A stretch of DNA of 37,552 nucleotides from a virus: positions 1-37,552 of the IMG/VR virus record IMGVR_UViG_3300028025_004946; one strand, written 5' to 3'. A model generated the notes under the pieces. It had not been told where the DNA came from and searched no databases. It worked only from the letters and a program-made list of their open reading frames with translations. Made by a program: the position numbers and the translations under genes. Of this stretch, positions 1-37,552 are shown one piece after another. Numbering within the stretch: position 1 is the stretch's first letter; every line of letters begins with the position of its first letter.

Positions 1-126
1 GAAGTAGATTGTCCTCGTTGTGGTGGTAACTGGTTCAATGACTTAGATGAATCAGGTGTGCCCTATACCTGTTTTCATTGCTGTAACGGTACACTGCCAT
101 GCTATGAAGGAGAAGAACTTGAATGA
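1..126 (+). CDS. Zinc-ribbon protein, C-terminal fragment
   Basis: An open frame enters from the left edge and ends at a TGA. The visible 41 residues hold two CxxC knuckles (CPRC near residue 4 and CFHC near residue 24), which is a zinc-ribbon arrangement, followed by an acidic tail. The N-terminus lies outside the window, so the full domain content is unknown. Its end overlaps the start of the next gene. Function not recognised. Confidence 0.6.
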   Translation, partial: EVDCPRCGGNWFNDLDESGVPYTCFHCCNGTLPCYEGEELE

Positions 127-346
127 ACGAATTGATAAACTGCTGGTTGATGCTGGTGCTTATTTTGGTGGTGATGGTGTTGTTTACGATACCTTTGATC
201 CTAAAAAATTCGCCGTGATGATTATCAAAAGGTGTAGGGACATTGTATCAGATACCAGAGACCAGGCTATTGAAGAAGAATGGAATGTGGATGAAGCAAT
301 GTCCACAGCAATGTATGATATTGAGGAACATTTCGGAGTTAAATAG
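119..346 (+). CDS. Conserved small phage protein, MNERI family
   Basis: I place the start at TTG 119, because a GGAGA Shine-Dalgarno sits about 6 bases upstream; the in-frame ATG at 104 has no such site. The protein (75 aa) then begins MNERIDKLL and ends EHFGVK. The same opening and a similar ending (KTFGVQ) occur in the protein at 12019-12267, so the two look like paralogues. This acidic helical family is familiar from T4-like phages of aquatic bacteria. No function is known to me. Confidence 0.7.
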   Translation: MNERIDKLLVDAGAYFGGDGVVYDTFDPKKFAVMIIKRCRDIVSDTRDQAIEEEWNVDEAMSTAMYDIEEHFGVK

Positions 347-381
347 TGTGGCGCAAAAGACAAATTAAACGGAGTATGGAT

Positions 382-816
382 ATGGAGTATGATGAAAATG
401 AATTCAATGGTTACACTATCAACTATGATATGGTGATACAGTCAAAAGAACACCTTGCTGTGACACGGTTGCTTGCTGCTGACCTGATGAATAATCCATA
501 CATGACCGTTGGTGATTTCATACGTGAATTGACCAATGAGGACTTAAACATATTGACTGGTGTTGCTGATGATGAGGACAACCCAAGATATGAAGATTTG
601 GTTTTGATTGCACAGATGCTTTGTTCTGCTGAAGGGCTCGAGAATACATTTGATATTGAAGAAGTACAAAATCGAATGTCACAATTTATAATATTGTTGA
701 CCTGTGAACAATTGGCTCGCAAAGGCATGGTTAAAATCTATCATCAAAATATGTCCTTTGGTCCTGATATGCAGGATAAGATTGTGGTAGAAAAGATTGA
801 GGACTGGAATGATTGA
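382..816 (+). CDS. Hypothetical protein
   Basis: A 144-residue acidic protein starting MEYDENEF. I chose ATG 382 because GGAG at 371-374 lies 7 bases upstream; a GTG at 346 and an ATG at 376 are also in frame, but the latter is only 1 base from the same GGAG. No membrane segment, signal or catalytic motif is visible. It overlaps the next gene by 8 bases, so the two are probably translated together. Function not recognised. Confidence 0.65.
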   Translation: MEYDENEFNGYTINYDMVIQSKEHLAVTRLLAADLMNNPYMTVGDFIRELTNEDLNILTGVADDEDNPRYEDLVLIAQMLCSAEGLENTFDIEEVQNRMSQFIILLTCEQLARKGMVKIYHQNMSFGPDMQDKIVVEKIEDWND

Positions 817-1054
817 ACTTGTGACAAAAAAAGAATGGAAAGATGCTGATGATAATTGTTTTTATTTCTATGGTGTGGCTGATGGTAAAATTGTAGGCCA
901 AGTGAATAGAATTGGTTTGACAAAAGTGCTTCTTGCTAAAATTATACACAACCACAATGATGAAACCTTTTTAGGTCAGTACATATCGGAAACATTTGCA
1001 AAGAAAGCAGTTGAAATGTATTGGGACATACAAGATAGGACATTGATAGAATGA
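809..1054 (+). CDS. Hypothetical protein
   Basis: An 81-residue protein starting MIELVTKKEW. The start at 809 has a GAGGA site just upstream inside the preceding gene. The sequence alternates hydrophobic and polar residues (FYFYGVADGKIVGQV), suggesting a small beta-rich fold. It shares ATGA-type overlap with the following gene. Function not recognised. Confidence 0.65.
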   Translation: MIELVTKKEWKDADDNCFYFYGVADGKIVGQVNRIGLTKVLLAKIIHNHNDETFLGQYISETFAKKAVEMYWDIQDRTLIE

Positions 1055-1260
1055 GATATTATTCCTTTGCATACCCATTTGACGGTGGTGTTGTTACTGA
1101 AACAAAATCAGAAGATGATATTCGCAAAGAATATTGGCCACATTGGTATGGAAAAATGTGTGAGAAATATGGAAAAGAAATAGTGGATGCCAATTATTCT
1201 TTTGAAGATTGTTTGGATGATTGGGTCATTGTGCATTGGGCATGGGATGGTACAGAATGA
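1051..1260 (+). CDS. Hypothetical small acidic protein
   Basis: A 69-residue protein rich in aromatic residues (eight Tyr, six Trp) with an acidic C-terminal part. It starts at an ATGA overlap with the upstream gene and ends in the same kind of overlap with the downstream one, the usual sign of translational coupling in this window. No known motif is visible. Confidence 0.65.
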   Translation: MRYYSFAYPFDGGVVTETKSEDDIRKEYWPHWYGKMCEKYGKEIVDANYSFEDCLDDWVIVHWAWDGTE

Positions 1261-1445
1261 AATGGTTAAACCCAAAGCCTAAACCAGTAATTGGCCAAAC
1301 CCGTGGTCGATTCCCGTTTGCATGGTTACCAACACAGGTTGGACCGTACAGGGTTTGGTTGGAACGATATTGGGTGAAGCAAGTCTATACCCATGACCTG
1401 ACATGGGTGGAAATTGACCGTGGGGTTCCTGTGCATTACTACTAA
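1257..1445 (+). CDS. Hypothetical small basic protein
   Basis: I use ATG 1257, which overlaps the upstream TGA; an earlier in-frame ATG at 1221 would add 12 residues read through the upstream gene. The 62-residue product MKWLNPKPK... is basic and rich in Trp, Tyr and Pro. It is the last gene before a promoter-bearing gap. Function not recognised. Confidence 0.6.
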   Translation: MKWLNPKPKPVIGQTRGRFPFAWLPTQVGPYRVWLERYWVKQVYTHDLTWVEIDRGVPVHYY

Positions 1446-1485
1446 AGTACTACTGTTGTATTTGTACAACCGATGCCAATTTTTG

Positions 1486-1514
1486 TTGCCATTCACTGGC
1501 ATATATGATAGAAT
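1486..1514 (+). promoter_or_regulatory. Sigma70-type promoter upstream of rIIA
   Basis: TTGCCA (1486-1491), a 17-base spacer and TAGAAT (1509-1514) lie in the 100-base gap before rIIA. A perfect inverted repeat, TGCCA-TTCAC-TGGCA (1487-1501), covers the -35 box and spacer, and a further GATGCCA lies just upstream, so a repressor or activator may bind here. Inferred from sequence only. Confidence 0.6.
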
Positions 1515-1545
1515 ACTTGTATTGATTGATTGAAAAAGGTTTGTA

Positions 1546-3717
1546 ATGATTCTCAATAACGCACCTCAAGCAGAGGCAATTCTTTCCAATGTTGGTGAAA
1601 TCGGCGAATTTCGTATCCGTAATTCAGCAAAAGCATTTAACATTCTTTCCAGCGGTTTGTACGCCAATAAAGTTAAGGCGATAATTCGTGAGCTGTCATG
1701 TAATGCCATTGACAGTCACACCGCAGCAGGCACCACACAACCTTTCGAGGTGCACCTGCCAACCACGTTAGAACCGTGGTTTTCCATTCGTGATTTTGGC
1801 ACTGGTTTGTCACATGACCAAGTGACCAAGATTTACACCACATATTTTGAATCAACAAAAACCGAATCTAATGAGTTTATCGGTGCTCTTGGTCTTGGTT
1901 CAAAATCTCCATTCTCTTATACTGATAACTTCACCGTCACGGCCATTCAAAATGGCCGCAAAGGCATTTATTCCGCCTTCATTAATGACGTTGGTGTACC
2001 ATCTATTGCATTGATGAATGAAGAACAGGTAACAGAACCTAATGGCGTTGAGGTAAAATTTTCCGTCAATGACAGGTATGACTTTATCAAATTCTCTGAT
2101 GAAGCACGTAGCGTGTATCGCTGGTTCCCTGTATTACCTACAATCACAGGTAATACAATCACCATTGAACCTGTTGAATATGAAACCAAGAATATTATTC
2201 CTGGTGTACATTCAGTTAAACCTGATAGATATAGTCGTTATTCATCCATCGCTGTGATGGGTAACATTGCATATCCTATTGAAGTACCACAAGCAGAACA
2301 AGCACTTGAAGGCCTACACAAATTGTTGAAATGTGGCCTTGTTATGGAGTTTGGCATTGGTGAGTTAGATTTTCAAGCAAGCCGTGAAGGTTTGTCCTAC
2401 ATTCCATTGACCATTGATTCTATTCGCAAAAAATTGGTTACAGTTAACTCTGCATTGTCCAAGGTTCTTGCTACTGAAGCTGATGCGGTTGAAGGTGAAT
2501 GGGAACGTTCCAAGTTTTTGTATGAAAAGAAACGCCAAGATTTGTGGCAAGGTGCGGTGCTTGATTATGTGACTGCCACCAATTTTCCTTTGTTTGATGT
2601 AACCAACACTTGGAATCATTCATTTGATATCAAGGCCAATTTGCTTGATTTGAAATCTATGAACATTCATATCAAGCAGTTTGAATCTGAGCGTGGTGTT
2701 AACCGTTGCAAGACTCTCAGTCATTCTACATCTTATGATAAAGACCAAAAGCGTATTGAATATTTCAATATCGAGGTTCACGACAGCACAATTTTTGTTG
2801 AGAATGATTGTAAGACAGGTTCATTTGAACGTGCTAAGCACCATTTCCGTAACAAAGAGAAGAAAAACACTTATCGTGAAACTGTGTTTGTGTTGGATAG
2901 GTTGCATAAAGAACATCCAATGGACTTGGTTTCTTTCTATGCAATGTTGCACAATCCACCTGCTGCACAGCGTATGGCTGCATCAAGTTTGATTGAGAAA
3001 CCACGTAAGGCTGGTGTTGGTAATGGTTTCGGTAAAAACGTAACCATTCTCAAACTTGAAAAGCGTGGTGGATCATCTAGACGATCTGCTTCAGATGAAT
3101 TGGTGTGGCGTGCTGCAGGTACTTTGGACACATTTAATAAAAATCTAAAGATGTACTATGTACCAATGACTGGTTTTGTACCACAATTCAAAAAATTGAA
3201 TACACATTACGGTGTAACCGATTTGGCAGATTTGCTGCGTAGAACTGGTATGCCAGAATTTGCCATCGACCTATATGGTGTGCGTAAAGGTGACATTGAG
3301 GACATTAAGAAAATGTCCAACTGGATCAACATTGAAGACCATATTACTACCGTTTTGACTGGGTTAAATACCAAAATCGGCATGGCTTCCGTGTTGGAAG
3401 GGCTTGACAAACACCAGATTTTCGGTTATAATTACCAAAAAGTGGTTGATGGTGTTGATACAAAGAGTCCCGCAAAAATGTTCTTGGACAGTTTTGTTGG
3501 CCTACCAAAGATGACTGGTATTCATTGGCTGCAACGATTGATGCAAAACATGAATATTCAAAATAATATTGATGTTAAAGCTGTGACTGCACAGTTTAAA
3601 GTCAAATTGATGGAATTCTCAAATAGATATCCATTGATAAACAAGTTTGATTCTCATGCAGATGAGAATGATGTGTGTGAGTATGTTAATTTAATAGATA
3701 CAGTGAAAGGTATTTAA
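1546..3717 (+). CDS. rIIA: RIIA protein, GHKL-type ATPase domain
   Basis: A 723-residue protein, almost the length of T4 RIIA (725 aa). The N-terminal third carries the GHKL (gyrase/Hsp90/histidine-kinase/MutL) ATP-binding boxes: RELSCNAID near residues 48-56 (E49, N53), DFGTGL at 83-88, and a GALGLGSKSP lid motif near 113-122. The rest has no obvious domain. RIIA and RIIB in T4 are membrane-associated proteins that keep infection productive in lambda lysogens and affect lysis timing; the exact biochemistry is unresolved. The next gene, rIIB, follows after 1 base, as in T4, which strongly supports the call. Confidence 0.92.
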   Translation: MILNNAPQAEAILSNVGEIGEFRIRNSAKAFNILSSGLYANKVKAIIRELSCNAIDSHTAAGTTQPFEVHLPTTLEPWFSIRDFGTGLSHDQVTKIYTTYFESTKTESNEFIGALGLGSKSPFSYTDNFTVTAIQNGRKGIYSAFINDVGVPSIALMNEEQVTEPNGVEVKFSVNDRYDFIKFSDEARSVYRWFPVLPTITGNTITIEPVEYETKNIIPGVHSVKPDRYSRYSSIAVMGNIAYPIEVPQAEQALEGLHKLLKCGLVMEFGIGELDFQASREGLSYIPLTIDSIRKKLVTVNSALSKVLATEADAVEGEWERSKFLYEKKRQDLWQGAVLDYVTATNFPLFDVTNTWNHSFDIKANLLDLKSMNIHIKQFESERGVNRCKTLSHSTSYDKDQKRIEYFNIEVHDSTIFVENDCKTGSFERAKHHFRNKEKKNTYRETVFVLDRLHKEHPMDLVSFYAMLHNPPAAQRMAASSLIEKPRKAGVGNGFGKNVTILKLEKRGGSSRRSASDELVWRAAGTLDTFNKNLKMYYVPMTGFVPQFKKLNTHYGVTDLADLLRRTGMPEFAIDLYGVRKGDIEDIKKMSNWINIEDHITTVLTGLNTKIGMASVLEGLDKHQIFGYNYQKVVDGVDTKSPAKMFLDSFVGLPKMTGIHWLQRLMQNMNIQNNIDVKAVTAQFKVKLMEFSNRYPLINKFDSHADENDVCEYVNLIDTVKGI
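3404..3432 (+). promoter_or_regulatory. Perfect sigma70 promoter inside rIIA
   Basis: TTGACA (3404-3409), 17 bases, TATAAT (3427-3432), matching the E. coli consensus at all 12 positions, lies within rIIA about 290 bases before rIIB. Transcription from here would start near 3439 and give rIIB and the downstream ATPases independently of rIIA. Chance occurrence cannot be excluded, but other early genes in this window show the same arrangement. Confidence 0.6.
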
Positions 3718-3718
3718 A

Positions 3719-4468
3719 ATGTTTCCGTTTTTGATTCAAGGTTCTAATGTTGTGGTTGTTATTGATAATACACCACACACAATTTCTAAAACCCATATCA
3801 CCTATCAAAAGGTAGTTGATGCCATCAAGGCAGGTGATTGGGAAACTGTGCGTGATACAATCAATCCTAAAAAGGTTGTATTGAATTATGGTGCAGGTAA
3901 TATCGAAGTACAAGGCGAGAAATTGTTTTGGAAAGGCACAGAGATGCATGGCGCCATTGTTGACCGTATGGTGCAAATGTTGCAAGAAGGTTTTCCTATT
4001 GAACCATTGGCCAACTTCATGCAGAACATGATGGAAAACCCATCTTATCGTGCTGTGAATGAGTTGTATGGTTTCTTGGAAAAGAATCGTTTGCCAATTA
4101 CACCTGATGGTCATTTCTTGGCTTACAAGAAAGTCCGTGAAGATTACACCGACTGCCACACAGGTACAATGGACAATTCTGTTGGTAAGATTGTGGAGAT
4201 GGAACGTAACCAAGTGAATGATGACAAGAACCAAACTTGCTCTGCTGGTTTACATTTCTGCTCTGAGTCCTACTTGTCATGCTTTGGTGGCGACCGCACC
4301 GTGATTGTTAAAATCAATCCCCGTGACGTTGTGTCCATTCCAACCGACTACAACAATGCGAAAGGCCGTGCCTGCCGTTATGAGGTGATTGGCGAAGTTG
4401 GTGTGATGCCAGATGATGAAAAAGAATTTACTGCGCCTGTGCAAGAGAATGCTAACTCTGCAATTTAA
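3719..4468 (+). CDS. rIIB: RIIB protein
   Basis: A 249-residue protein, shorter than T4 RIIB (312 aa). The central and C-terminal parts carry the family signatures ITPDGHFLAYKKV, TGTMDNSVG and CSAGLHFCS (roughly residues 126-182), which I recognise from T4-like RIIB. A Shine-Dalgarno AAGG precedes the ATG. It is immediately downstream of rIIA and would act with it at the membrane. The shorter length suggests a missing N- or C-terminal extension and is typical of the aquatic-phage versions. Confidence 0.88.
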   Translation: MFPFLIQGSNVVVVIDNTPHTISKTHITYQKVVDAIKAGDWETVRDTINPKKVVLNYGAGNIEVQGEKLFWKGTEMHGAIVDRMVQMLQEGFPIEPLANFMQNMMENPSYRAVNELYGFLEKNRLPITPDGHFLAYKKVREDYTDCHTGTMDNSVGKIVEMERNQVNDDKNQTCSAGLHFCSESYLSCFGGDRTVIVKINPRDVVSIPTDYNNAKGRACRYEVIGEVGVMPDDEKEFTAPVQENANSAI

Positions 4469-4482
4469 TTGAAAGTTTCGTA

Positions 4483-5595
4483 ATGAGTTATTACATGAAG
4501 TCAGGCAATACATTTCGTATTGCCACCAAAGAATCAATGGACCTCCATGAGGTACTACCTGCTGGCAACTATGTTGTGAAGGTGGATCCACATGATAATT
4601 TTTACATTGAGCAGATTGAAAGCTTTGATGTACCTACCAAAATGTATGGTGATACGATTAATAACACCAATCGTATCATTAACAGTTTTTGGAATCGTGA
4701 GAAGTCTACAGGTGTAATGCTTGTTGGTGAAAAAGGTTCAGGTAAGACCTTGCTTAGCAAAAACATTTGTGTTGAAATGGCGAAGCAAGGCGTACCTACC
4801 ATTGTTATCAATGCTGCATGGCATGGTGATAAATTCAACACATTGATTCAATCTATCCAACAACCATGTATTGTGATGTTTGATGAGTTTGAAAAGGTGT
4901 ATAACAGTGATGAACAAGAAGCATTGTTGACATTGCTTGATGGCATCTATTCAACCAAGAAATTGTTTATTTTAACCAGTAATGATAAGTGGCGTGTTGA
5001 TTCGCATATGCGTAACAGACCAGGTCGTATCTTTTACATGGTTAATTTCCAAGGTTTAGATGAAGACTTCATTCGTGAATACTGTGCCGATAACTTGAAT
5101 GATAAATCACACACAGATAAAATTGTAAACATTGCTTCTGTATTTGCTGCATTTAACTTTGATATGTTGAAGGCATTGATTGAAGAAATGAATCGTTACA
5201 ATGAATCACCACAAGATGCAATGCGTATTCTTAACGTGAAGGCTGAGTTTGATTCTGGTGCATCATATGCTATTGAAATTTATCGTGGTGACCGTAAGGC
5301 TGACCGTGTAAGCCCATCTCATTGGACAGGTACACCTTTATCCACAAAAGAAATTTGTGTTAGTTATTGGTTTAATTCTAAGAAGAAGTCGGAATCAGAA
5401 CCTTCTTTGGCTGTTACTCTTGATTCTGCTGAAGTTGAAAATGATGAAGAATCTGGTTGGAATGAAAGAGATTTCAGCAACGAGGATTTGGTTAAATTCA
5501 ACAGCAAGACTGGCCAGTTTATCTTTGAGACAGAAGGTACTACCATGATTTTGGTGAAAGAAACAACCAAGTATTTCAACTTTGATGCATTTTGA
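4483..5595 (+). CDS. AAA-family ATPase
   Basis: A 370-residue protein with Walker A GEKGSGKT (residues 82-89), Walker B IVMFDEFEK (about 130-138, D134 E135), a sensor-1-like TSND and an arginine-rich MRNRPGR stretch, the layout of a single-domain AAA ATPase of the proteasome-regulatory/BCS1-like kind. The C-terminal 100 residues are acidic and have no known domain. It would remodel or unfold an unknown partner. It lies between rIIB and small genes leading to a second AAA+ ATPase at 5951. Confidence 0.8.
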   Translation: MSYYMKSGNTFRIATKESMDLHEVLPAGNYVVKVDPHDNFYIEQIESFDVPTKMYGDTINNTNRIINSFWNREKSTGVMLVGEKGSGKTLLSKNICVEMAKQGVPTIVINAAWHGDKFNTLIQSIQQPCIVMFDEFEKVYNSDEQEALLTLLDGIYSTKKLFILTSNDKWRVDSHMRNRPGRIFYMVNFQGLDEDFIREYCADNLNDKSHTDKIVNIASVFAAFNFDMLKALIEEMNRYNESPQDAMRILNVKAEFDSGASYAIEIYRGDRKADRVSPSHWTGTPLSTKEICVSYWFNSKKKSESEPSLAVTLDSAEVENDEESGWNERDFSNEDLVKFNSKTGQFIFETEGTTMILVKETTKYFNFDAF

Positions 5596-5603
5596 GGTTA
5601 TAA

Positions 5604-5858
5604 ATGAGTACAGAAGAAGATAAAATCAAACACTCCAAACGTTTACTGAAAGATGAATGTGCGGTTGCTAAACAAGTTAAGATTGCCAAGGCACATGGAC
5701 TAGATGTTAAAGAGGCCCACAAGTTTGCCAAACAACACGCAATGGATTGTGGAAACCCTGGTTGTGCCATGTGTGGTAATCCTAGACACATTTTCAAGGA
5801 TAGTCAAACAATCCAAGAAAAATCTTTTAAACAAACCGAGAAATGGGACGGAGAATGA
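5604..5858 (+). CDS. Conserved protein with CGNPxCxxCGNPR motif
   Basis: An 84-residue protein with a good GAGG site before the ATG. The middle holds a Cys-rich turn (HAMDCGNPGCAMCGNPR) that probably binds zinc, followed by IFKDSQTIQEKSF. I recognise this combination as a small conserved protein of many phages and some bacteria, but no biochemical function is established. N-terminal residues are Lys-rich and helical. Confidence 0.7.
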   Translation: MSTEEDKIKHSKRLLKDECAVAKQVKIAKAHGLDVKEAHKFAKQHAMDCGNPGCAMCGNPRHIFKDSQTIQEKSFKQTEKWDGE

Positions 5859-5938
5859 TACCTATAATCACTTTAATTTACATTGCACATTTTGCAATGC
5901 CAATGACCTCACTATTGGTTCAATCTATTCCAAATTAA
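5855..5938 (+). CDS. Possible 27-residue membrane peptide
   Basis: A short frame starting with an ATGA overlap at the end of the previous gene and ending 12 bases before the next ATG, so it exactly fills the gap. The product (MIPIITLIYIAHFAMPM...) is hydrophobic enough for one membrane segment. The following gene's GGAG site lies just after its stop. Its size makes chance possible; the position in the overlap chain is the main support. Confidence 0.35.
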   Translation: MIPIITLIYIAHFAMPMTSLLVQSIPN

Positions 5939-5950
5939 TCGGAGAATAAA

Positions 5951-7096
5951 ATGAGTTTAAATCGCAATCAAATTGCTTTCGTTAAAGCCGCTGAAGAATT
6001 GTTTGGCACTGGTTCTATTTTGACCCGTGACGGCATTCAACACGTTATTGAAGAAAACGATCTTTCATTTCCGCATTGGTTTGTAACTAAATCGGATTAT
6101 CGTGTAGACCGTGGCCAATATAAATTGCCTGACATTGGCACCAAAAAACAAATGAAACAAACAGAACCTGAAATGGAAGTGGCCTTAGCTGCACAAGTAC
6201 TAGAATTCAAACAACCTAAACTGGTTGATGATTCTGATGTATCAATTCCCGTAAAGCATCCTGATTATGTTCCTTTTGGATTTTATAAAGACCTTGTTAA
6301 TATTATCAAGTCTAATTCTTTTTATCCTGTATTCATTACTGGCCTATCTGGTAACGGTAAAACCCTTATGGCTGAACAGGTATGCGCTACACTCGGTCGT
6401 GAGTGTATCAGAGTTAATATTTCGATTGAAACAGATGAGAGTGACCTTCTTGGTGGTCCTACTCTTGTTGATGGTAACGTGGTTAATCGTGATGGTCCAG
6501 TTATCACAGCGATGAAACGTGGTGCCATTCTGTTGATTGACGAAGTTGACCGTGGTTCTAATAAATTGATGTGTTTGCAAGGTATCTTAGAAGGCAAGCC
6601 TTACTACAACAAGAAAAACGGTGAGATGGTTTATCCAAAAAATGGTTTCAACGTGATTGCTACTGCAAACACCAAAGGCCGTGGTAGTGAAGAAGGTCGT
6701 TACCTTTCACAGATTCTAGATGATGCATTCCTAGAACGTTTCCCTATTACAGTTGAACAGGAATATCCTGATGTTAAGACTGAGAAGAAAATCCTTGCAC
6801 CATTGATTAATGACCAGGATTTTGTTGAGAAGTTGACACAATGGGCTGATATTGTTCGACAATCATTTGACCAAGGTGCTGTTGATGAAATTATCTCCAC
6901 ACGCCGTTTGGTTCACATTGCTAAAGCATTCAAAATCTTTGGTGACCGAATGAAAGCTATTGAACTATGCGTGGCACGGTTCGACACAGACACCAAGATG
7001 GCATTCCTTGATTTGTATTCCAAAGTGGATGCAAAAGTGGATGCTCCTGCACAGGTTAAACCTACACCACATGATGCGGAAGAAATCCCATTCTGA
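5951..7096 (+). CDS. cobS: CobS/MoxR-like AAA+ ATPase
   Basis: A 381-residue AAA+ ATPase with Walker A GLSGNGKT (residues 131-138), Walker B ILLIDEVD (about 193-200), sensor-1 ATANT and an acidic tail ending EEIPF. The GGPTLVDG insert before Walker B and the overall pattern fit the MoxR/CobS class. CobS-like genes are recurrent in T4-like cyanophages, where a role in cobaltochelatase (vitamin B12) function has been proposed but not proven; MoxR proteins elsewhere are chaperones for metalloenzymes, including methanol dehydrogenase. Which role applies here cannot be read from sequence. GGAG precedes the start. Confidence 0.8.
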   Translation: MSLNRNQIAFVKAAEELFGTGSILTRDGIQHVIEENDLSFPHWFVTKSDYRVDRGQYKLPDIGTKKQMKQTEPEMEVALAAQVLEFKQPKLVDDSDVSIPVKHPDYVPFGFYKDLVNIIKSNSFYPVFITGLSGNGKTLMAEQVCATLGRECIRVNISIETDESDLLGGPTLVDGNVVNRDGPVITAMKRGAILLIDEVDRGSNKLMCLQGILEGKPYYNKKNGEMVYPKNGFNVIATANTKGRGSEEGRYLSQILDDAFLERFPITVEQEYPDVKTEKKILAPLINDQDFVEKLTQWADIVRQSFDQGAVDEIISTRRLVHIAKAFKIFGDRMKAIELCVARFDTDTKMAFLDLYSKVDAKVDAPAQVKPTPHDAEEIPF

Positions 7097-7119
7097 TGTA
7101 AAAAAACAACACTGGATGG

Positions 7120-7148
7120 TTGCCAACATGCCATCTTTGTGTTATAAT
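7120..7148 (+). promoter_or_regulatory. Sigma70-type promoter before 7192
   Basis: TTGCCA (7120-7125), 17 bases, TATAAT (7143-7148) in the 95-base gap after cobS. GATGG...CCATC forms an inverted repeat around the -35 box, echoing the palindrome at the rIIA promoter, which also uses TTGCCA. The start site would be near 7155, with AAAGGA before the ATG at 7192. Confidence 0.65.
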
Positions 7149-7191
7149 TCATATGTTGGTATTTTAATCATGTTATTTTGAAAGGACTTAA

Positions 7192-7530
7192 ATGTCAAAC
7201 ACTGTTCGCACCGGCAAACAAAATCGCCACGAAAAAATCACCGTAACCCTATTGTCAGGTAAACCGGTATCTCCCGATGAAATTAAATCCTGCTTCAAAG
7301 GCACGGATCAAGAAGCGGTTCTTTATCGCTTATCCACAAACATCTATAACATCCGCAAAGATGGCGGTATTATCAAGGTGCATAAAGAAGGCCGCAAGGT
7401 TACGGCATATCAATTGGTTAACCACACCGAGTTTGATGCCAATGGTCGTTATGTCGGCAAACCTGTTAGTAAAAACCTTGGTCCATTTCCCAATGTTGTT
7501 GCACAAACAACCGAAATTGCTGAAGCCTAA
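7192..7530 (+). CDS. Predicted winged-helix-like conserved phage protein
   Basis: A 112-residue basic protein. The central YRLSTNIYNIRKDGG stretch followed by IIKVHKEGRKVTAY reads like a recognition helix plus wing, a fold common in DNA-binding regulators. It has its own promoter and an AAAGGA ribosome site. I recognise the family from T4-like phages of aquatic bacteria, but its DNA target is unknown; a role as an early regulator is an inference. Confidence 0.65.
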   Translation: MSNTVRTGKQNRHEKITVTLLSGKPVSPDEIKSCFKGTDQEAVLYRLSTNIYNIRKDGGIIKVHKEGRKVTAYQLVNHTEFDANGRYVGKPVSKNLGPFPNVVAQTTEIAEA

Positions 7531-7559
7531 TGTTTCGTCCCACTATAAACGGAGAATCT

Positions 7560-7766
7560 ATGGACTGGTCTAAATTTTGGATGAGAATGTCGATTGTTGT
7601 ATTCATTCTTTGTTTAAATTCATTCTTAGTTATGTTGTGTTGGAATACGTTCCTCATTCCTGCTATTAATGGTGTCAATGAAATTAATTTTGTTACAGCA
7701 ATAGGTTTAACTGGTCTTTGTGGAATATTGTTCAAAGATGATGGTATCAAAGTGAACTTCAAATGA
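7560..7766 (+). CDS. Small membrane protein
   Basis: I chose ATG 7560 because GGAGAA sits directly upstream; ATG 7530, overlapping the previous stop, would add 10 residues and lacks a site. The 68-residue product MDWSKFWMRM... has two predicted membrane segments (about residues 10-30 and 38-57). It overlaps the following gene by 4 bases. Function not recognised. Confidence 0.65.
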   Translation: MDWSKFWMRMSIVVFILCLNSFLVMLCWNTFLIPAINGVNEINFVTAIGLTGLCGILFKDDGIKVNFK

Positions 7767-7984
7767 ATGAATGGGACCGAGATAACCTCAATTTTATTAT
7801 GAATGCTTCAGAAGAAGGTTTTGACGAATGGCTGGAACAAGCCGACAACGATGATATTGACTATGCACTTGAATTGATCCGTATGGCAAAAGCCGAACTG
7901 ATGGTTCAGGAGATGGAAATGACAGATACTGTTTCCAATTTTACGGAAGCAAACCAATTAATTGAAAGGATTAAAAGTGTTTAA
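7763..7984 (+). CDS. Conserved small acidic protein
   Basis: A 73-residue, strongly acidic helical protein starting MNEWDRDNLNFIMNASEEG. I recognise this opening as a conserved protein of T4-like aquatic phages. No motif suggests a catalytic role. ATGA-type overlap with the upstream gene, and the next gene starts inside its end. Confidence 0.7.
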   Translation: MNEWDRDNLNFIMNASEEGFDEWLEQADNDDIDYALELIRMAKAELMVQEMEMTDTVSNFTEANQLIERIKSV

Positions 7985-8228
7985 TAAAAGTATGAGGTAT
8001 GGTATGTTTACTATTTTGTTTTTGGTGATTGCTGCTTGTTCAACACCTAAACTCCAAGGTTTCAAAGAACCAAAGATGATTGAACGTGCTGAGGTAATTC
8101 GAGCACAAAAAGATTGCATTGATGCAAAAATGAAACCAGTGATTCAATCACTGCCGCAGAAAACGGATCATGGTACTATCATGTATCCAGTTGCTGTTAA
8201 TTGTGAAACTTACGCAGCTCGTCCATAA
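7977..8228 (+). CDS. Predicted outer-membrane lipoprotein
   Basis: I place the start at GTG 7977, preceded by AAAGGA; an ATG at 7992 is the alternative. The first 20 residues form a signal peptide with a lipobox (VIAAC, Cys about 21), so the mature protein (about 63 aa) should be lipidated and held at a membrane. A second and third Cys further on could pair. Its neighbour at 8248 is an inner-membrane protein with a long stiff stalk, so the two may form a spanin-like pair that fuses the membranes at lysis. This is inference from topology only. Confidence 0.7.
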   Translation: MFNKSMRYGMFTILFLVIAACSTPKLQGFKEPKMIERAEVIRAQKDCIDAKMKPVIQSLPQKTDHGTIMYPVAVNCETYAARP

Positions 8229-8247
8229 TCCACATAAGGTGATTTAA

Positions 8248-8862
8248 ATGTATTCCGCAATCGTCAATGATTCTGGTATTTCTCAACACACATTAGAAAT
8301 AATGGTGTTGGGTTCCCTTGGCATATTAATTTTCGGTGTGATATTCTATCTGTACTGGAAACAAATTGTTTTTGGTTGTTTGGCTTTGTTTGGTGTTGTG
8401 GTTTTTGCCAATCACCAACCAGCCAAGAAACCTGAACCCGCACCAACACCTGTGATTGAAAAAATCGTAGAAGTTGAAAAAATCGTAGAAGTTGAAAAGA
8501 TTGTGGAAAAACCAGTTGAGGTTCTCGTTGAGAAACCTGTGGTTGTAGAAAAACCTGTTGAGTTGAAACCACTTGAAGTTAAACCAAACGCACCAACAGA
8601 GGTGAAACCTGTGGAGACTAAACCACAACCAAAAGAAGAACTGTTGACCAAACCTGAAGATGATCGGAAATATTTTATTGAAGATTGCTTGTCATACACC
8701 GATTACAACACTAAACAATGTGAATTCATTTGGGATAAACGTGAAGTTGAAGACCAGAAGTTGCTTGATGTTGAAAATGTTGCATACAAAAAACGCCGTG
8801 CTGCTGCGTTAAAGAAACCCGGCACATTTGTTACTCATTATACTTTGCAAGATAGGAAATAA
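8248..8862 (+). CDS. Membrane protein with VEK-repeat stalk
   Basis: A 204-residue protein with two hydrophobic segments (about residues 16-37 and 40-54), then a long Val/Glu/Lys/Pro region built of VEKIVE and VEKPVE repeats (about 69-130), then a charged C-terminal domain of about 70 residues with two Cys. The repeat region looks extended or coiled and could span the periplasm. With the lipoprotein just upstream it resembles a membrane-spanning pair (spanin-like), though gene order is reversed relative to classical Rz/Rz1. A TonB-like stalk is an alternative reading. Confidence 0.65.
   Translation: MYSAIVNDSGISQHTLEIMVLGSLGILIFGVIFYLYWKQIVFGCLALFGVVVFANHQPAKKPEPAPTPVIEKIVEVEKIVEVEKIVEKPVEVLVEKPVVVEKPVELKPLEVKPNAPTEVKPVETKPQPKEELLTKPEDDRKYFIEDCLSYTDYNTKQCEFIWDKREVEDQKLLDVENVAYKKRRAAALKKPGTFVTHYTLQDRK
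8458..8511 (+). repeat. 18-base tandem repeat encoding VEKIVE
   Basis: Two exact 18-base copies (8458-8475, 8476-8493) and a third copy diverged mostly at synonymous positions (8494-8511) encode EKIVEV units in the stalk of the membrane protein. Confidence 0.85.
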
Positions 8863-8863
8863 A

Positions 8864-9136
8864 ATGGTTACTGTAGTTAAATCTGAATGGCATTCTGTTG
8901 AGAAACGATATAGTGCCGAAATTGATGAAGATATTTTGAGTGAAATTTATCCTGATATGGATGAGGATGAAATTAACCAACTATTGAAAGAACTGGAATC
9001 TGGTGATATGAGTATTGACACCATTATGGAAGATGCTGGATGGGATGTTAATATTGATTGGGACTGGTTGGATGAAGATGACTGGTGGACTGACCGTAAA
9101 GGTGGTTATGACATAACTTATGAGGTGGTTAAATGA
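8864..9136 (+). CDS. Hypothetical acidic protein
   Basis: I use ATG 8864, which has AGGA 7-10 bases upstream; the frame is open from 8828, inside the preceding gene. The 90-residue product is very acidic, with many Asp/Glu and a cluster of Trp (DWDWLDEDDWW near the C-terminus). Such composition could mimic nucleic acid or bind a basic host protein, but no family is recognised. It overlaps the next gene by 4 bases. Confidence 0.65.
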   Translation: MVTVVKSEWHSVEKRYSAEIDEDILSEIYPDMDEDEINQLLKELESGDMSIDTIMEDAGWDVNIDWDWLDEDDWWTDRKGGYDITYEVVK

Positions 9137-9483
9137 TGATTAGTTTATATCGTGGATTGGTTGATATTTTAATAACTCAAACAGAGGTATTGAACAAACA
9201 ATTTGTCAAACACATTCGCACCTTTAATGATGGTGATCCGGATGCAAATTTTGGCACGGCAGGTTTTTGGAATTTATTACTTGAAGTGACCTATATTTTC
9301 TATGTAAAAACTTTTGTTGCTATTGGTATTGGTATTACACTTGGATTAGCCGTTGTGTTTTTTCCCTTGTATGCTTTGCGTAAATCTATCTCAGGTGCAT
9401 TTAGTGGTGCAATGCCTAGATTTGACCAACCAATATCATATGAAGAACCTAAGATGGGTGAAACTGTACAGGAGAAAAAATAA
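9133..9483 (+). CDS. Hypothetical membrane protein
   Basis: A 116-residue protein with one or two hydrophobic segments (about residues 47-82, FVAIGIGITLGLAVVFFPLY) and a polar C-terminal tail of about 30 residues. It starts in an ATGA overlap and its stop overlaps the start of the next gene. Function not recognised. Confidence 0.65.
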   Translation: MMISLYRGLVDILITQTEVLNKQFVKHIRTFNDGDPDANFGTAGFWNLLLEVTYIFYVKTFVAIGIGITLGLAVVFFPLYALRKSISGAFSGAMPRFDQPISYEEPKMGETVQEKK

Positions 9484-9866
9484 TGGCTACGTGGAGTATT
9501 AAACCTGAATGGAAAAAATCCATTATTGAACGCAATTACATGATTAAAGATGGCAACAGATTCATGGTTGAAACTGGTTGGCGTTGGGGTGAGTTTGAGA
9601 TTACAACCGAAGATGATACACCACCTGTATTGGAACCTGGTGTTAATCTTTATGATTGTGGTTATGATTGTGAAATGATTGAAACCAATGATGGTTGTTG
9701 GGAAGAACATGATTATGATGATTGTAATGACGAAACACGGGAATGGTTAGAAGAATTCTTTGACCAAGGCAATTCATGGCTTGACCTTGAAGAACATGGT
9801 TGGTCTAATGATGATTGTGAAATGATTATTGATTGTGAAATGTCGATTAATAGGGTTGATGAGTGA
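9483..9866 (+). CDS. Conserved acidic phage protein
   Basis: A 127-residue acidic protein with a recognisable conserved stretch (YDCGYDCEMIE, DGCWEEHDYDD, LEEHGWS). It is widespread in T4-like aquatic phages. Six Cys residues recur next to acidic residues, compatible with metal binding, but no function is known. AGGAG-like bases sit before the start in the preceding gene. Confidence 0.7.
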   Translation: MATWSIKPEWKKSIIERNYMIKDGNRFMVETGWRWGEFEITTEDDTPPVLEPGVNLYDCGYDCEMIETNDGCWEEHDYDDCNDETREWLEEFFDQGNSWLDLEEHGWSNDDCEMIIDCEMSINRVDE

Positions 9867-10084
9867 TGTTAAATACTAAAATGTTGGAAATTACCGAAGA
9901 CTTTGATGATTTTCTTATGAAGATTGTTTTAAACTATGAAGTTACTTACGCCGAACTGGCAGGCATCATAATGGCACGAATGGTAACCTTGGCACAAAAT
10001 TCAGGTGGTGAGGAAATCATGTTGAAATTACTTCCACACATGGAAAATACGTTGAAAGGTTCACAGGATGGCCGAATTCACTGA
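9866..10084 (+). CDS. Hypothetical protein
   Basis: A 72-residue helical protein. The start could be GTG 9863 or ATG 9866; the ATG overlaps the upstream stop and is preferred. No motif is visible. It overlaps the nucleotidyltransferase gene by 17 bases. Confidence 0.6.
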   Translation: MLNTKMLEITEDFDDFLMKIVLNYEVTYAELAGIIMARMVTLAQNSGGEEIMLKLLPHMENTLKGSQDGRIH

Positions 10085-10628
10085 TATCGATATGGCATCA
10101 ATTCTTGCAACAAAAGCCACTATTCGTTTGAAGATGACATATTTGAAGCAATATGTTCCTGCCACACATTATGATGATATGTTTTTGTCTGGTGGTGCGA
10201 TTGCGTCTTTAATCCAAGGTGGTGAAGTATACGATTGGGATGTTTATTTTATGAATCCCCTTGCACAAAAGATTGTGACTAATTTGTTCACTACGAATAA
10301 TGTTTTATCCAATGATATTGCTGTAGTTGATGAAAAGTATAGGGAAGTGATGGGAACTTCCGATGGAAGATGCATTACTGAAAATGCAATGACATTGAAG
10401 AATGGTATACAACTTATCACCAAGCATAATGGCACACCTGATGAAATAAGAGAAACATTTGATTTTGTGCATTGTAAGCCATACTATCATTTTGGTAAAG
10501 ACCGATTGTTTATTTCAAAAGAACAATTTGATTTGTGTCACAACAAGAAATTGAAAATCAATAACAGGAATTCACTGACATTATGGAGACAATCTAAGTT
10601 TGAGCAAAGAGGTTATACATGGCCATAA
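10068..10628 (+). CDS. Predicted nucleotidyltransferase-fold protein
   Basis: A 186-residue protein. FLSGGAIASLIQGG followed by YDWDVYF (about residues 39-61) matches the GG...DxD active-site pattern of the nucleotidyltransferase superfamily (poly(A) polymerase, CCA-adding, toxin-type enzymes). FDFVHCKPYY and the ending INNRNSLTLWRQSKFEQRGYTW recall a conserved phage version. The substrate is not predictable; tRNA, protein or nucleotide are all possible. Confidence 0.65.
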   Translation: MAEFTDIDMASILATKATIRLKMTYLKQYVPATHYDDMFLSGGAIASLIQGGEVYDWDVYFMNPLAQKIVTNLFTTNNVLSNDIAVVDEKYREVMGTSDGRCITENAMTLKNGIQLITKHNGTPDEIRETFDFVHCKPYYHFGKDRLFISKEQFDLCHNKKLKINNRNSLTLWRQSKFEQRGYTWP

Positions 10629-10939
10629 CTGATCCATGGAATGTACCGATTTCTATCAATTCATATGAATATGCCATCAAGGGTAATATGCTCACGGCAC
10701 AAATAATTATGAGTGAGCTTGATTTTTTGAAAATTGATCCAAAAACCTTTCAAGATGATATTAAACAACAATTAATGGTAAGATTATTGGATGAAATATC
10801 CCGAACTAGGTGTGTGGAATTTACAAAATCGGAAGACCGTTTACTTGGTCGCACACATTTCAGAGCAAGAATGTTTGTTGTACCTGATGATATGGTAAGA
10901 ATCCTACGTGTGTCACAATTAAACAACACAATCACTTGA
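10619..10939 (+). CDS. Hypothetical protein
   Basis: A 106-residue protein starting MAITDPWNVP, overlapping the previous gene by 10 bases. The second half alternates charged and hydrophobic residues; no motif is recognised. It ends inside the -35 box of the next promoter. Confidence 0.6.
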   Translation: MAITDPWNVPISINSYEYAIKGNMLTAQIIMSELDFLKIDPKTFQDDIKQQLMVRLLDEISRTRCVEFTKSEDRLLGRTHFRARMFVVPDDMVRILRVSQLNNTIT

Positions 10940-10964
10940 CATATATACCGGTTTCTGTTATAAT
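10936..10964 (+). promoter_or_regulatory. Perfect sigma70 promoter, probably leaderless transcript
   Basis: TTGACA (10936-10941), 17 bases, TATAAT (10959-10964). The usual start site, 7 bases after the -10 box, is 10971, which is the A of the next gene's ATG. There is no Shine-Dalgarno before that ATG, so the mRNA is predicted to have no leader. Confidence 0.8.
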
Positions 10965-10970
10965 ACTATT

Positions 10971-11825
10971 ATGAAAATCGCAATCTGCTCAGACCTACAC
11001 CTAGAATTTGGTACAATTTCACTAGAGAATACCGAGAACGCTGATGTTCTCATTCTCTCTGGTGATATTTGTGTGGCCAAAGATTTGATGAAAAAGGACA
11101 ATAATGACATTCTCGACCGCTTTGGCCGTTCTGAAACATGGCACCAATTCTTTCAGGAATGCTCTGATAGATTTCCGCATGTCCTTTATGTTATGGGGAA
11201 CCATGAACATTATCACGGTGATTACGCTAACACTCTTACAATTCTCCGTGATAGGCTTTCTTATTTGGATAATCTTCACATCTTAGATAAAGAAACATTT
11301 ATTGTTGATGATATAACATTCATTGGTGGTACTTTGTGGACTGATATGAACAATGAGGATCCAATCACACTGCTGCACATGAAGGGTATGATGAATGACT
11401 TCCGTTGTGTTATGAATGGAAATCGTGTTGTTCACTTTAGAGATGAAGATGGTAATTTTAAGCACCGTGTTGGTCGATTCACACCAGAAAATTCAGTTGA
11501 AGACCACAAGCAAATGCTGGAGTATATTCGCCTGATGATTGAAGGTAAATGGGATCAAAAGTTTGTTGTTGTTGGCCATCATGCACCAAGTAAACAATCA
11601 ACACATCCACGATATGTGGATGAAGTGATTATGAATGGTGGTTATAGTACTGCATTGGATGAATTCATTATGGATCATTCACAAATCAAATTGTGGACTC
11701 ATGGTCATACACATGAAGATTTTGACTACATGATTGGTTCTACACGAATCGTTTGTAACCCACGTGGTTATGATGCATACGAAGACCGTGCAGACAGATT
11801 CAAATTGAAATTTGTGGAGGTATGA
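10971..11825 (+). CDS. Calcineurin-like metallophosphoesterase
   Basis: A 284-residue protein with the full metallophosphoesterase signature: DLH (D8, H10), SGD (D32), GNHE (N77, H78), GHHAPS and a C-terminal GHTH. These residues bind two metal ions and hydrolyse phosphomono- or diesters. T4-like phages often carry such enzymes; substrates (cyclic nucleotides, RNA ends, nucleotides) are mostly unknown. It is the first gene after a perfect promoter and is probably translated from a leaderless message. The end overlaps the next gene. Confidence 0.85.
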   Translation: MKIAICSDLHLEFGTISLENTENADVLILSGDICVAKDLMKKDNNDILDRFGRSETWHQFFQECSDRFPHVLYVMGNHEHYHGDYANTLTILRDRLSYLDNLHILDKETFIVDDITFIGGTLWTDMNNEDPITLLHMKGMMNDFRCVMNGNRVVHFRDEDGNFKHRVGRFTPENSVEDHKQMLEYIRLMIEGKWDQKFVVVGHHAPSKQSTHPRYVDEVIMNGGYSTALDEFIMDHSQIKLWTHGHTHEDFDYMIGSTRIVCNPRGYDAYEDRADRFKLKFVEV

Positions 11826-12022
11826 TGAACGAACATTTTAAAAATCAAATAGAGCAAGGCGCTACAGAAATGTTTTTCTATGGGCTTGAGACTATTGTCC
11901 AAGAAATGGTTGAAAGTAAAATTCAAATTAAAAGCCATAAAGGAACGCTTGATTCTTTTCCTGACCTGGTGTATGTTAGGCACATGACTGACAGTATGCC
12001 ACTATTCAGAGAACGACAATGA
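11825..12022 (+). CDS. Hypothetical small protein
   Basis: GGAGG at 11816-11820 favours ATG 11825 over ATG 11822. The 65-residue product MNEHFKNQIEQ... is mostly helical. It sits in the overlap chain between the phosphoesterase and the MNERI-family gene. Function not recognised. Confidence 0.6.
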   Translation: MNEHFKNQIEQGATEMFFYGLETIVQEMVESKIQIKSHKGTLDSFPDLVYVRHMTDSMPLFRERQ

Positions 12023-12267
12023 ACGAACGAATTAAACTACTTGCTGAACAGGCTGGTTATGACAATACCTTTTACGAAATTTCTAAAGAGGGTTTAGACA
12101 ATCTTGCCAAATTGGTTGCTGAAGAATGTATGAATATCATTGTTCAGAATAGAAAATATGCCAGTCAGCACAAATGGCCTGCCTCTGAGTTGGCCAATGT
12201 GTGTTTGTATGAAATTGATAAAACTTTTGGAGTGCAAGAAGATGGAAAAGAAACTATATCTGGTTGA
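12019..12267 (+). CDS. Conserved small phage protein, MNERI family (paralogue)
   Basis: An 82-residue protein starting MNERIKLLAEQAG and carrying FGVQ near its end, the same frame-work as the protein at 119-346. Its middle (LVAEECMNIIVQ) matches the family's usual core. Two copies in one phage are common for this family, which has no assigned function. Confidence 0.7.
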   Translation: MNERIKLLAEQAGYDNTFYEISKEGLDNLAKLVAEECMNIIVQNRKYASQHKWPASELANVCLYEIDKTFGVQEDGKETISG

Positions 12268-12526
12268 AACAGTATCAATGTTTCGTATGCGTTATGTGAT
12301 TGAGGCTCGTGAAGAAGGCCATGCAACGGACGAATTCGTTATGGAAGTCGGCAAAGAAGATTTCCAAGAGTTTTCACAACACCACATGGATGAAGTGATT
12401 GTTTCTACCCGTGAATTGTCTGCCAAAGACTATTTGGAATTGTTTGATAAAGACAATGACTATTTGAAGTCATGGGACATTTCAGAAAAAATGCGTTTCA
12501 TTAACTCTGTTGATTATGTAAAATGA
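12242..12526 (+). CDS. Conserved phage protein
   Basis: A 95-residue protein starting MEKKLYLVETVSMFRMRYVIEA, a sequence I recognise as conserved in T4-like aquatic phages. ATG 12242 has GGAG 9 bases upstream; the frame stays open from 12140 only as read-through of the previous gene. It contains STREL and a DNDYLKSWD stretch. No function is known. Confidence 0.7.
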   Translation: MEKKLYLVETVSMFRMRYVIEAREEGHATDEFVMEVGKEDFQEFSQHHMDEVIVSTRELSAKDYLELFDKDNDYLKSWDISEKMRFINSVDYVK

Positions 12527-13347
12527 AGAAGATTCTCGTAACAGGTTGCTCTGGTTATATTGGCCAGCACCTATGTAAGGTCTTGGAAAAAGAATATGTG
12601 GTTGGTATGGACCGCATATTCAAACCTGTAATGGCAGAGAAATTTGTCATGCAAGACATTACTGCTGGTTTTGACCACTATGGCCATTATGATACAGTCA
12701 TTCATTTGGCTGCATTGGTCAATGTTGGCCAATCTATGATTGCTCCAATGTCCTACTACAAAACTAATGTAGTTGGTACGTTGAAATTGATGGAGAATAT
12801 CAGTTTTGATAATTTCATTTTTGCATCTACTGGCGCCGCAGAAAATCCTTGCAGCCCATATGCTTTGTCAAAAGCAAGTGTAGAATCTATGATTCGCCAA
12901 TATTGTATAATGAACAACAAGGATTACACCATCTTTCGTTTCTACAATGTAACGGGTAGTGCTGGTTATAACCCAACCAACTGGGATGGTTTGTTTTACA
13001 ATTTAATGAAAGCAAGGGAAACAGGTGAGTTCAATCTTTACGGGAATGATTATGATACAATTGATGGTACCGCCGAGCGTGATTATGTTCATGTACTTGA
13101 AGTGTGCAATGCTATCAAAATGGCAATCCAAAGACCATCCAATCTATTGGTGGAGAACCTAGGCACTGGCACAGGCCACACTGTACAACAAATCGTGGAT
13201 AAATTTAAACTAGTAAATGATTGTGACTTCAAAGTAAATTATTTGCCACGTAGATATGGTGATTTGGCCAAATCGGTGCTTAAAAATGTCTCACCATACA
13301 TGCAAAAATTATTTACAATAGAAGAAATGTTAAGAGTTCCAAAATGA
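12523..13347 (+). CDS. NAD-dependent epimerase/dehydratase, GalE-like
   Basis: A 274-residue extended short-chain dehydrogenase. The Rossmann motif GCSGYIG (8-14) binds NAD; HLAAL follows near 61-65; the catalytic set is Ser/Thr 102-103, Tyr113 and Lys117 (YxxxK); FRFYNVTGS and RDYVHVLEV are GalE-family marks. It is about 60 residues shorter than bacterial GalE. It would convert a nucleotide sugar, possibly to alter host surface sugars or decorate phage parts. Substrate not readable from sequence. Confidence 0.8.
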   Translation: MKKILVTGCSGYIGQHLCKVLEKEYVVGMDRIFKPVMAEKFVMQDITAGFDHYGHYDTVIHLAALVNVGQSMIAPMSYYKTNVVGTLKLMENISFDNFIFASTGAAENPCSPYALSKASVESMIRQYCIMNNKDYTIFRFYNVTGSAGYNPTNWDGLFYNLMKARETGEFNLYGNDYDTIDGTAERDYVHVLEVCNAIKMAIQRPSNLLVENLGTGTGHTVQQIVDKFKLVNDCDFKVNYLPRRYGDLAKSVLKNVSPYMQKLFTIEEMLRVPK

Positions 13348-14057
13348 AGATTTATACATCAAACTACCGCAACCACTGGATTAGCCCATATACTATTTTG
13401 GATTATATGTTCTTTTGGACTGACTGGTCTAAATGCAGCCGTGATAAAAGTATTAGTTTCTTTGACGAAGAACGGCCGTATATTGACCATCCAGAATGGG
13501 TTGAAAAGTGGGCTGACCGTTTGACTCCTATCAGCCGTGTAATTCTACGGGTGTTAAACTTTATTCATCCGGAAATTAAATATGTAAAGATTGACCGATG
13601 GGATACTTGGTCAATGGATCACACCTTAGCAGATATCATTCTGCCGATGTTGAAACAATTGAAAGCAACCCAACACGGTAGCCCGTTTGTTGAAGATGTT
13701 GACGTTCCTGTCGAATTGCAATCTTGGAATTGTTGGCCTAAAGAAAACGAATGGGACACTGATGACAATCATCACAAACGTTGGGTGTATGTTCTTGATG
13801 AAATCATTTTTGCATTTGAACACAAGGTAGATGATTCTTGGCAAGATGCATATCGTTCAGGTGAACATGATTTGCTGTGGGTGCCTGTGGACGCCAAAGG
13901 TAACGAAGTGCCAAAAGGTGAACATAAGTATTATCAAATGGATCGTGGCCCAAAAGATACCTATGTGTGTGATTATGATGGTATCAAAAAAGTTGAAGAA
14001 AGAATGGCCAACGGATTCCGTTTATTTGGTAAATACTACCAAGGATTGTGGGACTAA
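13344..14057 (+). CDS. Conserved phage protein
   Basis: A 237-residue protein starting MKIYTSNYRNHWISPYTIL. The WSMDHTLADIILPMLKQLK and FAFEHKVDDSW stretches are hallmarks of a protein widespread in tailed phages of aquatic bacteria. It is rich in Trp and acidic residues. No function has been assigned, to my knowledge. ATGA overlap with the epimerase gene. Confidence 0.75.
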   Translation: MKIYTSNYRNHWISPYTILDYMFFWTDWSKCSRDKSISFFDEERPYIDHPEWVEKWADRLTPISRVILRVLNFIHPEIKYVKIDRWDTWSMDHTLADIILPMLKQLKATQHGSPFVEDVDVPVELQSWNCWPKENEWDTDDNHHKRWVYVLDEIIFAFEHKVDDSWQDAYRSGEHDLLWVPVDAKGNEVPKGEHKYYQMDRGPKDTYVCDYDGIKKVEERMANGFRLFGKYYQGLWD

Positions 14058-14058
14058 T

Positions 14059-14247
14059 ATGAATAAAGATGAAATTATGAAAGAGTTGGGTGTCTTAACT
14101 GAAAGAGTTAGACAAACACAAGAACGTTTGGATAAATTGCAAAAAGAAAATGAGGCATTGAAAGCATTGGTGCATCATCTTTCTCCACAACCTGCACCAT
14201 ATCAACCAATGGATCCTTATGGACCACCATATAAGGTGACTTGTTAA
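14059..14247 (+). CDS. Small coiled-coil protein
   Basis: A 62-residue protein starting MNKDEIMKELG. Residues about 8-38 form a heptad-rich helix (VRQTQERLDKLQKENEALKAL), and the tail is Pro-rich. It starts 1 base after the previous stop and ends in a TAATG overlap. Probably an oligomerising small protein; no family recognised. Confidence 0.6.
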   Translation: MNKDEIMKELGVLTERVRQTQERLDKLQKENEALKALVHHLSPQPAPYQPMDPYGPPYKVTC

Positions 14248-14489
14248 TGATGATGAGTTTTATACATTATGTGTCAGCCTTGCGTAGGTTGAAGGAATCT
14301 GAAAAGACTGTCTATATGCTTGGTGGTGAACATGAGGCACCACCGATGATCCTGGCGCAACGGGACATGATTAAAAATGAGGTTGAATACTATCAGGAAG
14401 AATCCGTCAAACTGGCATTCTTTATGGGTATGGTTGCCTTTATTGGCACCGCAGTGTATACTCTACTCGAACAACTAGGAAAAATATGA
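14247..14489 (+). CDS. Small membrane protein
   Basis: Three tandem ATG codons (14247, 14250, 14253) follow an AGGTGA site; I use the first. The 80-residue product has one membrane segment near the C-terminus (AFFMGMVAFIGTAVYTLL). Function not recognised. Confidence 0.6.
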   Translation: MMMSFIHYVSALRRLKESEKTVYMLGGEHEAPPMILAQRDMIKNEVEYYQEESVKLAFFMGMVAFIGTAVYTLLEQLGKI

Positions 14490-14725
14490 AAAAAATTATT
14501 GATTTTATTAAATCCAACCTGAGCACGTGGTTGACTTTCTTTTTAGGTTGTGTTATAATCTACCAAGTATACAACCTAGATACTAAGGCGCCAGAATTTA
14601 AAGACTTTAAAGACGGTGTGCAGAATCACCTATTGTGGTCTATCAAAGGTGAATGTTTCTTTGTGAAACCACAGACAGAGAAAACAGTTTATTTGGTTCG
14701 TGTGGAAGATTGTGATAGAAAATAA
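14486..14725 (+). CDS. Small membrane protein
   Basis: A 79-residue protein with one N-terminal membrane segment (about 13-30) and a soluble C-terminal part with two Cys. It overlaps the upstream membrane protein by 4 bases. A strong promoter-like sequence lies inside it. Function not recognised. Confidence 0.6.
   Translation: MKKIIDFIKSNLSTWLTFFLGCVIIYQVYNLDTKAPEFKDFKDGVQNHLLWSIKGECFFVKPQTEKTVYLVRVEDCDRK
14531..14559 (+). promoter_or_regulatory. Near-consensus sigma70 promoter inside a gene
   Basis: TTGACT (14531-14536), 17 bases, TATAAT (14554-14559), inside the membrane-protein gene. It could drive the run of genes from 14735 to PhoH and the exonuclease. Confidence 0.5.
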
Positions 14726-14734
14726 GGAGTCACT

Positions 14735-15031
14735 ATGAGTTTATTTGTTGAAGTTAATTCTGTTGAAAAAGGTTGTCCAGTTATTATTAATTTGGAACAC
14801 ATCATTGAAATTGCACCATTGGCCGCAGGTGGTTGTGCATTGTTTACCTTAGATGGTGCCGGTATGAATTCCAAGAATTCTATGAAAGTAACTAATGAAT
14901 ATAGTGAGTTTAAACAATTTGCTATGCAACCTGTATCGGTTGAAGATATTGCACGGCGTTTTCCTAAAGTAGAAAAAGAATCTGCACCTAAGAAAACAGG
15001 CAAATTGGAAATTCCTAAATTTGGTGAATAA
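14735..15031 (+). CDS. Conserved small phage protein
   Basis: A 98-residue protein with a GGAGTCA site before the ATG. The N-terminal half (INLEHIIEIAP...CALFTLDG...MKVTNEYSEF) resembles the FlbD-like small beta fold seen in many T4-like phages; the C-terminal third is Lys-rich. Function unknown. Confidence 0.65.
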   Translation: MSLFVEVNSVEKGCPVIINLEHIIEIAPLAAGGCALFTLDGAGMNSKNSMKVTNEYSEFKQFAMQPVSVEDIARRFPKVEKESAPKKTGKLEIPKFGE

Positions 15032-15039
15032 AGAAATAA

Positions 15040-15318
15040 ATGTTATCGCCAACAATACAATGGATTAAAAATGATTACCGTTCTCATCCTTTTCGCTTTA
15101 TTGCCGAGCTTCTTGCTTGGGCTATTAGTATTGGGTGTAGTATTACTATGGCACTTACCGTACCAAACCCTCCCCTCTTGGTTCTTTATCCTGTGTGGAT
15201 TGTTGGCTGCGCTATCTATGCTTGGGCTGCTTATACTCGGAAATCATTTGGTATGTTGGCTAACTATCTATTGTTAACTACCATTGATACTGTTGGTTTG
15301 GTTAGGATGTTAATGTAA
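15040..15318 (+). CDS. Conserved integral membrane protein
   Basis: A 92-residue protein with two or three membrane segments after the opening IKNDYRSHPFRF. I recognise the AWAISIGCSITMA and YAWAAYTRKSFGMLANY motifs as a family shared by T4-like aquatic phages; function is unknown. TAATG overlap with the next gene. Confidence 0.7.
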   Translation: MLSPTIQWIKNDYRSHPFRFIAELLAWAISIGCSITMALTVPNPPLLVLYPVWIVGCAIYAWAAYTRKSFGMLANYLLLTTIDTVGLVRMLM

Positions 15319-15554
15319 TGAATTTAACTAGTAAAAAACTTTATGGATCAACGGTCACTGTTGATTTTGTTAAACCAGTATCATATCAATTTCGAGTTGC
15401 TGAGATTCTTGGTGATGATGGCCAAGTTGCAACAGTGAAACTACAAGTGGAAATTTGGGAACATGATGAAAACGGTTACGGCATAATAAAACAAGGTTGG
15501 ACTGATGTACCAAGGATTAAATTTGATAAACACGGCGGAATGATAGCACCATGA
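15318..15554 (+). CDS. Hypothetical small protein
   Basis: A 78-residue protein with beta-type alternation (VTVDFV, FRVAEILG, VATVKLQVEIW) and no membrane segment. Overlaps both neighbours by 1-4 bases. Function not recognised. Confidence 0.6.
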   Translation: MNLTSKKLYGSTVTVDFVKPVSYQFRVAEILGDDGQVATVKLQVEIWEHDENGYGIIKQGWTDVPRIKFDKHGGMIAP

Positions 15555-16111
15555 ACATCTTTTACCTTGATAATGATCCAAAAGTGTGTGCAGAAATGCA
15601 CAATGATAAACATTGCATTAAAATGATCCTTGAATATGCTCAATTACTTTCTACTGCTCATCGGGTTCTTGATGGTACTCTTAATGTTGGTCTCTCAGCA
15701 TCTGGACGTAAAAAAACTTCATATGTGCTTATGGATCAGCGTGAGTCTGTTCTTTACTCTGCTACTCATATCAATCATCCTTCTGCTATTTGGGTAAGAC
15801 AATCAACCGAGAATTATCTTTGGTTGTCTAATATGCTGGTTGCATTGTGTGAAGAATACACTTATCGTTATGGTAAAACTCACAAAGTAGAACGTGATGG
15901 CCTTTGCTATGTCCTTCTAAAAAACATTCCCAAGAATATTGGCAAACAAGGCTGGTCTGAACCTACTCCTGCTATGCCTGATGAAGTGAAGATTGCCGGT
16001 GATTCTATGTCATCTTACAAGAATTACTATATAAATAATAAACAGCACCTTGCTTCATGGCAAGGCAAGATTAACTCTCGACCTGTTCCAAACTGGTTTA
16101 AAACTGCATGA
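15551..16111 (+). CDS. Conserved phage protein
   Basis: A 186-residue protein opening MNIFYLDNDPKVCAEMHNDKHCIKM, followed by EYAQLLSTAHRVLDG. This conserved core, rich in His and acidic residues (HNDKHC, ATHINHPSA), is common in T4-like and other phages and could bind a metal or a nucleotide. No activity has been established as far as I know. Confidence 0.72.
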   Translation: MNIFYLDNDPKVCAEMHNDKHCIKMILEYAQLLSTAHRVLDGTLNVGLSASGRKKTSYVLMDQRESVLYSATHINHPSAIWVRQSTENYLWLSNMLVALCEEYTYRYGKTHKVERDGLCYVLLKNIPKNIGKQGWSEPTPAMPDEVKIAGDSMSSYKNYYINNKQHLASWQGKINSRPVPNWFKTA

Positions 16112-16383
16112 TTTATACATTTCTGAATAAGAACACAAATGAAATTGAAGAACATACAATGCGCCTTGCAGAGTATGATGATTTTAAACTAAACAATCCC
16201 CACTTAGAACGACACTTTAGTCCTGAAGGCCTACCTGGCTTTGGAGATGGTATGCGTATGGACACACCAGGAATTGGCAAGGCCGACTCCGCATTTGAAA
16301 AGTATGTCATCAATCGTATGAAAGAAACCATTCCAGGAAATACTATGAGTGGTCATAAAACTAAGATGCAACGGGAATGGTAA
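16108..16383 (+). CDS. Conserved phage protein, FmdB-like without cysteines
   Basis: A 91-residue protein starting MIYTFLNKNTNEIEEHTM, the pattern of FmdB-like small proteins in phages of this group (YTF...G/N...E), but it lacks the zinc-binding Cys residues. The C-terminal part is basic. Overlaps both neighbours. Function unknown. Confidence 0.6.
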   Translation: MIYTFLNKNTNEIEEHTMRLAEYDDFKLNNPHLERHFSPEGLPGFGDGMRMDTPGIGKADSAFEKYVINRMKETIPGNTMSGHKTKMQREW

Positions 16384-16574
16384 TGCCGCAAGTACCAGCA
16401 TTATTTCTACCAAAAAAGAAAACTGAGGAAAAACCTCAATTGAAGAATTCCGGTAAGAATCGGAAGAAAAAGAAACCAGATTCTACCAAAAAAGTTTCAG
16501 TATTATTTCAAAGGGGAATTGATGGTTACAAAAAAAACAACAGCCAGATACGCAGCGGAACAATTACAGGATGA
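16383..16574 (+). CDS. Small lysine-rich protein (uncertain)
   Basis: A 63-residue frame starting in a TAATG overlap. The product is strongly basic (about one third Lys). It overlaps the PhoH gene by 53 bases in another frame, longer than elsewhere in this window, so the real end or existence of the gene is uncertain. It could be a nucleic-acid-binding peptide. Confidence 0.4.
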   Translation: MPQVPALFLPKKKTEEKPQLKNSGKNRKKKKPDSTKKVSVLFQRGIDGYKKNNSQIRSGTITG

Positions 16575-17286
16575 TGAACAAAAGACTAGGCACCAGCCAG
16601 CAGTAAGTAATTCATTGAAGATTAAACCAGACCATCTAAAAACTTTTGATCCATTAACAGAAAATCAAAGATTATTTTTTGAAATGTATAAAGGCGGTGC
16701 CTATTTCATGGGACTATTCGGTAGTCCGGGAGTAGGCAAAACTTTTTTAGCGTTATATAAAGCATTAGAAGAAGTTTTAGATAAATCAAATTCGTTTAGA
16801 CAAGTGGTAGTTGTACGTTCACTTGTTCAATTACGTGATGTTGGTTTTTTACCAGGTGACTTAAATGAAAAACAAGAAATTTATGAGTTGCCTTATAAAG
16901 AAATTGCGGCCACATTATTTGGTCGTACAGATGCATGGGATAGATTGAAAGAACAGAATCATGTTCGTTTTATTTCAACCACCGCAATTCGTGGTATCTC
17001 TATTGATGATGCGATTATTATTGTAGATGAAAACCAAAACTTAAACTGGTCAGAAGTCAATACGATTATTACCCGTGTTGGTCATAGGTCTAAAATTATA
17101 TTTTCAGGTGACTTTAAACAAACTGACCTAATTAAGAGTAATAAAGACCAAACGGCTTTCCATAGTTTCTTAGAAGTGGCTCGAAAGATGCCTTCTTTCC
17201 AAGAGATTTATTTTACACCAGATGATATTGTCCGTAGTAGCTTAGTAAAACAATGGATTGTAGCATGTGAAGAACTAGGTTATTGA
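16522..17286 (+). CDS. phoH: PhoH-like ATPase
   Basis: A 254-residue protein with AGGGGAA before ATG 16522. It has Walker A GSPGVGKT (about residues 64-71), Walker B AIIIVDENQN and a GDFKQTD sensor motif, as in the PhoH family. The N-terminal 35 residues are polar and not conserved. phoH is widespread in marine and freshwater phages; it is an ATPase/helicase-like protein with a suggested role in RNA or phosphate stress, not proven. An exonuclease gene follows directly. Confidence 0.88.
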   Translation: MVTKKTTARYAAEQLQDDEQKTRHQPAVSNSLKIKPDHLKTFDPLTENQRLFFEMYKGGAYFMGLFGSPGVGKTFLALYKALEEVLDKSNSFRQVVVVRSLVQLRDVGFLPGDLNEKQEIYELPYKEIAATLFGRTDAWDRLKEQNHVRFISTTAIRGISIDDAIIIVDENQNLNWSEVNTIITRVGHRSKIIFSGDFKQTDLIKSNKDQTAFHSFLEVARKMPSFQEIYFTPDDIVRSSLVKQWIVACEELGY

Positions 17287-17287
17287 T

Positions 17288-17941
17288 ATGTTTAATTATT
17301 GTCCGCCAAAAAAATTAGAAGATTTAAAATCTCAAACCTTTCCTGACGGAAAGCGTTATTATGTTACTCCAGCCGGTAATAAATTACCTTCTGTCACTAC
17401 TGTCATTGGTGCTCAGAAGAAGGCTTCAATTATGGCTTGGAGGCAACGAGTTGGTGAAGAAGTGGCCAATAAAATATCAAGGCAAGCAACGTCCCGTGGT
17501 ACAAATGTTCATACGATATGTGAAAGATACCTAAATAATGATAAATTAGGTGATATTATGCCGGATGCCAAAGAAATGTTTATCTCTTTGGTGCCCTTAT
17601 TAGATAGAATTGACAATATTCATTATCAAGAACAGGCCTTATGGTCTGAACAATTGGGGTTAGCAGGTCGTGTTGATTGTATTGCTGAGTTTGATGGTGT
17701 TTTATCTGTTATTGACTTTAAAACATCTAAAAAAATTAAACAACGCAATGATATTTTGGATTACTTTTGGCAAGAAACAGCATATGCATTAATGTATGAA
17801 GAATTGGTTGGTGAACCTATACATCAGCTGGTGACTATTATGGCGATTGACAATGAACCACCTGCTTTGTTTATTGAGACAACAGAAGACCATATAGAAG
17901 GTCTTGTTAAAGCAATACAATTTTATAGAGATCAAAAATGA
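17288..17941 (+). CDS. PD-(D/E)XK exonuclease, RecB/Cas4/MGME1-like
   Basis: A 217-residue protein. LPSVTTVIG near the start, RGTNVHTICERY, and the catalytic GRVDCIAEFDG...VIDFKTSKK (Asp, then D-F-K) are the ordered motifs of RecB-type nucleases, with a QETAYALMYEE helix after them. It would degrade or trim DNA during recombination or recycling of host DNA. Adjacent to PhoH, an association common in aquatic T4-like phages. Confidence 0.82.
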   Translation: MFNYCPPKKLEDLKSQTFPDGKRYYVTPAGNKLPSVTTVIGAQKKASIMAWRQRVGEEVANKISRQATSRGTNVHTICERYLNNDKLGDIMPDAKEMFISLVPLLDRIDNIHYQEQALWSEQLGLAGRVDCIAEFDGVLSVIDFKTSKKIKQRNDILDYFWQETAYALMYEELVGEPIHQLVTIMAIDNEPPALFIETTEDHIEGLVKAIQFYRDQK

Positions 17942-18846
17942 CAATGCCTGCATCTGGACCAATATCTTTCTCACAATTACAAACTGAGTTTGGTGGAACT
18001 AATCCAATAGGACTAAATGAGTATTATTCTGGTGGAGTTAATATACCGGCTTCTGGTACTGGTATTGGTATACCCGCATCAGGTGCATTATCAATGAGTA
18101 TGTTTTATGGTAAAACTGATATTGTACCTGGAAACAGTGGTGTTATAACATCAGGTAGTTCATACACATTACCTTTAAATGCCGGCCCAAGCATCAATGT
18201 TCTTGTAGTTGGCGGCGGCGGCGGAGGTGGCGGCGGTTCAAACCGGCGAACCAATGCAGGGTATATAACTGGCGGTGGCGGCGGTGGCGGTGGCGCTGCT
18301 CCATATGTACTTAATATTCCCGTAACACCAGGACAAGTTGTAACTTTCAGTATTGGTGGCGGCGGTGGCGCTGGTGGGAAACGTGACGGTGTATACACTG
18401 GTGGCAGTAACGGTGGTAGAGGGGGTAGTACTATTTTTTATGTTAACGGCGCGGCAAAAGCTCAGGCCACAGGTGGTTATGGCGGTGCGGTTTCACCCAA
18501 CCAAACTGCCGGTGTTTCTGGTGAGGTGATTCTGGGACGATTTGTGACTGGCTTTCCAGCAAACAACGGACTCGGTGCTGTATTGAACACATCAATTGGC
18601 GGATTTGGTGCAAGAGGTTTCAACATCAACACAACAGTTGGTGTGACAGCACCGAATGGTCTACTCACTTACGGCGTATTCGGTACAGCAGGTGGACCAG
18701 GTTCAGGTATACCATGTGTACCTGGTACTGGTCATGGCGGTGGCGGAACTGGCGGCGGCACAGCGCAAGGGGATGAACAAAACTCTCGTAACGCCGATGC
18801 ATCCGCTGGACGTGGCGGCGCAATATTTATTTGGTGGGGTTATTAA
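17938..18846 (+). CDS. Glycine-rich tail adhesin candidate
   Basis: A 302-residue protein. The N-terminal SGPISFSQLQTEFGGTNPIGLNEYY recurs at the start of phage fibre-associated proteins. From about residue 80 there are long poly-Gly blocks (VVGGGGGGGGG, GGGGGGGGAAP, IGGGGGAGG, GGGGTGGG) separated by variable loops, ending in FIWWGY. Such polyglycine-II type architecture is known for T4-like gp38 receptor adhesins. Probably receptor-binding at the fibre tip, and likely variable between strains. No fibre gene is adjacent, so this remains a prediction. Confidence 0.6.
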   Translation: MTMPASGPISFSQLQTEFGGTNPIGLNEYYSGGVNIPASGTGIGIPASGALSMSMFYGKTDIVPGNSGVITSGSSYTLPLNAGPSINVLVVGGGGGGGGGSNRRTNAGYITGGGGGGGGAAPYVLNIPVTPGQVVTFSIGGGGGAGGKRDGVYTGGSNGGRGGSTIFYVNGAAKAQATGGYGGAVSPNQTAGVSGEVILGRFVTGFPANNGLGAVLNTSIGGFGARGFNINTTVGVTAPNGLLTYGVFGTAGGPGSGIPCVPGTGHGGGGTGGGTAQGDEQNSRNADASAGRGGAIFIWWGY

Positions 18847-18853
18847 AAAAATA

Positions 18854-18882
18854 TTGACATTCTAAATAATTTAATGTATAAT
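18854..18882 (+). promoter_or_regulatory. Perfect sigma70 promoter of the tmRNA-pqqA locus
   Basis: TTGACA (18854-18859), 17 bases, TATAAT (18877-18882), directly after the adhesin gene. The start site would be near 18888, a few bases before the tmRNA acceptor piece, so a host-type promoter should express the locus strongly. Confidence 0.85.
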
Positions 18883-18887
18883 GTGAA

Positions 18888-18954
18888 GTTATTGCTGTAT
18901 GAAGCAAAGAGAAAAGTGTTCTGGACGGGGGTGCGAATCCCCCCAGGTCCACCA
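18888..18954 (+). ncRNA. ssrA: tmRNA acceptor piece (permuted, 3' half)
   Basis: The 3' part of a two-piece tmRNA, encoded upstream of the 5' part. It has a 5-bp T stem (GGGGG 18927-18931, CCCCC 18939-18943) with 7-base loop TGCGAAT, then CAGGTCC (18944-18950), a discriminator A and an encoded CCA (18952-18954). CAGGTCC pairs with GGGCCTG at 19120-19126 over 7 bp, including a G3-U70 pair, the identity element for alanyl-tRNA synthetase. TGCTGT (18893-18898) can pair with ACAGCA (19161-19166) as helix P2. The 5' end is inferred from the promoter. Confidence 0.88.
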
Positions 18955-18966
18955 TAAAGAAATTTG

Positions 18967-19131
18967 ATGAAACCAAAAAAAGTAAAACAGTATTTTGTTA
19001 TAGTAGACAAAGATGACACAGTAAAAAGAGTGTGTTGGGCACCTTTACTTTGGGATATTCCTAACCTGGGATATCGTTTTACAGGATTTGACGGTGGTAT
19101 TCCAAAGTTTCTTTATGTTGGGCCTGCATAG
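18967..19131 (+). CDS. 54-residue ORF between the tmRNA pieces
   Basis: An open frame fills the intervening segment. It starts at ATG 18967 with only a weak site (AAAGAAA) and ends at a TAG (19129-19131) that is bases 10-12 of the tmRNA coding piece. The product is basic at the N-terminus (MKPKKVKQYF) and ends KFLYVGPA. No family is recognised. Normal tmRNA maturation at 19120 would cut this message before its stop codon. It may be a real gene or an accident of the spacer. Confidence 0.45.
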   Translation: MKPKKVKQYFVIVDKDDTVKRVCWAPLLWDIPNLGYRFTGFDGGIPKFLYVGPA

Positions 19132-19294
19132 TTTCGACAGGGCAAGTAGTAACAGAGTGGACAGCACGGTAGGCGATGACCGTTAATCAAGCAAAAAAAC
19201 GTAAATGCAAACGACAGCTCTTATGAGTACGCATTAGCAGCCTAAACACTGCTTAGGGTTTCGGTTGGTTTCCTCGTAACAGAATAACCAACCA
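19120..19294 (+). ncRNA. ssrA: tmRNA coding piece (permuted, 5' half) with tag ANDSSYEYALAA
   Basis: It starts with the acceptor strand GGGCCTG and the D-arm-like AGTTTCGACAGGG typical of tmRNA. CGGT...ACCG with GAT...ATC (about 19167-19189) can form pseudoknot PK1. After an A-rich stretch the reading frame resumes at GCA 19207 and encodes ANDSSYEYALAA, stop 19243-19245. CCTAA...TTAGG around the stop is helix P5. A GGTTGGTT/AACCAACC hairpin (19263-19293) may mark the end; the true 3' end is uncertain. With alanine from the acceptor piece, the tag ends in ALAA, the ClpXP-type degron. Function: rescue of ribosomes on broken mRNA. Confidence 0.9.
19257..19294 (+). repeat. Hairpin repeat, copy A (end of tmRNA piece)
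   Basis: GGTTTCGGTTGGTTTCCTC followed by AATAACCAACC. It forms an 8-bp hairpin with a 15-base loop. A shorter version recurs at 19410-19440 on the far side of pqqA, with the same GGTTTCG, GGTTTCCTC and AATAACCAA blocks. Confidence 0.75.
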
Positions 19295-19322
19295 ATTTCA
19301 AAAACTTAAAAAAGGAATCACT

Positions 19323-19397
19323 ATGAAATGGTCTACACCTCAAGCAAGCAATATGCGTTTCGGTTTTGAAATCACAATGTATATTGCCAATCGGTAA
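19323..19397 (+). CDS. pqqA: PqqA-like PQQ precursor peptide
   Basis: A 24-residue peptide with AAGGAA 9 bases before the ATG. It reads MKWSTP...MRFGFEITMYIANR. PqqA peptides of bacteria are 22-24 aa or slightly longer, begin MxW..P, carry R.G.E.T.Y and end near N/S-R. Here Glu16 and Tyr20 have the obligatory E-x-x-x-Y spacing; PqqE joins these two side chains to start pyrroloquinoline quinone synthesis. Compared with Klebsiella PqqA as I remember it, about 11 of 23 positions are identical. No pqqB-E genes are in the window, so the host's enzymes would be used. PQQ is the cofactor of methanol and other alcohol dehydrogenases. Confidence 0.82.
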   Translation: MKWSTPQASNMRFGFEITMYIANR

Positions 19398-19409
19398 TAA
19401 TTAATAAAA

Positions 19410-19440
19410 GGTTTCGTTTGGTTTCCTCAATAACCAATCA
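19410..19440 (+). repeat. Hairpin repeat, copy B (after pqqA)
   Basis: GGTTTCGTTTGGTTTCCTC followed by AATAACCAATCA. It forms TTGGTT/AACCAA (6 bp, loop TCCTCAAT). It matches copy A at 19257-19294 except for a deletion in the loop. No T-run follows, so a terminator role is doubtful. Confidence 0.7.
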
Positions 19441-19464
19441 TTTTATTAACTTTAGGAGTTTATT

Positions 19465-20007
19465 TTGAAAAAATTAAGTTTGTTTTTGGCCACTTTGGCT
19501 ATCAGTGTTTCATCAATGGCAGGTGGTTATGCATCATTGGAATATTCAGATGAAAGCAATCGCTTAACAGGTGCAGAGAACATCAAAGAAGGTTTAGTTA
19601 TTGGTAATAAAGTTGGTAGTGTTGACTACAGCATCAAAATGGAAAACAGCCAAACAGAAATTGGCAGTGGATCAATTACTCAAGCACTTGAAGTTCGTGC
19701 AAGAAAAAGCCTTGGTGCATTGTATGTTGGTGCTCGTTTAGGTGAGAGAATCACAAGTTCTACACACTTCAGTTACTACGCACTTGATTCCGGTGTTAAG
19801 TTCCCATTGTTTGCAGGTTTGACTGGTGATGTTGGTGCTCGTTACCGTAACGCTTTTGAAGCAGGTAAATTGTATGAGACAACCCGTGGTCATGTTGCAG
19901 TAGGTTATGCACTTACTAAACAAGATGCAGTTGCAGTTCGTTGGAGCCGTAGCTGGGGTGACGAAGAAAAAGATGCCGTGCGTTTACAGTACACACGTAG
20001 TTTCTAA
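19465..20007 (+). CDS. Outer-membrane beta-barrel protein
   Basis: A 180-residue protein that starts at TTG 19465, 8 bases after AGGAG. Residues 1-20 are a Sec signal peptide (KKLSLFLATLAISVSSMA). The mature part alternates hydrophobic and polar residues in about eight strands and ends in a C-terminal Phe (RLQYTRSF), the BAM recognition mark of outer-membrane proteins. It resembles OmpA/OmpW-size 8-stranded barrels. The phage may use it to change the host surface, for example to block superinfection or alter permeability. It lies in the same locus as tmRNA and pqqA. Confidence 0.78.
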   Translation: MKKLSLFLATLAISVSSMAGGYASLEYSDESNRLTGAENIKEGLVIGNKVGSVDYSIKMENSQTEIGSGSITQALEVRARKSLGALYVGARLGERITSSTHFSYYALDSGVKFPLFAGLTGDVGARYRNAFEAGKLYETTRGHVAVGYALTKQDAVAVRWSRSWGDEEKDAVRLQYTRSF

Positions 20008-20010
20008 TTG

Positions 20011-20018
20011 GATAAATA
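20011..20018 (+). promoter_or_regulatory. Possible late-promoter element GATAAATA
   Basis: GATAAATA differs at one position from the T4 late element TATAAATA. It lies in the 74-base gap before the gene at 20082. Weak evidence on its own; a GGGTT/AACCC stem follows. Confidence 0.3.
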
Positions 20019-20081
20019 AGTATATGGGTTATGGGTTCCCAATAAAAACCCGCCACACTTCACACAACACAGGAGAAAACT

Positions 20082-20360
20082 ATGTCAAACATGACACCCT
20101 TTGAAATCCGTCTTGAACTATTAAAAATGGCTAAAGACATGTTATATGATTCTTATTACGCAGAACGAGACCGTCTACAACAAGACTGGCACATCAAATG
20201 CGAAACGGCAAGGTCTAAAGGTGAAACACCACCTGAACATCCAGGACTGCCAACAACCCCCTCAGAAACAGACATTATCAGCAAGGCAGCGACCTTGAAT
20301 GGTTTTGTGTCTAATATTTCCACGGCACCTGAAGTCAAGGTCACCAGAAAAACTACCTGA
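20082..20360 (+). CDS. Conserved phage protein
   Basis: A 92-residue protein with AGGAG before the ATG. It opens MSNMTPFEIRLELLKMAKDML and has DIISKAATLNGFVS near the C-terminus, both conserved in a family found in T4-like aquatic phages. It is helical and charged. Function unknown. Confidence 0.72.
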   Translation: MSNMTPFEIRLELLKMAKDMLYDSYYAERDRLQQDWHIKCETARSKGETPPEHPGLPTTPSETDIISKAATLNGFVSNISTAPEVKVTRKTT

Positions 20361-20362
20361 GG

Positions 20363-20386
20363 GTTAGGGGGGTTCACACCCCCAAC
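20363..20386 (+). other. G-C stem-loop between genes
   Basis: GGGGG-TTCACA-CCCCC (20368-20383), extended by GTT/AAC with a bulge. No T-run follows, so it may protect or attenuate mRNA rather than terminate it. Confidence 0.5.
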
Positions 20387-20403
20387 ACACACAAGGAGTA
20401 CCA

Positions 20404-20892
20404 ATGAAGTTTTTACCAACTTTATTATTTTCTTTATCGTTATCAATTTTACCTTTATCTGCACAAGAACAAACAGTCTCTTTTGAAAGAATGGTTGCAC
20501 AAGATATAAGTAAACAAGTTCTTTGTATGGCTAAAAATATTTACTATGAAGCCGCAAGTGAATCTTTTGAAGGTAAACTGGCAGTAGCACAAGTTACAAT
20601 GAATCGTGTGAATAGTAAAAAATTTCCATCGAATGTTTGTGATGTTGTATATCAAAAAACAGGTAAAACATACCAATTCAGTTGGGTTGGTGAAAATGTT
20701 GGTCCGATTAAAAGCAAATATGCATGGGAAGAATGCCTAATTGTTGCAAAGAAGGCCTTGACACAATCAATGTTACATGATACAATATACAAAACGAAAT
20801 CAATGTATTATCATAACACATCGGTAAATCCGGCGTGGAAACTGAAGTATGTTGCAAAAATTGGAAACCACCTGTTCTATACGAAAGTTTAA
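20404..20892 (+). CDS. SleB/CwlJ-type cell-wall hydrolase, exported endolysin
   Basis: A 162-residue protein with a signal peptide (about 1-20, ending PLSA) and a Hydrolase_2 domain: AKNIYYEAASESFEGKLAVAQV (likely catalytic Glu49), NRV, FSW, AWEECLIVAKKAL and the closing YYHNTSVNPAW...GNHLFY. These are the ordered motifs of SleB/CwlJ enzymes, which cut peptidoglycan. The signal peptide means it would reach the periplasm by Sec rather than through a holin. It has an AGGAG site before the ATG. An internal promoter lies at 20758. Confidence 0.85.
   Translation: MKFLPTLLFSLSLSILPLSAQEQTVSFERMVAQDISKQVLCMAKNIYYEAASESFEGKLAVAQVTMNRVNSKKFPSNVCDVVYQKTGKTYQFSWVGENVGPIKSKYAWEECLIVAKKALTQSMLHDTIYKTKSMYYHNTSVNPAWKLKYVAKIGNHLFYTKV
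20758..20786 (+). promoter_or_regulatory. Near-consensus sigma70 promoter before gp33
   Basis: TTGACA (20758-20763), 17 bases, TACAAT (20781-20786), inside the endolysin gene and about 110 bases before gp33. It could supply gp33 and gp59 as middle-type transcripts. Confidence 0.5.
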
Positions 20893-20894
20893 AA

Positions 20895-21116
20895 GTGCCA
20901 ACAAAAACCGAAATAAATGATTTTAGTGATTTGATTTCTAAATTGTCATACACCTTAGGTGTCACACACATGGACGCAATCATTCACCACTGTGAACAAA
21001 CTGGTATGGAAGTCGATGTTGCATCATCATTGGTATCTAATGCCTTGAAAGCCAAGATTCGTGAAGAAGCACAAGAATTAAATCTATTAAAGAAAAGTTC
21101 TAAATTGCCAATATGA
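20895..21116 (+). CDS. 33: gp33, late-transcription co-activator
   Basis: I place the start at GTG 20895 because the conserved part begins PTKTEINDFSDLI; an ATG at 20835 would add 20 residues read from the endolysin gene. The 73-residue protein carries GVTHMDAIIHHCEQTGMEVDVA and ends LLKKSSKLPI, the gp33 pattern of T4-like aquatic phages. In T4, gp33 links RNA polymerase to the sliding clamp gp45 and, with sigma gp55, switches on late genes. Its ribosome site is weak. gp59 follows with a 4-base overlap. Confidence 0.82.
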   Translation: MPTKTEINDFSDLISKLSYTLGVTHMDAIIHHCEQTGMEVDVASSLVSNALKAKIREEAQELNLLKKSSKLPI

Positions 21117-21733
21117 TCTTCTCGCTTGAAGAAGGTTCGGGTTTCTCGGCCTTCGCTTTATATAATGCCATTAAACTTCATTTTATTACTGATAGTTACG
21201 ATTATTTTAAGTATCACGGTAAAACCAACGTTACCAGAGATAACTTTGCCACCAGAAAAGACAAGTATACATTCTATAAGTTATCCCGTAAATATAAACT
21301 GGAAGACTTAAAGAACTTTTATGTGTCAAACTTTCTTGCTACCGAAGCCAATTGGATCGGTGATATTGCCAATCTTGAGGGTGAAGAAACCTACAAGAAA
21401 TGGCAAAAAAGAAATCAGAGCTTGACATATCAATTCGAACAAGATATAATAGGTCTACTTAACGCAACACAATCACCAAATGAAATGTTGGTAGTTGAAG
21501 ATGGACAATATCCGTTGTTGTTGAAAGAAATGACTTATGGCAATATCAATATTGAAACGGTGTGTATATTAAATGATATTATGAATTTCTTGCCTATGTG
21601 GTCTAAAAAAATAACAGATGATGTTGTTTGGCCCACATGGAAAAGAAGAATTGAAAAGTACACACCGTTCATCAATTATGATAAAGACAAATTTAAATTG
21701 ATACTGAAAGAAAGTTTGAAAGAACATGCCTAA
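21113..21733 (+). CDS. 59: gp59, helicase loader
   Basis: A 206-residue protein, close to T4 gp59 (217 aa). The opening ALYNAIKLHFITDSYDYFKYHGKTNVTRDNF and the following KDKYTFYKLSRKY are the conserved core of gp59, which loads the gp41 helicase onto forked DNA coated with gp32. The C-terminal part is all-helical and basic. It lies beside gp33 and, after one gene, gp32. A perfect promoter sequence lies inside it. Confidence 0.9.
   Translation: MIFSLEEGSGFSAFALYNAIKLHFITDSYDYFKYHGKTNVTRDNFATRKDKYTFYKLSRKYKLEDLKNFYVSNFLATEANWIGDIANLEGEETYKKWQKRNQSLTYQFEQDIIGLLNATQSPNEMLVVEDGQYPLLLKEMTYGNINIETVCILNDIMNFLPMWSKKITDDVVWPTWKRRIEKYTPFINYDKDKFKLILKESLKEHA
21422..21450 (+). promoter_or_regulatory. Perfect sigma70 promoter inside gp59
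   Basis: TTGACA (21422-21427), 17 bases, TATAAT (21445-21450). It is embedded in the gp59 coding sequence, about 280 bases before the HAD phosphatase gene. Confidence 0.6.
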
Positions 21734-22220
21734 AATCAACTGCATCTATCTTGATATGGATGGCGTTATTGCTGATTTCGAAAAGAGATATTTGGAACTA
21801 TATGGTGTAACACCAGACAGTACCAGAAACAAGAAAGAATTTGGTGGTTTCTTTGATAAGTTTATTGAAGATGGTCACTTTGCAACACTTGAATTGATGC
21901 CTGATGCAATGCAATTGGTGTCTGCCTTGCGGAATGCACTACCGCCAACTCAAATTCTATCCTCTACAGCCAATCCTAACAGACATGAAGCAATCTCTAA
22001 ACAAAAGATTAAATGGTTAGAAACACATGAAATTGACTTTCAACGTAACTTAGTTCCAGGTAAAGAACTAAAGAAAAAATACGCAAGAACAGATACGTTA
22101 ATCATTGATGATACCGAAAGTGTTATTGATGATTGGCGTGCTGCAGGTGGTGTGGCAATCTTTCACAAGAATGTACAAGACACCTTGGTACAGTTGAAGT
22201 TTATACTTGACGGTGCCTAA
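21726..22220 (+). CDS. HAD-family phosphatase, 5'(3')-nucleotidase-like
   Basis: A 164-residue protein. YLDMDGVIADF (Asp9, Asp11) is HAD motif I; LSSTAN is motif II; a Lys-rich stretch holds motif III; LIIDDTESVIDDW is motif IV with the metal-binding acids. The short cap and size fit the NT5C-type deoxyribonucleotidases. It may dephosphorylate nucleotides. It overlaps gp59 by 8 bases and precedes gp32. Confidence 0.78.
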   Translation: MPKINCIYLDMDGVIADFEKRYLELYGVTPDSTRNKKEFGGFFDKFIEDGHFATLELMPDAMQLVSALRNALPPTQILSSTANPNRHEAISKQKIKWLETHEIDFQRNLVPGKELKKKYARTDTLIIDDTESVIDDWRAAGGVAIFHKNVQDTLVQLKFILDGA

Positions 22221-22235
22221 ATAATGTTATATAAT
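22207..22235 (+). promoter_or_regulatory. Sigma70 promoter of gp32
   Basis: TTGACG (22207-22212), 17 bases, TATAAT (22230-22235), with the -35 box in the last codons of the phosphatase gene. The start site would be near 22242, giving a leader of about 56 bases. Confidence 0.75.
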
Positions 22236-22250
22236 GCATCATGTGGACAA

Positions 22251-22283
22251 TCCGTTAATATTCCGTTTATACTCCGTTTATAC
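22251..22283 (+). repeat. Three 11-base tandem repeats in the gp32 leader
   Basis: TCCGTTAATAT, TCCGTTTATAC and TCCGTTTATAC follow without gaps, just before the ribosome site AGAAAGG (22285-22291). They lie in the predicted untranslated leader and look unstructured. Possible autogenous operator for gp32. Confidence 0.8.
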
Positions 22284-22297
22284 TAGAAAGGTAAATC

Positions 22298-23179
22298 ATG
22301 GTAGATTTTTCAAATCTTAAAAAGAGTTCAGGCAATCTGGACAAATTGAAATCAAAAGTGGCAGAGCTCAACGCCTCCACAGAAGGTAAATCCGACAAAG
22401 AAAATTTCTGGCGACCAGAAGTAGACAAAGCTGGCAACGGCATGGCTACGATTCGTTTTCTACCCGCAGCAGCAGTTGATGGTGAAGATGGTCTTCCTTG
22501 GGCTAAGATTTTTGAACATGGATTTCAAGGTCCTGGTGGTTGGTTAATCGACAAATGTTTGACAACCAAGAACCAACAATGTCCCGTATGTGAACACAAC
22601 AACAAATTGTGGAACTCAGGCATTGAAGCAAACAAGGACATTGTACGCAAACAAAAGCGTAAGCTATCCTATATCGCAAACGTGTATATCGTTTCTGATC
22701 CTAAGCATCCAGAGAATGAAGGACAAGTTAAATTGTTCAAATTCGGTGCTAAGATTTTTGAGAAGGTTACAGAGGCAATGAATCCTCAGTTTGAAGATGA
22801 AACACCAATCAATCCATTTGATTTGTGGAAAGGTGCCAACTTCAAGTTGAAGATTACTAAAGTTGCAGGTTATCAAAACTATGATAAGTCTGAATTTATG
22901 GTACCATCTGCATTGTTGGATGACGATGAGAAGTTGGAGAAAATTTGGAAGTCTGAATACTCATTGAGTGAGTTGACAGCTGACAAAGAATTCAAGTCTT
23001 ATGATACGTTGAAAACACGTTTGGATAAAGTACTTGGTTTGAACGATGAAGGTGATGCTCCACGAGCACGTACTACAGTTGAACAAGCAAAGGCTGCACC
23101 TAAGAAGCCAGTTGAAGTTGATATTGCATCGGATGACGATGATGATATGGCATACTTCAGCAAGTTGGCTGAAGATTAA
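22298..23179 (+). CDS. 32: gp32, single-stranded DNA-binding protein
   Basis: A 293-residue protein, close to T4 gp32 (301 aa). The zinc ligands are H74, C87, C95 and C98, the same order as T4 H64-C77-C87-C90. The N-terminus (FSNLKKSSGNLDKLKSKV) is the basic cooperativity arm, the centre is the OB fold (DLWKGANFKLKI, QNYDKSEF), and the tail (DDDDDMAYFSKLAED) is the acidic protein-binding domain. It coats single-stranded DNA in replication and recombination. It has its own promoter, repeat-bearing leader and terminator, so it is a one-gene unit. Confidence 0.95.
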   Translation: MVDFSNLKKSSGNLDKLKSKVAELNASTEGKSDKENFWRPEVDKAGNGMATIRFLPAAAVDGEDGLPWAKIFEHGFQGPGGWLIDKCLTTKNQQCPVCEHNNKLWNSGIEANKDIVRKQKRKLSYIANVYIVSDPKHPENEGQVKLFKFGAKIFEKVTEAMNPQFEDETPINPFDLWKGANFKLKITKVAGYQNYDKSEFMVPSALLDDDEKLEKIWKSEYSLSELTADKEFKSYDTLKTRLDKVLGLNDEGDAPRARTTVEQAKAAPKKPVEVDIASDDDDDMAYFSKLAED

Positions 23180-23210
23180 ACAAAAGCTCCTTTCTCAGAA
23201 CTTTGTTTAG

Positions 23211-23234
23211 ACCCCGCCTAGTGCGGGGTTTTTT
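23211..23234 (+). terminator. Rho-independent terminator after gp32
   Basis: ACCCCGC-CTAGT-GCGGGGT (7-bp stem, 23211-23229) followed by a run of T to 23234. It ends gp32 transcription just before the convergent minus-strand block. On the minus strand the hairpin lacks a T-run, so it is mainly one-directional. Confidence 0.92.
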
Positions 23235-23236
23235 GT

Positions 23237-24685
23237 TTATACTAATCGTGTAACATCTTGTATCAATCGCATAAATGTTGGTTCATCATTACGTACTGAT
23301 ATCTGATTAGGTTTCAATCCACTTCCTTGTTGATTGTTTGAAACATTGGTAGTTTTATTTACAACCGGTTTACTCACAGTAGTGGAGTTTGTATTTGTCA
23401 AATTAAGGTCAAGGTTATTGTTTGTCAAACTTGACACTGGTGATGATACAGGTGCTGGTGCAGAAGGTGTTGCCGATGATGGTGTCATTAGTCGTGGATC
23501 ATCCTGCATTGTTGGACGCAGATTTGGTGTTGTACCACCAGACTGTGGATTGGTAGGTACTTGTGGAACAGCCTCCTGTTTTTTCTTAACAGGTTCCGCT
23601 TTTGGACCAGGAGGTATTATACCATACTTCTCAAATTCATCTAAATCATTTTTCGGTATTTTTGCTTCATTTCTCAAATAATCTCCAGCAGCTGAAGGAC
23701 TATAAAGTGCAGCTGCTCGTGCCAAGAATGGCGCATCATCCATATATTTTCTATATTTTGTAAGAGACTCCTCATATGTTGCCAATTCTTCTTTTGTTTT
23801 GGCAGAATTGAGTGCTTGAGCTGCTAAAGCTGTGTCACTACCAACATCAGCAGATATTTGGTCACGTTGTTCATTGGTCATATTAGACAAAACATTTGCG
23901 GCACCATAAGTTATTGCGGCACCACCAACAGCAACACCAGCAACAGTTAAACCACCAGATGTGGCAGCTGCACCAAGAGCTCTGGCACCGAATCGGCCGG
24001 CACTAGACAATGCTGATGCCACACGCATACCTATTTTCTCTGCTATTTTTAAAAGGCTGTCTTTCATTAGGCCAACCAAATCAGCCAGACCTTTTAATTT
24101 TTCCCACATGTCAGCAAGAAACGAATTTTCTTTTACAGGTTCAGCTGAAACAGTACCTGAATTGATTTGTTTCATTAATTTCTGTAATGTGTTAACCAAT
24201 TCTTTGTGACGTTTTTCCTTTTCCATAGCAATTTCTTCATCAAAATTTTCAGATGTTTGTTTTAATCTAACATCTTCATCTCGACTATTTTTTAGGAATG
24301 AAAATATCTTTGATAGTTGTTCATTGATGCCACCAGAATCACCGTCACCACCAACTTTCTTCAACTTATCTGCTGTGTTTCTGGTACCCACAACACTTTT
24401 GGTACGACCTGTGAAATAGTCAATATCTTTTTGGTTACGACCAGTCAATTTACCAAACAAAGCCGGTCCAAATCTGGAACCTAAAGTCATAAACTTCACA
24501 ATGTTTAAAGGATCAAACTTTTCTTTGATGCCTTTTATTCTTGCTTGACTTCTCAAAGAAATGGTTTTACCGACAGCGCCAAGTACTCCCGTATCTTTCT
24601 GTGCGAGTTGGTCAAGGAACATATCAGAAAACCTGGATTTTCTGACCTGTCTAGCTTGTTGATAATTTAGTTTATTATCTGCCAT
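23237..24685 (-). CDS. Predicted virion structural protein
   Basis: A 482-residue protein and last gene of the minus-strand block. The N-terminal 60 residues are basic, the middle has a hydrophobic, Gly/Ala-rich segment (about 225-265, GALGAAATSGGLTVAGVAVGGAAITYGA), and the C-terminal third is Pro/Asn/Thr-rich low complexity. This layout recurs in T4-like aquatic phages next to gp51, where the products are found in virions, probably in tail or hub. It shares the NTTNVSN-type C-terminal style with its upstream neighbour. Exact role unknown. Confidence 0.6.
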   Translation of the reverse strand: MADNKLNYQQARQVRKSRFSDMFLDQLAQKDTGVLGAVGKTISLRSQARIKGIKEKFDPLNIVKFMTLGSRFGPALFGKLTGRNQKDIDYFTGRTKSVVGTRNTADKLKKVGGDGDSGGINEQLSKIFSFLKNSRDEDVRLKQTSENFDEEIAMEKEKRHKELVNTLQKLMKQINSGTVSAEPVKENSFLADMWEKLKGLADLVGLMKDSLLKIAEKIGMRVASALSSAGRFGARALGAAATSGGLTVAGVAVGGAAITYGAANVLSNMTNEQRDQISADVGSDTALAAQALNSAKTKEELATYEESLTKYRKYMDDAPFLARAAALYSPSAAGDYLRNEAKIPKNDLDEFEKYGIIPPGPKAEPVKKKQEAVPQVPTNPQSGGTTPNLRPTMQDDPRLMTPSSATPSAPAPVSSPVSSLTNNNLDLNLTNTNSTTVSKPVVNKTTNVSNNQQGSGLKPNQISVRNDEPTFMRLIQDVTRLV

Positions 24686-24688
24686 TTT

Positions 24689-26305
24689 TTACTTTCTGTC
24701 GTGTTTTGGTCTATCATTAACTGCTGGTGCAGTTTGTGATCCGGTCGTATTGTTTACATTGGTTGTATTTTGTTGCACAATTGGCGGCGGTGATGGATTT
24801 TGTGTTTTCATATCTTTATTATCTTTAGATGATTGGTCTATTTTTGAACCAGAATCATTTACAGATAGTGATTGTGAAACAAGATCATTGAATTTTCCGG
24901 CTTTTATTCCAATATCACCTTTGTTAAAATATCCTTTACCACCCTCAACCTCTAACGGTTTACCTTTTGCATCTTTTTTTGTTACTTTTGATCCTTTATC
25001 AAAAGCATTATTTGACAAATATACAGTCCCATAGGTGGTTTTTCCATATAAAATATCAGTGGATTTTTTACCGTTTACTGTTTCACCGGGTTTTATACCC
25101 ATTATGAAATCATTCGGTTTATCTTTAAAAGCAGGCAGAAAAACAGCTGAATATAAAGTGGCCAAATCAACATTTCTTCCTTGTTCTTTAGCAACTTTGG
25201 CGGATTTTTCTAATTGTGTGTAATTAAAATAATCATCAATAATGGGTAATTGTTCTTCTGCTGACAATTTTCTTAAATCATCAACCGTGTTTATATCTTT
25301 TACGGATTTATAACCTCGTTCCTTCATACCCTTCAATGTACTTGGCATTATCTGTATCAAACCAGAAGCTCCTCCATTTTTGTTATGAGCAGCCGGATTC
25401 AATCCAGATTCGTTCATCATGAAACTTAATAAATCAGGAACAGTTGAATTATATTTTGTTGATAATACACCCAAGCCTGCCATGAATTTAGTATTTTGTG
25501 TGGCAGCATACAAGAAAGGAGCTTCTTTTGCTACCTTGGCAGCAGTTGCAGCACCAGGTTTTGCTGTTGATGGTGGTTTTTGTGTTGCAGTTGGTGGTTT
25601 AACCGGTCCTGGTGGTTTAACTGGTTCCGCAGGTTTTGCAGGTGGTTGCTTTGGTGCTTCCTTAACTGGTTCTGCGGTCTTAGGTTTAGCTGGCTTCTGA
25701 GCTGGTTTAGCTGGCTCAGATGGTTTAGTTTCAGCTGGTTTTTGTGCTGGTTTAGCTGGCTCAGCCGGCTTAGTTTCGGCTGGCTTCTGAGCTGGTTTAG
25801 CTGGTTCCGCAGGCTTACTAGGTTGAGTCGGCTTTGTTTCAATTGGTTTAGATGGTGGCTGACTTGGTTTAGACGGCGCAGATGGTTTACCAGGTTTACC
25901 AGGCATACTTGGTGCAGATGGTGCTTTTGCCTGTTCTTCAGTCTTTCTTTCACGGCGTATAACTCTTTTAGGCTTTGGTCTTCTACGTATAGTTAAAGCC
26001 CTAATTATTTCTGAGTGTCTTTTTTGATCCTCAGAATCTTCTTCTTCTTTGCGATTAACTTGTTGTTGACGTTCAAATTTTAAGTCATCACGGTTTTGTA
26101 CCATCAACTTATAAATTTCACCGAGAAATTCGGCGTTAGACATAGGTTCAACAGTTAAATCTTCAACACTATTTTTTCTAAAAAGACCACCAATTTTACT
26201 TACAGTCTTTTTCAAAAAACTGGCAGAAGTTTTTGTTTTTTCAGACACGACAGGACTAGACGATCCTTCGCCTTCATCTTTTTTATTTTTTCCGAATAAA
26301 CTCAT
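24689..26305 (-). CDS. Virion protein with lytic transglycosylase domain
   Basis: A 538-residue protein. Residues 1-120 are charged and helical, 125-250 form a Pro/Lys/Ala linker with tandem repeats, and about 275-420 form an SLT-type transglycosylase domain: MMNESGLNPAAHNKNGGASGLIQIMPSTL, with catalytic Glu near 299 and the GLIQIMP motif. The last 100 residues are Asn/Ser/Thr-rich. It probably opens peptidoglycan during DNA injection. It follows gp51 directly, so it belongs to the hub gene group and may replace the lysozyme missing from gp5 here. Confidence 0.75.
   Translation of the reverse strand: MSLFGKNKKDEGEGSSSPVVSEKTKTSASFLKKTVSKIGGLFRKNSVEDLTVEPMSNAEFLGEIYKLMVQNRDDLKFERQQQVNRKEEEDSEDQKRHSEIIRALTIRRRPKPKRVIRRERKTEEQAKAPSAPSMPGKPGKPSAPSKPSQPPSKPIETKPTQPSKPAEPAKPAQKPAETKPAEPAKPAQKPAETKPSEPAKPAQKPAKPKTAEPVKEAPKQPPAKPAEPVKPPGPVKPPTATQKPPSTAKPGAATAAKVAKEAPFLYAATQNTKFMAGLGVLSTKYNSTVPDLLSFMMNESGLNPAAHNKNGGASGLIQIMPSTLKGMKERGYKSVKDINTVDDLRKLSAEEQLPIIDDYFNYTQLEKSAKVAKEQGRNVDLATLYSAVFLPAFKDKPNDFIMGIKPGETVNGKKSTDILYGKTTYGTVYLSNNAFDKGSKVTKKDAKGKPLEVEGGKGYFNKGDIGIKAGKFNDLVSQSLSVNDSGSKIDQSSKDNKDMKTQNPSPPPIVQQNTTNVNNTTGSQTAPAVNDRPKHDRK
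25682..25816 (-). repeat. 45-base tandem repeat encoding KPAEPAKPAQKPAET
   Basis: Three units (protein residues about 164-178, 179-193 and 194-208), the last one diverged. They form part of an extended Pro-rich linker. Flanking sequence is similar but irregular. Confidence 0.8.
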
Positions 26306-26551
26306 TTATTTTCTTTGTCGTTCTTTTAGTTTTTGGTTTTCTTCTTCCAAATATTGAATCAACATGGCGACATAGATATCTCGTTCCCAAGGTATCATAT
26401 TTTCAAGTTCGGTAAGACTATACTTATGGTGTTGCATCAAGGAAAAGTTAGTCTTGTAGTAATTTCTTAAATCATCATAACCAAGTATTAGCCGAAAAAA
26501 CTTTCGAGCCCTTCCACATCCAAGTGATGTTCGAAACCACATTTGGAACAT
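26306..26551 (-). CDS. 51: gp51, baseplate hub assembly protein (probably made by -1 frameshift)
   Basis: The frame from 26551 gives 81 residues, but the first 19 are an out-of-frame reading of gp26's conserved Cys motif. The conserved part begins near RLILGYDDL and has FSLMQHHKYSLTELENMIPWERDIYVAMLIQYLEEE, which fits gp51 of T4-like aquatic phages. No start codon with a ribosome site lies between the gp26 stop and this core. A TTTTTTC slippery heptamer at the end of gp26 joins the two frames. In T4, gp51 acts catalytically in hub assembly. Confidence 0.72.
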   Translation of the reverse strand: MFQMWFRTSLGCGRARKFFRLILGYDDLRNYYKTNFSLMQHHKYSLTELENMIPWERDIYVAMLIQYLEEENQKLKERQRK

Positions 26552-27213
26552 TTCATATCAATTTTCTTAGATAACTTAGGAATACTATTGAAGAATTTTT
26601 CTAGTTTTTCAAATTGTTCCTGATTCAGTTGTTCGATAAAGTCAACTAATTCTTCTACTGAAGCTTCTTTCGCATAATGAAATTGGTCACCATCATAAAC
26701 ATATTCAATTGATTGAGCCAACATATTGAAGGTGACCTCTGTAATGTCTTCCATTTCAATAGAGTCTTTAATCAACTTGAATGGTGGATATTTCATCTTA
26801 ACGATGATTTTATCTGTCAACTGAATTTCTGGATCCACATATTCTTCTTGTACAGGTTTAACTTCTGTCAAATCAATTTTGGCTTCCATAATGTTGCCAC
26901 AAACTTTATCTTCAACCTCGTTATTACAACGATACTTTGACTCAGACATTTCACCAACAGACTTTGCTCTCAGTTGTATGAAGTAATATTCAATGTCTAC
27001 AATTGGCAATTCATCAACATCAACATCTTTTGTTAGAGTACATACATCCAATATCTCTCTTACATTGTGTTGAATTGTTTTTGCATCAGAAGATTCCAAT
27101 GCCATCATCAAGGCTTTTTGTTCTTTGATTAGATATGGTCTAAATTTAATTTTCTTTTTAGAAAGTGGTAATTCCAATTCATATGTTGGCACTTCAAGTT
27201 TTGGTAAAGCCAT
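26488..27213 (-). CDS. 26: gp26, baseplate hub subunit
   Basis: A 241-residue protein (T4 gp26 is 208 aa) with AGGAG before the ATG. The start (MALPKLEVPTYELELPLSKKKIKFRPYLIKEQK) and the C-terminal zinc-ribbon-like CSKCGFEHHLDVEGLESFF are the pattern of the T4 baseplate protein family (Pfam T4_baseplate). A CNN...VCGN pair in the middle could complete metal binding. In T4 it belongs to the hub assembly pathway with gp51. It probably ends by either normal termination or a -1 frameshift into gp51. Confidence 0.85.
   Translation of the reverse strand: MALPKLEVPTYELELPLSKKKIKFRPYLIKEQKALMMALESSDAKTIQHNVREILDVCTLTKDVDVDELPIVDIEYYFIQLRAKSVGEMSESKYRCNNEVEDKVCGNIMEAKIDLTEVKPVQEEYVDPEIQLTDKIIVKMKYPPFKLIKDSIEMEDITEVTFNMLAQSIEYVYDGDQFHYAKEASVEELVDFIEQLNQEQFEKLEKFFNSIPKLSKKIDMKCSKCGFEHHLDVEGLESFFG
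26494..26500 (-). promoter_or_regulatory. Candidate -1 ribosomal frameshift site
   Basis: T-TTT-TTC in the gp26 frame, one codon before the gp26 stop (26488-26490). Slippage by -1 gives TTT-TTT-CGG, entering the gp51 frame exactly at its conserved segment. The predicted fusion is about 302 residues. No clear downstream pseudoknot was identified by eye. Confidence 0.6.
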
Positions 27214-27227
27214 AATAACTCCTTAAA

Positions 27228-27896
27228 TTATGTATTAGTTCGAACTGTTTCAATAGATTGGGCCGCAGAATTAAACCCCGTTCCAATTGCACCTGAGGCT
27301 GAACCTCCTAGGCCTCCTAAGTCAACTACAAGTGAATTTATACCAGCATCCAGTAGTTCCATTCCCAAAGATTGTAGTGAATTGTTTTTCCAATATGTGT
27401 ATGCAAATGTCACAGACAATCTATGGTAACCTTCACCATTCCAATCCAGGTCCAATTGATTCATAGAAATAGGATATGCATCATATAAGTTTACTGAATA
27501 AGTCAACTCATTTGTTACAGAATATTGATTTATTGTAATTGCTGTTGCATAATTTTCTTTATATCTCCAATTATAATTATACATTGGATTGATATAATTT
27601 AACCATGCATCAAACAACAATTTAGTTTTCATATCATCATCAAGAATAAATGTCAGGTCAATGTCATTGTATGTTGTTTCATATGGAAACTTTTCTACCG
27701 GACCATATGATTTTTGTTCTGTTGTAGCGAATGTTCTGCCTGGAAGATTGGCATTCTCACATCTATATGTAAGATTTGTAGCAGATTTGACATACGGAAG
27801 CAAAGTCAATGGTACTGGAATGTTTACGTCAAATCTATTCTGTCTGGATAAGTCACCAGTAAAACTTGATTTGAAATCGTTGATACTTCTTGGCAT
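27228..27896 (-). CDS. Tail-tube-fold protein, gp54-like
   Basis: A 222-residue protein. RQNRFDVNIPVPL near residues 19-31, CENANLPGRTF near 46-56, and the late MNQLDLDWN...LSVTFAYTYW parallel the layout of T4 tail-tube protein gp19 and its relatives gp48/gp54, which share one fold. Since gp48 is encoded separately at 28992, this is most likely the tube initiator gp54, although a second tube protein is possible. It is adjacent to gp26, in the hub gene group. Confidence 0.6.
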   Translation of the reverse strand: MPRSINDFKSSFTGDLSRQNRFDVNIPVPLTLLPYVKSATNLTYRCENANLPGRTFATTEQKSYGPVEKFPYETTYNDIDLTFILDDDMKTKLLFDAWLNYINPMYNYNWRYKENYATAITINQYSVTNELTYSVNLYDAYPISMNQLDLDWNGEGYHRLSVTFAYTYWKNNSLQSLGMELLDAGINSLVVDLGGLGGSASGAIGTGFNSAAQSIETVRTNT

Positions 27897-28514
27897 TTAT
27901 GAATTCCTTATTTCTTCGACAGAATCTTTCCAAACTTCTTTTGGTTGAGCCTTCTTGAATTGTTGTATTGGTAAATACATTGCAACGTCCCATTCATTAG
28001 GTTCCACTGCCAAAATCCTGGATTTTATGTGGCTATACAAATAATGTTTGATACAAGGCCTGAACTCTTTTAACTTGGATGATGCATCCAACATTGGATA
28101 GGTGATTCGGATACGCTTAATTTCATCTTCATCATTGTAAATTGCAAAGTTCAATAGTTTCCGCATGAATAAAATTCTATATCTAAGTGGTAGATAATGT
28201 ATGTTTAGTCCAATAAAACCATCAGATTGTCGTTTCAATGGCAAAACAAGTGGAAACCTATCGTAATATGGTAAATCATTTTTACCTTTGGGATCATAAA
28301 CAAAATAATATAACCCACCCATTAAGAATTTTTGTCTGTCAGCAGGTCTAGTCCAACGGGTCTTTTCTTTTGTTATAGGAATAGATAAACGACCAGGATT
28401 TCTAAGGCCGGCGACTTTTTGCATTAACCATTTAATAGACTCTTGGCTCATCGTTGGATGTTGAGCCTGAAGTTTTTCTTCAGTTATCGTAGTGAGTATG
28501 GATTTTGTTGTCAT
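27897..28514 (-). CDS. Predicted virion protein, possibly gp2-like
   Basis: I use ATG 28514, just after the gp4 stop; a start at 28625 would overlap gp4 by 100 bases. The 205-residue protein has GGLYYFVYDPKGKNDLPYYDRFPLVLPL and GFIGLNIHYLPLRYRILFMRKL, motifs conserved in T4-like aquatic phages. Its place beside gp4 recalls T4 gene 2 (DNA-end protector), but I see no decisive motif, so that name is only a guess. A strong ribosome site is missing. Confidence 0.6.
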   Translation of the reverse strand: MTTKSILTTITEEKLQAQHPTMSQESIKWLMQKVAGLRNPGRLSIPITKEKTRWTRPADRQKFLMGGLYYFVYDPKGKNDLPYYDRFPLVLPLKRQSDGFIGLNIHYLPLRYRILFMRKLLNFAIYNDEDEIKRIRITYPMLDASSKLKEFRPCIKHYLYSHIKSRILAVEPNEWDVAMYLPIQQFKKAQPKEVWKDSVEEIRNS

Positions 28515-28525
28515 CGGATATTTAG

Positions 28526-28960
28526 TTATAGTCCGAGGTGGTCTTCCGTTATAAGTTTGAATTCCCAGCCACGATCTAAACAATATTCTGTTGCCGCCTT
28601 GAATTTGGCCTGATTGATACTCCATGTCACAACTTCTTGGATGTATTGTTTCGTGATACGTTTCTTCTTTTCTGGTTCCATTGTTTGATATTTCGGTTTG
28701 ACTTCAAGCATCATAGTTCTAAGTTTACCATCTTTATCACGAACTTTAACGACAAAATCAGGAAAATAACGGTGCATTCGGTTATCAACGGGAGATTTGT
28801 ATGGAATTATGATTTCTTCTGAAGCCCAAGAAACAATATTTGGATTTTTGTCGAGCCAATTCATCACTCGACATTCCCATGATGAGCGATAAATGATGTT
28901 TTTGTAATCCCCTGCGTATTTTTGAGGATTTGAAGGTCGGAATCTTCCAGAATATGCCAT
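28526..28960 (-). CDS. 4: gp4 (gp50/65), head completion protein
   Basis: A 144-residue protein, near T4 gp4 (150 aa). MAYSGRF.P.N..KY.GD, IIYRSSWECRVMNWLDKNP, WASEEIIIPY and RYFPDFVVKV...LEVKPK follow T4 gp4 step by step. The D...EVKPK pattern is a PD-(D/E)XK nuclease-like core. It helps finish DNA-filled heads before tail joining. First gene of the minus-strand block, opposite gp48. Confidence 0.9.
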   Translation of the reverse strand: MAYSGRFRPSNPQKYAGDYKNIIYRSSWECRVMNWLDKNPNIVSWASEEIIIPYKSPVDNRMHRYFPDFVVKVRDKDGKLRTMMLEVKPKYQTMEPEKKKRITKQYIQEVVTWSINQAKFKAATEYCLDRGWEFKLITEDHLGL

Positions 28961-28973
28961 AAATATATGTATA
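28958..28973. promoter_or_regulatory. Divergent late-promoter-like elements
   Basis: On the plus strand CATAAATA (28958-28965) points to gp48; on the minus strand TATACATA (28973-28966) points to gp4. Both differ by one base from T4's late element TATAAATA. By T4 spacing the minus start would fall at or next to the gp4 ATG. Confidence 0.5.
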
Positions 28974-28991
28974 ATCTTTTCCTAAAAAAAC

Positions 28992-29984
28992 ATGGCAATC
29001 ATAACAATACCAACATCTATTAGTGGCATAACCATACCCGGCTTTGGCACCGGTGGCGGACCTTTGGATTCTTTGTATCAATCGGGTGGATTACCCTTTT
29101 ACAAGTATCCTAGAGATTTGGGAAGTTCGACTAGAAGCCACTCAGTAGTTTTTACAATTAAAAAAATCAAAGAAGTCCCATTTAGTGAAGTTGTTGCTGG
29201 CACCGTACAGTTTGTTACTGGATCTGATAATACTGATACTTCGGTTACAGGTGTCGTAACAAATGCATTTGAACGGGCTCAAGCTGCAGCACAAGAGGCG
29301 GTAAACGTAGTGAGTGGTGATGTTGGCAAAATTGCTGAAACAGTTGATGGTGGTATGTCAAAAGTTTCACAAATCGTTTCAAAAAGAGAAGTTCAGAATC
29401 AAGCAGTTATTGCTTTGTATATGCCAGAAACAATGTCGTTTACAAATGAAGCCACATATGATGGATCCACAACTTTGGCCAGTGCAGCTGGATCTTTACC
29501 ATTAGTTGGTGGTTTGATTAGAGCTGTAACCACCTCATTAGGTGAAAATGATGCATTAAAATTGGGTTTGAATAAAATGGGTTATGTTTTTAATCCACAA
29601 AAACAAATGTTATTTCAAGGTATTGAATTTAGACAATTCAATATGTCATTCACATTCACACCATATTCTTCAAAAGAAGCACAAGATGTTAAAGAAATCA
29701 TCAAATTGTTCAGAAAATGGTCAGCTCCACAAAAAACATCTTCATTTGGTGGTATGTTTTTTAATCCACCAGCAGTTTTTCAAGTGGACTTTAAATTTAA
29801 CAATTCACAAAACTTGAATATACCAAAATTAAAAGATTGTGTAATCACATCAGTAGAAGTCAACTATGCACCAAACGGAATGTGGTCAGCTCATAGTGAC
29901 GGTGCGCCAGTACAAACAACTGTAACATTGGCACTACAAGAGATGGACCTAGTTGATAGATCAGATATCGAAAATGGATATTAA
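28992..29984 (+). CDS. 48: gp48, baseplate tail-tube cap
   Basis: A 330-residue protein (T4 gp48 is 364 aa). The Gly/Pro-rich start with LPFYKYPRDLG, the helical middle (AFERAQAAAQEAV) and the late FRQFNMSFTFTPYSSKEA and ITSVEVNYAPNG are the gp48 pattern in T4-like aquatic phages. It sits on the hub and starts tube polymerisation with gp54. No Shine-Dalgarno is seen before the ATG, unusual for this window. First gene of the plus-strand baseplate block. Confidence 0.85.
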   Translation: MAIITIPTSISGITIPGFGTGGGPLDSLYQSGGLPFYKYPRDLGSSTRSHSVVFTIKKIKEVPFSEVVAGTVQFVTGSDNTDTSVTGVVTNAFERAQAAAQEAVNVVSGDVGKIAETVDGGMSKVSQIVSKREVQNQAVIALYMPETMSFTNEATYDGSTTLASAAGSLPLVGGLIRAVTTSLGENDALKLGLNKMGYVFNPQKQMLFQGIEFRQFNMSFTFTPYSSKEAQDVKEIIKLFRKWSAPQKTSSFGGMFFNPPAVFQVDFKFNNSQNLNIPKLKDCVITSVEVNYAPNGMWSAHSDGAPVQTTVTLALQEMDLVDRSDIENGY

Positions 29985-29986
29985 AA

Positions 29987-30604
29987 ATGCAATATTTTAG
30001 AAATTTACCAAAAGTAGCATATACGGATAAAAACAAAGTATCAACAGTCTACACCAATTTACTGGCTAGAGTTAGTTTTATTCCCGAAATGTTAAGTAAT
30101 GGTTTGAATTTTTATTTGTATGATGTACAAGATGGTGATACACCAGAAATTGTTGCACACAAGTATTATAATGATGTTAGTCGTTTTTGGATTGTTTTAT
30201 ATTGTAATGAAATGATGGATCCTCAATGGGATTGGCCATTATCATACACACAATTTAATAATTATGTTGAAGATAAGTATGGTAACAATTTAAATGGTGT
30301 GCATCATTACGAAAAAGTCATCACCAAAACAAGTAGACAAACAGTAAATGACCAAACAGTAGTAGAAAAACATGTTATCTCAGGTGAAGAATTTTTAAGT
30401 TTATTATATGGAAATCCATATGGTATAGGTCCACTTAAAACTTTTGAGTTGCCTACAGGATTTGTAGACGTATCGATTCAACCAGCTTCTATAACAAACT
30501 ATGAATATGAACTTGAACTGAATGAAAATAAAAGAACTATAAAATTGTTGAATAAATTATATGCAGATCAATTGGAATCAGAATTTACTAAATTAATGAG
30601 TTGA
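29987..30604 (+). CDS. 53: gp53, baseplate wedge
   Basis: A 205-residue protein (T4 gp53 is 196 aa). FYLYDVQDGDTPEIVAHKYYNDVSRFWIVLYCNEMMDP is the LysM-like core typical of gp53, followed by DWPLSYTQFNNYVEDKYG. gp53 closes the wedge and joins it to the hub. It starts 2 bases after gp48 and lies 1 base before the next gene. Confidence 0.9.
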   Translation: MQYFRNLPKVAYTDKNKVSTVYTNLLARVSFIPEMLSNGLNFYLYDVQDGDTPEIVAHKYYNDVSRFWIVLYCNEMMDPQWDWPLSYTQFNNYVEDKYGNNLNGVHHYEKVITKTSRQTVNDQTVVEKHVISGEEFLSLLYGNPYGIGPLKTFELPTGFVDVSIQPASITNYEYELELNENKRTIKLLNKLYADQLESEFTKLMS

Positions 30605-30605
30605 A

Positions 30606-31958
30606 ATGGAAAATACAGAAGCAAAAGACGGTTTAGTATATCCACAAGATTTTAGTTTAGATGTTGTAGACATAGTAACCGATAGTCAAAAAGTATATAG
30701 ACTTAAAAACCTTGTTGTTGAGTTGTCTTTTTTTGAGGACATTTATGCCTTTGCTTGTTCAGGATATGTGATTCTAAAAGATGCTGTAGGCTTGGTTGAA
30801 ACATTAAAATTAGATGGCACTGAATTCATGAATATTGCTTATGGAAAAACCAGAAGTGTAGACAATTCTGCCAAAATTATAAGAACATTTCGTATATACA
30901 AGATAGGTAATAGAAAGCCTTCAGGAAATATTAGTTCTGAATTTTTTACGATATATTTCTGTTCCGAAGAAATGTTATTGTCCGAACAATTAAAACTATC
31001 AAAAGGTTTTAAAGGTCAACAAATATCCGATATCATTAAAACTATATTAACGGACAAAAATTCGTTAAATGTAAGAAGTAAAAAAATTCAATACATTGAA
31101 CCAACTTTTGGAACATATGATTTTGTCATACCTAGATTAAAACCATTTGAAGCAATTAGTTGGTTGTCAACTTATGCAAGACCTGTTGCTGGCCAAGGTG
31201 CTGATATGTTGTTTTTCGAAACGAATGATGGTTATAATTTCAAATCATTACAATCAATGTTTGCTGATAATGTATATGGAACGTATACATACAAACCAGC
31301 CAACATAAACAATGCAGATTTGGCTTCTGGATTGAATACAGTTTTAGAATACGAATTTGTTAAGACATTCGATTCATTAGAAGCAACAGAATCTGGAATA
31401 TATTCCAGTAAATTGATAACAATTGATCCGTTGACAAGAACACAAAAAATAACCACTTTCAATAAAAATGAATTGAATGGGTATGGAGCTTCAGGTCAAG
31501 GTACAAACAGGCTAGGTAAAAAACAATCTGAGATGTACGATTCGTCATTGAAGTTGGCTTTCGGTAATTCTGGTGAAAAAGACAAGGCCTATATAAAACA
31601 AAATGCATCTGGTGTTTCAAACGATATTTACATTGAAACTTCTGTTCCTAATAGAACAGCACAGATTGCGTTAGCTAATTACACTGTTATAAAGGCAATT
31701 ATACCTGGTGATACCGCAATAACTGCTGGAAGAACAGTCAATTTTCAATTGTACAGTAATAATTTTGATCCCGAGTTAAATAATAGAAAATTTGATGAAT
31801 TCTTTTCTGGTAAATATCTTGTGACTGCTGTTAGGCATGTGATACAATCTCAAGGTGTTTTCCAAACAATTTTGGAATTGGCAAAAGAGAGTTTAAAATC
31901 TCCTTATCCTTCTCCAAGTTATTCAAGTTTAGAATACAAAGAAACTTTAAATGCATAA
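30606..31958 (+). CDS. Baseplate hub protein, gp27-like
   Basis: A 450-residue protein (T4 gp27 is 391 aa). LKNLVVELSFFEDIYAFACSGYVILKDA near residues 32-60 and VIPRLKPFEAISWLSTYARP near 175-195 fit the tube-like and hub domains of gp27. The C-terminal ...GKYLVTAVRHVI fits the last hub domain. It is directly upstream of the gp5 OB-fold gene, as hub and spike partners usually are. The ATG lacks a strong ribosome site. Confidence 0.75.
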   Translation: MENTEAKDGLVYPQDFSLDVVDIVTDSQKVYRLKNLVVELSFFEDIYAFACSGYVILKDAVGLVETLKLDGTEFMNIAYGKTRSVDNSAKIIRTFRIYKIGNRKPSGNISSEFFTIYFCSEEMLLSEQLKLSKGFKGQQISDIIKTILTDKNSLNVRSKKIQYIEPTFGTYDFVIPRLKPFEAISWLSTYARPVAGQGADMLFFETNDGYNFKSLQSMFADNVYGTYTYKPANINNADLASGLNTVLEYEFVKTFDSLEATESGIYSSKLITIDPLTRTQKITTFNKNELNGYGASGQGTNRLGKKQSEMYDSSLKLAFGNSGEKDKAYIKQNASGVSNDIYIETSVPNRTAQIALANYTVIKAIIPGDTAITAGRTVNFQLYSNNFDPELNNRKFDEFFSGKYLVTAVRHVIQSQGVFQTILELAKESLKSPYPSPSYSSLEYKETLNA

Positions 31959-32247
31959 TTTTATTGGAAAAGATAGTTTTATTTGGTGGGTTGGTGTTGT
32001 TGAGGATAGAACCGACAAACTAGCTCTTGGTCGATGTAGAGTAAGAATTTTTGGTTGGCACACAGATAATAAAATAGAATTGCCAACTGATAACTTACCT
32101 TGGGCTTTACCAATGTATCCTTTAAACAATCCAAATTCTTATATGTCACCTAGAATCGGTGATTGGATTGTAGGGTTTTTTATGGACGGTAATTCAGCAC
32201 AAGCACCAGTGATGATGGGTGTTTTACCTGGATTGATACCAGAATAA
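31951..32247 (+). CDS. 5: gp5 N-terminal OB-fold module (spike base)
   Basis: A 98-residue protein. FIWWVGVVEDRTDKLALGRCRVRIFGWH and LPWALPMYPL...GDWIVGFFMDGN match the T4 gp5 OB domain (T4: NWFVGVVEDR...LGRVRVRVVG...LPW). In T4 this domain is fused to lysozyme and a beta-helix; here it stands alone and stops after the OB fold. It would bind the gp27-like hub, whose gene it overlaps by 8 bases. Confidence 0.85.
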   Translation: MHNFIGKDSFIWWVGVVEDRTDKLALGRCRVRIFGWHTDNKIELPTDNLPWALPMYPLNNPNSYMSPRIGDWIVGFFMDGNSAQAPVMMGVLPGLIPE

Positions 32248-32260
32248 GAAGGAATAATTT

Positions 32261-33073
32261 ATGGCAGCTGCAACACAACCTTTACCAAAAGTAGGAGGTC
32301 CGAATTTAAAACCACCTGCTGGTGCAGAAAATGATGGCCAAATACCGGGTCAACCATCAATTCCTGCTGCAGCCAGAGGTATTGTTGATGGAACTTCTGT
32401 AGGTAAAACAAATAGTCAATTAGCACATGTTTGCGATTTCGTTTTAGAGATGCAAAAAAACATAGAATTGAAGAAATTCTTAAAGGCGATGGCAAATACG
32501 ATCCGAGAAGGTATTCGTGCAATCATGAGGTTCTTAGGCCTAGAACCTACGGGTCAATATTCTTGGTTAATAGATAAATTAAAATCAATTGCAAGAGAAT
32601 TAAAAAGAATACAGAAAGAAATCATTCAGCCAATCGTTGATTTCACAAAATATGTTTTAGCTTATATTGCAAAATTGAGAGCAATCATACAATGGATATT
32701 AGGTTTACCTGCAAGATTTTTGGCATTACTGAAAGAATGTTTAGGTAGGCTATTAAAATTAATCGGTAGTGTTTTTAGTGATTTTTTTGCAGAATTGTCT
32801 GGCACCGGCGGAGATGCAGGTTTGGCGGAATTGGTATCAGCTGCAAAAGATGTGGCTGAAGAAGCATACAAAACTGTAAATCTGGCTGGTGAGGCCGCAG
32901 TAGGTGTGGCTGCAATACCTGTGGCTGCAACAGCTGGTCTATTGATTCCTGTTAGTGAGGCTGATTTGATTGCAGCTAACACAACAATTGCAAATTATAC
33001 GAGCTCATATCTCTCAGCAAATACTGCCGCTCAAAGTGCAATAGTTGAAACGAAAAAAGGAACACCAATTTAA
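32261..33073 (+). CDS. Helical protein between the two spike modules
   Basis: A 270-residue protein with AAGGAA before the ATG. The first 50 residues are Pro/Gly/Ala-rich. The middle (about 65-175) is a run of amphipathic and hydrophobic helices (ILGLPARFLALLKECLGRLLKLIG), and the end is Ala-rich. It sits where T4 gp5 has its lysozyme domain, but no lysozyme motif is visible. It may be a hub, membrane-active or ejected protein. Confidence 0.6.
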   Translation: MAAATQPLPKVGGPNLKPPAGAENDGQIPGQPSIPAAARGIVDGTSVGKTNSQLAHVCDFVLEMQKNIELKKFLKAMANTIREGIRAIMRFLGLEPTGQYSWLIDKLKSIARELKRIQKEIIQPIVDFTKYVLAYIAKLRAIIQWILGLPARFLALLKECLGRLLKLIGSVFSDFFAELSGTGGDAGLAELVSAAKDVAEEAYKTVNLAGEAAVGVAAIPVAATAGLLIPVSEADLIAANTTIANYTSSYLSANTAAQSAIVETKKGTPI

Positions 33074-33076
33074 ATT

Positions 33077-33937
33077 ATGAGTACAATTAATACACCACCA
33101 GCAGGTTATCTATGGACAGAACCAGAGTCTGCGGCTAATACAGATTATCAACCAGTCTATCCATACAATAATGCAACAGTTTCAGAATCTGGTCATAAAT
33201 TTGAAATAGACGACACACCTGGTCGTGAACGTGTTCGGTTATCACATAGAACGGGAACTTTTATCGAAATGCATCCAAATGGTGATGAAGTTCATAAAGT
33301 TTTTGGTGATGGTTATGAAATTACAATCAAAAATAAGAATGTTTTAATCAAAGGATCATGTACTGTTCAGATAGAAGGTGACTGTAATATGAATGTTCTG
33401 AAAGATATGAACGTTCAAGTTGGTGGTAATTACAATTTGTTGGTGCAAGGTAAAACAAACATAAGGTCACATGAAGATATATCAATTTCTGGTGATGATG
33501 ATGTTTCTATAACAGCAAATGAGAATTTTGGTGGTTCTATAAGGTTAGCAGCCTCAGACCATTTATATTTGGCTTCTGATTTGGTTGTTGGTGGCTCAGT
33601 TTCTGCTGACATAATTAATTCTGAAACTAGGGTAAATGCGGGAACAGGTGTATATGCAGGACCTCTTGGTTTTGTGTCTGGTAAAGGTGGTTTGTCTTTA
33701 GGTTGGCCAACACCAGTGAGTCCTATTGCGTTGCCTGGTTGCATTTATACAATAGGATCAATTACATCATTATTTGCAGTTAATTCACCTCTGGCAAATT
33801 TTGGTGTTGCAAATATTGGTATTATGGATGCAGTGTTGATGAGTGATATTATAAATTCATCTATTTTTAATTATCATATACATATTGCTCCAGAAGGTTT
33901 AACTAGTGGACCTTTGTCCAATTTTGTAGGAGTTTGA
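33077..33937 (+). CDS. 5: gp5 C-terminal-like beta-helix spike
   Basis: A 286-residue protein. GHKFEIDDTPGRERVRLSHRTGTFIEMHPNGD is the entry motif of phage and type VI spikes, followed by short repeats (IKNKNVLIKGSCTVQIEGDCNMNVLKDMNVQVGGNYNLLVQG) that wind a triple-stranded beta-helix. The C-terminal part has INSSIFNYHIHIAPEG. It would pierce the outer membrane as the tip-side part of the spike whose base is the OB-fold protein at 31951. Confidence 0.8.
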   Translation: MSTINTPPAGYLWTEPESAANTDYQPVYPYNNATVSESGHKFEIDDTPGRERVRLSHRTGTFIEMHPNGDEVHKVFGDGYEITIKNKNVLIKGSCTVQIEGDCNMNVLKDMNVQVGGNYNLLVQGKTNIRSHEDISISGDDDVSITANENFGGSIRLAASDHLYLASDLVVGGSVSADIINSETRVNAGTGVYAGPLGFVSGKGGLSLGWPTPVSPIALPGCIYTIGSITSLFAVNSPLANFGVANIGIMDAVLMSDIINSSIFNYHIHIAPEGLTSGPLSNFVGV

Positions 33938-33938
33938 T

Positions 33939-34745
33939 ATGGCAACAGTAAATAATGCAACCGGTGTTTTTGCCACATTAGGTTATAATTTTGACGATCC
34001 AAACGGTAATGTACTCACACTTTCTACCAGTGCTTTGGAACATTTGAACTCTATGCCGGTGTTTATTACAACTTGGCAAGCTCAAGATATTAGAGATAAT
34101 AATGTTGGTGGATATTATGAAAATCCATTGGCCACAGATTTGATAAATCTTGCAAATACTTCATTAACTATATCAGACCTTTCTGGCGCTAATGGTCTAT
34201 CAAATTTAAGGTCAATATCAGTTCGTTTAGCAAATACTGCAAATACATTCTTAGAACATACTAATAGATTGTCAGGTATAACACCATTTGTTGGTGGAGA
34301 TCAAATAAATCCATATTTGGATCAAGCAATAAATTATGGTAAAACAGCACTCTACATTACGAATCAAACAGATTCTATAAAAAACACATCTCCAATAATG
34401 GGAAGTTTCACTAGTTTATTCATTGGTGAACAAATAACAGCTAATTTAAACACTATCATAGCTTTTTCTGAAGAAATTGATGATAGTATCATCAATAGAT
34501 TTGATGCAAACACAATAGCTTCAACTTTATCAGAAGAACGTGTACAAACTATGAACTTGTATATGCGAGCTGCAAATACATTTTTGAATACCAGAATGAC
34601 TTCCGATATAAATTATTATGGAAATTTAAAGAATTTTATTGATAAGTATAATCAAACCAAAAAATTCACCAAATTAGGTGAAACTGAAACCTACTTATAC
34701 ATGAATTTTGTTGCCTCGGATAAATTGAAGTCTAGAATCTCATAA
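33939..34745 (+). CDS. Predicted virion structural protein
   Basis: A 268-residue protein with AGGAG before the ATG. It is rich in Asn, Thr and Ser with helical stretches (ATDLINLANTSLTISDL, LRSISVRLANTANTFLEHTNRLSG). Proteins of this kind lie between spike and gp25 in T4-like aquatic phages and are found in virions. No domain recognised. Confidence 0.6.
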   Translation: MATVNNATGVFATLGYNFDDPNGNVLTLSTSALEHLNSMPVFITTWQAQDIRDNNVGGYYENPLATDLINLANTSLTISDLSGANGLSNLRSISVRLANTANTFLEHTNRLSGITPFVGGDQINPYLDQAINYGKTALYITNQTDSIKNTSPIMGSFTSLFIGEQITANLNTIIAFSEEIDDSIINRFDANTIASTLSEERVQTMNLYMRAANTFLNTRMTSDINYYGNLKNFIDKYNQTKKFTKLGETETYLYMNFVASDKLKSRIS

Positions 34746-34829
34746 TTGCCATTTTTCATATTTTTACGTTCCGGCCCAAGAATTTTCTCCGACAGTTTCA
34801 AAATTCCAGAAAAGCGTTTTACTCCTACA

Positions 34830-34837
34830 CATAAATA
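34830..34837 (+). promoter_or_regulatory. Late-promoter-like CATAAATA before gp25
   Basis: CATAAATA lies 4 bases before the gp25 ATG in a 96-base gap. It matches the element upstream of gp48 and differs by one base from T4's TATAAATA. Start site predicted at about the ATG, and no Shine-Dalgarno is present. Confidence 0.5.
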
Positions 34838-34841
34838 AAAG

Positions 34842-35237
34842 ATGGCACAAACACTTACAAAACTATACTCCGACATAGATTTCACGTTCGCTAAACGACC
34901 TGTGGTGGGTGATGTTGCTCTAAGTTATGATAACCAGGCTGTTATTAGATCAATACGAAACATATTATCAACAAAAAAGTATGAAAAGTTGTTTAATCCA
35001 TCATTTGGAACAAACATTGATTCTATATTGTTTGAACCAATATCAGCAATAACATCCAGTGTACTGGAACAAGAAATTTCAAATGCTATAAGGAATTATG
35101 AACCTAGAGCAATTCTTAAAACTGTCGTTGTTTCTCCAGAAGAAGATAAAAATTTATATAAAGTATCATTAACTTTTTATTTGGAAAATGCAACACAACC
35201 AATTACTGTAACAGTTTTTTTAGAGAGAAACAGATAA
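34842..35237 (+). CDS. 25: gp25, baseplate wedge
   Basis: A 131-residue protein (T4 gp25 is 132 aa). LYSDIDFTFAKRP, DVALSYDNQAVIRSIRNILST, GEKLF-like YEKLFNPSFGTNIDSILFEP and ISNAIRNYEPRA are the gpW/gp25 family motifs (sheath initiator, with the EPR core). It links wedge and sheath. gp6 follows after 1 base, as in T4-like phages. Confidence 0.93.
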   Translation: MAQTLTKLYSDIDFTFAKRPVVGDVALSYDNQAVIRSIRNILSTKKYEKLFNPSFGTNIDSILFEPISAITSSVLEQEISNAIRNYEPRAILKTVVVSPEEDKNLYKVSLTFYLENATQPITVTVFLERNR

Positions 35238-35238
35238 A

Positions 35239-37314
35239 ATGGCAGGCGCTAACACAAATTTTAACATAACAGAACTAGACTTCAATAATATTAAAGATAG
35301 TTTTAAGAATTATTTGAAGGACAATGGCGTTCTTCAGGATTATAATTATGAGGGTTCTGCCTTATCCACGATAATTGATTTGTTAGCATATAACACACAA
35401 TATAATGCATATTACTTGAATATGGTGGCCAATGAGATGTTCTTGGATACTGCCATACAAAGAAATTCTGTTGTTTCTCAAGCCAAACTATTAAATTATG
35501 TACCAAAATCTGCTTTGGCACCTTCAGCAACAATTAATTTGACAATAACAAATGTAAATGATACTTCATTAACTCTACCAAAATATACATTGTTTTTGTC
35601 AGAAGCTGTTGATGGAATTAACTATAATTTTGTAAACACCGATTCATATACTGTTGGTGTGACAAATAATACCGCAGTATTTGAAGATGTAACTCTAAAA
35701 CAAGGCACTGGAACAACCTTAACATATCAAGGTAACAATATAACAGGTTACAAATTTAAGATTCCAGACCTTAATGTTGATACAACAACATTGTTGGTCA
35801 CAGTTCAAGAATCCAGTTCCAACAACTATATAACAACTTTTTCACCGGCTTCCGATTTCTTAACTCTAACATCAACCTCAAATGTTTATTATTTACAAGA
35901 AGGTCTGAACGGATATTATGAAGTTTATTTTGGTGATGGTATTTTAGGTAAAAAAATCTCTGAAAGTAATATAATAAATCTATCTTATGTTTCAACTCAA
36001 GGTGGTTCATCAACAGGTGCAAATAATTTTGTATTAATGCAAACAGTTGGTGGTTTTTCAGAATCTACCATTTCACCAATAACAGCAGCATCACAAGGTT
36101 CTGCAAAAGAAAGTGTTGATTCTATTCGTTTTCATGCACCTAAATCTTATTCTGCACAAGGACGTGCGGTAACTAAAGAAGATTATATCACAGCAATCCA
36201 ACAAAATAAATTAGGTTATTCGTTTGATTCAGTTAGTGTTTGGGGTGGTCAAGAAAATGATCCTCCAGTTTATGGCCAAGTATTCATTGCAATGAAGCCA
36301 TCTGGTGCATACACAATGACTGAGAATCAAAAATCAAAATTGATTAAAGATGTATTGAGACCTATATCAATTTTAACTGTTGAACCAACAATCATTGATC
36401 CAGATTATACTTACATTCAAATTACCGCAAACGTGTTGTATGATCCAAAGAGAACAACATCATCAGCCAATGAAATAAAAGCATTGGTAAAAGCAAGAAT
36501 CAATAATTATGCAAAAAATGCATTAAACACTTTCAATTCAACATTTAGATCATCTGAATTCAATAATCAAATTAATTCAGTTGATTCTTCTATTATCACA
36601 AACGAAATAACAATTCAACTACAGAAGAAATTTTATCCAAATCTATCAACACCTACAACATACAAGTTGTATTATGGTGCGCCACTAAAACGTGGTATGT
36701 TTCTGAGTGGTATCACAAGTTCACCTTCAGTTATCTATAGAAACCCATTAAATTTAGCAGTTAACGTTGATGGATTATACATTGAAGAAGTTCCAACAGC
36801 AACTGGTGGTGTAGAATCTATTACATTAACAAATCCAGGTTTTAGTTACCAAAACCAACCAACAGTAACCATATTAGGTGATGGCACAGGTGCAACAGCA
36901 GAAGCTGTTATGTCTAACAATGGAACAATAAAACAAATAAACGTATTAACGGCAGGTACAGGTTACACATCAGCCATACTTAAAATCACACCAGCTGTAG
37001 GAGATACTACAGGATCATCTGGCGCAGGTATAATTACACTTGAAGGTCGTTATGGCACATTAAGATTGTATTATAATGATTCAACGAATGTTAAGACTGT
37101 ATTCAGAGGTAATATTGGTACAATAGATTACAATTTAGGTATAATTACGTTAGATTCTTTTTCACCATTAAATGTGAACAATGATTTAGGTTTACTAACA
37201 GTGAATGTCAATCCTACAACCACAATCATTTCATCATCTTATAACAGAATAATTACAGTAGATGAATTTGATCCACAATCAATTATTGTTAACGTTACTG
37301 CTAAAACAACATGA
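35239..37314 (+). CDS. 6: gp6, baseplate wedge
   Basis: A 691-residue protein (T4 gp6 is 660 aa). FNNIKDSFKNYLKDNGVLQDYNYEGSALSTIIDLLAYNTQYNAYYLNMVANEMFLDTA at the N-terminus and APKSYSAQGRAVTKEDY near residues 295-312 are gp6/Baseplate_J-like landmarks. The C-terminal 200 residues (repeated GGVESITLTNPGF, GTGYTSAILKI) are extra beta-rich sequence. gp6 dimers form the iris-shaped ring of the baseplate. Confidence 0.93.
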   Translation: MAGANTNFNITELDFNNIKDSFKNYLKDNGVLQDYNYEGSALSTIIDLLAYNTQYNAYYLNMVANEMFLDTAIQRNSVVSQAKLLNYVPKSALAPSATINLTITNVNDTSLTLPKYTLFLSEAVDGINYNFVNTDSYTVGVTNNTAVFEDVTLKQGTGTTLTYQGNNITGYKFKIPDLNVDTTTLLVTVQESSSNNYITTFSPASDFLTLTSTSNVYYLQEGLNGYYEVYFGDGILGKKISESNIINLSYVSTQGGSSTGANNFVLMQTVGGFSESTISPITAASQGSAKESVDSIRFHAPKSYSAQGRAVTKEDYITAIQQNKLGYSFDSVSVWGGQENDPPVYGQVFIAMKPSGAYTMTENQKSKLIKDVLRPISILTVEPTIIDPDYTYIQITANVLYDPKRTTSSANEIKALVKARINNYAKNALNTFNSTFRSSEFNNQINSVDSSIITNEITIQLQKKFYPNLSTPTTYKLYYGAPLKRGMFLSGITSSPSVIYRNPLNLAVNVDGLYIEEVPTATGGVESITLTNPGFSYQNQPTVTILGDGTGATAEAVMSNNGTIKQINVLTAGTGYTSAILKITPAVGDTTGSSGAGIITLEGRYGTLRLYYNDSTNVKTVFRGNIGTIDYNLGIITLDSFSPLNVNNDLGLLTVNVNPTTTIISSSYNRIITVDEFDPQSIIVNVTAKTT

Positions 37315-37552
37315 TAGAAAATGGCCGTAAAACCTCATTACAGGTACTTGACCAGTTACCTGAACATGTCCGTGATAATCCGGATTATGGAAATTTTCAT
37401 CAATTCATTCAAGCTTACTATGAATGGATGGAAACAACAGGTAAGGTAACTGATAGGTCTAAAAATTTACTGTCTTATAAAGATGTTGATGAAACAACTG
37501 AAGAATTTTTAGATTATTTCATCAATGAATTTTTTACCTTACTTTCCAAAAG
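37311..37552 (+). CDS. Large baseplate/structural protein, N-terminal part
   Basis: It starts at ATG 37311 in an ATGA overlap with gp6 and is open at the right edge (80 residues visible). LDQLPEHVRDNPDYGNFHQFIQAYYEWMETTG is the well-known start of large virion proteins after gp6 in T4-like aquatic phages, in the position of T4 gp7. The rest is outside the window. Confidence 0.7.
   Translation, partial: MIENGRKTSLQVLDQLPEHVRDNPDYGNFHQFIQAYYEWMETTGKVTDRSKNLLSYKDVDETTEEFLDYFINEFFTLLSK

Follow-up and report, generated by a model that had tools for sequence, protein, structure and literature searches.

A T4-like phage carries pqqA, a likely auxiliary gene for the precursor peptide of PQQ, behind a permuted tmRNA

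Introduction

PQQ serves methanol dehydrogenases as their cofactor, and these enzymes drive a large part of one-carbon oxidation in aquatic habitats. A Glu and a Tyr of the PQQ precursor peptide, PqqA, are the residues joined when PQQ is made. T4-like phages are known to carry single-protein auxiliary metabolic genes, for example cyanophage psbA, which re-supply a component lost at host shutdown.

A viral PqqA was described in 2020, together with a methanol dehydrogenase, in the putative methylophage VP_266 from Lake Baikal (PMC7678222), and a 2026 paper on viruses of reservoir sediment also lists viral pqqA (PMC13188868). A preliminary description of the present locus had supposed that viral pqqA might be unreported, which these two papers contradict. 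The OM43 phages isolated before MEP401/402 were Venkman, MEP301 and Melnitz (PMC10580990). Phage pqqA is unmentioned in the texts of the papers on Melnitz (PMC9004378), MEP401/402 and MEP301.

Results

Phage genome surrounding pqqA

The window is the whole stretch of 37,552 nucleotides that was analysed, positions 1 to 37,552 of IMG/VR record IMGVR_UViG_3300028025_004946. It encodes rIIA, rIIB, a CobS-like AAA protein, PhoH, an exonuclease and a helicase loader. A gp32-type single-strand binding protein, a DNA end protector, tail tube, tail tube cap and baseplate proteins are also encoded. The window belongs to the genome of a T4-like myophage, and pqqA is flanked on either side by T4-like genes. 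These flanks, the same slot in related viral contigs and the presence of pqqA in phage isolates place the gene in a genuine phage genome and not in host contamination.

The pqqA gene and its peptide

The pqqA ORF lies at 19,323–19,397 on the plus strand. It comprises 75 bases, with an ATG start, 24 codons and a TAA stop, and encodes the peptide MKWSTPQASNMRFGFEITMYIANR. A ribosome-binding site, AAGGA, is located at 19,312–19,316 (+), about 6 nt 5' of the ATG. The Pfam profile PF08042 matched the peptide with 31.9 bits (cut-off 21.1, E 1.3e-7) and the TIGR02107 equivalog with 35.4 bits (cut-off 20, E 6.7e-9), both above the curated cut-offs. It was the only PqqA match in the whole record (E 4.2e-8). 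Glu16 and Tyr20 are present in the E-x3-Y spacing, and the full PqqA pattern is retained including the R-x-G-F-E core and the C-terminus. With 24 residues, its own ATG and its own AAGGA, the product corresponds to a stand-alone peptide (about 22–29 residues, own start and ribosome site). The profile matches confirmed the predicted product of 19,323–19,397 as a bona fide PqqA. The preliminary description had read a 24-codon gene with its own ribosome site, Glu16 and Tyr20 in E-x-x-x-Y spacing and a PqqA product from the letters alone, and all of this was recovered.

tmRNA, promoter and hairpins beside pqqA

The gene is directly 3' of a permuted two-piece tmRNA (ssrA) with the tag ANDSSYEYALAA; a position after ssrA had been given in the preliminary description. 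The tmRNA was identified at 18,857–19,300 (+) using RF04321, RF01850 and ARAGORN. RF04321 scored 136.5 bits at 18,893–19,245 and RF01850 (beta_tmRNA) covered 18,857–19,300. A sigma-70 promoter matching the consensus at 12/12 positions (TTGACA-17-TATAAT) lies at 18,854–18,882 (+), upstream of both tmRNA and pqqA. No promoter comparable to it was seen in the gap between the two. As a 12/12 promoter precedes the tmRNA and no good promoter separates it from pqqA, both are probably co-transcribed from 18,854–18,882.

The tmRNA ends in a hairpin at 19,257–19,298 (+), which was recognised by direct repeats D3 and D5 and has a folding energy of -12 kcal/mol. A degenerate second copy, found by direct repeats and folding at 19,410–19,451 (+), closes the pqqA cassette, so that pqqA is bracketed by the two. 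The same bracketing was found in L092, where pqqA also follows a permuted tmRNA and the hairpin copies are at 3,064 and 3,297. It is as if the genes behind ssrA had been added together with a copy of the ssrA end. L344, L347 and L349 each have a related hairpin that lies some 500 nt farther downstream.

A 54-codon ORF, MKPKKVKQYFVIVDKDDTVKRVCWAPLLWDIPNLGYRFTGFDGGIPKFLYVGPA, is located at 18,967–19,131 (+) within the intervening segment of the tmRNA and ends in the tmRNA coding piece. It had no match in Pfam or PHROG and no homologue among the loci compared. Permuted tmRNAs are common in the T4-like group of the window (L287, L289–L295 and L305–L364). Their tags differ widely among close relatives and include ANDSSYEYALAA, ANDSQFALAA, ANDEKFALAA and ANDESYRIAA, among others. 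In L062 (2,898–3,359) a pqqA of another PqqA type is also directly 3' of a permuted tmRNA, which suggests that the linkage of pqqA and tmRNA arose more than once.

pqqA in the phage group of the window

Relatives were gathered by gp32. Eighty viral contigs matched and 35 of these had a permuted tmRNA, giving 36 tmRNA-bearing loci with the window included. pqqA was immediately 3' of the tmRNA in five of the 36 (the window, L307, L308, L315 and L324), of which L307 and L308 possibly derive from a single virus. In L309 pqqA is at the contig start and the tmRNA is lost beyond the contig edge. The closest gp32 relative, L287 (98%), represents the empty site: the next gene comes straight after its tmRNA. 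A separate count found pqqA in 4/40 records of the group, and it was absent from the group's 172–180 kb records. Among the gp32 relatives pqqA is an accessory gene, in the same slot behind ssrA whenever present. L315 and L324 have a 12/12 promoter directly 5' of pqqA.

Viral pqqA elsewhere

Annotated phages were searched by tblastn. PqqA was found in the Methylophilaceae phage isolates Melnitz (four strains), P19250A, MEP301, MEP401, MEP402 and Venkman, and in the uncultured podovirus ctXG6705. The gene was intact in all Methylophilaceae phage isolates examined (Venkman, MEP301, MEP401/402, Melnitz and P19250A); the survey covered phages matched by tblastn, and isolates lacking pqqA may exist. 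Set against the list in PMC10580990, the gene is present in each of the five OM43 phages that have been named and in one freshwater phage. Six phage records were examined, and in these pqqA was either unannotated or overlaid by a different annotated ORF on the opposite strand. Standard annotation misses pqqA because the gene is so short.

IMG/VR was scanned with two degenerate DNA patterns. The first fixed the Glu and the Tyr, and for this reason a second was run that left both free. At least 159 loci were obtained, each with an intact PqqA of 23–25 residues. In the viral set, 167/167 loci had this length and an ATG start. The isolates and these loci bear out the preliminary description in its view that viral pqqA is widespread and that gene callers overlook it. 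One candidate, L008 (CAKLQF020000010.1, labelled Acinetobacter phage MD-2021a), was rejected and left out of the viral set; it has pqqB-E and ppk alongside and looks like a bacterial chromosome.

In some large phages (L011, L048, L064 and L002) pqqA adjoins tRNA genes, including arrays of 13–28 tRNAs. In a 72-kb viral record (L060/L389, IMGVR_UViG_3300025120_009955) it is about 6 kb from a full-length PQQ alcohol dehydrogenase, and a tail assembly chaperone is nearby.

Selection and translation signals

Glu and Tyr were conserved in 120/120 viral loci among the matches listed, under the pattern that specified neither. This bears out the conservation of both residues that was anticipated for related phages. 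For loci among the matches listed, pN/pS was 0.106 (0.076/0.72) over the nine C-terminal codons left free in the second pattern and 0.36 over the free codons of the first, with codons fixed by the search excluded; the sequences are related and hence not independent. Synonymous sites of viral pqqA were strongly diverged. A Shine-Dalgarno 4-mer was present 5' of 158 of 166 viral pqqA genes (95%) compared to 7.7% of ATGs picked at random from those contigs. Judged by the invariant Glu and Tyr, the low pN/pS and the Shine-Dalgarno excess, the viral pqqA are translated genes under strong purifying selection.

Pathway partners and host

PqqE above the cut-off was found in 0/50 pqqA-bearing viral records tested, the window record included. 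No pqqB-E genes were seen in the window DNA or in the viral loci compared, with the exception of L008 (apparent bacterial DNA). The phage would thus supply only the substrate, in line with the earlier view that a phage PqqA needs the host PqqB-E. A PQQ alcohol dehydrogenase was present in only 1/38 pqqA-bearing viral records tested.

Genomes of the Methylophilaceae family carried pqqA in 120/120 cases, with a median of 4 copies and up to 12. Methylotroph chromosomes (L178, L184, L200, L203, L210, L233, L237 and L243) often had 2–3 copies within a few kb. The other pqq genes typically occur as single copies or single sets (PMC4109929). In Methylosinus trichosporium transcript levels were 11857 for pqqA and 166 for pqqE, a ratio of about 70-fold (PMC3615186). 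Copy numbers and transcript excess mark PqqA as a peptide that hosts consume in bulk. Over-expression of pqqA alone in Gluconobacter is reported to give more PQQ, in work cited in PMC7936290, and work cited in PMC9851590 has cell extract turning added PqqA into PQQ.

The nearest cellular peptide to the window PqqA was MKWQTPAASDMRFGFEITMYIANR, from Comamonadaceae/Burkholderiales genomes, with three differences. The Methylophilaceae type, MWTTPAATEMRFGFEVTMYVMNK, was further away. The preliminary description had assumed infection of a methylotroph. As the window peptide is Burkholderiales-like, such a host is possible and not established. Several Comamonadaceae-type genomes with a near-matching PqqA carry PQQ alcohol dehydrogenases, and in one Comamonadaceae genome with such a PqqA pqqBCDE adjoins pqqA. 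The gene was found in only 20/101 genomes of the Comamonadaceae-type family, which could explain why pqqA is patchy in the phage group of the window. The tmRNA was rejected as a host identifier; the Comamonadaceae-type genomes have a one-piece tmRNA with the tag ANDERFALAA and that of the phage is permuted. gp32 was also sought in 301 genomes belonging to that family; no match was obtained, and as the search had no positive control it carries no weight on host identity.

Discussion

Role of phage PqqA

It is likely that the window encodes a functional PqqA that serves as an auxiliary metabolic gene, sustaining PQQ through the host PqqB-E. Early in infection, pqqA and the tmRNA would be transcribed together. 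Host PqqD would bind the phage peptide, host PqqE would cross-link Glu16 and Tyr20, and the host pathway would process the cross-linked peptide to PQQ. A T4-like phage would shut down host mRNA while the host enzymes persist. PqqA would run out first because it is the sole component of the pathway that is consumed one-for-one. Phage PqqA alone might then maintain or increase the PQQ available to alcohol dehydrogenases, with energy flow kept during infection. An increase in PQQ is plausible on the evidence of the gene sequences; extra PqqA would do little if host PqqE or PqqD limits flux. Two observations count against a role in PQQ supply: pqqA is a minority gene in its own phage group (5/36; 4/40) and a PQQ alcohol dehydrogenase accompanies it in only 1/38 viral records tested.

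Other readings were weighed against this one. The preliminary description had offered a decoy as the opposite possibility: the phage peptide would occupy host PqqD/PqqE and drain PQQ, either to the detriment of the host or to release SAM and redox power. A small PqqD-binding peptide could indeed compete with host PqqA, and no phage tested supplies the rest of the pathway. A decoy should bind the maturation enzymes and be unprocessable, whereas here the residues needed for processing are invariant in the sequences. It would gain nothing from Glu and Tyr, yet both were kept in all 120 loci among the matches listed, and this disfavours it. The phage peptides are also no more distant from host PqqA than host peptides are from each other, and a peptide open to cross-linking by PqqE would contribute to PQQ and not drain it. 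We regard a decoy as very unlikely.

The occurrence of pqqA in just 5/36 related loci, in a variable slot behind ssrA, would also fit a recently captured host gene that has no function in the phage. The low pN/pS at free codons beside strongly diverged synonymous sites argues against such a passenger, as do the conserved Shine-Dalgarno sites, the 12/12 promoters dedicated to pqqA in L315 and L324 and the presence of the gene in unrelated phage groups. Capture without function is accordingly given very little weight. A PqqA cross-linked by host PqqE might instead serve another product or signal, given that precursor peptides of the PqqA class are divertible and that in one study co-expression placed a family of peptides annotated as PqqA close to defence systems (PMC11118758). 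The whole PqqA pattern is kept, R-x-G-F-E core and C-terminus included, however, and no maturation enzyme was seen in the phage records tested. A diverted use of this kind appears highly improbable.

Distribution and significance

New here are the presence of pqqA in all cultured methylophages examined, its wide distribution in IMG/VR and its strong constraint. The gene also extends to phages with a Burkholderiales-like PqqA and has a fixed slot behind ssrA in one phage group. We lean towards the view that pqqA is a near-universal, systematically overlooked gene of phages infecting PQQ-dependent methylotrophs, which several unrelated phage groups acquired and which also reached phages of other Betaproteobacteria. 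If so, it would exemplify auxiliary genes through which a virus contributes nothing but a ribosomal peptide substrate, sacrificed to make a cofactor, and the host contributes the whole enzyme pathway. If phages routinely re-supply the PQQ precursor, infected methylotrophs may continue methanol oxidation, which is relevant to the turnover of methanol in lakes and seas. Genes of peptide size are undercounted in catalogues of viral metabolic genes. Cultured systems exist (MEP401/402 on FZCC0133, Venkman or Melnitz on H5P1) and make a direct test feasible; the medium used for H5P1 contains PQQ (PMC9004378), which would hide an effect of phage pqqA.

Comparison with known systems

VP_266 is also an aquatic phage classed as T4-like with a virus-encoded PqqA, read as supporting PQQ-dependent methanol oxidation (PMC7678222). 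It carries a methanol dehydrogenase and was assigned to Methylophilaceae hosts, whereas no such gene is seen in the window record, where PqqA is Burkholderiales-like and encoded behind a permuted tmRNA. The OM43 phage Melnitz (PMC9004378) is likewise a T4-like aquatic phage with a permuted two-piece ssrA; its pqqA adjoins a tRNA-Leu and is not behind ssrA as in the window.

The orphan extra pqqA copies of Methylophilaceae (PMC4109929) are similar in being stand-alone, away from pqqBCDE and feeding one shared pathway. The PqqA peptide most frequent in phages was the same as the one most frequent among the host peptides found. Those copies are chromosomal and cellular, whereas pqqA of the window is phage-borne. 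With genes of the psbA type it would share the principle that the phage re-supplies what the host would run out of. PqqA differs from their products in being neither an enzyme nor a structural subunit; it is a peptide substrate that is destroyed to build a cofactor.
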